Below, one piece after another: positions 1 through 64,000 of a stretch of 64,000 nt of DNA (the stretch's first letter is position 1; every line of letters starts with the position of its first letter). Where the stretch lies: assembly GCA_963457665.1 (NCBI GenBank), contig OY735206.1, forward strand, positions 53,255,412 to 53,319,411, given 5' to 3'. Both the position numbers and the translations under genes were made by a program. This stretch comes from Thysanoteuthis rhombus (taxonomy: Eukaryota; Mollusca; Cephalopoda; Oegopsida; Thysanoteuthidae). Below the pieces are notes generated by a model. It ran no database searches and was not told the origin of the DNA. It saw nothing but the letters and a program-made list of their open reading frames with translations.

Positions 1-180
1 AGAGGAGTCTGAATGTACATCGGCTGAAACGTTGAGATGAAGACAGCAAAAACGAAGAAACCGGTCTGAACAAATCAGTACGTCAGAAATTCGGATATGA
101 AAAAAAGCCAGGTGATGCATTGGTCGAAACGTTGATATGATGGCAACAAAAACAATGAAACTAGTCTGAAAAAAATCATT
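1..180. repeat. Two-copy tandem block next to family X
   Basis: Two diverged direct copies of a block containing CGAAACGTTGA/CTGAAACGTTGA, about 105 bp apart, lie at roughly 22-90 and 121-182. They adjoin family X. No coding capacity is visible. Confidence 0.4.
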
Positions 181-189
181 ATATAAAGC

Positions 190-640
190 AGATCTTGGTA
201 GTCACTTAATAGAAAAACCTTCACGTGACTAACGTCTTTTTGGTAGCAGGCTGAGGTGGGGTGATCAATTAACAAAAAATGGGAAGAAGAGGTGATCAAT
301 GAAAAAGTTACTTCTCTCGCCTTTTGTTTGGCAGTGATCTCTAAAAAAGTCTAAATTTCCGAAAAACAAGCGTGAATCATGTCAGACACAAACTAAGTGA
401 CCAATTTAGCATAAACTTACCTTGCAAATAGAAACCCTTCAAAAAAACAATTTTGAGGGTGATTTTCTAAAAACGAAAAAGAGTTTTCTAGACACAATAA
501 AGAGTAAATGTCTATGATTTCAGCCCTCTGGATCCTCTGATGCGGCCTGCACGCATGACACATGCATAACCAGCCAAACCAACTTGAAAACTGAAGATAC
601 CAATGTTGACAGTTAAGGGGATAAAATAAATGCCTTGTTA
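190..640 (+). repeat. Dispersed repeat family X, copy 1
   Basis: This stretch aligns by eye with 2103-2400 and with 54262-54572 plus 55353-55460. Shared landmarks are the CACGTGAC..AACGTCTTT block, GGCAGTGATC, TTAGCATAAACT, a TTGCAAAT..GAACCC block, and the CCAACTTGAAAACTGAA block near 575-595. No ORF is conserved between copies, so it is most likely a non-coding transposon or fragment of a larger element. Short ORFs here are not preserved and were left out. Confidence 0.6.
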
Positions 641-789
641 CCGACCTATAAATAGGCATATTTCCTAAAACCTATGAACATCTAAATTTCACAACCATTA
701 TAAATTTTTGACATGTATTTCCTCTTAGTTTCAGTTGCTTTTCATCGCAACTACTCAAACCGGCATTCTACAGCCATAAAAAAAGACAA

Positions 790-829
790 AACAAGTGTGA
801 ATGCTCCCTGACAAACAAATGTATCAATT
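790..829 (+). repeat. Family X fragment abutting the satellite
   Basis: The sequence AAGTGTGAATGCTCCCTGAC matches the interior of the other X copies (AACATGTGTGAATGCTTCAG near 54401). It runs directly into the 61-bp satellite, suggesting that the satellite grew inside an X copy. Confidence 0.4.
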
Positions 830-1630
830 AATAAGATTAGCTCATCAATATCACAGGCTATCAATACAGTAATATATCATGATATTGAGTAATAAGACTG
901 GCTCATCGATATCACGGGCCATCAATACAGTGATATCTCATGATATTGAGTAATAAGACTGGCTCATCGATATCACAGGCTATCAAAACAGTAATATCTC
1001 ATGATATTGAGTAATAAGACTGGCTCATCGATATCACAGGCTATCAATATAGTAATATATCATGATATTGAGTAATAAGACTAGCTCATCGATATCACGG
1101 GCCATCAATACAGTGATCTCATGATATTGAGTAATAAGACTGGCTCATCGATATCACGGGCTATCAAAACAGTAATATCTCATGATATTGAGTAATAAGA
1201 CTGGCTCATCGATATCACAGGCTATCAATACAGTAATGTCTCATGATATTGAGTAATAAGACTGGATCATCGATATCACAGGCTATCAATACAGTAATAT
1301 ATCATGATATTGAGTAATAAGACTGGCTCATCGATATCAGAGGCCATCAAAACTTTAATATCTCATGATATTGAGTAATAAGACTGGTTCATCGATATCA
1401 CGGGCTATCAATACTAATATCTCATGATATTGAGTAATAAGACTGGCTCATCGATATCATGGGCCATCAAAACAGTAATATCTCATGATATTGAGTAATA
1501 AGACTGGCTCATCGATATCACGGGCTGTCAATACAGTAATGTCTCATGATATTGAGTAATAAGACTGGCTCATCGATATCACGGGCTCATCGATATCACG
1601 GGCTCATCGATATCACGGGCTCATCGATTG
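830..1630. repeat. 61-bp satellite array (about 12 copies plus a 17-bp sub-array)
   Basis: The unit starts AATAAGACTGGCTCATCGAT and ends ATCATGATATTGAGT. Successive units begin at 830, 891, 952 and 1013, which fixes the period at 61 bp. Copies are very similar, with a few short-unit variants near 1110 and 1420. The 3' end collapses into a 17-bp sub-repeat (TCATCGATATCACGGGC) repeated three to four times at about 1569-1626. Each unit holds the palindromes ATCGAT and ATATCATGATAT. There is no coding capacity. Confidence 0.95.
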
Positions 1631-1851
1631 TCGTAAAATTGTTCAGGAGGATCGAGTCGATAGCCATGAGTTTTAGTCGTTCGATTTTTGTTATTAGTTG
1701 TCATTCACTCAGCTTATGAGGCAAACAGATGTATAATTTCAGAAACCATTTCACTTGATGCGTCATTAATAGTTATGAAGTAAAAGCAAGTAGCAAAACC
1801 CAAGCGGATATACTCAAGATTCGTTTTAAAACCGACTTTATTGGTAAGTCA

Positions 1852-1966
<115 letters not shown>

Positions 1967-2102
1967 TCTCCGTTGACTGGGAAACTCTAGGAAATGTATT
2001 TGCTCTAATCCACAATAAAAAAGCATAATGTAGTAAGCATCTGTGAAACCAAAAACGCCATTCAAAACTTGAAAACGACTGGAATCTCTCAAGTATCATA
2101 CA

Positions 2103-2400
2103 GTGTAAATGCGACCAGATACAAACAAAGGGATCAATTTATCAAAAACTTATATTACAAATTGATCCCCCACTTCCCCCCAAATCCCCTTTAAGTGGCG
2201 CATGGGGGAGGAATGTTCAAAATTTTCTCCAGACATAACGAGGAGTAAATCTTTGAATTTTCTGCCCTTTAGCTCATGGTATGGCCTGTATGCGTGATCC
2301 ATCCATCCATCCATCCATACATACATACATACATACATGCATACATACATACATACATAGCTAACCAGACCAACTTGAAAACTGAATGGTGACAGTTTTC
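2103..2400 (+). repeat. Dispersed repeat family X, copy 2, with (CATC/CATA)n insert
   Basis: This is homologous to 400-620: TCAATTTATCAAAAACTTA, then GAATTTTCTGCCCTTTAGC, then CCAACTTGAAAACTGAA. A (CATC)n(CATA)n microsatellite at about 2298-2358 interrupts the place where copy 1 has a GCACGCATGACACATGC run. The 5' part of the family is missing. Confidence 0.55.
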
Positions 2401-3770
2401 GTTGATGGTTTCCAAGATATAAAATCTCTATATCTTAGCTCTTAAGTATCTTTTGTCTCTTCAAACTTTACAATACCCATATGTGTGCTTAAGTTTGGGT
2501 TATTAAACATTAAGAATGCTGATATTCATAAAAGAAGTTAGTGTCCCAAACTCATTGAAATATCTGACAGTAAATGACAATTTTATTCGCGACCTAAATA
2601 GATGGAATACTAAAATGATACCACGCCCAACAGAATATTTTTTATTCGGTTTATTTCAGATGCAAATTCGCAATCAAAATCTTCTAATCTCTGTTTATAT
2701 TATATTCTGAATTAATTTAGGTTTCACAGATTTTAGTTTATCAATAAAGTTTATTATATTATACTTTACTTAAAAATGATTGACATTCTATAGAATAACC
2801 TGGCATCTGATTGAAATCTATGGTTGAAATATACATGGTCAGAATGAAAAAAGTCTTTCATACTTTACCAAACTCTAGAATGTCAAACAAATCCAGTGAA
2901 ATATAAGTGTATAAGAATACAAAAATGTATTTTGAAATTTATAAACCGAAAAATTAAAAAAAAAAGCCAAAGGAATTGATGTTTGAATTTCGATGTTAAA
3001 AGAAACGATCTAGGCAAATAAAATGGAAGATTTTTCAAGTCAAAAGAAGACAAGCGTTTAGAAAGTTGAGGAATAATAAATTCATCTTTTTTTTTTCAAT
3101 AATAGAATTCTTTTCGTTGAATGAATTTTGCATTTTATCAGTATTATTAAAATATCATATTTTGTATCTAAACGCAACTAGAAGTTTCCATGTGGATCTC
3201 GTCTGGTGATGATTACAATTTTTTCTACGTGGAAATAGTTTTGGAATCTTTTTTCATCAGGCTCTTCAGAAATAGTGTAGTTTCCAAAAGAATAGAAGTT
3301 ACAAGCAACAATAAAACAAACAAACAAACAAAACTGAAGAGACAAAAACTCTGTTTGATTAAAGTATCTTCCAAGAGATTGAATGTACTTATGTCAATTT
3401 GTAACAATATCATTTATGACTGTACTGCAAGAGAAAAGAATTTTTTTCTCTCAACTGTCATGATCTTTTTTTTAAAACTCTTATCTCCTCTTCAAAACCA
3501 ACATCGAACTGTGCGTACAGGAACTTATCATTGGTCAAATGTTTTGTTGATTTTTCATGCAGTTTCTGTGGCTTGAAAAAAATCATAGTATCGTCTTTTG
3601 TGTCCATTTTGTTTATTAGTGAGAATCTCCAACCTGTAAAGAATAGAAAAGTAAAAGATATTACTACAATTCGCAGAAGAACTACTCCATAAAATGATAT
3701 CTAGTATTTGACTTTAAGTAAATCGCACCGTTTGCTTTTAGTACAAATATCAATGTAAGAACAATAATAA
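2401..3770. other. AT-rich unannotated stretch
   Basis: No supported gene. The longest open frame (3190-3576, 128 codons) has no recognisable domain and a skewed composition caused by A/T runs. No repeat shared with the rest of the window was noticed. Confidence 0.5.
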
Positions 3771-3773
3771 AAG

Positions 3774-4110
3774 GTCTGGCAGCTGCAGTGTCAAATTCTA
3801 CTCCCACTTCTATTACAACTGAAGATGGCTGGTGCAACTTTTGTATTGTATATACAATAAATAAATTCGTACATGTATAAGACTAGTCAGTTTGATTTAG
3901 TTGGGAAGAGAGTCACCTAGCAATCTCTAGGCTGAGATTTCAAATCACTGCTAGGAAATGTCAATTTTATATACATCTTTGGTTTAAACAATTTTATATA
4001 TCTCTTTGAATAGACAAACAGTGGATAGTTGACCCTAAATTTGGTGAGGATTGTTCTTGTTACAGTTAAAAAAATCAAGTCAATTCCAATTTGGACAGGA
4101 GTTGAACAAA
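3774..4110 (+). mobile_element. tRNA-derived dimeric SINE, copy 1
   Basis: The first module begins CTGGCAGCTGCAGTGTCAA and runs into an AT-rich stretch (ATAAATAAATTC). The second module carries a tRNA-like promoter: an A-box-like TTTAGTTGGGAAGAGAG near 3895-3911 and a B-box-like GATTTCAAATCACTG near 3938-3952. The tail contains TTTGGTGAGGATTGTTCTTG. The same order of modules recurs at 11850, 30446 and, more decayed, at 58143, so the two-module arrangement is the element's own structure. It does not code for protein. Confidence 0.7.
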
Positions 4111-4618
4111 AAAAGTTACTTCTACACAACCTAATTTAATCGTTTACCGTATGATCCTAGGGCCAGCTTAATGCAGAGAAAACTAGTTGGTAAGAAAACA
4201 GGCCCTTTCCCTCTGAGCCAAGTTTTGATTGCTAGAGTAAAAATCGAAAAAATATTTCATTTATATTTTATCTTTCAAAGTAATGAAACGTTTTTGGAAT
4301 CGATATTTAGTTTCCATCCCACGTAGTAGAGAATTTGCAGCAGCAAAAATAACAACAACAACAAAAAAAGAAAAGAAAAAAAGGAATGTTCAATATTGAT
4401 CAACTGAATGAAGTAAACATATTTTCAAGGACAATTTCTTTTTCATTCTCCTTTGACTTTTTCCTCCTAATTATTTTATTGCTTGGGCAACGCCTTCTAC
4501 CAATTTCATGTTGACTTTGTAGACAATGAATGTAAACTAGTAATCTAGCTTTAATTTCTGATTATCTATTTTCTAAATGCATCAGGAATACATCTTCGTA
4601 GCAATCTTATTACAAATG

Positions 4619-4891
4619 AATAATGGTGACCCAACAGAGGAAGGGAAATGAAAGTGGAAACTCAAATTGTAGCACTGACATGATAGGCGAAAGAGAGGAG
4701 ACGTTGGCTGAAGACCTGAGGAGGAGACTTATTGTCACTCAGCCTTCAGCCACTGGGCAACCGATGTGAAACTGTTAATCGCAGTATTACTGCGACCTAT
4801 GAGTACTAGGAGACGAGGGCTGGAGACTTGAGGAGACTTGCTGTCACTCAAACTCCAGCGATTACCACCAGGCAACTGGTGTGAGATTGCA
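4619..4891 (+). mobile_element. Solo 3'-UTR fragment of the R4/Dong-like LINE (subfamily with long 3' UTR)
   Basis: This 273-bp piece ends in the 60-bp block seen at the 3' end of the LINE copies (GAGGAGACTTGCTGTCACTC ... AACTGGTGTGAGATT) and is followed by (AAT)n. Its first 60 bp (GTGACCCAACAGAGGAAGGG ...) are absent from copy A but present in the fragment at 50931-51242. It is therefore a severely 5'-truncated insertion of a LINE subfamily with a longer 3' UTR. It lies immediately upstream of copy A in the same orientation. Confidence 0.8.

Positions 4892-4921
<30 letters not shown>
4892..4921. repeat. (AAT)n tract between two LINE copies
   Basis: Ten AAT units join the 3' end of the solo 3'-UTR fragment to the truncated 5' end of copy A. 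Confidence 0.95.
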
Positions 4922-4925
<4 letters not shown>

Positions 4926-7900
4926 GCAAGCCTTCAGTGCGATCTTATAGAGAGCGTATGCTCCAAATATGGAGGGAAAAATCTGCTGTGGAAGTATCGA
5001 ACCAACGCCTTGCTGACCAAGTAAAACAAATCCAAAAGAAGAAATGGCTGTCTGAGACTGAACTACTAGAGATTCGCATTAATGTAGAGAGAGATTCAGG
5101 TGACACACCTGATGAATGCCCCCCTAGCACAACTAGTACCAACATTAAAGCTGGAAGAATTCCCCATGAGGCCCCCACAGTAAACTATGCACCAGAGGGT
5201 GACGACGAGGCACCAACGAAAGAAGAGAAAACCAAAATACAAGCTTTGAAAGAAATCATGCGAGGAGAGAAAACAACACTCCCCTCCCTAAGAGACAAAG
5301 ACAGAAAGAAAGTCGGAGAAGTGACCGAACAGGTCAACTGCCTCTTACAGCACATAGAAACGAACACCCTCCTAGAACTCAACAACTTAATTTACGCTGG
5401 GGCGAAAATGGTAGCACAAAGCTTCACAACACAAGATAGGACCCCGAGCAATAATAGGGAAGAGAAACCCATGTGGGAGAGAAGATTACAAAGGCAGATC
5501 TCCCAACTACAGAGAGATGAAGTACTGCTTAGAAACACACCACACACGGACAGACCACGAGTAAGACTTTGGAACAAATACAAGGTAACGCAAAAAGGCA
5601 TAGCAACTGTAGTCGAAGAGTTACACCAGAAAAGACTAGCCAAAGAGGCAAGACTGAAAAGATACAGACTAAGAACGGCCCAATACACACAAAACCGCAC
5701 ATTCCAAAACAATGAGAAGAAGTTTTACCAAGATTTAAATGGGGAAAGAAGGCAGGACATGAAACCAGATGCCACAGAGGCCAAGAACTGTTGGAATAGC
5801 ATATGGGGGCACCCCAAAAAACATAACGTAACACCGCAATGGTTAGGAAACATGAGAAAAGAACTCGAAGATATAGACAAGGGAGAACCAATAGTACTGA
5901 ATGAAACCACATTGAAACATACTCTTAGGAAAGTAGCCAACTGGAAAGCACCGGGTCCCGACGGGATCCATGGGTATTGGATCAAAAAATTCACCACGTT
6001 ACACGGCAGACTCACCCACCAACTCCAAAATTGTCTAAACGAAGGCAAGGCTCCAGAATGGATGACTAAAGGCAGAACCACCCTCATCCAAAAAGACCCA
6101 GAAAAAGGGAACATAGCAAGCAACTATAGACCAATTACGTGCTTACCACTTATGTGGAAAATCCTGAAATAGCAGAGAGAATATACATGTCAATGGATAG
6201 AAGGGGACTACTACCAGAAGAACAGAAAGGGTGTAGGATAGGAACCAAAGGGGCAAACGATTTACTCTGTATAGACCAGATGATCTTAAGAGAAGTGAGG
6301 AAAAGGAGAAAGAATATCGCAATGGGATGGATAGATTACAAAAAAGCGTACGATATGATTCCACATAGCTGGATACTCGAACGCCTTAGAATGTTCAAAA
6401 TTAGCGAACCGGTGGTTAAATTCATTGGTAATTCGATGGAAGACTGGAAAGTAGATTTGACAGCCGCAGGGGACAAACTAGCAGAGGGAGGGATAAAAAG
6501 GGGAATCTTCCAAGGAGACTCGTTGTCCCCACTATTATTTGTTCTAACAATGATACCACTCAACAGAATCCTGAAAAACAGCAAAGGATACCACTTCTCT
6601 AAAACAAAAGGAAAGGTCAACCACTTAATGTACATGGACGATATAAAATTGTTCGCAAAAAACAGGGGAGAGCTTGAGACTCTGTTCAACGAAGTAAGGG
6701 AATATAGTGAGGACATAGGAATGGAGTTTGGAATAGACAAATGTGCTATCATGGTGATGCACAAAGGAAGGCTTTCAATGACTGAAGGAATTGAACTCCC
6801 GAACAACAGCAAGATTAGGGCATTAACCGCACAAGACCGATGCAAATACCTAGGTGTCCTTGAATGTGACACGATAAAACGGGGAGAGATGAAGGAGAAA
6901 ATAAAGAGAGAATACCTCAGAAGGATAAGGAAAGTATTAGAAACCAAATTAAACAGCAGAAATCTAATAAAAGGAATGAACACCTGGGCTGTGTCAGTAG
7001 TTAGGTATACAGGACCATTCCTAGGGTGGACAAAGGAAGAGCTCCAATCAATGGATAGGCGAACAAGGAAACTTACGACGATGCATAAAGCATTACACCC
7101 TAGAGATGATACAGATAGACCATACGTTAAGAGAAAAGAAGGTGGCAGGGGGCTCATCAGCATAGAAGATTGTGTCCAGAGAGCTAAAGTAGTCCTAGAA
7201 AGATATGTGCAAACAAATAGTGAAGAAATCATAAAGAGCGCGAGAGATAGTGCAGCAAGCAATAAAGTAGAAAACAATGGAACAGTACAACAAACAAGAA
7301 AAGAAAGATGGGAAGCGAAAAAATTGTACGGCGAGTTTAAAAGACAGATACATGATGTAGCAGACGAGAAATCATGGACGTGGTTACGAAAGGGGAACCT
7401 TAAGAGAGAAACAGAATCGCTCATCATGGCAGCCCAAAACAAAAGCATAAGGACAAACTACATAAAAACAAAAATCGACAGAACACAGACAAACAGCAAA
7501 TGCCGCATGTGCGGTGAAAGAGATGAGACAGTAAACCACATAACTAGTGAATGTAGTCAACTCGCCCAGAAGGAGTATAAGCATAGACACGATAGAGTGG
7601 CAACGATGATACACTGGGAACTAAGTAAACAAATGGGATTCAACCATGGGGAAAAGTGGTATCAGCACAAGCCAGAGGCAGTTTTGGAGAATGACAACCA
7701 CAAACTACTGTGGGACTTTGACATCCAAACTGACCACCTCATCCAGGCAAGAAGACCAGACTTAGTAATTGTAGACAAAAAAAGGAAGGTCTGCCGAATA
7801 GTAGACGTTGCTGTACCTGCGGACCATAGAGTAAAAAAGAAGGAGGGTGGAAAAAGGGAAAAATACCAGGACCTAGCAAGGGAGTTGAGGAAAATGTGGA

Positions 7901-8067
7901 ACATGAAAACCAGGGTAGTACCGGTCATAGTGGGAGCACTAGGAACTGTCCCCAAAACGCTGAGGGAGAGACTGGAGGAGATCGGGATTAGGGGGAGGAT
8001 AGAGACCGTACAGACCACAGCACTACTGGGAACTGCACGGATACTGAGGAAGGTGCTAGAGATATAA
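4922..8067 (+). pseudogene. R4/Dong-like LINE copy A: Myb/RT/zinc-finger/RLE protein, broken by a frameshift
   Basis: This is the coding part of a site-preferring non-LTR retrotransposon. Compared with the intact copy at 46497-49718 it lacks the first 24 codons, starting at KSKPSVRS directly after (AAT)n. A 7-bp deletion near 6166 turns ...MWKILTGQIAERIY... into a stop (TAG at 6170-6172) and shifts the rest into another frame, which continues to 8067. The reverse-transcriptase core is intact downstream: the WIDYKKAYD block (about 6326-6352), FQGDSLSPLLF, and the catalytic YMDD near 6631-6642. It is followed by a CCHC-type finger (CRMCGERDETVNH, about 7504-7542) and the restriction-like endonuclease motif RRPDLVIVD (about 7750-7776). 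Identity to copy C is very high apart from the deletion, so the copy is young but dead. The open frame formally extends upstream through the AAT tract into the neighbouring 3' UTR; that part is not genuine coding sequence. Confidence 0.9.
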
Positions 8068-8309
8068 GTACTGCAACGAATAGTAGCTCTGTCATGATAT
8101 GCGAAAGAGGGAGGAGACGTTAGCTGAGGACCTGAGGAGACTTATTGTCACTCAGCCTTCAGCGATAACCACTGGGCAACCGGTGTGAAACTGTAAATCG
8201 CAGAATTACTGCGACCTATGAGTACTAGGAGAGGAGGGCTGGAGACTTGAGGAGACTTGCTGTCACTCAAACTCCAGCGGTTACCACCAGGCAACTGGTT
8301 TGAGATTCC

Positions 8310-8310
<1 letters not shown>
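8068..8310 (+). mobile_element. 3' UTR of LINE copy A with a 60-bp internal direct repeat
   Basis: The region from the stop codon to the AAT tail contains two direct copies of a 60-bp block at 8134-8193 and 8249-8308. Both start GAGGAGACTT and share TGTCACTCA, CCAGCG/TTCAGCG, TACCAC and GGCAAC. The repeat is present in every copy of this LINE in the window. In this class the 3' UTR RNA is what the reverse transcriptase binds during target-primed reverse transcription, so the duplicated block may be that recognition structure (inference). Confidence 0.8.
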
Positions 8311-8347
<37 letters not shown>

Positions 8348-8361
8348 CTGATGATGATAAC

Positions 8362-8396
<35 letters not shown>

Positions 8397-8556
8397 TAAT
8401 AATAATGCTGATGATAATAATAATGATAATAATAATAATAATGCTGATGATGATAATAATAATAATAATGCTGATGATAATAATAATGATAATAATAATA
8501 ATAATAATAATAATAATGCTGATGATAATAATAATGATAATAACAATAATACAGAC
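8311..8556. repeat. Compound (AAT)n/(GCTGATGAT) microsatellite
   Basis: AAT units alternate with at least four GCTGATGAT or GCTGATGATGAT interruptions and some AATGAT units. It is the 3' flank of LINE copy A. Open frames here are poly-Asn or poly-Ile artefacts. Confidence 0.95.
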
Positions 8557-9875
8557 TTTTTATTTGAGAACATCAAGTTGGGCTTACATAAAACAATTGT
8601 ACTGCAACATGATTTTCTATTGACTATGAGATTATAAATTTCAAACCAACTCGCCTTTGGTTAGAAGGCCTGGCCCTGGAAGGACGGGACAAAATTCCTC
8701 GTTTTGCACCTCCATTAGCAGACACCCTAAGATAAACATTTCATGCTTCGAAAGTGCTAGAGAATAGTAATTATTGAAAAATGGCTGGCAAAAAAAGTAC
8801 TAAAACAAAGTCGAACAAAAAGGTAAAGAAAAAAAGAAATTTTTGTATATCAGGGGAAGTAAGCACGCAAAAAGTTGTAAGAGTTATTTTTCTTAAGAGA
8901 AAGTTGTGAGAGTTATCTTTCTTTTGTGTAAAACATCTTTGTTTCATTTTCATAAAATTTAAAAATATTTACACTCGCACAGTGCTCGTCAAAATGGTGG
9001 AATTATTTACAAATAGATAAATAAATTTTACAAATATATATTTTAATATAGATGTATTCATTAAAAAACAAAAAATACTTACGTCGAACAAAGATTATTT
9101 GTTCTGTCGATTTTCAACAATTCTTCATATTTTCTGCTTTTTAGTTATTTTAATACCAATAAGACAAGAAACCATAGAGACACATTGTTATATCAACAGT
9201 AGTGGCAATATTACCAGCTGTAATTACCTGTAAAGCTTCGTCAGTAGCAACAGCCCCTTTTGCATGTGTGTTTTCGTAGTACCTTTCTGTTTGCTTGAGC
9301 ATGTTCAAAAATCAACAAACAAATTAAATGAGTGACAAGGCATTTTATATCATACGATCTAATGACAGGAATTGTCAAGATTAAAACCACGTTTTGCTCG
9401 GAAACGTCAAAAGAACCCCCAAAAGATAAAACGAATATATAAAATGAGTAAAAAGAATGTATGAAAAACTCATGTGAATAAAATGATATTGTGTTTGGGA
9501 AAATAATTTGGCTGAATGTAAGACACGTATGAAACGTTTGATTTTCCTGATATTTTGTATCTGTAAACAGCTGGGGATAAATATGAAAAGCAGATTACGA
9601 AGAAAAAATTGAAAATGGAAGATTTTTATTCATATTTTCTACGAATTCAAATGAATATTTCTATTTTGTAATTGAAGCAAATACCATCGCTTTATTTATT
9701 TGAGCCATTCATTGAAAAAGAAAACAATAGAAAAAAAACCGATTTGTAATTAAAAATATATTTGCTAAGATTTCAGGCTCTTTTGATTGTATTTTAATAG
9801 ATGTCGTATCAGCAAGTGCTTGTATAATAATCCAAATAGTAATATTTTCCTTTATTGATTCTTAATTCAATTCTT
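8557..9875. other. AT-rich unannotated stretch
   Basis: No gene, repeat shared elsewhere in the window, or structured element could be supported here. Confidence 0.4.
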
Positions 9876-9887
9876 ATAATAATAATG

Positions 9888-9946
<59 letters not shown>
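9876..9946. repeat. (AAT)n tract 5' of LINE copy B
   Basis: A run of AAT with one ATGATA interruption. It directly abuts the 5' truncation point of copy B. Confidence 0.95.
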
Positions 9947-10975
9947 CAATGGACCGACGAACAAGAAAGCTCATGACAATGCATAAAGCCTTGCACCCCA
10001 GAGATGACATGGATAGACTGTACGTAAAGAGAAAAGAAGGCAGTAGAGAACTCATCAGCATAGAGGATTGTGCCAAAGCAGATCTAGAAAAGTACGTGTA
10101 AGAAAATAGTGAAGACATCGTAAAGAATACCCGAAGCAGTGCAACGAACAACAAAAAAGTAGAAAACAATGGAGTAGCACAGCAAACAAGGACAGAAAAC
10201 TGGGAACAGAAGAAACTATATGGAGAATTTAAAAGACAGATACAGGATGTGGCAGATGAGAGATCATGGACATGGCCACGAAAAGGAAACCTGAAGAGAG
10301 AAACAGAATCACTCATCATGGCAGCCCAAAACAAATGCCCCAGAATAAACTATATCAAAACAAAAATCAATAGATCACACACAAACAGCAGGTGCCGCCC
10401 ATGTGAGGGTAGGGATGAGAACGTAAACCACATAATTAGTGAATGAAGTCAAATAGGCCAGAAGAAGTATAAATACAGACATGATAGAGTAGCAACAGTG
10501 ATACACTGGGAACTGAGCAAATGAATGGGATTTAACCATGTGGAAAAGTGGTGCCAGCACAAACCAGAGGCAGCCAGGAAAATGGAAACTTCAAATTATT
10601 TTGGGACTTTGACATCCGAACCGACCATCCCATACAAGTGAGAAGGCCGGACCGAGTAATCGTGGACAAGAAAAGGAAAACCTGCCAAATAATGGATGTG
10701 ACCTTACCTGCAGATTATAGATTAAATAGGAAAGAGAGTGAAAACTGGAAAAATACCAGGATCTGGCAAGAAAACTTGAGAAGGTGTAGAACATTAAATT
10801 CAAGGTAATACCAGTAATAATAGGTGCACTCAGAATTGCACTAAAGTCACTGAAAGCGAGATTGGAGGAACTAGAGATACAAGGAAGGATTGAGACAGTA
10901 CAGACCGCAGCACTACTATGAACTGCACGAATACTGAGGGAAGTGCTAAAATATGAGATCTACGACCCCAGCTGT
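9947..10975 (+). pseudogene. R4/Dong-like LINE copy B, 5'-truncated and decayed
   Basis: The copy starts at the codons for MDRRTRKLMTMHKALHPRDD, equivalent to about residue 737 of the 1073-aa intact protein, so the whole reverse-transcriptase catalytic core is missing. The remaining C-terminal part still shows the zinc-finger region (CRPCEGRDENVNH, about 10392-10430) and the endonuclease core (RRPDRVIVDKKRK near 10642-10680). It has stop codons (for example TAA at 10099-10101, TGA at 10444-10446) and frameshifts. It is clearly more diverged from copies A and C than they are from each other, and it carries an extra A-rich insertion (about 10980-11050) before its 3' UTR. It is an older insertion or a different subfamily, and is inactive. 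Confidence 0.88.
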
Positions 10976-11059
10976 TAGCAGTGGCCAAACAAAGGAGGAA
11001 AAAGCAAAAACAAAACAAAACAAAAAGAAAGAATACAACAAACCCCAAACTCGAAACCC

Positions 11060-11284
11060 CCTTCATTCACAAATGGTGGTGGAGGTACGAACTGCAGTAT
11101 TGCTATGATAGGTGAGGGAGATATGAGAAGAGACTTACTATTACTCAGCCTTCAGCGATAACCACCGGGCAACTGGTGTGAAACTATAAACCACAGTACT
11201 GCTGTGAGCTATGAGAGTGTAGAGAGGAGACTTTCTGTCACTCAATCTCCAGCGGTAACCACAAGGCAACTGGTGTGAAATTGC
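11060..11284 (+). mobile_element. 3' UTR of LINE copy B
   Basis: Diverged version of the same 3' UTR, including GAGACTTACTATTACTCAGC and GAGACTTTCTGTCACTCAAT as the two repeat halves. It ends in CAACTGGTGTGAAATTGC before (AAT)n. Confidence 0.8.
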
Positions 11285-11345
11285 AAATAATAATAATAAT
11301 AATAAAAATAATTATAATAATAATAATAATAATAATTATAATAAT
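11285..11345. repeat. (AAT)n 3' tail of LINE copy B
   Basis: AAT/ATT-rich tract with AAAAATAATTATAAT interruptions. Confidence 0.9.
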
Positions 11346-11849
11346 CCACATATATAAAACGCAATGTAGATTTGAATAAACAATTTGGAAAGCCAAAGTA
11401 GGTGTCACGGATAAAATTTCTTTATCTGATTTAACGTTAAATCTAACATCTCCAGAAAACGAAACAAGTTAAATTAGATATAGAAATTTCATTTGTAACA
11501 TTTTAAAGCTTTCCAAATTGTCTGCTATCCAATACTGTCAGATGAATTATAATCTACATCCATACACTAATCATATGTATATACGTGAACACACTGATAT
11601 TGAATTCTGGTCCTAAGAAGAATTAACGTTTTGTACGTAAATAATCCTGTATTTTTGACGGGAACTATTCTAGAAGAAAAAATAATAATGATAATAATAA
11701 TTAATGCCCTATGGAGCTCTAAAACCACCATCAAAGAGGAATAAAAAGCAAAAACGTAAAAAAATACAATGAAGATTAAACTCATAACAGAAGTCATGGT
11801 CTGTTATGGTCGAGGTTGTTAAATATACACTATAGCAAGCGCCCAAACA

Positions 11850-12200
11850 TACCAGCCTGGCTGCTGCAGGGTCAGCCCTTATTCCTACTTCTATCATAAC
11901 TGAAAGTGATTACTGCAACTTTTGTATGATATATTATATATATAGTAAATCATTTTTTTTATAAATGTATCAATTTATTAGAATGAAATAAGCCATCGCG
12001 TATTTGTAACATAGATTTTCATAGACTTGTCAACTTAGCTCAATTGGTAAAATACCACCCTACCAATGAGTCGGTCATGATTTGAAAGATAGGTGAATGG
12101 TGACTTTTACCCCCCACCCCTGCCTGCCCAAATTTGATGAAGATTGTTCTTGTTCTTATTACGGTAGTAAACTTGGACTGGGGTTGGGCGAAAACATACG
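11850..12200 (+). mobile_element. tRNA-derived dimeric SINE, copy 2
   Basis: The first module starts CTGGCTGCTGCAGGGTCAG. The second module has an A-box-like TTAGCTCAATTGGTAAAAT (about 12035-12053) and a degraded B-box-like GTCATGATTTGAAAG (about 12073-12087). The tail has AAATTTGATGAAGATTGTTC and CTTGGACTGGGGTTGG, as in the other copies. The tRNA-like head is recognisable, but this is not a functional tRNA because no acceptor stem can be drawn. Confidence 0.7.
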
Positions 12201-12349
12201 CCCAGAGGACGAAAAAGAAAAACCGTCGAAAGAGTTGAGTTACGTCCCTTGGATGTATCGACAGAATTCCTTCCCTTGCATGCATTTTATTTAAGTTTAC
12301 TCTGACATTTTTTTCTGGCAAGAGAAGTTGAACTTGAATCAACTTTATT

Positions 12350-13920
12350 TTTTTGAGTTCCTACTTCTCCGGAACAGTCGTTATTAATTTATTTCCAATT
12401 GAAAATAGATCGAAATCGGTAATTACATTTATATTGTTCAAGCTGTAATATACTTGATATCATCCACTTGAATTGAGATATTGCTTATTGTGATTTTCAG
12501 CAAACTCTAAAACTTCTTTTGAAATTAACCAAGTCAATTGAAAATCAAAACCGGCATATAAACAAATATCCCGATTACGCAAGTACAACATGCGTGTGCA
12601 CAAAATACAAAATGTATTGACATTTTTTCCTATCCCTATTTTCGTTATTGCTTTATCCTCTTCTTCGCAACGTTGAAAAATGGTACGTCTTCAACGAAGA
12701 TGAAAAAAAAAAATGTTTATAAAAATCATCAAATATTGACATTAACAAAATTTGGACAACGGGAAAACTCCATATTCTTTATTAGAATATATTAAAGTTT
12801 AACTGTGTACAAAGTTGAGCTTAAGGTCATACAAGACTCAATTTGGAAAAACGAGACGATTGTATTTCTTTGAATCCGATAATCAAAGAAAATGGACGTC
12901 TTTTTCGAAGTTCTTGCAAAACAACAATTCTAACAAATATAATTAAAATATGGTTATTCATCTATTATCTATTCGAAATATAAAAATCAAAGAACACGGG
13001 TGTTTTCCTTGAAGCTCTAAACAAACATTAATTTGGAGTCGATCAGGTATGACAAATAAAGCAAATGGACATTATTTCCGAAGGGGTTTTTCGTTAGCTT
13101 GAAATAGGAACTCGATCAGAATTGTTGTATGGAGCGAAACAAGTGATAGTTCGAGGGTGACAAGTTTGGAGAATACGTCGCACGTGGAAGAATTTTGAAT
13201 GACCGTTGGATGCGCCGCATTTGCAACTTGATTATGCGCGTTGTTATTTAACAAAATCAACAGTCGACCCCTCTCTCCAGCAGAAGAGTAATTTTTGTTT
13301 CAATCCATAATTCAAATGAGTCAGTTGTTCACTGTAGCGTTGTTCAATAAAAGTTTGTTTGGGTTCCAGCAGTTTGTGATAAAAATCATCCTATTCAAAC
13401 ACAAAGAAACTTTCTTTCCAATTACATTCTTTTCAGTAGCACAAATAGTAGCGATGGGAACTGACAATTTTTTGTTCATTCAGGCTGTCCGTAGCAGATC
13501 ACAACAAATTTTAATCACTAGACATTCAATTTTCACTCATAACCTACAATATAATTTATAGGATAATCTTTTGTGGAATAAGGAATATTTTTGAGCATTC
13601 ATTTGTGTCAGGTTATGTATCTAAATCTTGTATTATAGTGAACAGCGTAATTGGGTTCAGTTTTTCTCTTCCACTTGAGATGACAATTTTGCTGATGGAA
13701 TTATCTCTTTCCAACCATTTGAAAATAATGGACTCTACTGCTCGAACGAATTCAATGTCTTTTTAAGAACCCCAAATGAAAATGATAAATATCTATTTAC
13801 ACTATTAAGAGCTTCGAATTAGTGAACAATTAAGTCTTAAAATAGGTAATGGAATGTGAAGAAGCTACTTGAACTAAATATAATTGCAGGTAGGATATTT
13901 TTCACTAAGCATATTGCAAC
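12350..13920. other. AT-rich unannotated stretch
   Basis: No gene or shared repeat could be supported. Short open frames (for example 13295-13561) show no domain. Confidence 0.4.
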
Positions 13921-13925
13921 CAGCA

Positions 13926-14960
<1,035 letters not shown>

Positions 14961-14961
14961 A

Positions 14962-15058
<97 letters not shown>
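14961..15058. repeat. (TA)n microsatellite
   Basis: Pure TA run of about 98 bp. Confidence 0.98.
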
Positions 15059-15060
<2 letters not shown>

Positions 15061-16920
15061 ATCAGAAATTTTTTTAAATATTCCATAAAAAAATGCGATC
15101 ATATGAGTTAGATATGATTGAAATAAATTGCATCAAGAAGCAGCAGAAAGTATCGTTGTAATCACCTAAATCATCTTAAATGGTCAGGAATTGAAAAATA
15201 TAGGATATAAAACGAAATTTTATTAAAAAAATTCTTAAATTTGTGTGAAGAAAAAAAGCAAGACACATTTTTCCTGTACTTTACGTATTATTTCCAGTCT
15301 ATCTTTATACACAAAATGTTTTGATCCGTAGAAGTTTCCGACGTCCATAACAGTGTTCGCTTGTGAATAGTATATTTGCTTTTTTTCTATCAGGCGTAAA
15401 ATGGAATATATATCTGTTGTTTCTAACTATGTGAAAGAAATATACGAGTGACTAAAACTTGTTAATATTTGTGAAAAAAATGTACAAAAACGAAAACATT
15501 GAAATCAAAGAAATGAAAAGAGATATAGAAATGAATTGATATAAAGAATTCAAAAATTATATACACATTATACACATAATCCCACAAGGAGTGGACTATA
15601 CTAGAGTGACGATCGATAATTTTAAAATCAGGAATTCTTTCATCAGACGGCCCACGAAACGTATGAATATTAGGAAAAACAACTGTTCAAAACGAAAGCG
15701 TCGAAATTAAATAAATAAAAAGGAATATACAAATGAATTGATAGTAAAGACGAAAAAAAAAATAGGGTCTGCTTCTGAAAATATATAGATTATTTCATTA
15801 AACAAAGTATTACTTTTTGTTCAAAATCTTCTGGTTGAAAATCTTTTTTTCGGTGAAAAAAAAGGAAAGAAAAGAATTCGAAATAACTTAATGAAAAACA
15901 TTAGAGCCGAAACACAGCGGATGCTTTTCATGAGTAAATGTATATTTACGAAAGAAATTGCAACCGTCGGGAGTTTCGATGAGATTTCCGACAAAAAGAG
16001 AATTGGTGGAGCCTTTATGGAAATATCCAAGCTATCAATAAACTCCTTATAAAATCTTACAAAATCTTACTGATTACACAAGGAAAGAGAATAATGTGAC
16101 GATTAAATATCGTCAAATAATTTAGCAAAGTTCAAATCAACTAGGGTAAAAAATAGTCGGATGAGAATCCTATAATTATGAGCCAATTAAAACGCAGCTT
16201 GGCTTTCACAACAAAGAATCATACCTGGATTGCCAAACTGGCCATTTTTGGCTATTTCTGTCAGATTCTTGTTCTAATTTATCCGATAAAAAACCTCAAA
16301 AATCAAAAATCTGGCCAATTAAAAACATATATATATTAGATAAGTTTATGAAATTATTCCTATCAACCTTTTGCTTTCTTTGGCGTAATTAAAGCTACGC
16401 ATAGCTGCACAATGTTTTTTTAGTTACTATTATATTGAAAATACTTTTATGTTGTAATAATGGGAGATACTTTCAAATAGATGTTAAAATATAATGCAAT
16501 TTATGATTATTTCTGTCGAATTACATATCCATTTCTCAATAATATGATTGTCCACGTTGAAAGAAACAAATCAAACCGATATAGACAACGAATGAACAAA
16601 ATGAGAATTCGTTGTGGAATCAGTTATTTGGGCCTTTGCATAACCGGTGGCTGTTTAGCTCAAGGTAAGATCAATACTACGTTGAAGCAGCAACCATATA
16701 TATATATATGTGAATCGATTGAAGTGGAGCTCTTATGGAAAACTCTTGGAACCGCAAATCAGGGTCCAGTCTAAATCTATGGTTTTATTGTTAATCGAAT
16801 CGCCTTTTTAGACCTTTAAAAAATAATTCTTCTTATGTCCTCCACTGTGAAAAGATGTAACGCTATGTAAAATTTCAGCTTTTTACATGCAAGATTTTGG
16901 CCTAACAAATGGAACAGAGA
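15059..16920. other. AT-rich unannotated stretch
   Basis: No supported gene. A weak tRNA-like promoter relic (GGCTGTTTAGCTCAAGG, 16650-16666), followed by a TACGTTGAAGCAGCAACC run (to about 16695), resembles the SINE head at 34838-34920 on the other strand and may be a SINE fragment. Confidence 0.35.
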
Positions 16921-16929
16921 AATGTGAGT

Positions 16930-16945
16930 GTACACACACACACAC

Positions 16946-17026
<81 letters not shown>
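16930..17026. repeat. (CA)n(TA)n microsatellite
   Basis: CA run with one CG interruption passing directly into a TA run. Confidence 0.97.
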
Positions 17027-17028
<2 letters not shown>

Positions 17029-17034
17029 CATCAA

Positions 17035-18905
17035 TTTAGATATTTTGGCTAAGTTTAACGAGTCCACCGTCAAAAATGTATCTGACCGTTAGAACTAATT
17101 TGATCTATCCTCGCTAAACAAGCTAACATTACTTAGTTTCGCACTAACCGTATTCACTTGAGCATGATGCAATTGCGATTATAATTGCCAAAATAATAAT
17201 TTGCTAAAAATCCTAAAAATACTGTGGCGAGAGCAAATGAAAAAAAAGAAACAGCCATGAAAATGACTTTTTATTTCGAAATCTGTTTTGACCAACGTCA
17301 TCATATCATCAATCAAATTGTTACTTGTTGTTAAGGGTCACATATTTTAGAATAAATAACAATCATAAGTCTGTATTATTTCACAGATAGATTGTAATCT
17401 TTAGAATAAATTAACTAATTTCAATTTCAGCTCTATTGGGATCCAAAGGAAACTTTTTGATAGGAGCAAGACGTAAATTTTTCATAGTATCAGGTGTACT
17501 CAATGACATATTAAAAGCCCATCACAGTATGACCACTGGAAAGGTATAATTTTCAAGATGAAGTGCAAAGGCTATATTACAGACACACTTCATGAGTTAT
17601 TGATGCTTACATACAGCAAAAAAATATCTCTCAATCAAAAATTAATTCTGGGATCCTCTTACAAGATTTCATTGAAATTTGTTGAGAACTTTTGTAGATA
17701 TCGTATGGACAGACAGAAGCGAATACAGAAATGTATTTAAAAAAAATTCCTTTTATTTCTTTGTGGAAAGGTGGGCTTCGGGGTGAGGAAGAAGTGATTA
17801 AATTTTGGGTGGATCAAGGAATTCGTCAATATGTGTGCTACTCATGGAGAATGTCTGTAATAAGGCCTTTACACGCCATCTGGAAAATCGTACCTTTCCA
17901 GTGGTCATTCTGTGAGAGCCTTTTGGTATAGCATTGAACACAAATGATACTACAAAAAAAAAACAAAAAAAAAACAAACAAAACAAAACAAACAAAAAAA
18001 AACGAATAAAAGGATTGGGAAACATTTGTTGTGATTTTCTTTCTTGGAGTGGGGGTAATTTTTTTTTTTTTATAAAGCCAACTAATTTGGTTGTCAAATC
18101 AGGTGTCATCTTAAACATTATACCTTTCCAATGGTCAAACTGTGGTGGATTTTCGTTATGTCATCAAGCACACTTGATACTACAAAAATAGTTGAAAAAC
18201 TTGTCTAGAATGAATGATGAACTAGTAATGGGTATTATGGGCTTTTGGTGGCCTCCTTGGATGTCATCTCCAAAATTATACATACTGGGCCTTGGAAAAA
18301 TATCACATGGTGACATATTCTTTTTTCAAAGTTATTGAGGATTCATAAAAGACTTACTTCTTGCTTCTAATTAAAAAGTTATCACTGGTTTACAAATCAG
18401 CCCACACTAATTTTCATAGTTAACATATATTTTTGTAATCAAGCAAATTATTAACTCAATGATTAACTTATAATCTTACATTTCAAACTTTTATGGTCCA
18501 CATATTTTTTCATCTTGTAGATGAATAATAGTTAAAAGAAAAAAAAAATTAAATCATAATCTGAAATTTCAGCTTGTTATGGTTCACACATTTTTCTTAT
18601 TAGTTTTTTAAAAATTCTAAAAATAATTTGGAACCAAAAAATACCGTATTTACTTGTGCACGCTGCGAGAAATTTAACAGTAAAAATCAGAGTCAAAGTT
18701 GGTGCGTAAAATTACACTCGAGTGTGAAAAACAAAAAAAAATAACAGAATTCTAGCGGTAAAAATGATATCCGAGATCGCATTGTACTCGAGTAAATACG
18801 GTTAGTACGAAACTAATACATGTTAACTTGTTTCGCAGTGATAGGTCAAATCAGTTCATATGACCGGATATATTTTGAGGGTGGACTTTGCCGATACTAT
18901 TTTTC
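17035..18905. mobile_element. Long imperfect inverted-repeat element (about 1.9 kb)
   Basis: About 130 bp at 17035-17185 match the reverse complement of about 18775-18905. Paired landmarks are GAACTAATTTGATC with its counterpart GGTCAAATCAGTTC, TAGTTTCGCACTAACCGTATT with GTAAATACGGTTAGTACGAAAC, and TCCACCGTC with GGGTGGAC. Inside is a second inverted pair: 17485-17550 matches the reverse complement of 17880-17955, with a further direct copy at 18110-18185 (ACCTTTCCAGTGGTCA / ACCTTTCCAATGGTCA). No transposase is recognisable, so it looks like a non-autonomous foldback-type DNA element. Confidence 0.55.
18643..18803. mobile_element. Small MITE with CCGTATTTACT termini
   Basis: The left end CCGTATTTACTTGTGCACG is mirrored at the right end (reverse complement CCGTATTTACTCGAGTACA), giving terminal inverted repeats of about 25 bp and a length of about 160 bp. 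It lies within the larger inverted-repeat element and shares its terminal motif with the 17150 region (CCGTATTCACTTGAGCA). Confidence 0.6.
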
Positions 18906-19096
18906 ATTTTTCTTATTTTTATTTATTTATCCCCCACCTCCAATTTGAGAGTTCGGTCTTGCCAATTCAGATGTTTATTTTGAATTTTTCAAATTCAGGA
19001 TTTCCGAATTTAAAAAAATTGAAGAAAAAAAAAATCAATTTAGCAACGCGACATCTGACACGTTTCTGTACATACTTCCGAATATTATTTTAAGAC

Positions 19097-19098
<2 letters not shown>

Positions 19099-19141
<43 letters not shown>
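19099..19141. repeat. (TA)n microsatellite
   Basis: TA run of about 43 bp. Confidence 0.95.
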
Positions 19142-19143
<2 letters not shown>

Positions 19144-19189
19144 GCACTGAAGTCGAATTCCACGTCACCTGATTGTGTCATACCTGAAA

Positions 19190-19600
19190 GTACAAGGCCA
19201 GTCCGAAAAATTTCCGGCTATTTGATATTAATGAAAATAGTCTATCGGGGATAATGGCCCCAAGCCTGCGCCCCTTCAAAGTACTCCTCTTTTGGACCTC
19301 ACGTATCTATCTTAGCACCCATTCCACTTTTGAAAACAGTCAACTAAGTCCTCTTTCGGGATCACAGTCAGATGCCTTGTCGCGGTCTCGACAATCTCGT
19401 CCACAGTCTGAAATTTCCCTTTCAACGGCAATTTGATTTTTGAGAAAAGCCAGAAGTCTTAGGACGGGTGTGGTTGGGGGCAGATCTAAACTTCGGCGAC
19501 GGCAGTGTATCTGTTCACGCTTGTGCAGTAAAGTACCCTCTGATTGACCAGTTATCGAGATATTCGAAATAGTTGGATACTTTCCAGACATACCTCGTAT
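19190..19600 (-). pseudogene. Mariner-like transposase, C-terminal relic
   Basis: Read on the minus strand, the segment gives a degenerate match to the C-terminus of a mariner-type (DD34D-like) transposase. It has a PPTTPV..LLAFLKN region corresponding to the third catalytic block and 'DFWLFPKI' motif of the family, then KIKLPLKGKFQTVDEI, then a LVDCFQKWNGC segment followed by a stop. Frameshifts and stops occur between the blocks. No inverted terminal repeats could be paired. The N-terminal DNA-binding half is missing. It is a dead fragment. Confidence 0.6.
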
Positions 19601-19800
19601 ATGAAAATTGTACTCTTGTTTTTGCCAATTTACTAGAAGTTATCCTCGGGGCACAATGTAATCCGTCGAATGACCACAGACGATATATGTACGCATTTGT
19701 ATATTTCTGAGCATCAATTTATGACAACTTTTTTGTCACAGTGAATGAGAATATGCATACAAATAACAAACATATAAGTAGATATATACATATAAAAACA

Positions 19801-19824
19801 GAGAGAGAGAGAGAGAGAGAGAGG
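19801..19824. repeat. Short (GA)n microsatellite
   Basis: GA run of about 24 bp followed by a G-rich interruption. Confidence 0.9.
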
Positions 19825-19914
19825 GGGGAGAAGCGGAGACAGAGAGGTAGATAGAGATACAATGCGGAACGATTTTTCAAGTTCACAAATGAACTGATCC
19901 CGATTGCTTCAAAA

Positions 19915-20315
19915 ACAGTATTCTACTCGAGGCCTTAACATATAGACGTGGAAAGAAGTATTCTAAATCCTTGCATTTACCTGGGCTTGAAAATTATTAT
20001 TGTACACCGTAGCTTTAACGTAGACTTGAATATCAGTATTCTAAACCGTGGCTAAAAATCGGGGCTTAAAAATCTGTGTTGTAGATAGTGATTTTAATAT
20101 TCGGTCGAAAAACAATAAAGTAAAGCAAGGATTTAACTTGGGCTTGAAAATCAGTATTTTAAATCGTGGAATTAATCTGGGTTTGTAATTCAATATTTCA
20201 AATCGTAGCATTAAATTGGAATCAAAATTATCATTCTAAAACGTGGATTGAACCTTGGCTTGAAAATCAATATTGTAAATCGTGGCCTCAACGTAGGCTC
20301 GGACGGTGACTAGAG
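19915..20315. repeat. Degenerate 45-bp minisatellite (about 9 units)
   Basis: Units approximate CGTGG-ATTTAACCTGGGCTTGAAAATCAGTATTCTAAAT. Recurrent blocks are GGGCTTGAAAAT (19982, 20130), CTTGAAAATCAATATTGTAAATCGTGG (from 20259) and TATTCTAAA. Spacing is about 40-50 bp. Units have drifted considerably and carry stops in all frames. Confidence 0.75.
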
Positions 20316-20469
20316 GCGTGAGTAAAGACAAGACAGGCCTGCACATATAGGTACACATACGCACGCACACACACACATGTACATATTTTATATATGTATT
20401 TATATCGTGCAAAAGAGAGAGAAAGAAATGGACAGACAGAGAGAAATAGACCTTCATAAATGCACACAT

Positions 20470-21130
20470 AGATATAAATGAATAGACTGATGTATAGTTT
20501 TTTTTTTACAAAAAGCATCATCAGATCTATTGTAAGGACATTTGGATAGCTATCATGTTTTTTTACTCATCAGTTATTTTTATATATTTTTCTTTTAAAG
20601 AACATATGTGCACACTTATAGCCTATATGTTCACTGATATTCACAAATATACATATCTATACGTGCATATGTACGCATGTGTTGACACGTGTCCATATCA
20701 ATGGCTATACGCTCATTTTCTGTCTGCTTGTTAACCACATATCCCTTCTGACAAATTATCTTTTATTTAGGACCGTATCCTCCAATAATCATCTCTTATG
20801 TATTTCTCAATTAAGGACGGACGCCCCGATCAGAAATTAATTTTACTGTCTCTCATAGACGTATATTCATCATTGTATGTCCATTTATTCCTTAATGAAT
20901 AAGTGTCTCATCTCTCTTTCCCTTAGAAGTCCGAACTGATATTCATTGCTGAATGCACTTCCCAATGAACATAGCGTCAGTAAAAGTTTATAAAAAAAAA
21001 AAAACGAAACTGTCCAGTTTCTCGAATCGATTTCACTTATTATCGCAGACAACTTTTAAGAGTTTCTAAACGCTCGAAACTTGGAAATTATTACAACGTA
21101 GTATCTTAGAAACTGGATCTCCGTAAAATT
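20470..21130. other. AT-rich unannotated stretch
   Basis: Nothing beyond short T and TA runs could be supported. Confidence 0.4.
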
Positions 21131-21133
21131 CTC

Positions 21134-21305
21134 AAAAGAAGAAGAAATCAAAAGAAGAATCATCCCTCGGTTGGCAAGATTTAGGTAGTGGCAAGTTCGA
21201 TCTTCAAGTATAACAAGATTCCATTGGTCTTTAAAAAAAGGTCTACCACCAATGCAACCTGTTAATAGTCATCTTCGGAGCAGAAATATGAAACTTGACT
21301 AAGAA
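21134..21305 (+). pseudogene. LINE reverse-transcriptase fragment (thumb region)
   Basis: The frame EEIKRRIIPRLARF followed by a stop, then a RFHWSLKKGL-like segment, resembles the region downstream of the catalytic core in RTE/Jockey-type LINE reverse transcriptases (family pattern: EIxRRIxxGxxxF...K...LKxxL). The DNA is homologous to 26870-27030 (AAAGAAGAAATCAAA-GAAGAAT, then CAAGTTC..TCTTCAAG, then CCATTGGTCTTTAAAA). It is short and degenerate. Confidence 0.5.
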
Positions 21306-21561
21306 ATTGGCTTTCACTCCAAGAACCATATGACATGCACAGGAAAAAAAATCATGGTAAACATCACATGTCACAAGTCTTACATATCAACGAATTTATT
21401 TAATCTAAAGTGTGGGGGAAGAAGACACTTGCAAAATAATAATTTAATATACCTCTGATGCTTTCACTCACTTTAATTTTGCAAAGATAATGTATTTTGA
21501 TATATAATTAATAATTGATAAGGATAATACATATTTCTAAACACACAGGGCAGAATAAACA

Positions 21562-22932
21562 TAGACAATGGTAGAAAAAAGTATTCGGACGCGAATAAAA
21601 ATCACCATAGAAATGTTATTTAAAAGAAATGGAGGTCTACATATTTTTGCACTTGCAAATAAGCATTCGGAATGTTCCTGCAATACTTCCCTATGGTATA
21701 TGATGCCATCACAGTCACCATTAACAGCTTCACCTTCTCGCAATAAAGCTGTTTTGTTAAAGTGAAGGAGCTCTCGACTAAAGAAAAGAACGAAATAGTT
21801 AAGCAGCATAATGAACGTTTTAGCTACAGGGCCATTGACAAAATGTTTAATGTCCTTCTCAGTACCATTGGATCAATTATTCTGAAATGTAAAAAATTTG
21901 GCACTACCAAAAAACATCCTTGAATTGGCACTCCACGAAAAATTTCTTCACGAACAACTCGAAAAATGCTAAGGAAAGTCAAAGTGAATCTAATGGTAAC
22001 TTGAAAGGATACTCAAGATAATTCAAGAGCAGCTGGAACATCGGTTACTAAAAAAACAATTAGTAATGAACTATACTGGAAGGGTTTGAAATCTTGTATT
22101 TTACGAAAAGCAACATAGTTGAGAAAAGAAAAAAAAGGCTTTAGGATTCTTAGACGAAATTCGCTCTAGAGCATTCGGAGAAGCCATTATATTTTTTGAA
22201 GAATGTTCTTTGATCAGACGAAACAAAAATTGAACTTTTTGACCGCAACCAGCTTTTCACCTATTGAGAAAAGATGGATAATCTAAAATGCACCATCCCC
22301 ACAGTAAAGTAAGGAGGTGGAAGTGGTATGATTTAGGGCTGTTTTCTCTCAATGAAACGAGTACATCACGTGATTGAAGGAACAATGAATGGATCGATGT
22401 ATTGGAGTATTTTTGAAGCTGATTTGATCCCTTTGGTGCAACAGTTTAGGGATTAGATCTCTCAGCAAGATGAATACCCAAAGTAACTCGCGAATGGTTT
22501 GTTCATAACAATGTAGAAGTGACCTAGTCAATCTCCTGCCTTGAATCCATTTGAAAACTTGTGGCGAACCCTGGAAGATCGAATTCATCAGATGGACCCC
22601 AGAAACACTGATGATATGAAGGTCGTTTTCAAGGAAGAGTGGTCAAAAATGTCTTAAGAACGAAGGGCTTGTGATGGGTTATCAAAAACGCCTCCCAGTT
22701 GTAACTGCAAAACAGACCAACGCGACAAAGTAATAGATTATGAGATCAATATGTTGGAGTACTTTTTTTTCCCAACGTCACTCTTGTTTGGAGATCTGTA
22801 TTTTTTTTTTTCAGTAATTGGTAATTTCATATAAAATTACATCATTTGTGTAAATCTTAAGTAAATGTAAACATCAGAAGTATATCAAATGAATATTTTA
22901 CACGAGTCCAAATATTTATTCCCCCGCCAAGG
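21562..22932 (+). pseudogene. Tc1-like transposon, complete but decayed
   Basis: This relic of about 1.37 kb has weak terminal inverted repeats: TGGTAGAAAAAAGTATTCGGAC at the left against GAGTCCAAATATTTATTCCC at the right. Read on the plus strand it follows the Tc1 transposase order. The N-terminal helix-turn-helix is at about 21783-21905 (KNEIVKQHNERFSYRAID ... STIGSIIL). Next come KKHP*IGTPRKISSRTTRKML (about 21907-21973), DEIRSRAFGEA (about 22153-22185), an altered FS-type block, and the C-terminal SQSPALNP-like stretch with NLWRTLEDRIHQMDP (about 22525-22600). Many stops and frameshifts make it non-functional. The third catalytic acidic block is not legible. Confidence 0.8.
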
Positions 22933-22939
22933 TACATAC

Positions 22940-23700
22940 AATACAAATGTTGCAGAAATCATCGTCAGTCAAAATAGAAGTAGTAGTGGAGTCTGTCCCC
23001 GAAGCAGCCAAGCCTGATTATTTATTTATTAAATGTTCGTCTTATATACCAGGTATATGTAAGGTAGGTTCTTTCGTCGGGAGGAGTGTTCTATGGAGTG
23101 CACGCGGATCAGCGATGTTAGGTAGCAATGGCGAGAAGCATTTACGATTTCTCGTTACCTTCGGCTCTTAACAAAGGACGTCTCCTGGAGCAATAAGAAG
23201 ACTAAAACTTTCTGGAAGCCGTTTGAATAGCGCATTCAAACTTGATGTTTGTCTACTGTCGCCCAACAGTAGACGTATTCGGCTCGGTGTCAAGTATCCG
23301 ACCCGGGGCTATGTCATTCGGTCGCATTTGCCCACAATGTTTCTCGCTCAACAACGTACCTTTTCCCCCTCCCTCAGCCAGCTAGTCAGCCCGGGTAACT
23401 TTTTTTTTCAGAATTGTTACTTTTTTTTTCTTTCTTTTTTTTTCCTCTGCAGAGAAGGAAGAGGAGGAGGAGGAGGAGGAGGAGGCTCTTCGGCTTCGTG
23501 AGAGGAACCCCTGCCGCGAAAACGAGACACCTTCGCTCAATTAAAAGACGTGCCCTAATTATGTGGCTGCCCTCCGCTTTACCACCGATTTCAATCACAA
23601 AATGCGAATCGGGTCTTAATTCTCAATTAGTTCTTTCATTGGCGTGGACGAGGCGCTATCTGCTACTTTGATCTGGCTTTTTACACCCTCCTCTGTCCAT
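22940..23700. other. Higher-complexity unique stretch with perfect hairpins
   Basis: Base composition and CpG use differ from the AT-rich surroundings. Three inverted repeats cluster here: CGAGAA/TTCTCG (23132-23137 with 23149-23154, inside GGTA/TACC at 23121 and 23156), GTTTGAAT/ATTCAAAC (23221-23228 with 23234-23241), and GTCTACTGT/ACAGTAGAC (23251-23259 with 23266-23274). Downstream (23520-23660) are several TAAT-type sites. No convincing ORF is present. Candidates are a conserved regulatory element, an exon or UTR of an unidentified gene, or a structured non-coding RNA. Confidence 0.4.
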
Positions 23701-23847
23701 CACATCCATACAAAGAGACCCGGCAACAACAACGAAAAAACTACCAATGATCCAGGCGATTAGGTTTTCATAGTTTCACCAACGGTGAAAGCAATAATCT
23801 GGGAGTTTGTGCTGCTTGTATAGAAGTTGGGATCTGGGGCGCGCGAC

Positions 23848-23849
<2 letters not shown>

Positions 23850-23880
<31 letters not shown>
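23850..23880. repeat. (GT)n microsatellite
   Basis: GT run of about 30 bp. Confidence 0.95.
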
Positions 23881-23881
<1 letters not shown>

Positions 23882-24109
23882 CACGCGTGTGTGCATGTAA
23901 AATGGAGATGGATGAGATCTCTGCGCGTGCATGTCCCACTGGGTTTACATGCAAGGTATGTACAGAAGTACACACGAGTAGTACATGTTTGTGAACGACT
24001 ATGCGTATGAGCATATAGGAAGCCATGGGGGTGTGGTGTGTAAGAAATCAAACACACGTGTGTATATTTGTGTTCAATATATATACATATATATGTAATC
24101 TATGTGGGA

Positions 24110-24214
24110 AGTTGATCTTTGCCCAGTTTACATACAGAATATCAGGTTGATAGGACTTGTAGTTTTAGCAAAGAAGAGGTTCAGCTACTACGCGAACAAA
24201 AAGCTCAAATATTA

Positions 24215-24272
<58 letters not shown>

Positions 24273-24515
24273 TCGTGGAAAAGTTGATAATATGAAAAAA
24301 AAAAAAAAAGACTTGAGATCATTCAGTACATGACAATTCTTATTATCATTACAGGGTGTAATAACTCACGTACGTTTCACCCGTTGAAACTCCAGGTTTC
24401 GTCAGAGCTAGGAGAACGAAAGTCGCTTTGAGAAAAATTTCCCTTTTTTCCCCATATTGTCGAGTTTGCTACATACTGTCGGATATACACCCTTTCCCCT
24501 CACACATAACCACAT
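24110..24515. mobile_element. Inverted-repeat element R, copy 1, with hammerhead-like core
   Basis: The left part (TGATCTTTGCCCAG ... AATATTAGTACATATA) is homologous to 37039-37150. The right part, after a (TA)n(TG)n tract at 24219-24271, is homologous to 40515-40765 and ends TGTCGGATATACACCCTTTC. The arms around 24275-24300 and 24440-24460 are imperfect inverted repeats (GATAATATG / CATATTGTC). The middle, on the minus strand, contains CTGACGA (24399-24405) and GAAACGTACGT (24368-24378), flanked by TAGCT (complement of 24406-24410) and AGTTA (complement of 24362-24366). No ORF. Confidence 0.6.
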
Positions 24516-25221
24516 GCATGAATACACACACTCACTCATACGCACACACTCATTCACACACACACACACACATATATATATACCAAGTTCTATACCTAGA
24601 TGTATAATTCTGTATATGTGTTATGCTGATACATCGGAGCTGTTATCCAAAAGTTCAAGGAATTTGACCGGTGTGCAAAAACGAAACATAGTACGGACTT
24701 TTGCCACAACTCTTTGTGAGCAATGGCAAATGTACTTGCACATGAGGAGACTGCTTTGGAGCAAACCATAGAAACTAAGTGTTCGGGTAAGAAATCGTTT
24801 TTAATAGTCAATCCCCCTTTTTTTTTCGGATAGCACCTCGTATATATCTCAAAGTTATATGATAAATTAGCAGCATTATAATTCCTTTACCAGACTATCT
24901 TACTCGTGACCAGGAGATTTTTTTTATTTGTTCCCACTTGGAAGTTCGTAGCATAAATGATCATGTTTTGTAACATATTTATTCTGAGAAAAAAAAGCTA
25001 TTCCGTCCAACCGAATGTCAGTGTTAATTCAAGTAGGCTATTTTGCTGTAAGAATGTTCAGTTTTATTCAGTATTCACCGGAAAAACATGTCTGACCAAG
25101 TATCCACAGATTTTCCTTTTAAATCAGTTATTTTTTCTCTATAATTTTCGCTGGGCGAGAGGTCAAAATCTAATCCCTCTAAACCCAATACTCGCCCTCT
25201 CAATGCCGTAAAAAATAGAAT

Positions 25222-25470
25222 TCATCATCATCATCATCATCTGTCTTCTATCGACCGTCGTTGAACATAGTACTTCCCAAGGGTCTGCCACAATTTTTCT
25301 ATCATGGGCATCGCGGAGCCAGTATTTTCTGAATTTGCCTAGTTCATTTCTCCATCTTGTATTCTGTCAGCCTCTGTTTCGCATGCGATCCCCGGGGATC
25401 CATGTTGTGAGTCGTGATGTCCATCTGTTATTCGCCATTCTTACAACATGGCCTGCTCATCGTCACGCTC
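25222..25470 (-). pseudogene. LINE 3' end (RTE/Jockey-like C-terminus), minus strand
   Basis: Minus-strand frames give NRWTSRLT-like and W(I)P.D.MR sequence, then NELGKFRKYWLRDAHDRKI, ending in a (ATG)n tail (the CATCATCAT run at 25222-25240). The same C-terminal motif (ELNKFRKYWFCDACDREVW) occurs at 28.9-29.1 kb on the plus strand and in decayed form at 26.5-26.7 kb. This is the region after the reverse-transcriptase thumb of a short-tailed LINE. Stops and frameshifts make it dead. Confidence 0.65.
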
Positions 25471-25560
25471 AACCTCACATGGAGAGATCACAAGACAGCA
25501 CAGTATATCAGGAAGAAAACGGGAGTCCGAGATATCATAAAATCTACTGAAAAAAAAAAA
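25471..25560 (+). pseudogene. Inverted 5' part of the adjacent LINE relic
   Basis: The plus-strand frame YIRKKTGVRDIIKSTEKKK matches the segment that precedes the conserved KW..AGH motif in this LINE type. It lies head-to-head with the minus-strand 3' end at 25222-25470. This is the arrangement produced by twin priming during LINE integration. Confidence 0.5.
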
Positions 25561-26271
25561 GAAAAGAATTTATCATCAGTAAATCTTCTTGTACCATTGG
25601 TAAAACTTTTCAAACCACTGTCGACACTCAAGTACGGAAGGATATGAAGCATAAAAGATGTGTTTTTTTTTCCAATTTGCATTAATGGTTAAAATGCTTA
25701 GGAAGTTTGTGAAAAGTATCGTTGATAATTACAGGTGTTTACAAAAGGATAAATATTAAGTAATTTCATGATACAAATCTTTGGTCATGTAACTGAAACT
25801 ACGAAAGTGGATCAATCAATGCCTGCATCCTAACACATCTATCTGCTTAATTTTGATTTTTTCACCTTATAATATTCCATCTGTATAATCTATGTAATCC
25901 TTGGAGAAGCGTTCGGCCAAGTGCATTGACAGAGAAGAAGATTGAAATGAAAATTAAATGCTCATTGTGTAAAATAAAGGCTATTTTCACCATTGGGCCA
26001 CGGATATATTGCTGTTACTATATATATAGTGTATGTGAAACAGACTTTGAAGATCCTATGACCTGCTTTTGGATTATCTTGTTATCATTGGGCCACAAAT
26101 CAATTGATTTACATGCGTAGATCAACATTTTATAGATCCTCACATGAGAATAAATAACTAATAGTCATACCAATCATTTTACAAAACCATTTTGTTTATA
26201 AGATTATTTTAAAAAGTTTTATGTTAAAAGATTGATGCTAAAAACACAGTCATACACACTTTTTCGAACTA

Positions 26272-26275
<4 letters not shown>

Positions 26276-26327
<52 letters not shown>

Positions 26328-26341
26328 TACACACACACACA
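26276..26341. repeat. (CA)n microsatellite
   Basis: CA run with an AAACACATA interruption near its 3' end. Confidence 0.95.
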
Positions 26342-26479
26342 TCTAACCTCGGAAAAATATGGGGAAAAGTGTTGCTGGCATTAAATGTTTGTTTTTGTTG
26401 CTTTTATAAACCTCTGGTAATTCGAGCCAGACGTTTGTTGCTACAGTATTTGGGCCTATGTTTCTTCGGAGCAAATTGT

Positions 26480-26730
26480 CATCATTTTCAGCCTTTAAAC
26501 GTCCGTCGTAGGATATGAACCTTCAAAAAAATCGCCAGATCTCTCGATCACAGGCGTCACAGCGCCAATATATCTTAAACCTATCTAAATCATCCCGTCA
26601 TCTTATTTTCTGCTGGTCACAGTTTTGCATATGATCCCTGGGGATCCACATCGTGTCATGATATCCAGCGGTTGTCTTGCCTTCTTGCAGCATGGCCTAC
26701 TCATGGCCATCTTAATTTTCAAGGATATTC
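26480..26730 (-). pseudogene. LINE 3' end, second minus-strand copy
   Basis: This is a diverged homologue of 25222-25470. Shared landmarks on the plus strand are GCATATGATCCCTGGGGATCCA (26628) against GCATGCGATCCCCGGGGATCCA (25382), and CAGCATGGCCTACTCATGG against CAACATGGCCTGCTCATCG. Minus-strand reading gives a decayed RDII..I.KLRW..GHAAR..NRW.. C-terminus. It is dead. Confidence 0.6.
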
Positions 26731-26774
26731 TATGATATCTCTGGCTTTTTTTTTTTTTTTTCTCGAGAAACAAA

Positions 26775-27030
26775 CATATTGAAGACAAAGACACATCGAT
26801 CAAAATCTAAAATCCAGAGCCAGAGGAAGTGAACCATTACATCATCCCGGAACAAAAAATCTTCATGAGATCCTCAAAAGAAGAAATCAAATGAAGAATA
26901 ACCTGAGGTTATCAAGCTTTCTGCAGAGCAAGCTCAACATTCAAGAACCAAAAAAGATCCCATTAGTTTTGAAAAGAAGAGTTGACAAACAATGTGACCC
27001 AACTATAGCCTTAAGAAGACCTCCAAATAA
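26775..27030 (+). pseudogene. Inverted 5' part of the second LINE relic
   Basis: The plus-strand frame EEIK*RIT...LQSKLNIQEPKKIPLVLKRRVDKQCDPTIA resembles the post-catalytic region of RTE-type reverse transcriptases and is homologous to 21134-21305. It is inverted relative to the 3' end at 26480-26730, only about 50 bp away. Confidence 0.55.
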
Positions 27031-27358
27031 GGCTTTTCTTCGACGATTGCTTTCGAGTTAAAAAGGACCCCGAGAAAACAAGTGAGCACAGAGAAATAAT
27101 GTGATCTTGAGCAATATGTCAAACGGAAATCTTTGTCATTTAAGCATAGTCAATGTTTTATGGAATTCATTGAAAAAGTTTGGTTAGTGACAGATGTCAA
27201 AAAAAAAAGAGGCTAAAATGGTTTTGCCCGATTCAAAGAGATAATGAATCATATCAGTTAAAAATGCGTTACGTCATTGTGTCTTTTCTTTTGTTAAATC
27301 GATGAATAATAAGGCATTCCGTGGTGCATATGTCACTTTGATCAACAAATAATCCACA

Positions 27359-27360
<2 letters not shown>

Positions 27361-27433
<73 letters not shown>
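27361..27433. repeat. (TA)n microsatellite
   Basis: TA run with one phase shift (TATAATATA) near 27391. Confidence 0.97.
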
Positions 27434-27436
<3 letters not shown>

Positions 27437-27524
27437 CGTGAATGGATTAGGTATTCAGAAAATATCATCTTGGACTCTCGTGAGAAATGACAGGAAAATT
27501 AGTCAATATTAAGAACCATCAAAC
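27434..27524 (-). repeat. 90-bp TA-abutting block, second copy
   Basis: Near-identical reverse complement of 14026-14116, again touching a (TA)n tract at the same end. Confidence 0.75.
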
Positions 27525-28849
27525 AAAAATCTCACTAAAACTGTCATAGCTTTCTTCGGCTATGTAGGTATACATGTATGTATGCAGTATCAGATTCACG
27601 TACAGTTTGAGTGGGCTACAGGCCAGTGCCTCTTAAAGGAGGGTCTCTCGGCCTTCTGCAAAAAAAAAAAAAAAAATTACAATTAATTTCATTTGTATCG
27701 ACAAAAACCAGGGGCATATATCAAGTTTTATTGCGTTCGTTACGAGATATCTATTTTACTAAAATGTAGCAAAAACGATTCTTTTTTAGAAAACTTTTGA
27801 ATGGGATTGAGCCGTTTTCACAATAGGCACCATAAAGAGTACATTTTTGTGCGGAGATAATACAAAATAACACTAGTCACCTGATTATTCTTCGAAAAAG
27901 TTTTTTCTAATATTTCTGCGATCTACAATCATCTTTACGCGACCCTCAGAGGGGTTTCCTAACCTTCTCGGTGAAGGCCCTATCGGTGATTATGTCTAGA
28001 TTTTTTTTATCACACCCCATAGATTTGAGTGTTTGTGTATGTGTGTGTGTGGGGGGGGTCAGTTTTCAAGGTAAGTTTTTGCCAAAGTGGTCCCTTATTT
28101 CATGTCAAATAGCATTCGTACTTGATTCTTGATAACTTGGAATTTTTAGTGAGTCAAACAAAAGGCGAGACAAGTAGCTTATTCATTGATGACACCTTTC
28201 TCAAATTTCGTAATTGATCACCTTTAACAAAAGATGTTGGTAAGGTAGCAGTTTCTATTTGGTGACCAACCAGACCTGTAGTTAATATCTATTGGATTAT
28301 GCAGCACTCGGTAAGTCGCGAACTCATCAACAACTCTTTGTCAGACAAGTACAGAAGACACTGTGCTAAACTATTGATCAGTATTAAGCGACAATTTATT
28401 CCAAACATACCGAAACTCTCAGGATGTTGGAATTTTGCCAGACCCATGCACAATCACTGTCTAGGAATGGAATATACAAATGAGAAAAAATTACAATACC
28501 GAATGAGGTCACTTTCAAACACCCTGACAGCATAATAATATTTACAATATGTTACACATTGAATTGTTTAATCTTATCGATTCAAGTTCGTGTGGGTACT
28601 TACCATATTTTGTTTACTCGTGTGTGTGTGTATGTGTCTTTGTGTGTATTGAAACTATGGTCGTTAATTGCATACATTCATACACACGTGGGCATGCATG
28701 CACGTGAGTGTGCGCGCTCACACTCACACATGTATACAGTCAATAAGTTTGCCTGTAAAGAAGGGTATATAACCTACCGAGAGTCACCTATGGAGCTGGA
28801 ACATGAAACCTGGTCAAAAGATTGACCCTCTAACTGCAGACCATGCAAT

Positions 28850-29145
28850 GTGCACATGAGAGAATCATGCATGATCTGAGATATCATAGAAACAGTTAGA
28901 AAACTCAAATGGCAACGGACTGGGTGTGCTGCAAGAATGTTAGACAGCTGCCGGACATCACGACTCACAGCGTGGATCCCAAGAGATCATGTGAGAAATT
29001 GCAGCTGACAGAAAGTAAGATTGCGTGACGAGCTTAATAAATTCAGAAAGTACTGGTTCTGCGATGCCTGCGATAGAGAGGTGTGGCGGACCCAGGAAAA
29101 GGACGCTAAAAGGCTGCTGCTGCTGCTGATGATGACATGGCTTCT
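28850..29145 (+). pseudogene. LINE C-terminal domain and 3' tail, plus strand
   Basis: Reading frames with two shifts give ETVRKLKWQRTGCAARML, then SRLTAWIPRDHVRNC, then RDELNKFRKYWFCDACDREVW, and WRTQEKDAKRLLLLL at the end. This follows the C-terminus of RTE/Jockey-like LINE proteins (pattern: KLKW..GH.ARM...W.P......RW.DEL.....W...A.DR..W...EEA). It ends in a (CTG)n(ATG)n tail near 29118-29136, as expected for short-tailed LINEs. A stop at about 29007 and frameshifts make it inactive. The catalytic core is absent through 5' truncation. Confidence 0.7.
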
Positions 29146-29426
29146 AACATTACTGTAAAACCAAACATTCTGTCCCCTTTCCCATTACCTCTTCCATTTT
29201 CCTCTCCATTAACTTTTTCTTGTCAACGTCTTATTTTATGTGGTTGTCTGGTAGACACGCACAGGAAATGAAAAAAAAAGAAAAAAATCACACGCCACAC
29301 CTTATTCATGTACATATTCGATTCACAGTCTCATTGATAGGTATGCAAAGTGATCGATATTAATTATCCAAATGAAGGCAGGGGAAAATGCAAAATATAT
29401 TTACCTGCTCACACATATGGGTGCCC

Positions 29427-29428
<2 letters not shown>

Positions 29429-29471
<43 letters not shown>
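29429..29471. repeat. (TA)n microsatellite
   Basis: TA run of about 43 bp. Confidence 0.95.
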
Positions 29472-29472
<1 letters not shown>

Positions 29473-29779
29473 GTACGAATAAACTTGTACAAAGGCGCAT
29501 ATATCCATCGATAAACGCACGCATACATGTGAGTCGAGTGAATCTCAATCCGTGATCCAAGCCAGATAAGAGGAAAATAAAAATTCCCCGTTAAAAAAAA
29601 CAACAAAACAAAACGAAGAAAAAAAAAAAAAACATAAAAGGAAAAAAAACAATAAACAAAACGAAAAAAAACAAGCAGCAAAAACAAAACATAATAAAAA
29701 CTAAACAAAAGCAGAAAACTCCCAGACATCATGACCAATAGCCATAGTCAATCGGTTGTGCTCTGGAAAGCCCTATGAT

Positions 29780-30040
29780 CAGTGAACCTTATAAGGCAAG
29801 GGGTTGGGAGTGAAGGTTACTTATGAGGAAGTGACGTGTGCGGTAGTGGGTGACGGGGGGGGGGTTGTGGGTAGTGAAAGTGCAGCCAATCATTATGTTA
29901 ACGCTTTCAACCAGCTCAACGCCCCAATGGCGGATGCGCTAAAACCAATCTGTTTGCAGCGATTCGGAGTGGGGGTTCGGGTGGAGTCTGGGAAGAAGAT
30001 GAATATTCAATTTCTAAACAGTCCAGAAAGAAGGATTTGA
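29780..30040. other. GC-richer unique stretch, possible regulatory or exon sequence
   Basis: It contains a CCAAT-type AGCCAATCA (29884-29892), a CCAATGGCGGATG motif (29924-29936) resembling a YY1 core, and a G10 run. An open frame of 78 codons starts at 29804 but has no recognisable domain. No repeat copy was noticed elsewhere in the window. Confidence 0.25.
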
Positions 30041-30445
30041 CAGAGAGGTCGAACTTTTTTTTTCTCATGTTTTATTCCAGGGTTGGCGAGCTTCCTTCCC
30101 TCTCAACTCACCCGGTAAAAAAAAGAAAAAAAGATGGCAATGGCGTCGTAGAATACGTGAGTTCAAATAACAGATAATACTAGCTGACCACTTGAGAAAC
30201 CAGGATGGCGTAATGGTTCACTTCGGCACTGTTATCCCAAACTGTCTGCCCCGTTTTAACCAACTGTAGCCGTACATATACACGACAACCTGTTCCATTT
30301 GTAGTAAAAAAAAGGGGTGTCAATCCCGAATGATATTTCCTAGCATTCAGATGGATACGCTTACGGTTATATATGAACAACAGATGAGAATTTAAAAAGG
30401 AGAATTTAATCTTAATGATATAACTTGACCAACTTGGCAAAGAAC

Positions 30446-30760
30446 AAGCCTGGCTGCTGCAGGGTCAAACTCCAGTACTACTCCTATTCCGTCAGGAGAT
30501 GGTTACTGCAATTTTTGTATTTTATATATATAAAAAATAAATTCTTAGACATACAAGAATTGTCTGCCTTGGCTCAGTAGGTGAGAGGGCCGCCTCGCTA
30601 TTATTTAATCGTGATTTCAAATCACGGCTGGGAAGTAGTTAATCTTATATTTTTCATATATATGGGGTTGGTTTAACGTGAAAGGATAGGCAAGAAGTGA
30701 AGAATTTACCCACCTAAATCCAACTTGGACTGGAGCTTGACAATAAAATCCGACCATCGT
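30446..30760 (+). mobile_element. tRNA-derived dimeric SINE, copy 3
   Basis: The first module starts CCTGGCTGCTGCAGGGTCAA (30449). The second module has the clearest tRNA-like promoter of the set: TTGGCTCAGTAGGTGAGAG (about 30568-30586) and GTGATTTCAAATCACGG (about 30611-30627). The tail contains ACTTGGACTGGAGCTTGAC. The overlapping minus-strand open frame 30617-31012 is partly SINE and was not called as a gene. Confidence 0.75.
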
Positions 30761-31099
30761 TGAAATGTGCTCGTGGTTGACATACTTCCAGAACAGGCTC
30801 CTGTAGAGACGCAACCTTTCTCCTCTTTTTGATTTATGGTATTTACTAAGCCAAAGACATAAATACGCCATACCCAGTAAGGACTCATAGCACAAAAATG
30901 AATGGTCAGCGAGACCAGGCTTGCCGACCATTGTTCTATGGGGAAAGTGCCTTCTCTCCCTGCTCACAGGAAGTTTCAAACGAATCTTACATGCATTATG
31001 TGGGTTCATCAAAAAAGCTTGTGCTGTTCAATGAAATTACCATCGATGATGTGTCATACTAGCATAAAACCATACATAATCGTGTAATATCTGAGTGAA

Positions 31100-31700
31100 A
31101 AATACATCATGTACTTATATAATATCATTCAGGGAATTTTCCATCTATATATTCTCATTCATAACATTAAAATACGATCCACATTTTGAACTTTACACGA
31201 AATTTGGTTGGGGTTCTGTAAAAATTCAACAAATTCGTAAATGCCAGGGAAAAAATCTCTTGCGACAATCATAATCACGTAGCTTCTTTAACTGAACTGC
31301 ATCAGGAAGAATATGAGTTTCCGTTCACCAAACTTCATTGAATTAAGGCAGGGCCTGTTCATGAAGAGCATTTTTTCGAAAGGGTCGGACTTTATGGTGC
31401 GTGGAGCAGCAAACCATAAGAGACGTGTGAAATAATTTTCTTCCTACGGAACAACGGCTTTGAAATATTTCGCTCAATTCTCTTCGGTGTTGCCTATTCA
31501 GCTTTCTTATATCTAGATTTAGATCAACAATTTTAGATAAGAGAGCGGTAATTTGTAATTTTCATAATTCATTTTCCCGACAACAGCAGATTCAAAAAAC
31601 TTCGTACTCGACGCGGCAATGCCTTGAGTACTAACGAATACATCTATCGAATGTCAACTTCGTATAATGGCCAGTTTTCGTGTGATTATAATGCATACAA
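31100..31700. other. Unannotated stretch with a short hairpin
   Basis: The inverted repeat TTATGGT/ACCATAA is at 31392-31398 and 31413-31419, with a 14-nt loop. No gene supported. Confidence 0.3.
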
Positions 31701-31706
31701 GAAAAT

Positions 31707-31708
<2 letters not shown>

Positions 31709-31746
<38 letters not shown>
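31709..31746. repeat. (CT)n(CA)n microsatellite
   Basis: CT run passing into a CA run. Confidence 0.95.
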
Positions 31747-32344
31747 TTGTGCATTTCCTCAATTATAATTAGACTGGTAATTATCTTTATTTCTTGGAAT
31801 CCGAATTTACACTTCAATTTCCATTTCCATTCACCTGATCCTTCGTTAATAATTCAAAGAGCAGTCGTTAGAAGTTTTTTTCTTTTGTGCTAATGGAAGA
31901 GAAACGAGCATTCATTTTATACAGCAAATATTCATGGTTCAATACGATCTTCTTCCTTGTCACTGCACTCAATTCAGTGGTGAATATTAATCACTTATGT
32001 AGATCGAGCATTATACGGTGAAAACAATTTCAACAATCAGCTGATAACTACACATCAGCCTATGGACATACCAATCCACTTTTATAATTAGATAATCCAT
32101 GAATATTCTTTTGTATCAAACTTTGTTGAGAGCAACAAATATTTTCTTTTTTTCTTCATCTATTCCGGGGGGACACAAACACGTTTTTCGCCAAATCGTT
32201 GATTCGATGAAATGAAAATCAAGGACTCCAAGGTAATAAATAATTCCGTGCATACAACAATCTAAACAATCATGAAGCTTTATATTCAATGCCTTTGGTC
32301 TATGTATACTTGTGCACACTTGGTTGAAGAGTGATACATTAACC

Positions 32345-32425
32345 GTGTAATGACGGGAGATCACCCCAAATAAGTTTCTATATAATATAACGCAATTCAT
32401 AATCATATACGACGAGTGAAATGGA
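32345..32425. mobile_element. SINE 3'-end fragment (AGTTTCTATATAATATAA type)
   Basis: AAGTTTCTATATAATATAAC followed by GCAATTCATAATCATATACG matches the sequence flanking the tRNA-like head at 34910-34950 and the 35205-35250 fragment. Confidence 0.4.
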
Positions 32426-33193
32426 ATTACACTTTCATTAAAGCTGCTCAAACAATGAGCTTATATGATCTGAACCACGCAGCATAAAAAAAATTAATGA
32501 TCCATAGATCAAGTCGCGCAGAAAAAAATTCTATCATATTAAAAGATCTGGCCACTTTTGCTCTAATTTATTTCTCTAACGAGATTCCGTACTTTCTTCT
32601 ACTGTCTCTCTAAAGTTCCCATAAAGATATAACTCATCATCATGATATCTCACCCGGTTCATCATTAACATATACCCGCTCGTACGAAAATAAACTAGGA
32701 CTGCCGACGTTGCGAAAGCACTAAAAGTTTTTTTTTTAGAGCATACAAGATTGAACTGAGCTTCACCCTTCTTCATTCTTTGATTATTGTTCAAGTGTTG
32801 CTTTTTGTATTCTTCGGGCCAGTTAAATACTTAAACGAACACGAAATAAAAAAGAGAATTGAGGAAAGCGAATAGAGATAGTGAAATACTTTTTTTTTCC
32901 TGTCCGTTTTCGTTCGTGAATATAAATGTTATCATTAAGAAAAGGAAAGAGGCAACAAGAGCAACAATGAAAGCAGGAAAAAAAACTCCACCGAATAAGT
33001 TAGTAAAAAAAAAAAATAAATAAATAAAAAATAGCGTTGAAGAAGGAAGAAAAATAAGTGAATTATTTCTTTGAACGAAGACCGAAAAAAAAATCACCCA
33101 AAAACAAATTAAAAGAAATTACATCCTATCTATGAGTGAGACTTCATGTCGATATATCTTTGCATCCATCATCTCTTTCAACACCCCATATAA

Positions 33194-33302
<109 letters not shown>

Positions 33303-34824
33303 GTTAGTATGTATGACTATATAGAATATTACGTGTGGAAGAATTTGCGGACTGTCTCTCTGATTGATAGGTAAAAAAATTATATCGAGTGAAAGAGAGA
33401 AAACAAAAAAAAAAAGAAACTACACACTTCTATTTTCAGTTTTTTTTTTATGAGGTTGTCATTGCCATGTCAAAATATGTATGCTTTGCAATGTAGCGCG
33501 ACTGTGGTGACAGAAATGTCCATTTTGATAGGTATGAAATTATTGCGTTAAGATTACCAGAAAATACCTTTGATTACAGCTCACTCCGATCAAGCTAGAG
33601 CAATTATGGGCCGAAATTTCGCCATTTTTGTGTGTTAGCTTTTTGAAAATCTTTTTTTTTTCTTCCCCTTTTTACTTTCGCTAATAGATATTGTCGCTGT
33701 CATTTCATTCTTTCATTGCTTAGTGTATAATTTCTTCCTGCATCTTGATTTCTTTGTAGATGAATGAAGAGTGGATCGTTAAGAGGGGAAGGGGGGGGGG
33801 CAATCAAATCGAGCTTCATTTTGTTTCTGTTTGAGCAGAGAGGAAAAACGGAGAATTTCTGGAAACGACAAGGGGAGGTAAATGGGGAGATGTAAATGAA
33901 GTAGATGTGGAGAAATAAAATAATGGTACGAGGAAAATGGGTTTCGCTTGGCGTACGGGCGAAGTGTTTAATTGTTTCTCCATGCTCTCTATTTATTTCG
34001 ATGTGTTTCGTTCGCAACCACGCGCGCGTATACGTATGTATGTATGTATGTATTGTATGGCAGTCACAGGACATGAAACAAAACAGGGAACGTGCCATCC
34101 AATACACACAGATGGAAAACGTCTTACCTACAGTTTCCTTCTTCAATACGTGAACAGCGTCCCTTTCCAAAGGAATTCCTCCACATACTTACACATGGAT
34201 GCTAGCATTCCTTTTTTTACGTGTGTATTGACATCGTTCCTTTCATAAGTTAACAGACATACCCAAACACAAGCATCAACGCACACGAAAGATCAATCGC
34301 GCAAAAATACACACATACGTGCGTGCTGCCAAATATCCACATATCCATACACTATTTGGTGTTCAGATATATACGCAAGTACATTAGGGAAAAAAAAACG
34401 TCCTAACGTCTGGGTGTTTATTAAACTTAGCAGAAGGACAAATAGAGAAAAACGGAGTTCGATCATAAAGTTATGTTATTATTTCAAGTAGGGAATGTCT
34501 GCATGTTTGGAAAATTAGCCTTTGAAATCCTGGTTCTCGACTGGATTCGAACACTGACCACGAGCGTCAGCAAGAAATATTCAACTATCCCAGTAGACAA
34601 ATACAAAGATGTGATACAGGCAGATTTTAATATTCATTGCAATGACATTTCATACTGATACTATATATATATATATGTTTGCGTTTTTAAGAAATAGATG
34701 TGTTACCCGATAGAATGATAATAAACTGCTTTATATCATATAGAATCTCCTATTTGCAATGATCACCAATTATCACACAATGAATGTACCGTTCGGCCTA
34801 GACAACGTAAACAGAATAAACGAT

Positions 34825-34950
34825 TAAAGTAAATGGGGTTGCTGCAGGAATCGAACTTGCGACCGATAGAGTAACTGCTTCAACGTAGCGTCGCTTTTGC
34901 CATTGAGCTAAATAGTTTCTACATAACATAACCCAATTTATAATCATTCT
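34825..34950 (-). mobile_element. tRNA-derived SINE (second family), minus strand
   Basis: On the minus strand, the A-box-like TAGCTCAATGGCAAAAGCG (complement of about 34896-34914) is followed by a B-box-like GCAAGTTCGATTCCTGC (complement of about 34846-34862). The T arm is close to a real tRNA, but the anticodon arm and acceptor stem do not pair properly, so this is a SINE head or tRNA pseudogene. Related fragments lie at 35085-35250 and 32345-32425. Confidence 0.6.
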
Positions 34951-35084
34951 GTTAGATCATGTATCCATTTTTTAATAACGCAATTTTTGCATTGTGAGAA
35001 ACAAATGTAGACATAGGTGTAGACCGTGAATAAGCAAAACAAATGAAAATTTTGAGTTGAAACAATTATTAGACCTCTGCATTA

Positions 35085-35242
35085 CCGGCGGCTATTCAGT
35101 TAAATGGTAAGAAGCAGCTACCTAATCCGTCGCAAGGGCGATTGTTTATTCTATTTACGTTGCCTAGCTCAAATGGTACACTCACTGTGTAAGTGGTCAT
35201 CATTTCAATTAAGAGTTTCTATATAATATAATGCAACTTATT

Positions 35243-35250
<8 letters not shown>
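35085..35250. mobile_element. SINE fragment related to 34825-34950
   Basis: Contains a tRNA A-box-like TTGCCTAGCTCAAATGGTA (35160-35178) and the GAGTTTCTATATAATATAAT tail also seen at 32360 and, with changes, 34912. It runs into (TA)n. Confidence 0.45.

Positions 35251-35300
<50 letters not shown>
35249..35300. repeat. (TA)n microsatellite
   Basis: TA run of about 50 bp. Confidence 0.95.
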
Positions 35301-35301
<1 letters not shown>

Positions 35302-37029
35302 TGGCAGAGATATCCGACATTGCCCGGAGAATTTTTATGTGATGCTGAAATGAATAGAAATTTGTATTTAAAGTCAGAAAAAGAGATATTAGCGTAAATA
35401 AATGTACTGGCTTTCAATTCATAAAACTGTTGAAAGTTGAGCAAGTCAACAAATTGATGCATTGAATAACTCTTTGATTTAAAAGAAAAATGAAGGAAAT
35501 TCACGACTTGCATACTTCAAGGCCTTACTTCAGTACGACAGATGGAAAATAAGGGCTCAATTTGATATAACAGTTGCTCCCCTCCCACTGTCAGAAAAAC
35601 GATAAAAACAATTTGTCTGGCAATTGTCAAATTTCTGTCGGTAAATCATTTGAAACGGACGTAAAACATAAAAAAAAATCAATAGCAAAGTAAATAAATA
35701 GCCAACTAAATAAATGTATCTTTTCACGTATTCAATTTGAGAAAATGATTTCTCGTTCTTGACTCCATCCGGTTAAAAATCTTTGAATTGCCCCTGGCAT
35801 GATATAGGGAAGAAAGTATGAAATGGAAAACCCCAAAGAAGACTGACTAATCCCGAAACTAAGCTTCAAAGTGTTAGTTTTTCATATAAGTAGATACTAC
35901 GCGTGGATACGTTCGACAAAAAAAGCTCCAAGTGACGGAAGGAGTCGCAGACTTGTGTAAATAGGACTAATCTTGTAATAAATATTAGTCCCATTCATAA
36001 GACAAATGATTGGATAACATTCCGATAGAAATAATTGGTTGCCAGTATTTAGACGCAGATATTTTTGTCTTAGATATAATTGTGCATACTGCGTGAAACA
36101 ATCGAACATAGTTCATTTCCGAAATCATATTGAAAGTTGCGTGAAGGTAGTAACCTGAAATAAGATCTGCTTGCTCTGAATCGTAGTAAATTTTTAGATT
36201 ATTGTTCCTGTGGTAATTGTCTTTGATTCATTTAATTTTTTTTTACTGAACTTTAGCACGAAAAAGTTACAACTACAAAGTAAAGCCAGATCACTCATTA
36301 GTGTATTGTTTGTCAAGTATGACAATTGTATTATTCTTAAAGGTAGACTGAATTAAACGTCAAGTAACTATCAACTACAGGTGTTGTACCAGCCGAAAGT
36401 GCGATTTTGTAAAAATATAAAACTAAAGGAATAAAAAAGGTATTTTGTTTTCCAACAATTATAAGTATAATGTCTTATAAATAAATAAAAAATATTATGT
36501 TCTTTTGTTTCTATTTCTATCTCCAGCTAAGTAGCAGTAACTGAAATGTAATTGATAACTTCTGGCTCTCACATTACGAAATTGTTCCTGATGATTGAAT
36601 TTTGCCTACTTTTTCATGTATTTGTTTGAAATGTCGTAATAAAAACGAAAAAAAAAAAACCCCAAAACTCACTTGAGAATATTTTGGTTCAGTTCGAAAA
36701 TTTGCCTCTCGTATTTAACTCTATTTGCTTGTTAAGTTAGTTGACAAAAATAAAATTGTGGTGAAAAAAACGTAGACGGGGATGCATAATTTATATAGAC
36801 AACGACTTTGTGTGTAAGTATGTGCACCCACGAGCTTGTTTTGCTACTATAACTACTAATAATAACGTTTACAAAAACGCCCAAAGTTTTATAAAAATCA
36901 ATTTCATTTATGAAAGTTTGTGCAGTCCGTAAGAAACATTATAAGAGAGAATTCTAACTTGACTATCATTTTTCCCCAATGTTTAGAACCAGAGATTAGC
37001 TGCGAAATGACCCCAAGGTAAACTTCACA
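35301..37029. other. AT-rich unannotated stretch
   Basis: No gene or repeat family could be supported. Confidence 0.4.
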
Positions 37030-37190
37030 TAAACTATGTTTGATCTTTTCCCAGTCTCCATGTATAACATTTGATCGATGGACCTTGCAGTTTTAGCGGA
37101 GAAGAGGTGCACATAGACAAACAAAAGGCTAAAATATTAGTACATATATACTAATAGTATACTATGGTATATATATATATATATATATAA
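37030..37190. mobile_element. Inverted-repeat element R, copy 2, left part
   Basis: TGATCTTTTCCCAG, then TTTTAGCGGAGAAGAGGT, then AAAATATTAGTACATATATA match 24115-24230. The TA tract at 37165-37189 is where the Penelope-like element begins. Confidence 0.65.
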
Positions 37191-37273
37191 TGTGTACTTT
37201 AGAGAGTGAGACAGACTCGGGAGTGAAGTTTTTGGTGGTAAGGTTTATTAATCCTTATTTGTCAATAGTCCAT

Positions 37274-37302
37274 ACATGTTTCGAGATTTCTCTCATCATC
37301 AG
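37274..37302 (-). ncRNA. Hammerhead-ribozyme-like motif in the Penelope-like element
   Basis: On the minus strand CTGATGAT is followed by a perfect 4-bp hairpin (GAGA, loop, TCTC) and GAAACATGTA. This resembles the hammerhead core CUGANGA - stem II - GAAA - short stem III - NUH. One extra nucleotide separates CTGATGA from stem II, so activity is uncertain. Hammerhead motifs are an established feature of Penelope-like elements. Confidence 0.5.
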
Positions 37303-37761
37303 TGGTGCGTGTTGTGTGAGTGTGAATTAAAATGTACCATGTGGAACCAGAGTCCACTGTCAGCGGCTATGCATTGTGGGTAGGTTTTGTTGTCAGGGCT
37401 ACAAGAGGCCTCATGCTGAATGTAAGAATGACCAGCAGGTATTGGGATTTTGGTAAAGCAGCAGCAGTTGGACTTGGGGAGGGCAGAGTGTGTCAAGGTG
37501 GGGGGTAGTGTTGGGGAGGTGGGTTTTTTGGTATGTTTGGGATAGTATAGAAGGAGGGGTGGTGGAGTCAAGGAGCTACATAGGTATCAACCTTAAAAGT
37601 TACTGAAGATGTTGCTGAAAGTGTTTTAGCTAAGAATTGGACAGGGGTTGTAACAGGCTAAGGTGAAGTTTTTCCTATGGGTCTAGGTGACTTTGAAGCT
37701 TCCATTATTGAGTGTGTCTAAGATGTGGGTGTGAGGATATTAATGGTAGGATTTGTGTGTA

Positions 37762-40008
37762 TTAGTGTTCTGTGTGGTGCGGGTTGTTCAGTTTAGTATT
37801 TAATCCATTAGGGTATAGGGTTTTAAGTTTGTTGATCCACATGTCTTCGTGTTTTTCTAGAACTTTAGTTATGTCAATTGGAGTAGTTTTTTCTATTTTT
37901 TCTATGATGGTGAAGGTGGCATCAGTGGCAAAATTGTGGTCAGGTGTGCGGAAATGTAGTTCTACAGGGAGTGGGCTACGGTTATTTTTTGACTTAATCC
38001 TATGTCTATAATTGTTGAGTCTAATATTAAATTGCCACTCGGACTTGCCAATGTACTGTAACTTACACCTATTGCACTCTAGAAGGTATATAATGTTCTT
38101 ACTGCGGCAGTTGCTATTGTGGTATATGTGGTAACTCACTTTTGTGGTGGTGCTTGTGAATGTGTTGGTGTGCTTGAGGTGGTTGCAACATAGACTGTTT
38201 CTTATGTTGCAAGGTGTGCAGAAATTAATTGTTCTAGGTGTATTTTTGTGTACGACTTTATTGTTAACGATAGTATTGCTACTAATCATGTCTCTGATGT
38301 TTTTGGGTCTGCGGTAGGAGATAACACATGGGTCTGTGAATGTTTCTTTTAGATCTGTTTTGATCGTGAGAATGTTCCATCTATTATTGATGATGTGTGC
38401 TAAGGGTGGGAGTGTGTTGTTGAAGGTTGTTATAAGGGGTATGCGGTTGGGTTTGTTATTGCGGGACAGTAAAAGGGTTTGATCTCTGGGTATTCCAGTC
38501 GCTTTTTTTATTTGTTTTTTTGTGTCATCTAGTGGATAACCTCGTTGGGTGAAATATTGTATTAGGTTATGTTTGTGTCTGTTAAGTTCACTATTGGTGG
38601 AGCAGATTCTTCTAATTCTAAGAGCTTGTGAAAATGGTAGACTCCTTTTTAAGTGTTGGGGATGGGCTGATTTGGAGTGGAGGTAATTGTGGGTGTCCGT
38701 GGGTTTTGTGTAGAGGGTGGTATGGAGGTTTCTGTTGTCATCTATATATATGCGTGTGTCTAAGAAGGCTATGGAGTCAGTGGATGTTGTGAAGTCAAAC
38801 TTAATAGAGTCATGTGCCGAGTTTAGATGTATAAAGAAGTTATCTAGTTTGGTTTTTTCGCCTGTATATATGAAAAAAATGTCGTCTATGTATCTACCAT
38901 AAAAGATGCAGTCATTATAAATCTCTGGGTAAATGTAGGTTTCTTCAAATTTACCCATGAAGATATTAGCATAGGATGGGGCCGCTACTGTGCCCATGGC
39001 GCAGCCTTTCACCTGGAGGAAGTGTCTATTATTAAAGTTAAAGCTATTTAGGGTTAGAATGTGGTGCATAAGAGTGGTGATTGTTCTAGTGCTAGGTTCT
39101 TTAGTAGTTCTATTGTTTAAGGCTTCTGTCAGTGCTAGGATACCTTCGTCATGTTTGATGTTGGAGTATAGGGATTTAACATCCATACTAACTAGAAGTG
39201 CTTTGTCTGGGATTGCTGTGATGTGTTTGATTTTGTTTAGGAGGTCTGTGGTGTCACGTATATATGATTTGATTTGTGTTGCTAAGGGTTGTATGTAGTG
39301 ATCTACAAATTTTGATAGTTTAGTAGTGTGGCAGTTCGTGGAGGAGATGACTGGTCTACCTGGGTTATTTGGCTTGTGGATTTTGGGGAGTAGGTAGAAC
39401 CTTGCGGGTTTTGTGGAAGTGGGTTTCAGTATATTCTGTGTTCTTTTGTCTATCATGTTGCTATTGTGTAATTCTGTTAGGGATTGGGTTATTGTGTTTA
39501 TGTATTCGTTAAAGGGGTCTATGGGGAGTTCTCTGTAGAATTCTGTGTTGCTTAATTGTAAGTTAGCTTCTGTGAGGTATTCATCTAGACCCCAGATGAC
39601 TATGGATCCACCCTTATCTGCTCTTGTGATGATCAAGTTTGTGTTGTTTTTTAGTTTATTAAGGGCCTTTCGCTCTTTAGTTGTAAGGTTATCACGTGTT
39701 AGGGTTTGTGGTGTGTTATTGTTGATGTAGGTTTTTATGTCATCTCTGACGGCTAGCTCAAAAGTTTGAATGGTTGTGTCTATGTTTTTTGGGGTGAAAG
39801 ATTTGTTGGGGTCTTTAAGCCTATCAAGGATGTCACTGTCGTGGCCTGTTTTCCCAAAGTGGGCTCTAAGTTTGATCCTTCTGAAGAAGTCATAGAGATC
39901 TTTGTTGAGGGTGTGATTGCTGAAGTGTGGGGGTCGGGGACAGAAATTAAGGCCCTTGTTAAGGAGTTTGAATGTGTCCCTAGTAAATCGAAATTTACTT
40001 AGGTTCAT
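37762..40008 (-). CDS. Penelope-like element reverse transcriptase with GIY-YIG endonuclease
   Basis: A 748-aa protein that would copy the element's RNA into DNA and nick the target. The reverse-transcriptase part shows TRADKGG (residues 128-134), FYLLPKIHKP (204-213), the motif-A region MDVKSLYSNI (275-284, catalytic D276), AMGTVAAPSYANIFM (337-351) and the catalytic YIDDIFF (373-379, D375-D376). A linker holds clustered cysteines (FCTPC...SLCCNH, 596-610). The C-terminal GIY-YIG domain follows: IIYLLECNRCKLQYIG (639-654), an R in NIRLNNYRHR (661-670) and E683. This order and the LPKIHKP signature are diagnostic of endonuclease-bearing Penelope-like elements. The ATG at 40008 overlaps the stop of the upstream ORF (TAATG). 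The N-terminus is slightly short for the family, so the upstream ORF may supply the missing part. There are no internal stops, which implies recent or current activity. Confidence 0.93.
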   Translation of the reverse strand: MNLSKFRFTRDTFKLLNKGLNFCPRPPHFSNHTLNKDLYDFFRRIKLRAHFGKTGHDSDILDRLKDPNKSFTPKNIDTTIQTFELAVRDDIKTYINNNTPQTLTRDNLTTKERKALNKLKNNTNLIITRADKGGSIVIWGLDEYLTEANLQLSNTEFYRELPIDPFNEYINTITQSLTELHNSNMIDKRTQNILKPTSTKPARFYLLPKIHKPNNPGRPVISSTNCHTTKLSKFVDHYIQPLATQIKSYIRDTTDLLNKIKHITAIPDKALLVSMDVKSLYSNIKHDEGILALTEALNNRTTKEPSTRTITTLMHHILTLNSFNFNNRHFLQVKGCAMGTVAAPSYANIFMGKFEETYIYPEIYNDCIFYGRYIDDIFFIYTGEKTKLDNFFIHLNSAHDSIKFDFTTSTDSIAFLDTRIYIDDNRNLHTTLYTKPTDTHNYLHSKSAHPQHLKRSLPFSQALRIRRICSTNSELNRHKHNLIQYFTQRGYPLDDTKKQIKKATGIPRDQTLLLSRNNKPNRIPLITTFNNTLPPLAHIINNRWNILTIKTDLKETFTDPCVISYRRPKNIRDMISSNTIVNNKVVHKNTPRTINFCTPCNIRNSLCCNHLKHTNTFTSTTTKVSYHIYHNSNCRSKNIIYLLECNRCKLQYIGKSEWQFNIRLNNYRHRIKSKNNRSPLPVELHFRTPDHNFATDATFTIIEKIEKTTPIDITKVLEKHEDMWINKLKTLYPNGLNTKLNNPHHTEH

Positions 40009-40451
40009 TACTTTCCCTTCTGGGTCTTCCTTAATTCTGATGGTGTGTAGTAGTGTTTTAGTAAGTTTTCTAAACTGCTTACTAGTGTTGGAATCAGGTT
40101 TTCTAACCCCCCTTCCATATTTAGTGGTAGGGGGGTTTCCTCGTTTTTTGGTAGAGTGTGTGTGTGGGTTGATGTAGGGGTTACCTGCTGGTCAGGGTGT
40201 TTGCCTGGGTCTTCAGGATGCTTTTGAAGGGTCAATGTGGTGGGTTGAGGAAGGATGCTACTCTTAGGGCTTTCCTTTTGCAGAGTATGAGGGGTAGTAG
40301 GTCTGAGAACCTTGTGGCGGCTAGTGTTCTTGTTGCTATTATCTGTATGCTGGTTTTTGTAGTTGTGTTTGTTCATATAGCTGTGTCTGTTCACAGTATT
40401 GGTGTCAGTAGTATTAGTATTTGAGTAGGTGTTCCTGTTGTGTTTGTTCAT
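40008..40451 (-). CDS. Upstream ORF of the Penelope-like element
   Basis: A 147-aa, Asn/Thr/His-rich protein with repetitive YMNKHN / NTNT-type segments at its N-terminus and a more ordinary C-terminal third (GLENLIPTLVSSLENLLKHYY). Its stop codon overlaps the start codon of the RT ORF by one base (TAATG at 40010-40006), in a different frame. No domain is recognised. It could be a separate ORF1, an N-terminal extension made by frameshifting, or an accidental open frame in low-complexity DNA. The tight stop/start overlap favours a translated unit, but the low-complexity N-terminus weakens the case. Confidence 0.45.
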   Translation of the reverse strand: MNKHNRNTYSNTNTTDTNTVNRHSYMNKHNYKNQHTDNSNKNTSRHKVLRPTTPHTLQKESPKSSILPQPTTLTLQKHPEDPGKHPDQQVTPTSTHTHTLPKNEETPLPLNMEGGLENLIPTLVSSLENLLKHYYTPSELRKTQKGK

Positions 40452-40514
40452 ATGTGTGTGTCTGTTATAGGTGTTAGTACTGTTAGTGCCAGTGTAGGTG
40501 TTTTTGTTTTGTTT

Positions 40515-40765
40515 GTATATATTGTGAAAAAGTTGACTATATGGAAAAGATAGAAAAGACTTGAAACTACTTAGTACTTCTCAATTGTTTTACACCAGCG
40601 GGATTAGTTTTCCTAGCTTTGACGAAACCCAGAGTCCCACAGCTGAAACGTGCGTAAGCTATTACAATTTTTAATGAAACAAAATTGAGATGTACTAAGA
40701 CTTTTTCATTTATTCCATATTTTCACATTTTGTCGGATATAAATCCTTTTCCTTCACACATACAC
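40515..40765. mobile_element. Inverted-repeat element R, copy 2, right part, with hammerhead-like core
   Basis: Starts GTGAAAAAGTTGACTATATG (compare GTGGAAAAGTTGATAATATG at 24271) and ends TGTCGGATATAAATCCTTTTC (compare 24478). The core on the plus strand reads TAGCT (40614-40618), TTTGACGA, a degenerate stem, GAAA (40645-40648), CGTGCGTA and AGCTA (40657-40661). The two flanking pentamers are perfect complements. Arms at about 40555-40590 and 40685-40710 are inverted repeats of each other. Confidence 0.6.
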
Positions 40766-40783
40766 ACACACACACACACACAC

Positions 40784-40845
<62 letters not shown>
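40762..40845. repeat. (CA)n(TA)n microsatellite
   Basis: CA run followed by a TA run. Confidence 0.97.
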
Positions 40846-40846
<1 letters not shown>

Positions 40847-41439
40847 GTATTTAGTTGGCTTTCAGTAATATAAGTTTAATTATAGATGATAGACAAGGAA
40901 TGTTTTTTTTTAAAGACTTTCGTTGTTAAAATGCAAGAGAACGCATGTCTGGATCCAATGAAGGTAAAATTTGTTAAGACGTCTGTGATTTCATGCTTTC
41001 GGCTATACCTCTGTTTCAGGAAAAACTGTGGATGATATTCTTTTGCAAATTATGCATAGCAGCATATCAGTGAAATTCTTCCCTGGGCTGAAAATTTCTG
41101 TCAGTTGTTAAATATATTCAAGATCCCAGCTCCCAAACTGAAGAAGGCCTTATTTAGTTTTGGAGTTTATGAGTAGGACTTCAAGAGTCTGAAGGTATTT
41201 TTGCCATCAATATTGCATAGAATACGCATATTGTTCATGAGTGTTTGTCGTATACTAGTGCCTAGCCATCTATGTTCATTATTGTGGAAAGGGATTTGCA
41301 AGAATCGTGCTTAGGTGAAATTAAACATGATATTAGGCATGACCATAACCCTTAAAAAAATCATCACTTGGAGTCAATCCGTAGTAGCAAGTGCTCACAA
41401 TCCAATATGGCCACCGCCGAAAAGCTTTAATCTCATTTC

Positions 41440-41825
41440 TCCAATGCTGGTGACCCTGAATTATGGTGTAATACCTCTAATTATAAGTATTTTGTTACGA
41501 GGAATCCATTTCCGGCGATTCTCGTAGACATTTATCAGTTTGTTTGCATCTGGTAGATTCTCAGCTGGTAGATTCTCCCACATTTTCTTTGCAATTTGTT
41601 CAAGCTCTTGAATACTTGCAGGATTACTGCGGTGAATGGTACATATTGAAACCATCATTCCAGATTTCCTCACTTTCCAAAGGTTTTCTACAGAATTGAG
41701 ATTAGGTTTCATTGCTGGAAGTTTTCTAATAATATAAATTTGGTAGATTTCCAAATATTTCTGAAGATATCGTAAAGTTTATACAAAATATTCAAGGGTG
41801 CCAATAATCCTATGCACCGCTGTAT
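41440..41825 (-). pseudogene. Tc1-like transposase C-terminal fragment with one terminal repeat
   Basis: The minus-strand frame MKPNLNSVENLWKVRKSG (from about 41712) corresponds to the conserved 'PDLNPIENLW' region of Tc1 transposases. It is followed by SIQELEQIAKKMWENLP and a C-terminal YENRRKWIPRNK. The catalytic core and N-terminal DNA-binding domains are missing. At 41789-41824 a sequence reading GCGGTGCATAGGATTATTGG on the minus strand has the look of a Tc1 terminal repeat. It sits only about 40 bp from the start of the coding remnant, so the element has a large internal deletion. Confidence 0.65.
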
Positions 41826-41829
41826 AGTT

Positions 41830-42335
41830 ATCACGTTCTACTGGAGATGTATACCTACATATAATAATCTTAGTAATTATCTATGATTTTGGTGCATTTG
41901 GTTACAATAAAAGATGTCTATTATATATTTGTCATTTTTGCTGCCATTAAATTTCATGTTATCATTATCAATTTTCTTTCAAGATCGTTTTATTTGTCAA
42001 CAACATAATTAAGGAAACTGTTATTTGAAAAAAAATGTTTGTTTTATACTATTAAGTTTATTGTACATTAGTGGAGATAAGTTGAGCTTTATTGATCAAA
42101 TTTTAATAATAGTTTTCTCATATCAGTACGGACATTCGCTATTATAATTAGGGAAACAGGAATTTATAGTTGAAGGCTTTTTCTCTTATATATAAGGTGG
42201 AGGGTTGGCTATTACAGTCAATTAAGATGTCCAGCACACCGATTACTAAAGGATACTGCTCACAAAGGGTAACGGCAAGTGTGTACTACATCCGGTTTGT
42301 GCGGGCTATTCATATTCCCCAAACTTTCGGGTGGT
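41830..42335. other. AT-rich unannotated stretch
   Basis: No gene or shared repeat could be supported. Confidence 0.35.
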
Positions 42336-42337
42336 AC

Positions 42338-42339
<2 letters not shown>

Positions 42340-42392
<53 letters not shown>

Positions 42393-42393
42393 T

Positions 42394-42434
<41 letters not shown>

Positions 42435-42455
42435 ATATACGAGTGTGTGTGTGTA
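42340..42455. repeat. (TA)n(TG)n double compound microsatellite
   Basis: TA-TG-TA-TG succession with a short (TGTG)TATGTG tail. Confidence 0.95.
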
Positions 42456-42522
42456 TGTGTATTTATCATAGGCGTATGCGTATTTATTCCAAATCAAATT
42501 ATTGTCATATATCGTTCCTTTT

Positions 42523-42554
<32 letters not shown>

Positions 42555-42639
42555 CTCCCTAATATCGTCGCAATTGGGGACTAATTGTTTCCTCTTATTC
42601 TCTTCACTTTATCTTGACCACCCCCCACCCGCACCACCA

Positions 42640-43020
42640 CAACCGAACCTCCCAACCCTTCACGACACTGTCGCAAATTATCATTCTGTTCGAAGTGCAG
42701 TTGTGGTTCATTTTGTCGGCCGGCCCCAGCGAAGCTTTTTAGTGAACTGATCAGCCATTTGTACACATGCCTAACAAATGACGAGGCGACTAAAAAAAGC
42801 TGCCTCTAGTCATGCAACCAATTGATCGAGTGAGCTTGAATGGACGGTGTTGATGAATTCATGGATTCAATGGACGAGGGCAGGAGGCAGAAGGGGAGAG
42901 AATGTTGAACGAACGCATAATTGTCGTCTTATCCTGTTGACTTTCGGCTGTAATAATAGCATTTCTATTCACTGTTTCGTAATTAAAATTATGGTAGGTG
43001 GTCTTTATGATTATCAGTCG
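42640..43020. other. Higher-complexity unique stretch, possible conserved non-coding element
   Basis: Non-repetitive sequence with balanced composition. It includes TAATTGTCG, TGATCAG and TTCGTAATTAAAATTATGG, and has no long ORF. No copy was noticed elsewhere in the window. Confidence 0.25.
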
Positions 43021-43137
43021 TGAAGATCTTTAGCTGGGCGCCATCTTGACAGTGATTTATACCTGTGTTCTAAAAAGCTTTATACACTATTCAGTGCAAT
43101 AATATCTCATGCCGTCCCAACTTAATTCCTATACTTA

Positions 43138-43350
43138 GCCTTAAAATATTTGACCTGAAAATATTTCATCACGAGATCAAAGAAGAGTCTTAAAATATTT
43201 GACCTGTAAATATTTCATTAAAAATAAAGCAAAGATATCTTCTTTGTAACTATTTCATTAAAAGAATCAAAGAATAATTTGAAAATTCTGGCCTGTAAAT
43301 ATCCCATTACATAATCAAAGGATAGCCTTCAAATATTTTATCTGTAAATT
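43138..43350. repeat. Degenerate tandem repeat, about 60-bp unit, four copies
   Basis: Units contain CTTAAAATATTTGACCTG-AAATATTTCATTA followed by ATCAAAGAA. Copies begin near 43140, 43190, 43250 and 43310, with increasing divergence. Confidence 0.7.
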
Positions 43351-43646
43351 CCATTATCCTTCCGCAGGACGACAAGAAAAAAAAAACCTTAACATAGCAA
43401 TTGGTTACAACACTTTACGCTCAATATGTTAACATTAGCAAAAGTTTCATCGAATAAGTTTTCTGATACGATTATATACAAACATGTGTTTATCAAAAAG
43501 TGCGCACATTCACACACACACACACACACACTCATACACACACGTGTTTCTTTGAATGACAATAGGTAAACGTATATTTAGGGATGATTACTTGGACCTC
43601 GTGTATGTAAATGAGATCTAAATGAAATTTGTAACGGTCAATCACG

Positions 43647-43649
<3 letters not shown>

Positions 43650-43705
<56 letters not shown>
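43650..43705. repeat. (TA)n microsatellite
   Basis: TA run of about 55 bp. Confidence 0.96.
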
Positions 43706-43707
<2 letters not shown>

Positions 43708-43986
43708 GGAATGAGGATTCGCTACACATTCACATTTATATTTATGTCCTGTTTGGGCTTCTTCAGGCGATTGATCGTAAAGAAGTCCAAACAGTGTAGA
43801 AATAAGAAGCTGAAATTGGATAGAAACACAAATATGTTCGTGTAGCGAATCCTTACTTCGTTATATTTTAAGCTCTACTTTAAGCCAGCTCAACCTTTAA
43901 AGTTGTATGTATCGTGCACTTGAAATGAAATGAACCCTTCATACATCGGATGTTGTATTATATCATATTGCATCCCTAATTTGTAT

Positions 43987-44245
<259 letters not shown>

Positions 44246-44843
44246 CCTTAAACGTATTTTCAGAAGGCAAATATGTGTAGACTTCAAGGGTGTTACTGTC
44301 CACTATCCAGTAAGTGGGTGTAGTTTCAGTTTATTTGTACAAGTCATCAATTTTGATTTGTGTTCAAATTCCATGGGTGTCATAAAATCCCAGTTGTTGA
44401 TGAGTGTTTTGAGAAGTAAGGAGAAGGAGCGGCGGACTTTTAGGATAAAAATTCTGAATACCCTCCACATTTCAAACTTTGGGTATAAGACTCCACAGGC
44501 GAAATTCGATACAGAAACCTCTCCCGAAGCAAGTAATAAATATTATTGTGCAGAGATATATGTACGTGCACTTTTTATACGTTGCAATATTACACGAAGT
44601 GAAATAATTGCCAAATTATAAGAACAACAGTAAAAGTATTCCTGAAACTGCCCCATGGTGAATAACTGACGACCCTCTCGAGTAAATTGTAAATTGCGAT
44701 TGTAATACTGTAACATCTATTTCTATGTAAAACATACTAACTCTCGAAACACCTTTCTTTAACAACCATAAAACCTTCATTAGAAAAAAATAGTGGATAA
44801 CTGACTTACATAGCACACATATAATCAAATAAATAGTATGATT

Positions 44844-45055
44844 GCGTCTGCTCGGTTAGTTTAATGGCTAACACGTCTGTCTCACATACAGAAGGTCCTA
44901 GGTTCGATTCCTGGTATGACAATCCTGCCAATAATAACTTGTCGGCGTAGAGTCGTGGTCTCGACTTGCAAGGAAACCATGACTTCGTCACCGGTCGTCA
45001 TATTCCTTCAGGGGTTGTCTCTTCAGTGATGTGACATTTTACCTTACCTTTTGGT
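44844..45055 (+). mobile_element. tRNA-Val-like SINE or tRNA pseudogene
   Basis: Most of a tRNA cloverleaf can be drawn: D stem GTTAG/CTAAC (44855-44859, 44868-44872), anticodon stem TCTGT/ACAGA with loop CTCACAT (44876-44892, anticodon CAC = Val), and T stem CTAGG/CCTGG with loop TTCGATT (44898-44914). The acceptor stem does not pair (GTCTGCT against TATGACA). A 130-bp unrelated tail rich in GTCGTGGTCTCGACTTGC follows. It is therefore a SINE head derived from a tRNA rather than a working tRNA gene. Confidence 0.7.
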
Positions 45056-45169
45056 TCTGTCCTTTTAGTTTTCAGGACGAAAGTAAAAGATCAGAATAAA
45101 TAAACAGAGATGCATTGAAAAACCTTGCCGATTTGCTTAAAGTGTGAAATATACAGTGGGTGCATAATA

Positions 45170-45790
45170 CCAGCCATGATTTACGGATGCGAAACTTGGA
45201 TATTAACAAATCGAATTAAGAATCAACTTAGAATCGCACAGAGAGACAGGGAAATGCTTGGGGAAACTCTCAGAGAGATAGAAAAAGATCAACATAGATA
45301 GAGTGAAGGATATCATACAAATAATTGAGCAACAAAAGTGGAGATGGGCAGGATACTTAACAAGAAGAAAGTACAATAGATGGAAAAAAGTTGGCCGGTT
45401 TGAGTCCATGGGCGTCCACAGTCAAATTTCCAGAGGGAGGGGGATGTATTTCGGGGATGGGGGCAAAAAAGATATATCTGGAATAATCCTAAGTAGCAAC
45501 TCTGTTACCAGCAAAGAATGATAGAACCATTTTATGTGGATCATTAAGTTTGCGTTTCACGAATAATTGTAATGCACTATTATCCTTTATTTATTGTGAA
45601 ATTCCAACTTTCAAACATTCTTGCCCTCGATGAGAAGGTCTGATTCAGGGGTGGGGATCAAAAGCCCTACTGACCCCCAATAGTGAACAGATAGTAAACG
45701 CAGAATGAAAAGACCAGGTACAAGGTGGAGGGATGAGATAAAAAGGTTTTGCTGGTGAGACATGGCACAGTCAGACATCTTCTTTTGTCT
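45170..45790 (+). pseudogene. LINE reverse-transcriptase C-terminus, interrupted by a 300-bp insertion
   Basis: Plus-strand frames read IYGCETWILTNRIKNQLRIAQRD, then VKDIIQIIEQQKWRWAGYLTRRKYNRW, the canonical C-terminal region of a short-tailed (RTE/Jockey-like) LINE protein. The expected continuation, RMKRPGTRWRDEIKRF, appears only at about 45702-45750. The intervening 45405-45700 is unrelated sequence. Frameshifts precede the KDII block. It is a different subfamily from the relics at 25-29 kb. Confidence 0.7.
45405..45700. mobile_element. Sequence inserted in the LINE relic
   Basis: It starts near TTGAGTCCATGGGCGTCC and ends near CTGACCCCCAATAGTG. It separates two parts of a LINE protein that should be contiguous. 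No terminal repeats could be paired with confidence, and no ORF is convincing. Confidence 0.45.
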
Positions 45791-46232
45791 AATATCTGTT
45801 CATGGCTACTTAACTTTCTATTTCATACAAAAAATGTTCACAGCTATCTGACTTCAATCATTTCGCTCAGCAATTGCACGTAATGATACCCCCTGATATC
45901 GGAGTTCTACGATTTTGCTACGTTCGAAATCTGTCAGCCTTGGAAAATGTCGTTTTCTGATAGGAAATTGTCAGTTTTTAGAATTTATATTGTAAATGAT
46001 AGTGAAAATGGAACCATAAATGCAAAAACAAAATCATTACCAGCGCAAACAAGAATATCATAAACTACATTATTTGTTATTTTCTTCTATCAAATGAAGC
46101 ATTGTAAACTATTTACTTTCATCTTATCTTATTTCAATCAAAGGTTCATAACCCCCCACCCCCAAAATGTAATGTTTTACATTTGAATTTTGACTGAAGA
46201 TGTACAATGTATTGAACATTTTCAGTTTTCTT

Positions 46233-46253
46233 CAATTATTATCATTATTATTT
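46233..46253. repeat. Short (ATT)n tract at the 3' end of LINE copy C
   Basis: AATTATTATCATTATTATTT, equivalent to the AAT tail on the minus strand. Confidence 0.85.
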
Positions 46254-49200
46254 CGGAATCTCACACCAGTTGCCTGGTGGTAACCGCTGGAGTTTGAGTG
46301 ACAGCAAGTCTCCTCAAGTCTCCAGCCCTCCTCTCCTATTACCCATAAGTCGCAGTAATTCTACGATTTACAGTTTCACACCGGTTGCCCAGTGGTTATC
46401 GCTGAAGGCTGAGTGACAATAAGTCTCCTCAGGTCCTCAGCTAACGTCTCCTCCCTCTTTCGCATATCATGACAGAGCTACTATTCGTTGCAGTGCTTAT
46501 ATCTCTAGCACCTTCCTCAGTATCCGTGCAGTTCCAAGTAGCGCTGTGGTCTGTACGGTCTCTATCCTCCCCCTAATCCCGATCTCCTCCAGTCTCTCCC
46601 TCAGCGTTTTGGGGACAGTTCCTAGTGCGCCCACTATGACCGGTACTACCCTGGTTTTCATGTTCCACATTTTCCTTAACTCCCTTGCTAAGTCCTGGTA
46701 TTTTTCCCTTTTTTCACCCTCCTTCTTTTTTACTCTATGGTCTGCAGGTACAGCAACGTCTACTATTTGGCAGGCCTTCCTTTTTTTGTCTACTATTACT
46801 AAGTCCGGCCTTCTTGCCTGGATGAGGTGGTCAGTTTGGATGTCAAAGTCCCACAGTAGTTTGTGGTTGTCATTCTCCAAAACTGCCTCTGGCTTGTGCT
46901 GATACCACTTTTCCCCATGGTTGAATCCCATTTGTTTACTTAGTTCCCAGTGTATCATCGTTGCTACTCTATCGTGTCTATGCTTATACTCCTTCTGGGC
47001 GAGCTGACTACATTCACTAGTTATGTGGTTTACTGTCTCATCTCTTTCACCGCACATGCGGCATTTGCTGTTTGTCTGTGTTCTGTCGATTTTAGCTTTT
47101 ATGTAGTTTGTCCTTATGCTTTTGTTTTGGGCTGCCATGATGAGCGATTCTGTTTCTCTCTTAAGGTTTCCCTTTCGTAACCACGTCCATGATTTCTCGT
47201 CTGCTATATCTTTTATCTGTCTTTTAAACTCGCCGTACAATTTTTTCCCTTCCCACTTTTCTTTTCTAGTTTGCTGTACCGTTCCATTGCTTTCTACTTT
47301 GTTTGTTGCACTATCCCTCGCGCTCTTTATGATTTCTTCACTATTTGTTTGCACATATTTATCTAGGACTACTTTAGCTCTCTGGACACAATCTTCTATG
47401 CTGATGAGCCCCCTACCACCTTCTTTTCTCTTAACGTATAGTCTATCTGTATCATCCCTAGGGTGTAATGCTTTATGCATCGTCATAAGTTTCCTTGTTC
47501 GCCTATCCATTGATTGGAGCTCTTCCTTTGTCCATCCTAGGAATGGTCCTGTATACCTAACTACTGACACAGCCCAGGTGTTCATTCCTTTTATTAGATT
47601 TCTGCTATTTAATTTGGTTTCTAATATTTTCCTTATCCTTCTAAGGTATTCCCTCTTAATTTTCTCCTTCATCTCTTCCCGTTTTATCGTGTCACATTCA
47701 AGGACACCTAGGTACTTGTATCGGTCTTGTGCAGTCAATGCCCTAATCTTGTTGTTGTCCGGAAGTTCAATTCCCTCAGTCATTGAAAGCCTTCCTTTGT
47801 GCATTACCATGATTGCGCATTTTTCTATCCCAAACTCCATTCCTATGTCATCACTATATTCCCTTACTTCGTTTAACAGAGTCTCAAGCTCTCCCCTGTT
47901 TTTCGCAAACAATTTAATATCGTCCATGTACATTAAGTGGTTGACCTTTCCTTTTGTTTTAGAGAAGTGGTATCCTTTGCTGTTTTTCAGGATTCTGTTA
48001 AGCGGTATCATTGTTAGAACAAATAATAGTGGGGACAACGAGTCTCCTTGGAAGATCCCCCTTTTTATCCCTACCTCGGCTAGTTTGTCCCCTGCGGCTG
48101 TCAAATCTACTTTCCAGTCTTCCATTGAATTACCAATGAATTTAACCACCGGTTCGCTAATTTTGAACATTCTAAGGCATTCGAGTATCCAGCTATGTGG
48201 AATCATATCGTATGCCTTTTTGTAATCTATCCATCCCATTGCGATATTCTTTCTCCTTTTCCTTACTTCTTTTAAGATCGTCTGGTCTATGTAGAGTAAA
48301 TCGTTTGCCCCTTTGGTTCCTATCCTACACCCTTTCTGTTCTTCTGGTAGTAGCCCCCTTCTATCCATTGACATGTATATTCTCTCTGCTATTTGCCCGG
48401 TCAGGATTTTCCACATAAGTGGTAGGCAAGTGATTGGTCTATAGTTGCTTGCTATGTTCCCCTTTTCTGGGTCTTTTTGGATGAGGGTGGTTCTGCCTTT
48501 AGTCATCCATTCTGGTGCTTTGCCTTCATTCAGACAATTTTGGAGTAGGTGAGTGAGTCTGCCGTGTAACGTGGTAAATTTTTTGAACCAATACCCATGG
48601 ATCCCGTCGGGCCCCGGTGCTTTCCAGTTGGCTACTTTCCTAAGAGTATGTTTCAATGTGGTTTCATTCAGTACTATTGGTTCTCCCTTGTCTATATCTC
48701 CTAGTTCTTTTCTCATGTTTCCTAACCATTGCGGTGTTACGTTATGTCTTTTTGGGTGCCCCCATATGCTATTCCAATAGTTCTTGGCCTCTGTGGCATC
48801 TGGTTTCATGTCCTGCCTTCTTTCCCCATTTAAATCTCGGTAAAACTTTTTCTCATTGTTTTGGAATGTGCGGTTTTGTGTGTATTGGGCCGTTCTTAGT
48901 CTGTATCTTTTTAGTCTTGCCTCTTTGGCTAGTCTTTTCTGGTGTAACTCTTCGACTACAGTTGCGATGCCTTTTTGCGTTACCTTGTATTTGTTATAAA
49001 GTCTTACTCGTGGTCTGTCTGTGTGTGTTGTATTTCTAAGCAGTACTTCATCTCTCTGTAGTAGGGAGATCTGCCTTTGTAACCTTCTCTCCCAGTTGGG
49101 TTTCCCTTCCCTATTATTGCTCGGGTTCCTATCTTGTGTTGTAAAGCTTTGTGCTACCATTTTCGCCCCTGCGTAAATTAGGTTGTTAAGTTCTAGGAGG

Positions 49201-49766
49201 GTGTTTGTTTCTATGTGATGTAAGAGGCAGTTGACCTGCTCGGTCACTTCTCCGACTTTCTTTCTGTCTTTGTCTCTTAGGGAGGGGAGTGTTGTTTTCT
49301 CTCCTCGCATGATCTCTTTCAAAGCTTGTATTTTGGTGTTCTCTTCTTCCGTTGGTGCCTCGTCATCACCCTCTGATACATAGCTTACTGTGGGGGTCTC
49401 ATGGGGAGTTATTCTAGTTTTGTTATTGGTACTAATTGTGCTGGGGGGGCATTCTTCAGATGTGTCACCTGAACCTCTCTCTACATTAATGCGAATCTCT
49501 AGTAGTTCAGTCTCAGACAGCCATTTCTTCTTTTGAATTTGCTTTACTTGGTCAGCAAGGCGTTGGTTCGATACTTCCACATCAGATTTTTCCCTCCATA
49601 TTTGGAGCATACGCTCCCTATAAGATCGCACTGAAGGCTTGCTTTTAAAGTAACAATACATAACTAGCCTATTCTCCTCCCTTGTCCATCTCTTTCTCTT
49701 GTTTTTTATAGCAGTCACTCCGAGAGGACCGCGCCTTCCCTGGGTGTCGTTAGTGGTATATGAGTC
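46254..49766 (-). mobile_element. R4/Dong-like LINE copy C, near full-length, minus strand
   Basis: A 3.5-kb element bounded on both sides by (ATT)n. It carries a short 5' leader of about 50 bp, one uninterrupted ORF of 1073 codons, and a 3' UTR (46254-46496) with the 60-bp internal repeat. Placement in TAA repeats and the single RLE-type ORF match the R4/Dong lineage, whose founding member Dong of Bombyx mori inserts in TAA repeats. Confidence 0.9.
46497..49718 (-). CDS. R4/Dong-like LINE polyprotein: Myb-like, RT, CCHC finger, restriction-like endonuclease
   Basis: A 1073-aa protein that would nick target DNA and reverse transcribe the element there. Domains in order: a Myb-like DNA-binding segment with regularly spaced Trp (RKRWTREENRLV, W11, to W41 and W66); a basic linker; and the reverse transcriptase with WKAPGPDG (365-372), WIDYKKAYD (496-504, catalytic D498), FQGDSLSPLLF (556-566), YMDD (597-600, D599-D600) and KYLGV (668-672). 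A CX2CX8HX4C finger follows (C886, C889, H898, C903), then the restriction-like endonuclease core RRPDLVIVD (969-977) with D987, the P-D...D pattern of R2/R4-type LINEs. The frame opens at a TAA inside the AAT tract. The codon at 49718 is GTG, and the first in-frame ATG is residue 20, inside the Myb-like segment. Translation therefore starts at a non-AUG codon or the true start is lost. No stops or frameshifts occur, so the copy looks recent. Confidence 0.93.
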   Translation of the reverse strand: MTAIKNKRKRWTREENRLVMYCYFKSKPSVRSYRERMLQIWREKSDVEVSNQRLADQVKQIQKKKWLSETELLEIRINVERGSGDTSEECPPSTISTNNKTRITPHETPTVSYVSEGDDEAPTEEENTKIQALKEIMRGEKTTLPSLRDKDRKKVGEVTEQVNCLLHHIETNTLLELNNLIYAGAKMVAQSFTTQDRNPSNNREGKPNWERRLQRQISLLQRDEVLLRNTTHTDRPRVRLYNKYKVTQKGIATVVEELHQKRLAKEARLKRYRLRTAQYTQNRTFQNNEKKFYRDLNGERRQDMKPDATEAKNYWNSIWGHPKRHNVTPQWLGNMRKELGDIDKGEPIVLNETTLKHTLRKVANWKAPGPDGIHGYWFKKFTTLHGRLTHLLQNCLNEGKAPEWMTKGRTTLIQKDPEKGNIASNYRPITCLPLMWKILTGQIAERIYMSMDRRGLLPEEQKGCRIGTKGANDLLYIDQTILKEVRKRRKNIAMGWIDYKKAYDMIPHSWILECLRMFKISEPVVKFIGNSMEDWKVDLTAAGDKLAEVGIKRGIFQGDSLSPLLFVLTMIPLNRILKNSKGYHFSKTKGKVNHLMYMDDIKLFAKNRGELETLLNEVREYSDDIGMEFGIEKCAIMVMHKGRLSMTEGIELPDNNKIRALTAQDRYKYLGVLECDTIKREEMKEKIKREYLRRIRKILETKLNSRNLIKGMNTWAVSVVRYTGPFLGWTKEELQSMDRRTRKLMTMHKALHPRDDTDRLYVKRKEGGRGLISIEDCVQRAKVVLDKYVQTNSEEIIKSARDSATNKVESNGTVQQTRKEKWEGKKLYGEFKRQIKDIADEKSWTWLRKGNLKRETESLIMAAQNKSIRTNYIKAKIDRTQTNSKCRMCGERDETVNHITSECSQLAQKEYKHRHDRVATMIHWELSKQMGFNHGEKWYQHKPEAVLENDNHKLLWDFDIQTDHLIQARRPDLVIVDKKRKACQIVDVAVPADHRVKKKEGEKREKYQDLARELRKMWNMKTRVVPVIVGALGTVPKTLRERLEEIGIRGRIETVQTTALLGTARILRKVLEI

Positions 49767-49858
49767 TTATTATTATTATTATTATCATTTTTATTATTAT
49801 TATCATTATTATTATTATTATCATTATTATTATTATCATTATTATTTTTACTACTATT
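49767..49858. repeat. (ATT)n tract between LINE copies C and D
   Basis: ATT run with several ATC and TTT interruptions. Confidence 0.95.
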
Positions 49859-50105
49859 TTGGAATCTCACACCAGTTGCCTGGTGATAACCGCTGGAGTT
49901 TGAGTGACAGCAAGTCTCCTCAAGTCTCCAGCCCTCCTCTCCTAGTACTTGTAGGTCGCAGTAATTCTGCGATTTACAGTTTCACACCGGTTGCCCAGTG
50001 GTTATCGCTGAAGGCTGAGTGACAATAAGTCTCCTCAGGTTTTCAGCTAACGTCTCCTCTCTTTCTTTCTTTCTCATATCGTGGCAGAGCTACAGTTCGT
50101 TGCAG
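49859..50105 (-). mobile_element. 3' UTR of LINE copy D
   Basis: Same 3' UTR as copy C with few differences, including both 60-bp repeat halves and an added (CTTT)n run near 50060. Confidence 0.85.
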
Positions 50106-50914
50106 TACTTATATTTCTAGCACTTTCCTCAGTATCCGTGCAGTTCCCAGTAGTGCTTTGGTCTGTACGGTCTCTATCCTTCGTCTAATCCCGATCTCCT
50201 CCAGTCTCTCCCTCAGCATTTTGGGGACAGTTCCCAGTGCGCCCACTATGACCGGTACTACCCTGGTTTTCAAGTTCCACATCTTCCTCAGCTCTCTTGC
50301 TAAGTCCTGGTATTTTTCCCTTTTTTCACCCTCCTTCTTTTTACTCTATGGTCTACAGGTACAGCAACGTCTACTATTTGGCAGGCCTTCCTTTTTTTGT
50401 CTACTATTACTAAGTCCGGTCTTCTAGCCTGGATGAGGTGGTCAGTTTGGATGTCAAAGTCCCACAGTAGTGCTTGTGCTGATACCACTTTTCTACATGA
50501 TTGAATCCCATTTGTTTACTTAGTTCCCAGTGTATCATCGTTGCCACTCTATCGTGTCTATGCTTATACTCCTTCTGGGCGAGTTGACTACATTCACTAG
50601 TAATGTGGTTTACTGTCTCATCTCTTTCACCGCACATGCGGCATTTGCTGTTTGTCTGTGTTCTGTCGATTTTTGTTTTTATGTAGTTTGTCCTTATGCT
50701 TTTGTTTTGGGCTGCCATGATGAGCGATTCTGTTTCTCTCTTAAGGTTCCCTTTTCGTAACCACGTCCATGATTTCTCGTCCGCTACATCCTGTATCTGT
50801 CTTTTAAACTCGCCGTACATTTTTTCCCCTTCCCATCTTTCTTTTCTTGTTTGCTGTACTGTTCCATTGTTTTCTACTTTATTGCTTGTTGCACTATCTC
50901 TCGCGCTCTTTATG
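50106..50914 (-). pseudogene. R4/Dong-like LINE copy D, 5'-truncated
   Basis: This contains the C-terminal quarter of the same protein, from about residue 797 (KSARDSATSNKVENNG) to the end. The CCHC finger (CRMCGERDETVNH) and RRPDLVIVDKKRK are present. A deletion removes the stretch between YQHK and LLWDFD (residues about 943-954 of copy C) and shifts the frame. A second small deletion shifts the frame again after HRVKRRR. The 5' truncation point abuts a short (ATT)n tract. It is dead, although otherwise very similar to copies A and C. Confidence 0.88.
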
Positions 50915-50930
50915 ATTATTATTATTATTT
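50915..50930. repeat. Short (ATT)n tract between LINE copies D and E
   Basis: Five ATT units. Confidence 0.9.
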
Positions 50931-51239
50931 GCAATCTCACACCAGTTGCCTGGTGGTAACCGCTGGAGTTTGAGTGACAGCAAGTCTCCTCAAGTCTCCA
51001 GCCTTCCTCCCCTAGTACTCATAGGTCGCCGTAATACTGCGATTTACAGTTTCACACCGCTTGCCCAGTGGTCATCGCTGAAGGCTGAGTGACAATAAAT
51101 CTCCTCAGGTTTTCAGCTAACGTCTCCTCTCTCTTTCGCCTATCATGTCAGTGCTACGATCTGAGTTTCCGCTTTCATTTCCCTTCCTCTCTTGGGTCAC
51201 TATTGACAGTTAGCGTTGCAGTCCTTATATTTCTAGCAC

Positions 51240-51242
<3 letters not shown>
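50931..51242 (-). mobile_element. LINE copy E: last codons and long 3' UTR only
   Basis: Severely 5'-truncated copy. It ends on the minus strand with the two 60-bp repeat halves. Its upstream part contains about 60 bp (around 51145-51205, TGGGTCACTATTGACAG on the plus strand) that copies A, C and D lack but the fragment at 4619-4891 has. The last ORF codons (AAGTGCTAGAAATATAAG on the minus strand) are still visible at about 51220-51242. Confidence 0.85.
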
Positions 51243-51288
<46 letters not shown>

Positions 51289-51325
51289 GTTATCATTATT
51301 ATTATTATTATTATTATTATCATCT
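51243..51325. repeat. (ATT)n tract 5' of LINE copy E
   Basis: ATT run with ATTGTTATC and ATC interruptions. Confidence 0.95.
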
Positions 51326-51329
51326 TATT

Positions 51330-52270
51330 ATTTCCTTGATTTGCTGTCTTATACAATTATTTACGAAGTCTTTCACATAAGACCTGAGATAAAAGAAGGT
51401 TTTTCTAAGGATGCTTTCTTGTCCTTTTCTTCCTTCCTCCTCTTTTTCCTCTTTCCTTCTTTTTTTCTTATTTTAATCGTTTGTCTTCTATCCATTTCTT
51501 CCATCTATTTGGCACAGACAGAGACAGAATTGAAATATTATTTTAAGAAGAGGAACTTGAATACAACATTCAAACAAGGAAAGGTATGGAGAGAGTTTCG
51601 CAAAGGGATATGTTCGTAGGGTATAAAGTTTAGGTAGGGGACTATTGGACTGAGATTTTTTCGGGGTATGTGAATAGTGCTCATCAGTACGATCTTTTGT
51701 ACTTCACGTAAAGATGGATTTCTTGGAATTTTTCAAGATGTACATCAGTGTTTTTCTCAATCATTCCAAGCGCTCATACCACTATTGGAATAGTTGTGTT
51801 TAAATGTCACATTGTTACAACTTACTGTTATTCTAGTTCTTCTTTAATCTTCTTTTCATTGCTTTCTATCTTAACGCTCGAGTTCTTTTCACATCCAAAA
51901 GAAAAATGACGAAAAAAAGAAAAATAGCGAATGAGATTGAAGTTATAGTCTTTAAATATAAAACAAAACTTTGGCTGGATTCTTGGAAATCATAATTTTG
52001 TTGCATTATCGCATAATGAACAAAATAAATTATAATATGAATTCTAAAAACTGCCAATTTTCAATCAGAAAATAATATTTTCCAAATTGACTTTGATGAG
52101 TTGTAACAAATCAAAACAAAACAAACAAACCCTCAAAAAACCCTACAGAGCAAAAAAAACATGACCCCCCCCCGAAACAACCCCCCAACCCAAAAAACAA
52201 AAGCAAAAATTCATTGAAATTCAATCAATACCGTATTTTATTTTAATGCGCAAGAAACTTTCAATCGGTT
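51330..52270. other. AT-rich unannotated stretch
   Basis: Contains only short A and C runs. No gene supported. Confidence 0.4.
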
Positions 52271-52271
52271 T

Positions 52272-52752
52272 TTGGACGTTTTGACTGCGGACGTTTCGGC
52301 CAAAAATATTTCTAAGCAGACGTTTCGTCCTCGTTTTATATTTTAAAAGCAAAAATGGCAACATACATCGTTTACGTATTTATTTACGTTTTTCCTCTCA
52401 TTTCTTTTCATTTACGTGCCATTTTAACATTTTTGGTGTATGCAGTTGTGAAATCTTCGCATAAAATTACACAAGATTAATCATTTTTTGCATTCTTTAG
52501 CCATTTGGTAAAAAAACGAAGTGTAACCCATTTTATTAGCTTTTTATAAATAAAAAAAAAACAAACGATCACGAATAGATATAAAAAAGTTGAAAATAAG
52601 ATATATTAAACATCAAGCAACAAACGTACATAATATAACCCCAGAACATTCTATTTCGTTCCAAACTAAACGTAGTTAGTCTTTTTTTGCCTTAAAAAAA
52701 CGAAAGTGGTTGAAATATCTGCTGTCGAAACGTCTGCAGTCGAAGTGTCCAT
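52272..52752. mobile_element. MITE of about 480 bp
   Basis: Terminal inverted repeats of about 40 bp. The left end TTGGACGTTTTGACTGCGGA continues as CGTTTCGGCC, and the right end as a reverse complement reads ATGGACACTTCGACTGCAGA then CGTTTCGACAGC. The interior has no ORF. The TIR is built from a repeated GACGTTT motif, with an extra copy near 52319-52326. Confidence 0.7.
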
Positions 52753-52759
52753 TTATCTT

Positions 52760-53555
52760 TACGCATGCACTTAATGCATTTGTTTCTGGGAGGTTTGAAA
52801 ACTTGAAAAAAATAAAAATAATGTGGCGTTCAGTAATGATGATTCCTTACCAACGAAAAATAACGAGGATGGAGATTAGAATATCATGACCCCGGTCCAG
52901 AATAACTCAGCAAGATGGTTTTTTCCCCCCACAAATAATGCATAACCTGGTCGCTTTAAAATACTGAAACGTCCTTCGGAGAACCCATATTTATTCATTG
53001 ATTAAATGAAAATGCCCCTATGGCCATCTCTGTATTCAATTTACATTGAAAATACATATGCAAAATTAAGATACACATTGATTCAAGTGATTAAAATGTA
53101 TGAAATTTAATTGAAAAAATTACAAGCTTCTCAGTAAAGACAAACATTTACCAGGTGCCTTTTATTAATCATTTTTTTCTGTAAATTGTATATATTTCAG
53201 CTGATAACTCCATAAATTGCCTCATTGGTTTATTTCTTATCTCAGATGATCTAGATTTATCTAAAGTTATTCATAAAATTATTTATATTTGTACTATTTC
53301 TCTTTCTCAATAAGATGGTAAACTATTCTAGAATTAATAAATAAGTTTTTGATGCTTCAAGCTTTTACAACATTACAATAGTTTTTCTTGCCGATTTCTG
53401 TCATTGCTTGTATTGGAAAATCTAATAAAGATAATGAATTGTATGCATAATTATATAATAAATCAGAACGCAGACGGTTAACTTCGGCTAACAAAGCTGA
53501 TAAATTTGCCAAGATAAAGGTAACGTATACAAAATGAATAGATTTATAGCCTCTA
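52760..53555. other. AT-rich unannotated stretch
   Basis: No gene or repeat could be supported. Confidence 0.4.
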
Positions 53556-54240
53556 AGCTAAAGACGGTAAAAGCAGAGAGAAAAGATAAAATAAGTTATA
53601 GACAACAGAGAACAAATAGACGTAAGAGGGAGATAAGAAAGAGAGGGGGAAGCGATAAGATAAAGGGAGTGAAAGAGAGAACAGAAAGTCGTGGCTTGAT
53701 AGAGATAAAGAAAAAAAGAAAGGATGAACAGGATTCAAAGGATGAGATCATTAATTAGAGAGATAATTGCGCTAGATTTTGTCTGATCGGCATTTATTTG
53801 GTCGCCTGTGAAGTGGGGGATCAGAATATCAACGAAGAGGGGAGGAGGAAGATGGGGAAAGTTAGATAATTGTCAGCTTGAATGAGTGATTAACTCTACT
53901 TGGTGAATTGGACAAAGAATCGAAAATTAACCAAAGGATGGATAACAAGGGACCTGGAGTCAAGAAAAAAAAAAAAAGAAAAAAAAAAAAAGACATTGGG
54001 TAATTTGGAAAGAAAACGGGGAAGAAAGCATAGGGGGAAAGAAAAGAACAAAAGAAAGAGTAGGAAGAAATATAGACAAAAGAAAAAAGATAGAAAGATC
54101 GGAATATAGAAACAAAGGAAGAAACATTGAAAGAAAGAAAGAAAGAAAGAAAGAAAGGAGAAAAAAATTAAAAGAAGGACAAAGAAAATGAGAATGGAGC
54201 GAATAAAGAAAAAATGACAAGGATAAAAAAAAACAAACAA
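53556..54240. repeat. Purine-rich tract
   Basis: About 700 bp with strong A/G bias on the plus strand, including a (GAAA)n run near 54130-54155 and A-rich runs. It gives Lys/Arg/Glu-rich open frames (53534-53758 and 53900-54109) that look compositional rather than genic. Confidence 0.7.
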
Positions 54241-54261
54241 AAATAAAACGAGAGAAAGGTC

Positions 54262-54572
54262 TAGTCAGTCACATCACGTGACCAACGTCTTTCGGCGAAA
54301 AAAGAGGGTGATCAACGAATGGGTGACTTCTCTTGCCCTTGGTTGGACAGTGATCATTGAAAAGTTTGAATTAAAAAAACAAAAACTAAAATAAAAAAAA
54401 ACATGTGTGAATGCTTCAGGGTGATTTAGCATAAACTCACATTGTAAATTGAACCCTATCTGAAAACATATCGGGAGATTTCAAAAACAAAACAAAACAA
54501 TACGAAAAAATTATTTTCCAAGAGGAAATAACGTTTGAATTTTCATCTTTTTAGCTCCATTGACGCGATGTT
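54262..54572 (+). repeat. Dispersed repeat family X, copy 3, 5' part
   Basis: CACATCACGTGACCAACGTC, then GGTGACTTCTCTTGCCCTTG, then TTTAGCATAAACTCACATTG match 225-480. The copy breaks off at GACGCGATGTTA, where the foldback element begins. Confidence 0.65.
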
Positions 54573-55352
54573 AAGGGGAGACCGGGGCTAGATGGTACAC
54601 TTTCCACTTTTATGGCTAAAGTTTCTATGGAAGGCGTTCATTATATCACCATTTAAACATTCGGAAAAGACGAACCAACCTACGCTAATTGTGGGGATAG
54701 CTGGTACAGTCTGGTTGGATAAGTCAATTCGTTTGCAAGTACGTATAAATGTGATGAATATATTGTTATAATTGAGAAATATAAAATTCATAAACAGACT
54801 TTACAGTGATAGAAAATGTATTTGAGTAAAAAGGAAGAGTTTAGAAATAAAATGTCCACGTGGATTCGTCAACTTTATTCGTTTTTCTTTTTCTTATGTT
54901 TCTGGACCCTTTCTCACTCTTTTCTCTGAATATTCATCGACTCATTCGTAGTTTGTTTTGTAATTTTGCAGACGTTTCAAGTCTTTTCTCTGTCTCAATC
55001 GCATGAAATAACAGCGTACCAATCAGCCCCACTTTCAATGTACCAGCCAGCCCCGAACACGTTTTGCCACTTTTCATGAACATAGACTGCACTCTTGTCA
55101 GCTGCATATTAGATCATTTTGCAAGCGTTTGTTGAAGAGAAAAAGTTACTTACCATGTTGAAAAGCGTTTTTCATGCGAAACGTTTCGCACTTACTTCAC
55201 ATGTGATTCAAGATTAAGAGAAAAATGGCCCAATGGTTTTTTTTTTTTTTACAAAATATGATTGACATTGGCACCATCAAGTGATGGAAAGGAGAAGTAA
55301 AGCAAGTGATTCAGCCTGCCCCTGAGCCCAACAAGCCCCAGTCTCCCATACT
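54573..55352. mobile_element. Foldback/MITE-like element inserted in family X
   Basis: The left end GGGGAGACCGGGGCTAGATG pairs with the reverse complement of the right end (ATGGGAGACTGGGGCTTGTT). Subterminal copies of a TACCAGCCAGCCCC-like motif occur in both orientations (54600, 54700, 55018, 55040). There is no transposase. The element splits family X copy 3, whose sequence resumes at about 55353. Confidence 0.6.
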
Positions 55353-55460
55353 TTGCCAGCCAGCTAGATAGTCAGCCATCCATACAACTTGGAACTTAAG
55401 GAAACTATGTTGCTGTTGACAATGTTGATGTTGATTGTTTCGGTCGACGGTTTTCTGGTA
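55353..55460 (+). repeat. Dispersed repeat family X, copy 3, 3' part
   Basis: CATACAACTTGGAACTTAAG and TGACAATGTTG correspond to the 575-610 region of copy 1, resuming after the inserted foldback element. Confidence 0.5.
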
Positions 55461-55559
55461 TAAAAAGAATCAAACGAAGGGAAAAGATAACAAGAAAGTA
55501 TAAACAAACAAAAATTACTAACAAAACAGATAAAATGCCCCAAACATGTATACTCAGGA

Positions 55560-56014
55560 AAAATAAATCATTAAAGGGTTACCGACAAAGAGGGGTACGC
55601 AAGGTGGAAAAACATTGAAACACGGAGAGACAGAGGCCGTTACATTCCAAGTTGGAAAGACATTGAGATGGAGAGAGAAAGAGACTAGTGTATTCAAAAG
55701 CGGAGAAAAAAAAACATTGAGGCAGAGAGAGATAGAGAGAGAGAGAGAGGGAGAGAGAGAGAGAGAGATGGGGGTCAAGTACTTTCCGATGTTGAAAGAC
55801 AGAGATTGATACATTCCATGGTGGAGAGGACAGAGATTGAGAGAGACAGAGGTAAGTGCATTCAAAGATGGGAAAAGCTGAGATATAGAGAGACAAGGGC
55901 AGATACACTCCAATGTGGAAAGACGTTGATATGGTGAGAGAAAGAGGCTAAAATATTCCAAGGAGGAGAGACACAGGGATAGAGAGAGAGACAGATGTTA
56001 GTACATTCCGTTGG

Positions 56015-56061
<47 letters not shown>

Positions 56062-56174
56062 TAGTATGTTCCAAGGTGGAGAGACAGATGGAGAAAGACA
56101 GAGTATAGTACGTTCCGGTGGGAAGATATTGAAATAGACAGAGAGTAAGGGTGGTACATTCTGAGGTGGACAAG

Positions 56175-56228
<54 letters not shown>

Positions 56229-56499
56229 GGGGGGAGAGAGGGGTGCTAATAAATTCCAAGGTGGAGAGACACTGAAATAGAGAGCGACAGGAAGAAGTTT
56301 ACTCAAAGGTGGAAAGACATTGAGATAGAGAGACAGAGGCTAGTATGTACCAAAGTGAAGACACATTGTAATAGAAGGAGAGACAGAGGCTAGTATTTTT
56401 CATGGTGGGAGAAAGAGAGAGACAGAGAGACAGGTTAGTACGTTCCAAGGTTGAAAGACTTTGATATATAGAGAAACAGAGGCTACAACATCAAGTTTG

Positions 56500-56534
<35 letters not shown>

Positions 56535-56647
56535 AGGGGAGGGCTAGTACATTCCAAGGTGGAAAGACGAGAGAAACAGAGGTTACTACGTTCCAAGGTG
56601 GAAAAGACACTGTGTGAGAGAGAGAGAGGCAAGAACAATCCAAAGAG

Positions 56648-56699
<52 letters not shown>

Positions 56700-56770
56700 C
56701 TAGTACATTCCAAAGTCAAGAGGCATTGAGATAGAGAGAGAAACAGAAGCCAATACATTCCAAGGTGCCG
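55560..56770. repeat. GA-rich minisatellite, about 50-60 bp unit, about 20 units
   Basis: The unit is approximately GAGAGACAGAGGCTAGTACATTCCAAGGTGGAAAGACATTGAGATA, with variable (GA)n stretches between units. The ACATTCCAAGGTGGA block recurs throughout (for example near 55640, 55910, 56070, 56250, 56550 and 56590). The plus strand is strongly purine-biased. Leu/Ser-rich minus-strand frames are artefacts. Confidence 0.85.
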
Positions 56771-57109
56771 ATAGATAAACGGGAAAGTTCAATATCTCTC
56801 AATAGGATAACAGTATTTTGGGCAACATTGCAATTTTGAAAATTTCTGATATACTCACATTTTTTTTTTCAGAGAAAAAAAATTTGTTTTTTAACACAAT
56901 CCCTGTCTTGATGCATTCTATCAGAATAACGGAAATAATTCCAGCTTTTCTGTAATTAAATAAAAGCAATTTTGTATTAAGAAAAAAAACAAAACAAACA
57001 AAACAAACCAAACTCCCAAAATGTCATTATTATTCATGGTAGTTCATTCATAATTCATAAAATGAAATTAAAAAAAAAAACAATCGCTGGATGGAAACAA
57101 ATATTTTGC

Positions 57110-57905
57110 GTATCAGTATAAGCTTTCATCATTAATTTTCGATGGTATCCAAATCTTGGTCAGTCCAGCTTGGGTTTCCCATAATCTAGCCTATTCCCGA
57201 GTAGATCCGATTGTACGCTTTAGCTATATGCTTGGTAGTGTTGTTGGAAGGTGAAATTTCGACCCGAGTTGAATTTCCTGGTTGATTTCCAGAGATTCAC
57301 TTTAATACTCTTGTTACATATGGCACTGGTCATCAGTATCTTTGCAGGGACAAATTCCTCATGGGTTCATGCAGAAACGCCATATTAACGTCATTAACCC
57401 ACCTTTGTACTTGACATGAGAGTTTCTAAGCAATGTCAATTTTTCGTCGTAAATAACGTTTTGATTGTTGGCTAAATTATTCTATTTTAGGTTCATCTTA
57501 CTACAATACTTTATGCCCTGATATGTGCTTTTTGTAATAAGTACAATCGCCCAAATATTCATTTTTGAGCCATTGTCTTTCGTCTTTCCACTTTCTTCTT
57601 TTAAACCAGTTTTGTGCACTGTTCAGCAAATGTGACTCCAAACTTAGTCACTTGAATCAGCAACTTTTTTTTCGATTTACGGATGAATTGGCAACAGCAC
57701 CTTGAAAAGGCTTTGTTTTGTTCCTGCTTACAATTTTGCTGGGATGCCCAGCTTTTGGGCAGAGACTGAGTTTTGCTATGTTTCCTCCAGTTTTGAATAA
57801 TTATCATCACAGAGCTTAAAGGCAGATTCAATGCTTTCGCAACTTTTTTCATCATCTCTTCTTTTATTTGGCTAATTAATGATACTATCTCTGACACGTA
57901 GATAG
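57110..57905 (-). pseudogene. Tc1-like transposase relic, minus strand
   Basis: The N-terminal helix-turn-helix is visible near 57780-57895 (EEMMKKVAKALNLPLSSVM, then QNWRKHSKTQSLPKS). The distal part at about 57125-57240 reads TKHIAKAYNRIYSGIG then WTDQDLDTIEN, a decayed form of the DNDPKHTAKA ... SPDLNPIENLW region of Tc1 transposases. The middle is disrupted by stops and shifts. The length of about 800 bp is close to a complete Tc1 ORF minus deletions. Terminal repeats were not found. It is dead. Confidence 0.7.
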
Positions 57906-58142
57906 TTCATTTGATAGGTCCATCAAAATCTTCGAGCAAACAGCCTTTGATCTCGACACTAGCCATACATAAGTGATAAGTGGAATAAATGGTTAGATTT
58001 GTTCTTAAAACAAAAAGAAAAAAAAAAAAGAAGAAAAGGAAGGTTAAGCATTTAGATAAATAGATAGACTAAATTTACTGTCTGAAATAGAATCGAGCCG
58101 AGACTTTTGCAAGGGCATTTTTAAGTAAAAGTAATTTCTAAC

Positions 58143-58330
58143 ACGCCCGGCAGGTGTTGGGCTAAAATCCACTTTTATGCCTGTTCCAACAGAAGCTGAT
58201 AACTGCAACGTCTGGATTGTATATAGGAAAAAAAAAATACATAAAATATATATTTTTTAGAACAAATGGTCTTGATTTCAGTTAGGAAATGTTAATTTTA
58301 TGAATGTGTTTATCTATCAGAATGAAATAA
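58143..58330 (+). mobile_element. tRNA-derived dimeric SINE, copy 4 (decayed)
   Basis: First-module landmarks are GCAGGTGTTGGGCTAAAATC and AGCTGATAACTGCAACGTC. The tRNA-like part is reduced to TCTTGATTTCAGTTAGGAAATG. It then shows AGAATGAAATAATCCCTTACGTATTT, also present in copy 2 at about 11980-12005. Confidence 0.55.
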
Positions 58331-59165
58331 TCCCTTACGTATTTCAAACATAAATTCAGAAATAAGATAAAGCTAATAAAAAAATTACAATTAGAAAACA
58401 CGCCAAGCAGATTGAAAAGATGAGCAAACCTAATTTATGAACAGGAGTTAATCACATGAATGTACAGCAGTAGATGCTGCAAGTGTATATTCTTCAAGTG
58501 AATTCTATGAAACTTTTAATAAAATCCATGCCTTTTCGTTAGTTCCGAGGTAAAGCAAACGTCTATCATTTTGAAGTACATCTTTGTAGCTGGGTTACAA
58601 GACTTGCCGATGAAGAGAAAGGAGAGTCTTGAATATATCTTTAGTTGGGTTCCAGATGAGTCAAGTCATCAGATATTTTGCAGCATTCCCAGAAGAAGAG
58701 GTGTATGCTGTCAAATGAGTGGAACAAGACGGAAATTAGCTATATATAGCATAGTATTTGCAAGCTTTTTAGTTAGTTCCCAACCAAACCAAACCAAACC
58801 TTTCATAAGTAATGCTAATTAATAGATAAAGCCCCAGCCGGTGTTAGAGGTTTTAGATAGGACTACGGCTTTCGTTTTGGTGATGGGTGACGAACTATGA
58901 AGATCCAGTATTTGGGGTCTTTTTCGGCGAGAAACGATGCACTTTTTATATTTTTCGTTCCTCAAATCATAGGCGTTGGATCTTGGTGGGGACTAACGAA
59001 AAAGATCCGTGAACTTTTCCTACGAAGAAACAAGTTTCAACTGATTTCACTGGAAGAGTCGACATTTGTAGCATTTGTTGCAGTCAATTCATGTGATTTA
59101 CTCATTTTTAAAGATAAAGTTCGCTTTTCTTTTTAATTTCTACATTTTTCAATTCGTATGTTGAA
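58331..59165. other. Unannotated stretch
   Basis: Open frames at 58571-58822 and 58897-59136 have no recognisable domain and no supporting splice or promoter context, so no gene is called. Confidence 0.35.
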
Positions 59166-59169
59166 TTTT

Positions 59170-59335
59170 TATTTGCTCGAAGTATTTTAAAATTTGGTTG
59201 TCGTATTGTAAGATTTGCAAGGCGTATTCTGAAAAACTTACATGTCATATTTCAAGCTTTACTCTGCGTATTTTTTCAATTTGCTTAGCGTATCTTTTAC
59301 TTTCCTTGTCATACTTTTAAATTTGCTTTGGAAAA
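59170..59335. repeat. Degenerate tandem repeat, about 33-bp unit
   Basis: Recurring blocks TTTAAAATTTG..., GTCGTATTGTAAGATTTGC, GCGTATTCTG, GCGTATTTTTTCAATTTGC and GTCATACTTTTAAATTTGC give about five units of AATTTGC-TNGCGTAT type. Confidence 0.6.
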
Positions 59336-59610
59336 GGAATAGATAGCATTTTTTCGAGAAAATTTAATATGAAATAAAAATTGCAAATATAATTATTATC
59401 ATCAGTAGATTTTTCGACTGGTTCATATTTGTTCTTTTTAATTTCTGTTGCTTTCTATTACTATTCCTAGATCGTCATTCTATCTATCTAGTATTTGCAG
59501 TATAGCCAGTGTCAGAATCAATGTCTTATATGTCACTTCTGGTAAGTTCGATTTTCATCAGGTGCTTGGTTATTATGCTTAATTTGAACTCTCTGTCTGC
59601 CTACCCCCTC

Positions 59611-59613
59611 TCT

Positions 59614-59675
<62 letters not shown>
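59611..59675. repeat. (CT)n(TA)n microsatellite
   Basis: CT-rich run passing into a TA run. It borders the truncated Penelope-like copy. Confidence 0.95.
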
Positions 59676-59679
59676 ATAT

Positions 59680-60065
59680 GAACAATAAAGAGTGAGACAG
59701 ATTCGGGAGAAAAGTGTATGGAAATTAGTTTTTTTTTATCTATAAATGTTTTTATTAATGGTCTAGACATGTTTCGGGAGGTATTCCCATCTTCAGTAGT
59801 GTGTGCTATGTGTGTATGTGCTTTTAGAGGTTATAGGTTCGATGTGGAACATGAGTCCACCATCAGGAGCTTTGCTTTGTGAGCAAAAAATGGTATCCCA
59901 TCTGCTGGGGGCATCCTGTCAGAGTAGGAGGGAAGTAACGTGGTGTTAGATAGTGTGGGTATGTTAGGGATAGTGTAAATGGAGGGGTGATGAGGTTAAG
60001 GAGCTGCATAGGTTTTAACCTTACAAGTCATCAAAAATATGTTGGCTCTGATTTGTACAAGTGAG
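59680..60065 (-). mobile_element. Penelope-like element, 3' end only, with hammerhead-like motif
   Basis: Homologous to 37195-37580: GAGTGAGACAGATTCGGGAG, ACATGTTTCGGGAGG, TGGAACATGAGTCCACCATC and GAGCTGCATAGG. On the minus strand CTGAAGAT (59796-59789) is followed by a perfect 4-bp stem (GGGA/TCCC) and GAAACATGTC. It is bordered by (TA)n on one side and (CA)n(TA)n on the other. The coding region is absent. Confidence 0.8.
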
Positions 60066-60080
60066 GTGACTGACTAAGGT

Positions 60081-60084
<4 letters not shown>

Positions 60085-60173
<89 letters not shown>
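60085..60173. repeat. (CA)n(TA)n microsatellite
   Basis: CA run passing into a TA run. Confidence 0.97.
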
Positions 60174-60176
<3 letters not shown>

Positions 60177-60960
60177 TATTCTAGCATTATTGTTCGTACG
60201 CCTATCTTAATAAACGAGTTTGCCGGTATCTTTTTATGTGTGAGACCGGAATGGTGGGATGAGATGGGCGGCCACCCTTGAAGAAAGAGGTGTGTTTGAA
60301 GGTGACCCGTTGATTGCTTAATACTCATAAGGGGCAAAAAAGGAGTGCAGGGCGTAGAATGAGAGGTGAGTAAAAGAGCAATATGAGAAGAGCTTAAGGC
60401 CCGAAGGGTGGAGCAGTTTGGGAGGAGAAATGGGTGATAGGTTAGAGTGGGGAGGGTAAACTGAAGAAAGAACAGGACACACTGGCACAAGAAGGAGGAG
60501 GAGAAGTGGGAGGAAAAGGAGGAGGAGAGAACGACGTCCGCATGAAGAAAAGAGTGTTGACTGTTTATGGTAAAAGATAGTGGATACAATGAATGGGGGC
60601 CGGTTATGGGAAGTGTTACAGTTGGTAGGTGAAAAGAAGAAAGGAAGGGCCGTCGATGTTCCTGAGAAAGAAAAAAAAATAAAATAAGATGCAGAAAGGA
60701 GGGGAAAAGGCCCATAAAAGAAGAAGAAAAAAAATATTTTGGACAAAGACCAAGAAGGTTCATGGAACAAATTAATGAAAAGTGATTAGGAAAATAATGT
60801 GCAAAGATAAATAGAATAAAAAACGAATCGGCAAAGAAGAGGCGGGAACGGTAACACGCGCTCACGCACGCACCCACGCACCCATGCACGCACAATCACA
60901 TGCTCTCCAGCAAATGTATACGAGACAGTTTAAGAAAATAATCGACCTATAGAAAACACA
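60174..60960. other. Purine-rich unannotated stretch
   Basis: A 239-codon minus-strand open frame (60176-60895) is Phe/Leu/Ser-rich because the plus strand is purine-rich. It has no domain and is likely compositional. Confidence 0.4.
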
Positions 60961-60969
60961 ATGTGTATC

Positions 60970-61225
60970 CAGTGTTGCTAATTTAGCGCCTTTCGCGCGA
61001 AATTCAGCGAGATTCTGGTTATGGCAGCGTGAAGAAGCGCCGAATCAGCGTGGACATGCTTAAACATTTTGGTCATTTGTTTGGCGTGTTTTTGACCATT
61101 TTTAGCATATGTACGATGTTTTTCTTTTTTTCGATATTTATGGGTGTTTCAGGCTATTCATTTCAAATTTAACGCTCTTTGGTTGTCAAACTTGCTTGAA
61201 AATATTTGCTGAGTTGGCAGCATTG
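60970..61225. mobile_element. MITE of about 255 bp with CAGTGTTGC termini
   Basis: The left end CAGTGTTGCTAATTTAGCG is mirrored at the right end (reverse complement CAATGCTGCCAACTCAGCA). The interior contains GCGCGAAATTCAGCGAGATT and no ORF. Confidence 0.55.
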
Positions 61226-61369
61226 TGTTTTCCCATGAACTGTGGCTCAACTTGGTCTGATACCACACCGGAAAAAGTGGAACTTTCAATGGGAATCGAC
61301 TTCACGCACTACCAAGGTTTTGTCAGACTAACTTGCTCTCCATCAGGTGCTGTTTTGGCTTTACATAAA

Positions 61370-61480
61370 CATCATCATCATCATCCGTTATGAATCCACT
61401 GCTGGACAAAGTCCTGGTCTTTTTCTACTGCATTTACTAACCCATAGGCATCAGTTGGTAAATCTTTGCCACGTCTGTTG
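61370..61480 (-). mobile_element. LINE 3' tail fragment
   Basis: The CATCATCATCATC run followed by GAATCCACTGCTGGACAAAG is the typical 3' end of a short-tailed LINE read on the minus strand, comparable to 25222-25290. No coding sequence remains. Confidence 0.45.
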
Positions 61481-61536
61481 TTATTTTTTCTTCTAAGTGT
61501 CCAGCCTATCTTTGTTGCTTAATCATTTGTATGATA

Positions 61537-61538
61537 TC

Positions 61539-61625
<87 letters not shown>
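61537..61625. repeat. (CT)n(TA)n(TG)n microsatellite
   Basis: Three dinucleotide runs in succession. Confidence 0.97.
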
Positions 61626-61629
61626 CTGC

Positions 61630-63525
61630 CTGTGCGGGAAGAGGTCGAATATGATGAACGTTGTAAACGCCATAGTACACCAAGAACCGTATTTTCCCTA
61701 CAGACACTATTTCTACAATCATTCTGATACTGAGTCATCGATCATATCGAACGATTTGTTCGGTTTTTAACGTTACTGCAACTCCCTGACGTGCATGGGC
61801 GCCCACAATGTTCGTCATCTTTGGCATCCTTCACAAAATCCCTCGTTCCTCTTGAACAGATGTGCCCATGACATACATTCTTTTTCATATTTTTCAGTTC
61901 ACATAAGAACAAATTTGGTATCTGGTCTTTCTTCTCTTCAATTAAACCAAAAAATTCAAATTGATGTGTTGCTTTATTTCAGAATAAAGGTTTTCTTAAA
62001 AGTTGAAACCTTATTGTCAATAAAGGATAATGGTGCAGTACCGTTGTCTCTCCAACTCCAACTAAATGTACTCATAAAAAGATGGCATTATCATTCCCTT
62101 GCTGCTAAGATATATTCCAAATATATTGTTTTGTCCTGCACCCCGGTAACATATTATTTTTTGTCTAGCTACCCCTAAAAAATAGCAGCTGGCGCCAAGA
62201 TCTACATACGTACGCACAAATCTACCCATAGTACCTAAAATCAATAAAATTAACAACTGAGGAGAGACAGATAATCATTATTGATGAAATAGACTAGTTA
62301 GTAAAGAAACCTGCATGTACCATAAGCTTGAAACATCGATGGTAGGAGACATTCAACAGAGGAAACCAAAAAAGCATGTTCATTAGGGTCTTTATAATGT
62401 TTTGAAATCTGCAACTGAAACCACTGAACGTATTTTCCTTTTAACGATGAGAAAAAACGCAACTCTTAGTTTCCGATCAGGATTAGGGGAAATCATATTT
62501 CCCTTGGCATCTGGAAACGAAGAGCTCTCTAACCTTCACTCATTGAATGAAATTAGTATCTTACGTTTTATCAGTATTATTAGAATACATTGCATGATTC
62601 TTTGATACTATGAACAATTAACTTTAAAAAGTACAGGAAATTTCAATCATAATTATACTCAAGAATTTCGACGAAACTTTCAAAAGAATATTTTTCCGAT
62701 ATAGGGGAAGGTTTTATTTTCATGACTGTATAAAGTCAATTTGCATGGTATGTATTAGGCCCTGGTAAGCATAATGCAATAACAGTACGGTGTTTAGTTA
62801 TCAACAGAAATAGATATTGCAGCTAGCCAATCTGACATCGTCTTTAGGAAGAAGGAAAAAACATATCTTCCTGTTGATGTTGTGATTCTAGAGGATGCAC
62901 TCAAGATACGTTTCAGGTAAAGAGTGTGCGGTCGATGGCATGCGTGTAATAGCCAAGTACATTTTTTTAATTGACATTTAATTGAAAACTGAGACGTCAA
63001 CTTTTTCATGTATAAATGAAATATTTTTTATACGTTATTGAATTTCATCCTATTGATAGTGAAAACTGTAATGCTCTAGAAAAACCAGATGAATTATCCA
63101 TACAACGATCAAGGTCATATCAGAGAGCCTGCTTGCGTCAGGATCTAAATCTTATCCAGTGAGCCTGCTACTCGACAGGAACCAGTATACCTGTTCCCCT
63201 GTTTGTCCACAAACTACCAGGGAAAGCCTTAAACTCTTTCATGTGAGGGTAGCCAGACCAGAACAGTGAAGAAGGGAGTGTAAACCGAGGAAGGAATCAC
63301 CTATTGGACATCAACCAGTTTCCTCTACCTCTTTCTGGTCCACCCCAGAGACGTTTAACTGCCTGAGGACGGGTCGTTTTGGGAACACGAACCGGGGGTC
63401 AAGCCAATGACTATTAACAGAGTGAATTATAGAGCTAAAGTACTGTCTCGCCAATTGAAGAACGTAGTGTGCCTTAGAAGGAACCACCGTGCAGTAGTCA
63501 GGACCAGGCATCTTCTCGTGTACTA
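61630..63525. other. Unannotated stretch
   Basis: No supported gene. 63080-63520 has a more balanced composition than its surroundings but no recognisable domain, repeat copy or RNA structure. Confidence 0.35.
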
Positions 63526-63530
63526 CTAAT

Positions 63531-63637
<107 letters not shown>

Positions 63638-64000
63638 TAACTAGTTCACCCACAGCATCACAAATGTCAGCAGCATATAAATAGTTTTGCTATTGCAGAG
63701 TACCAAAGAATATCAAAAACATTGTTGCTTCACACTTTCTTATTAAAGTCCAGACAGAATGAACCCGGATGTTTTGCAAAAAAGTGTAGGAGATTACGCT
63801 ATAATTAACATTTAATAAGTATTCCCCTTGTTACAGGTAGAAAATGTAGACCATAGCGTGGTGTATAATATCATTTTAGTGGAGAGACAGTATGAAACTG
63901 TAAGGCGATATTAGAAATTATTGCTTTCAAACAAAATAAAATAAATGAACCAAAAATAAGTCTCCTCGACTTCTTATCATCAATATTAAGAGAATAAATA

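Follow-up and report, generated by a model that had tools for sequence, protein, structure and literature searches.

Penelope-like elements (PLEs) reportedly carry minimal type-I hammerhead ribozymes, which Cervera and De la Pena (2014) and Lunse et al. (2017) are said to have described. According to the available parts of PMC6155905 and PMC7761336, these hammerheads are without helix III and possibly act as dimers. For the Penelope element of Adineta vaga, the available text of PMC3846280 gives adjacent inverted pseudo-LTRs (pLTRs), an optional 31-bp tail at one of them, and head-to-head as the commonest arrangement. For an anole PLE, the available parts of PMC11167929 state that both strands are cleaved and extended, that reverse transcription starts from two adjacent internal sites matching the genomic tail, that the start site did not differ between the two strands, and that the hammerhead lies at the junction of pLTR and ORF. 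The same parts report that hammerhead mutants kept inserting in vitro, so the ribozyme may be dispensable for insertion, and that no reads ended at the presumptive cleavage site. These start-site, mutant and read-end results, as far as they are given there, limit what can be claimed about the role of the ribozyme in the family described below.

We analysed a repeat family, called R, in the genome of Thysanoteuthis rhombus, starting from two copies in a stretch of 64,000 nucleotides (the window). We are highly confident that R represents the 3' end (the pLTR region) of PLEs with an endonuclease, from an old family that has since decayed. R is therefore an already known kind of element, and its palindromic look is thereby mostly ordinary. 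Like the endonuclease-bearing PLEs of the Penelope/Poseidon type, it shows remains of a GIY-YIG endonuclease, inverted pLTRs placed head to head, a tail of about 30 nt at one end and a minimal hammerhead in the pLTR. Unlike them, the R copies that were read upstream appear 5'-truncated or decayed, and no reverse transcriptase (RT) domain was recovered. The arm that follows the hammerhead (the 3' arm, D) has no ORF start that we noticed by eye, in contrast to the PAc layout as given in the available part of PMC11167929. With the minimal type-I hammerheads of PLEs, the R motif shares the core nucleotides, stems I and II and the lack of a proper monomeric stem III; it differs from them, as does the motif of a young PLE in the window, by an additional nucleotide between A9 and stem II.

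Copies of R in the window and the repeats beside them

Both window copies consist of two inverted halves. In copy 1, the core-bearing half is on the minus strand, with the 3' arm running to the short (untailed) end at 24273..24365 (nhmmer match to D positions 2-91) and the hammerhead-like core at 24362..24415, in which stem I pairs 24410-24406 with 24366-24362. The opposite half, at 24443..24504 on the plus strand, is a truncated 3' arm (D 60-124) followed by a tail of about 29 nt. In copy 2, the inverted and shorter half (40520..40602, minus strand) carries D 11-93 and reaches the short end. The hammerhead-like core of this copy (40609..40661, plus strand), which contains the motif cited in the original prediction, has its predicted cleavage site after 40656, and the longer half (40657..40759, plus strand) consists of D 1-125 and again a tail of about 29 nt. 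The tail is on the right in both copies, and the core belongs to the short half at 24 kb and to the tailed half at 40 kb.

The original prediction had read a hammerhead-like core between inverted arms from the letters of the window, and this reading of the letters is correct. CTGACGA is found on the minus strand at 24405-24399 and TTGACGA on the plus strand at 40619-40625, both accompanied by GAAA and the ACGTNCGT stem III. The closing pentamers are TAGCT:AGCTA at 40 kb (40614-40618 and 40657-40661) and TAGCT:AGTTA, with one G-U pair, at 24 kb (24410-24406 and 24366-24362). The arms are inverted and the cores of the two copies are oppositely oriented, as had been claimed. A search pattern for the hammerhead with closing pentamers matched twice in the window and not once in 100 dinucleotide shuffles. 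Judged by the standard hammerhead rules, both window cores are probably inactive now. The core of copy 1 is intact, but its position 17 (24367) is G, and it is probably not cleavable; that of copy 2 has T at C3 (40619) and a disrupted stem II, and is probably dead.

Two other parts of the original prediction fell away. What had been taken as the left arm, at 24110..24215 and 37030..37155 (both on the plus strand), lies outside R and represents a separate dispersed repeat, 'A', which ends in (TA)n and gave 302 first-look candidates. None of the 29 other loci fetched with 'A' has a ribozyme or an R 3' arm, and we rejected 'A' as an arm of R; within the 84 R loci defined below it was detected (E<1e-4) only at the two window copies and at L060. 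The gap of 37190-40515 within the 40-kb copy is not R sequence either. It is a young PLE (37168..40516, minus strand) with sharp ends at both positions, situated between the (TA)n of 'A' and R copy 2, and its insertion split the copy of the original prediction in two.

The young PLE contains an 809-aa stop-to-stop frame (40191-37762, stop included) that matches RVT_1 with an E-value of 2.9e-14 and GIY-YIG weakly (20 bits against a cut-off of 22.6), and it has a hammerhead-like motif of its own at about 37305-37270. When its 3' end (query 37150-37420) was searched in the genome and the best 40 of 1521 candidates were scored, 39 other places were identical (100%) over 253-254 bases, with a sharp edge that lies at 37168 in all but one of them, where it is at 37167. 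Its far end (query 40380-40520) gave 39 other places at 96-100%, all of which stop at 40516, among the best 40 of 420 candidates. From this sequence similarity, the element was probably active recently. The frame has 1558 protein relatives (E<=0.001) among 7988 candidates scored, and a search of PDB with it returned no match. At G000:C15:2937238-2937534 the 3' end of the young PLE occurs twice, in tail-to-tail orientation and 12 bp apart; the second of these ends is only 32 bp long.

Some further features of the window were recorded. A large inverted duplication (4921-8312 and 46252-49647) has three adjoining arms of about 1.06-1.25 kb with 95-97% complementarity, and more partial copies of it are present near 10-11 kb and 49.8-51.2 kb. 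Units of about 61 bp are repeated in tandem over 700-1727. At 44857-44914 there is a tRNA-like match (Rfam RF00005, 35.1 bits), which is either a gene or the head of a SINE. Finally, an 88-nt repeat occurs four times (3776-3863, 11857-11944, 30450-30537 and 58147-58234), the others being 65-75% identical to the first.

Family structure and coding remains

Genome searches (2.73 Gb in 514 contigs) revealed R as a large dispersed family; one query alone gave 1906 first-look candidates, of which the best 40 were scored. In total 117 loci were read, comprising 115 fetched loci and the two window copies, and five fetched loci were dropped as duplicates of the window copies or of other loci. A hammerhead core or a 3' arm was detected at E<1e-3 in 84 of the 117, and this limit missed L094, L095, L098 and L102 among the 88 loci outside the 'A' fetch. 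R copies were chosen as best matches, and the counts given here describe a non-random sample. In the sense of the hammerhead, the parts follow each other in the order T - V - U - core (C) - 3' arm (D) in many copies.

The first of these parts is decayed coding sequence. T translates as ...TIIQRPGNFQFAPxLAK..., and this frame matches 11 loci besides L071 (E<1e-3). From the QRPG motif, we take R to belong to the Penelope/Poseidon type clade of PLEs. Upstream of T are the remains of a GIY-YIG endonuclease (YKVPCQNCNLIYIGET...EH...), a peptide present in L071 and in L098-L104, of which L100-L104 were fetched on account of their match to it. When compared with Pfam, GIY-YIG was recognised in L102 with 25.3 bits (E 1.9e-5), above the cut-off of 22.6, and in L100 with 21.3 bits (E 3.5e-4), slightly under it. 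There was no GIY-YIG match in L071, no match of any kind in L103 and L104, and none for the 33-aa QRPG piece of L098. In the genome, the endonuclease peptide gave 1949 first-look candidates, and the best 150 matches were scored. By comparing the tables of T and endonuclease matches, we found an endonuclease match directly upstream and on the same strand for at least 8 of 39 T matches (L071's own locus left out), which is a lower bound obtained from the best matches scored. Visual inspection of the frames that lie upstream of the endonuclease in L100-L104 revealed no recognisable RT domain. Apart from these copies, two endonuclease-like matches, at G000:C1:37767542-37767706 and G000:C20:35137467-35137613, lie in open frames of 1742 and 1721 aa, far longer than the others, and the one in G000:C20 has two internal stops.

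The hammerhead motif across the family

The motif is read in the order stem I, CTGANGA, one extra nucleotide, stem II, GAAA, ACGTNCGT, the cleavage site and stem I again. We aligned 63 cores, namely the matches at E<=0.02 spanning at least 41 model positions. Core nucleotides are conserved at 92% on average, compared with 86% for stem I, 81% for stem II and 82% for stem III. With CpG columns excluded, the values become 93, 86, 88 and 90% respectively, the figure for stem III coming from two columns only. The core is intact in 33 of the 63 copies, and 11 of these also have paired stems and a site that can be cleaved. Stem pairs form in 77.3% of the cells, compared with 18-33% when the partners are slid against each other. 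Covariation in the stems of these 63 cores showed no excess over shuffles, as is expected for copies that decayed after insertion. Loop II is shorter in some copies with stem II largely retained, for example in L088. We read the hammerhead of R as an ancestral functional motif that is now decaying in dead copies, and the pairing and the conservation of the core nucleotides support a hammerhead-like core as a feature of the ancestral family.

As to its mode of action, the consensus together with a second copy is predicted to fold as a double hammerhead in which ACGUACGU is paired intermolecularly. A dimer is the likely form of the R hammerhead. For the 24-kb copy and for the motif of the young PLE, the best predicted dimer fold was not the double-hammerhead arrangement. 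Rfam, at its gathering thresholds and at relaxed ones, returned no hammerhead family, even at E<=10 for the two window regions and 8 loci; such a match does not define the fold. The sub-threshold matches were mostly to miRNA models, apparently on simple repeats.

A third hammerhead-like motif, CTGAAGATGGGA...GAAACAT, was observed in L002 (about 1247, minus strand), L031 (about 1331, plus strand) and L058 (about 1126, plus strand), loci that had been fetched for other reasons. It also has one extra nucleotide before stem II and is possibly derived from a third PLE family.

Head-to-head junctions and a proposed origin of the inverted copies

Strand switches between consecutive parts less than 400 bp apart were counted 38 times in the 84 loci, and 37 of them are head to head; the remaining one, in L047, is tail to tail. 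The head-to-head breakpoints fall at many sites, including D-/C+, U-/U+, V-/V+, V-/T+ and D-/U+ among the first 31 listed. At the outer side, the ends of D are bimodal (n=115), with 56 short ends (80-104), 53 long ends (110 or more) and 6 elsewhere. The arm thus stops at about 95 (short) or at about 124 (tailed), and the tail is about 29 nt long. A dinucleotide repeat directly follows 18 of the 56 short ends and 11 of the 53 long ends; among 5000 40-mers drawn at random from these loci, the share was 3.9%.

The two kinds of ends are not combined freely. Of the 29 inverted pairs, 27 could be assigned to a class: 22 combine a short with a long end, five are short at both ends, and none is long at both, which is the tail pattern published for PLEs. 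If the ends were independent, at least 22 mixed pairs would arise with P=4e-4. Two of the five two-short pairs have an end at 104, and these may be eroded tails. With stricter end limits there were 18 mixed and 2 two-short pairs, with 9 of the 29 pairs unclassified; with looser limits there were 22 mixed, 5 two-short and one two-long pair (L050, ends 121 and 109). Fifteen mixed pairs have cores of a single orientation; 8 of them carry the core in the tailed half and 7 in the short half, as is to be expected if the longer half may be either of the two.

We propose the following origin for these copies. The ancestral element would have ended with an ORF (a GIY-YIG endonuclease and a QRPG-containing C-terminus), about 250 nt of 3' UTR and a minimal type-I hammerhead, whose self-complementary stem III (ACGUACGU) would have suited it to cleavage as a dimer. 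Past the hammerhead, about 95 nt would lead to the short end or about 124 nt to the tailed end, which we take as two start sites of reverse transcription. The target, often AT-rich or microsatellite DNA, would probably be cut on both strands by the element protein, and the two free 3' ends would prime reverse transcription within the element RNA. The two cDNAs would then extend unequal distances towards the 5' end of the RNA and be joined, giving a head-to-head copy with unequal halves. The arms would be the outward 3' ends, and the core would show up in whichever half reaches far enough. The sequences themselves show how the parts are ordered, the remains of the ORF, the polarity of the junctions, both classes of ends and the pairing of the stems; initiation on both strands, the joining of the cDNAs and dimeric cleavage by the ribozyme are inferred. 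We consider priming on both strands more probable than not. That the rule of at most one tail reflects an ordered priming of the target strands, each at its own start site on the PLE RNA, is offered only tentatively.

The identity of R would be the same if the head-to-head copies had arisen on an antisense template, by self-priming or by template switching. This route differs in mechanism only; for the Penelope element of Adineta vaga it was put forward on the basis of palindromes located at inverted junctions (PMC3846280, in its available part). We regard it as somewhat unlikely, for 22 of the 27 pairs combine a short with a tailed end, which suits two separate initiations more naturally. A literature search pairing 'twin priming' with 'Penelope' gave no title concerning PLE insertion.

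It is very improbable that R is instead a metazoan retrozyme, a non-autonomous hammerhead element that is arranged in short direct tandem repeats and spreads by way of circular RNA. R does share with metazoan retrozymes, as described in the available part of PMC7229834, a type-I hammerhead in a dispersed repeat, and it differs from them in showing no direct tandem cores in the 84 loci, in its inverted copies and in its linkage to a PLE ORF. PLEs have also been proposed as retrozyme helpers, according to the available text of PMC7761336. In L119 two R 3' arms of the same orientation (507-608 and 772-847) lie 163 bp apart, the sole such case in the 84 R loci, and this one locus speaks for the retrozyme reading. 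On the other side, none of the 84 loci, most of them 1-4 kb long, has two detected cores of the same orientation within 1500 bp (three have two in opposite orientation, 68 have one and 13 have none), and coding remains lie upstream. We therefore reject this reading for its lack of direct tandem cores. Hardly credible at all is a small foldback- or MITE-like palindromic element whose core was inverted by recombination or site-specific inversion: both window copies do have inverted arms around oppositely oriented cores, but it is largely contradicted by breakpoints that occur at many places and are not confined to the arms, by the tail that only one of the two arms bears in 22 of the 27 pairs that could be classified, and by the decayed PLE ORF upstream. 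We reject it for these reasons.

With R as a PLE, the observation behind the original prediction is sound for the most part, and its reading as a new flipping element is not. The ribozyme-like nucleotides are conserved in the family alignment of 63 cores. The 'flip' of the core is not a true one, given the orientation of 8:7 relative to the tailed end. What had looked like the arms of a small palindromic element are the outward 3' ends of head-to-head PLE insertions with variable breakpoints, and since the halves are unequal, the apparent flip only tells which half is longer.

Ordinary PLE integration can thus yield an eye-catching 'flipping ribozyme palindrome'. R provides a large and countable set of fossil insertions that bears on how PLEs prime both DNA strands, a step that is poorly understood. 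If the one-tail rule is true, old genomic copies such as these would be a record of an ordered two-strand mechanism.
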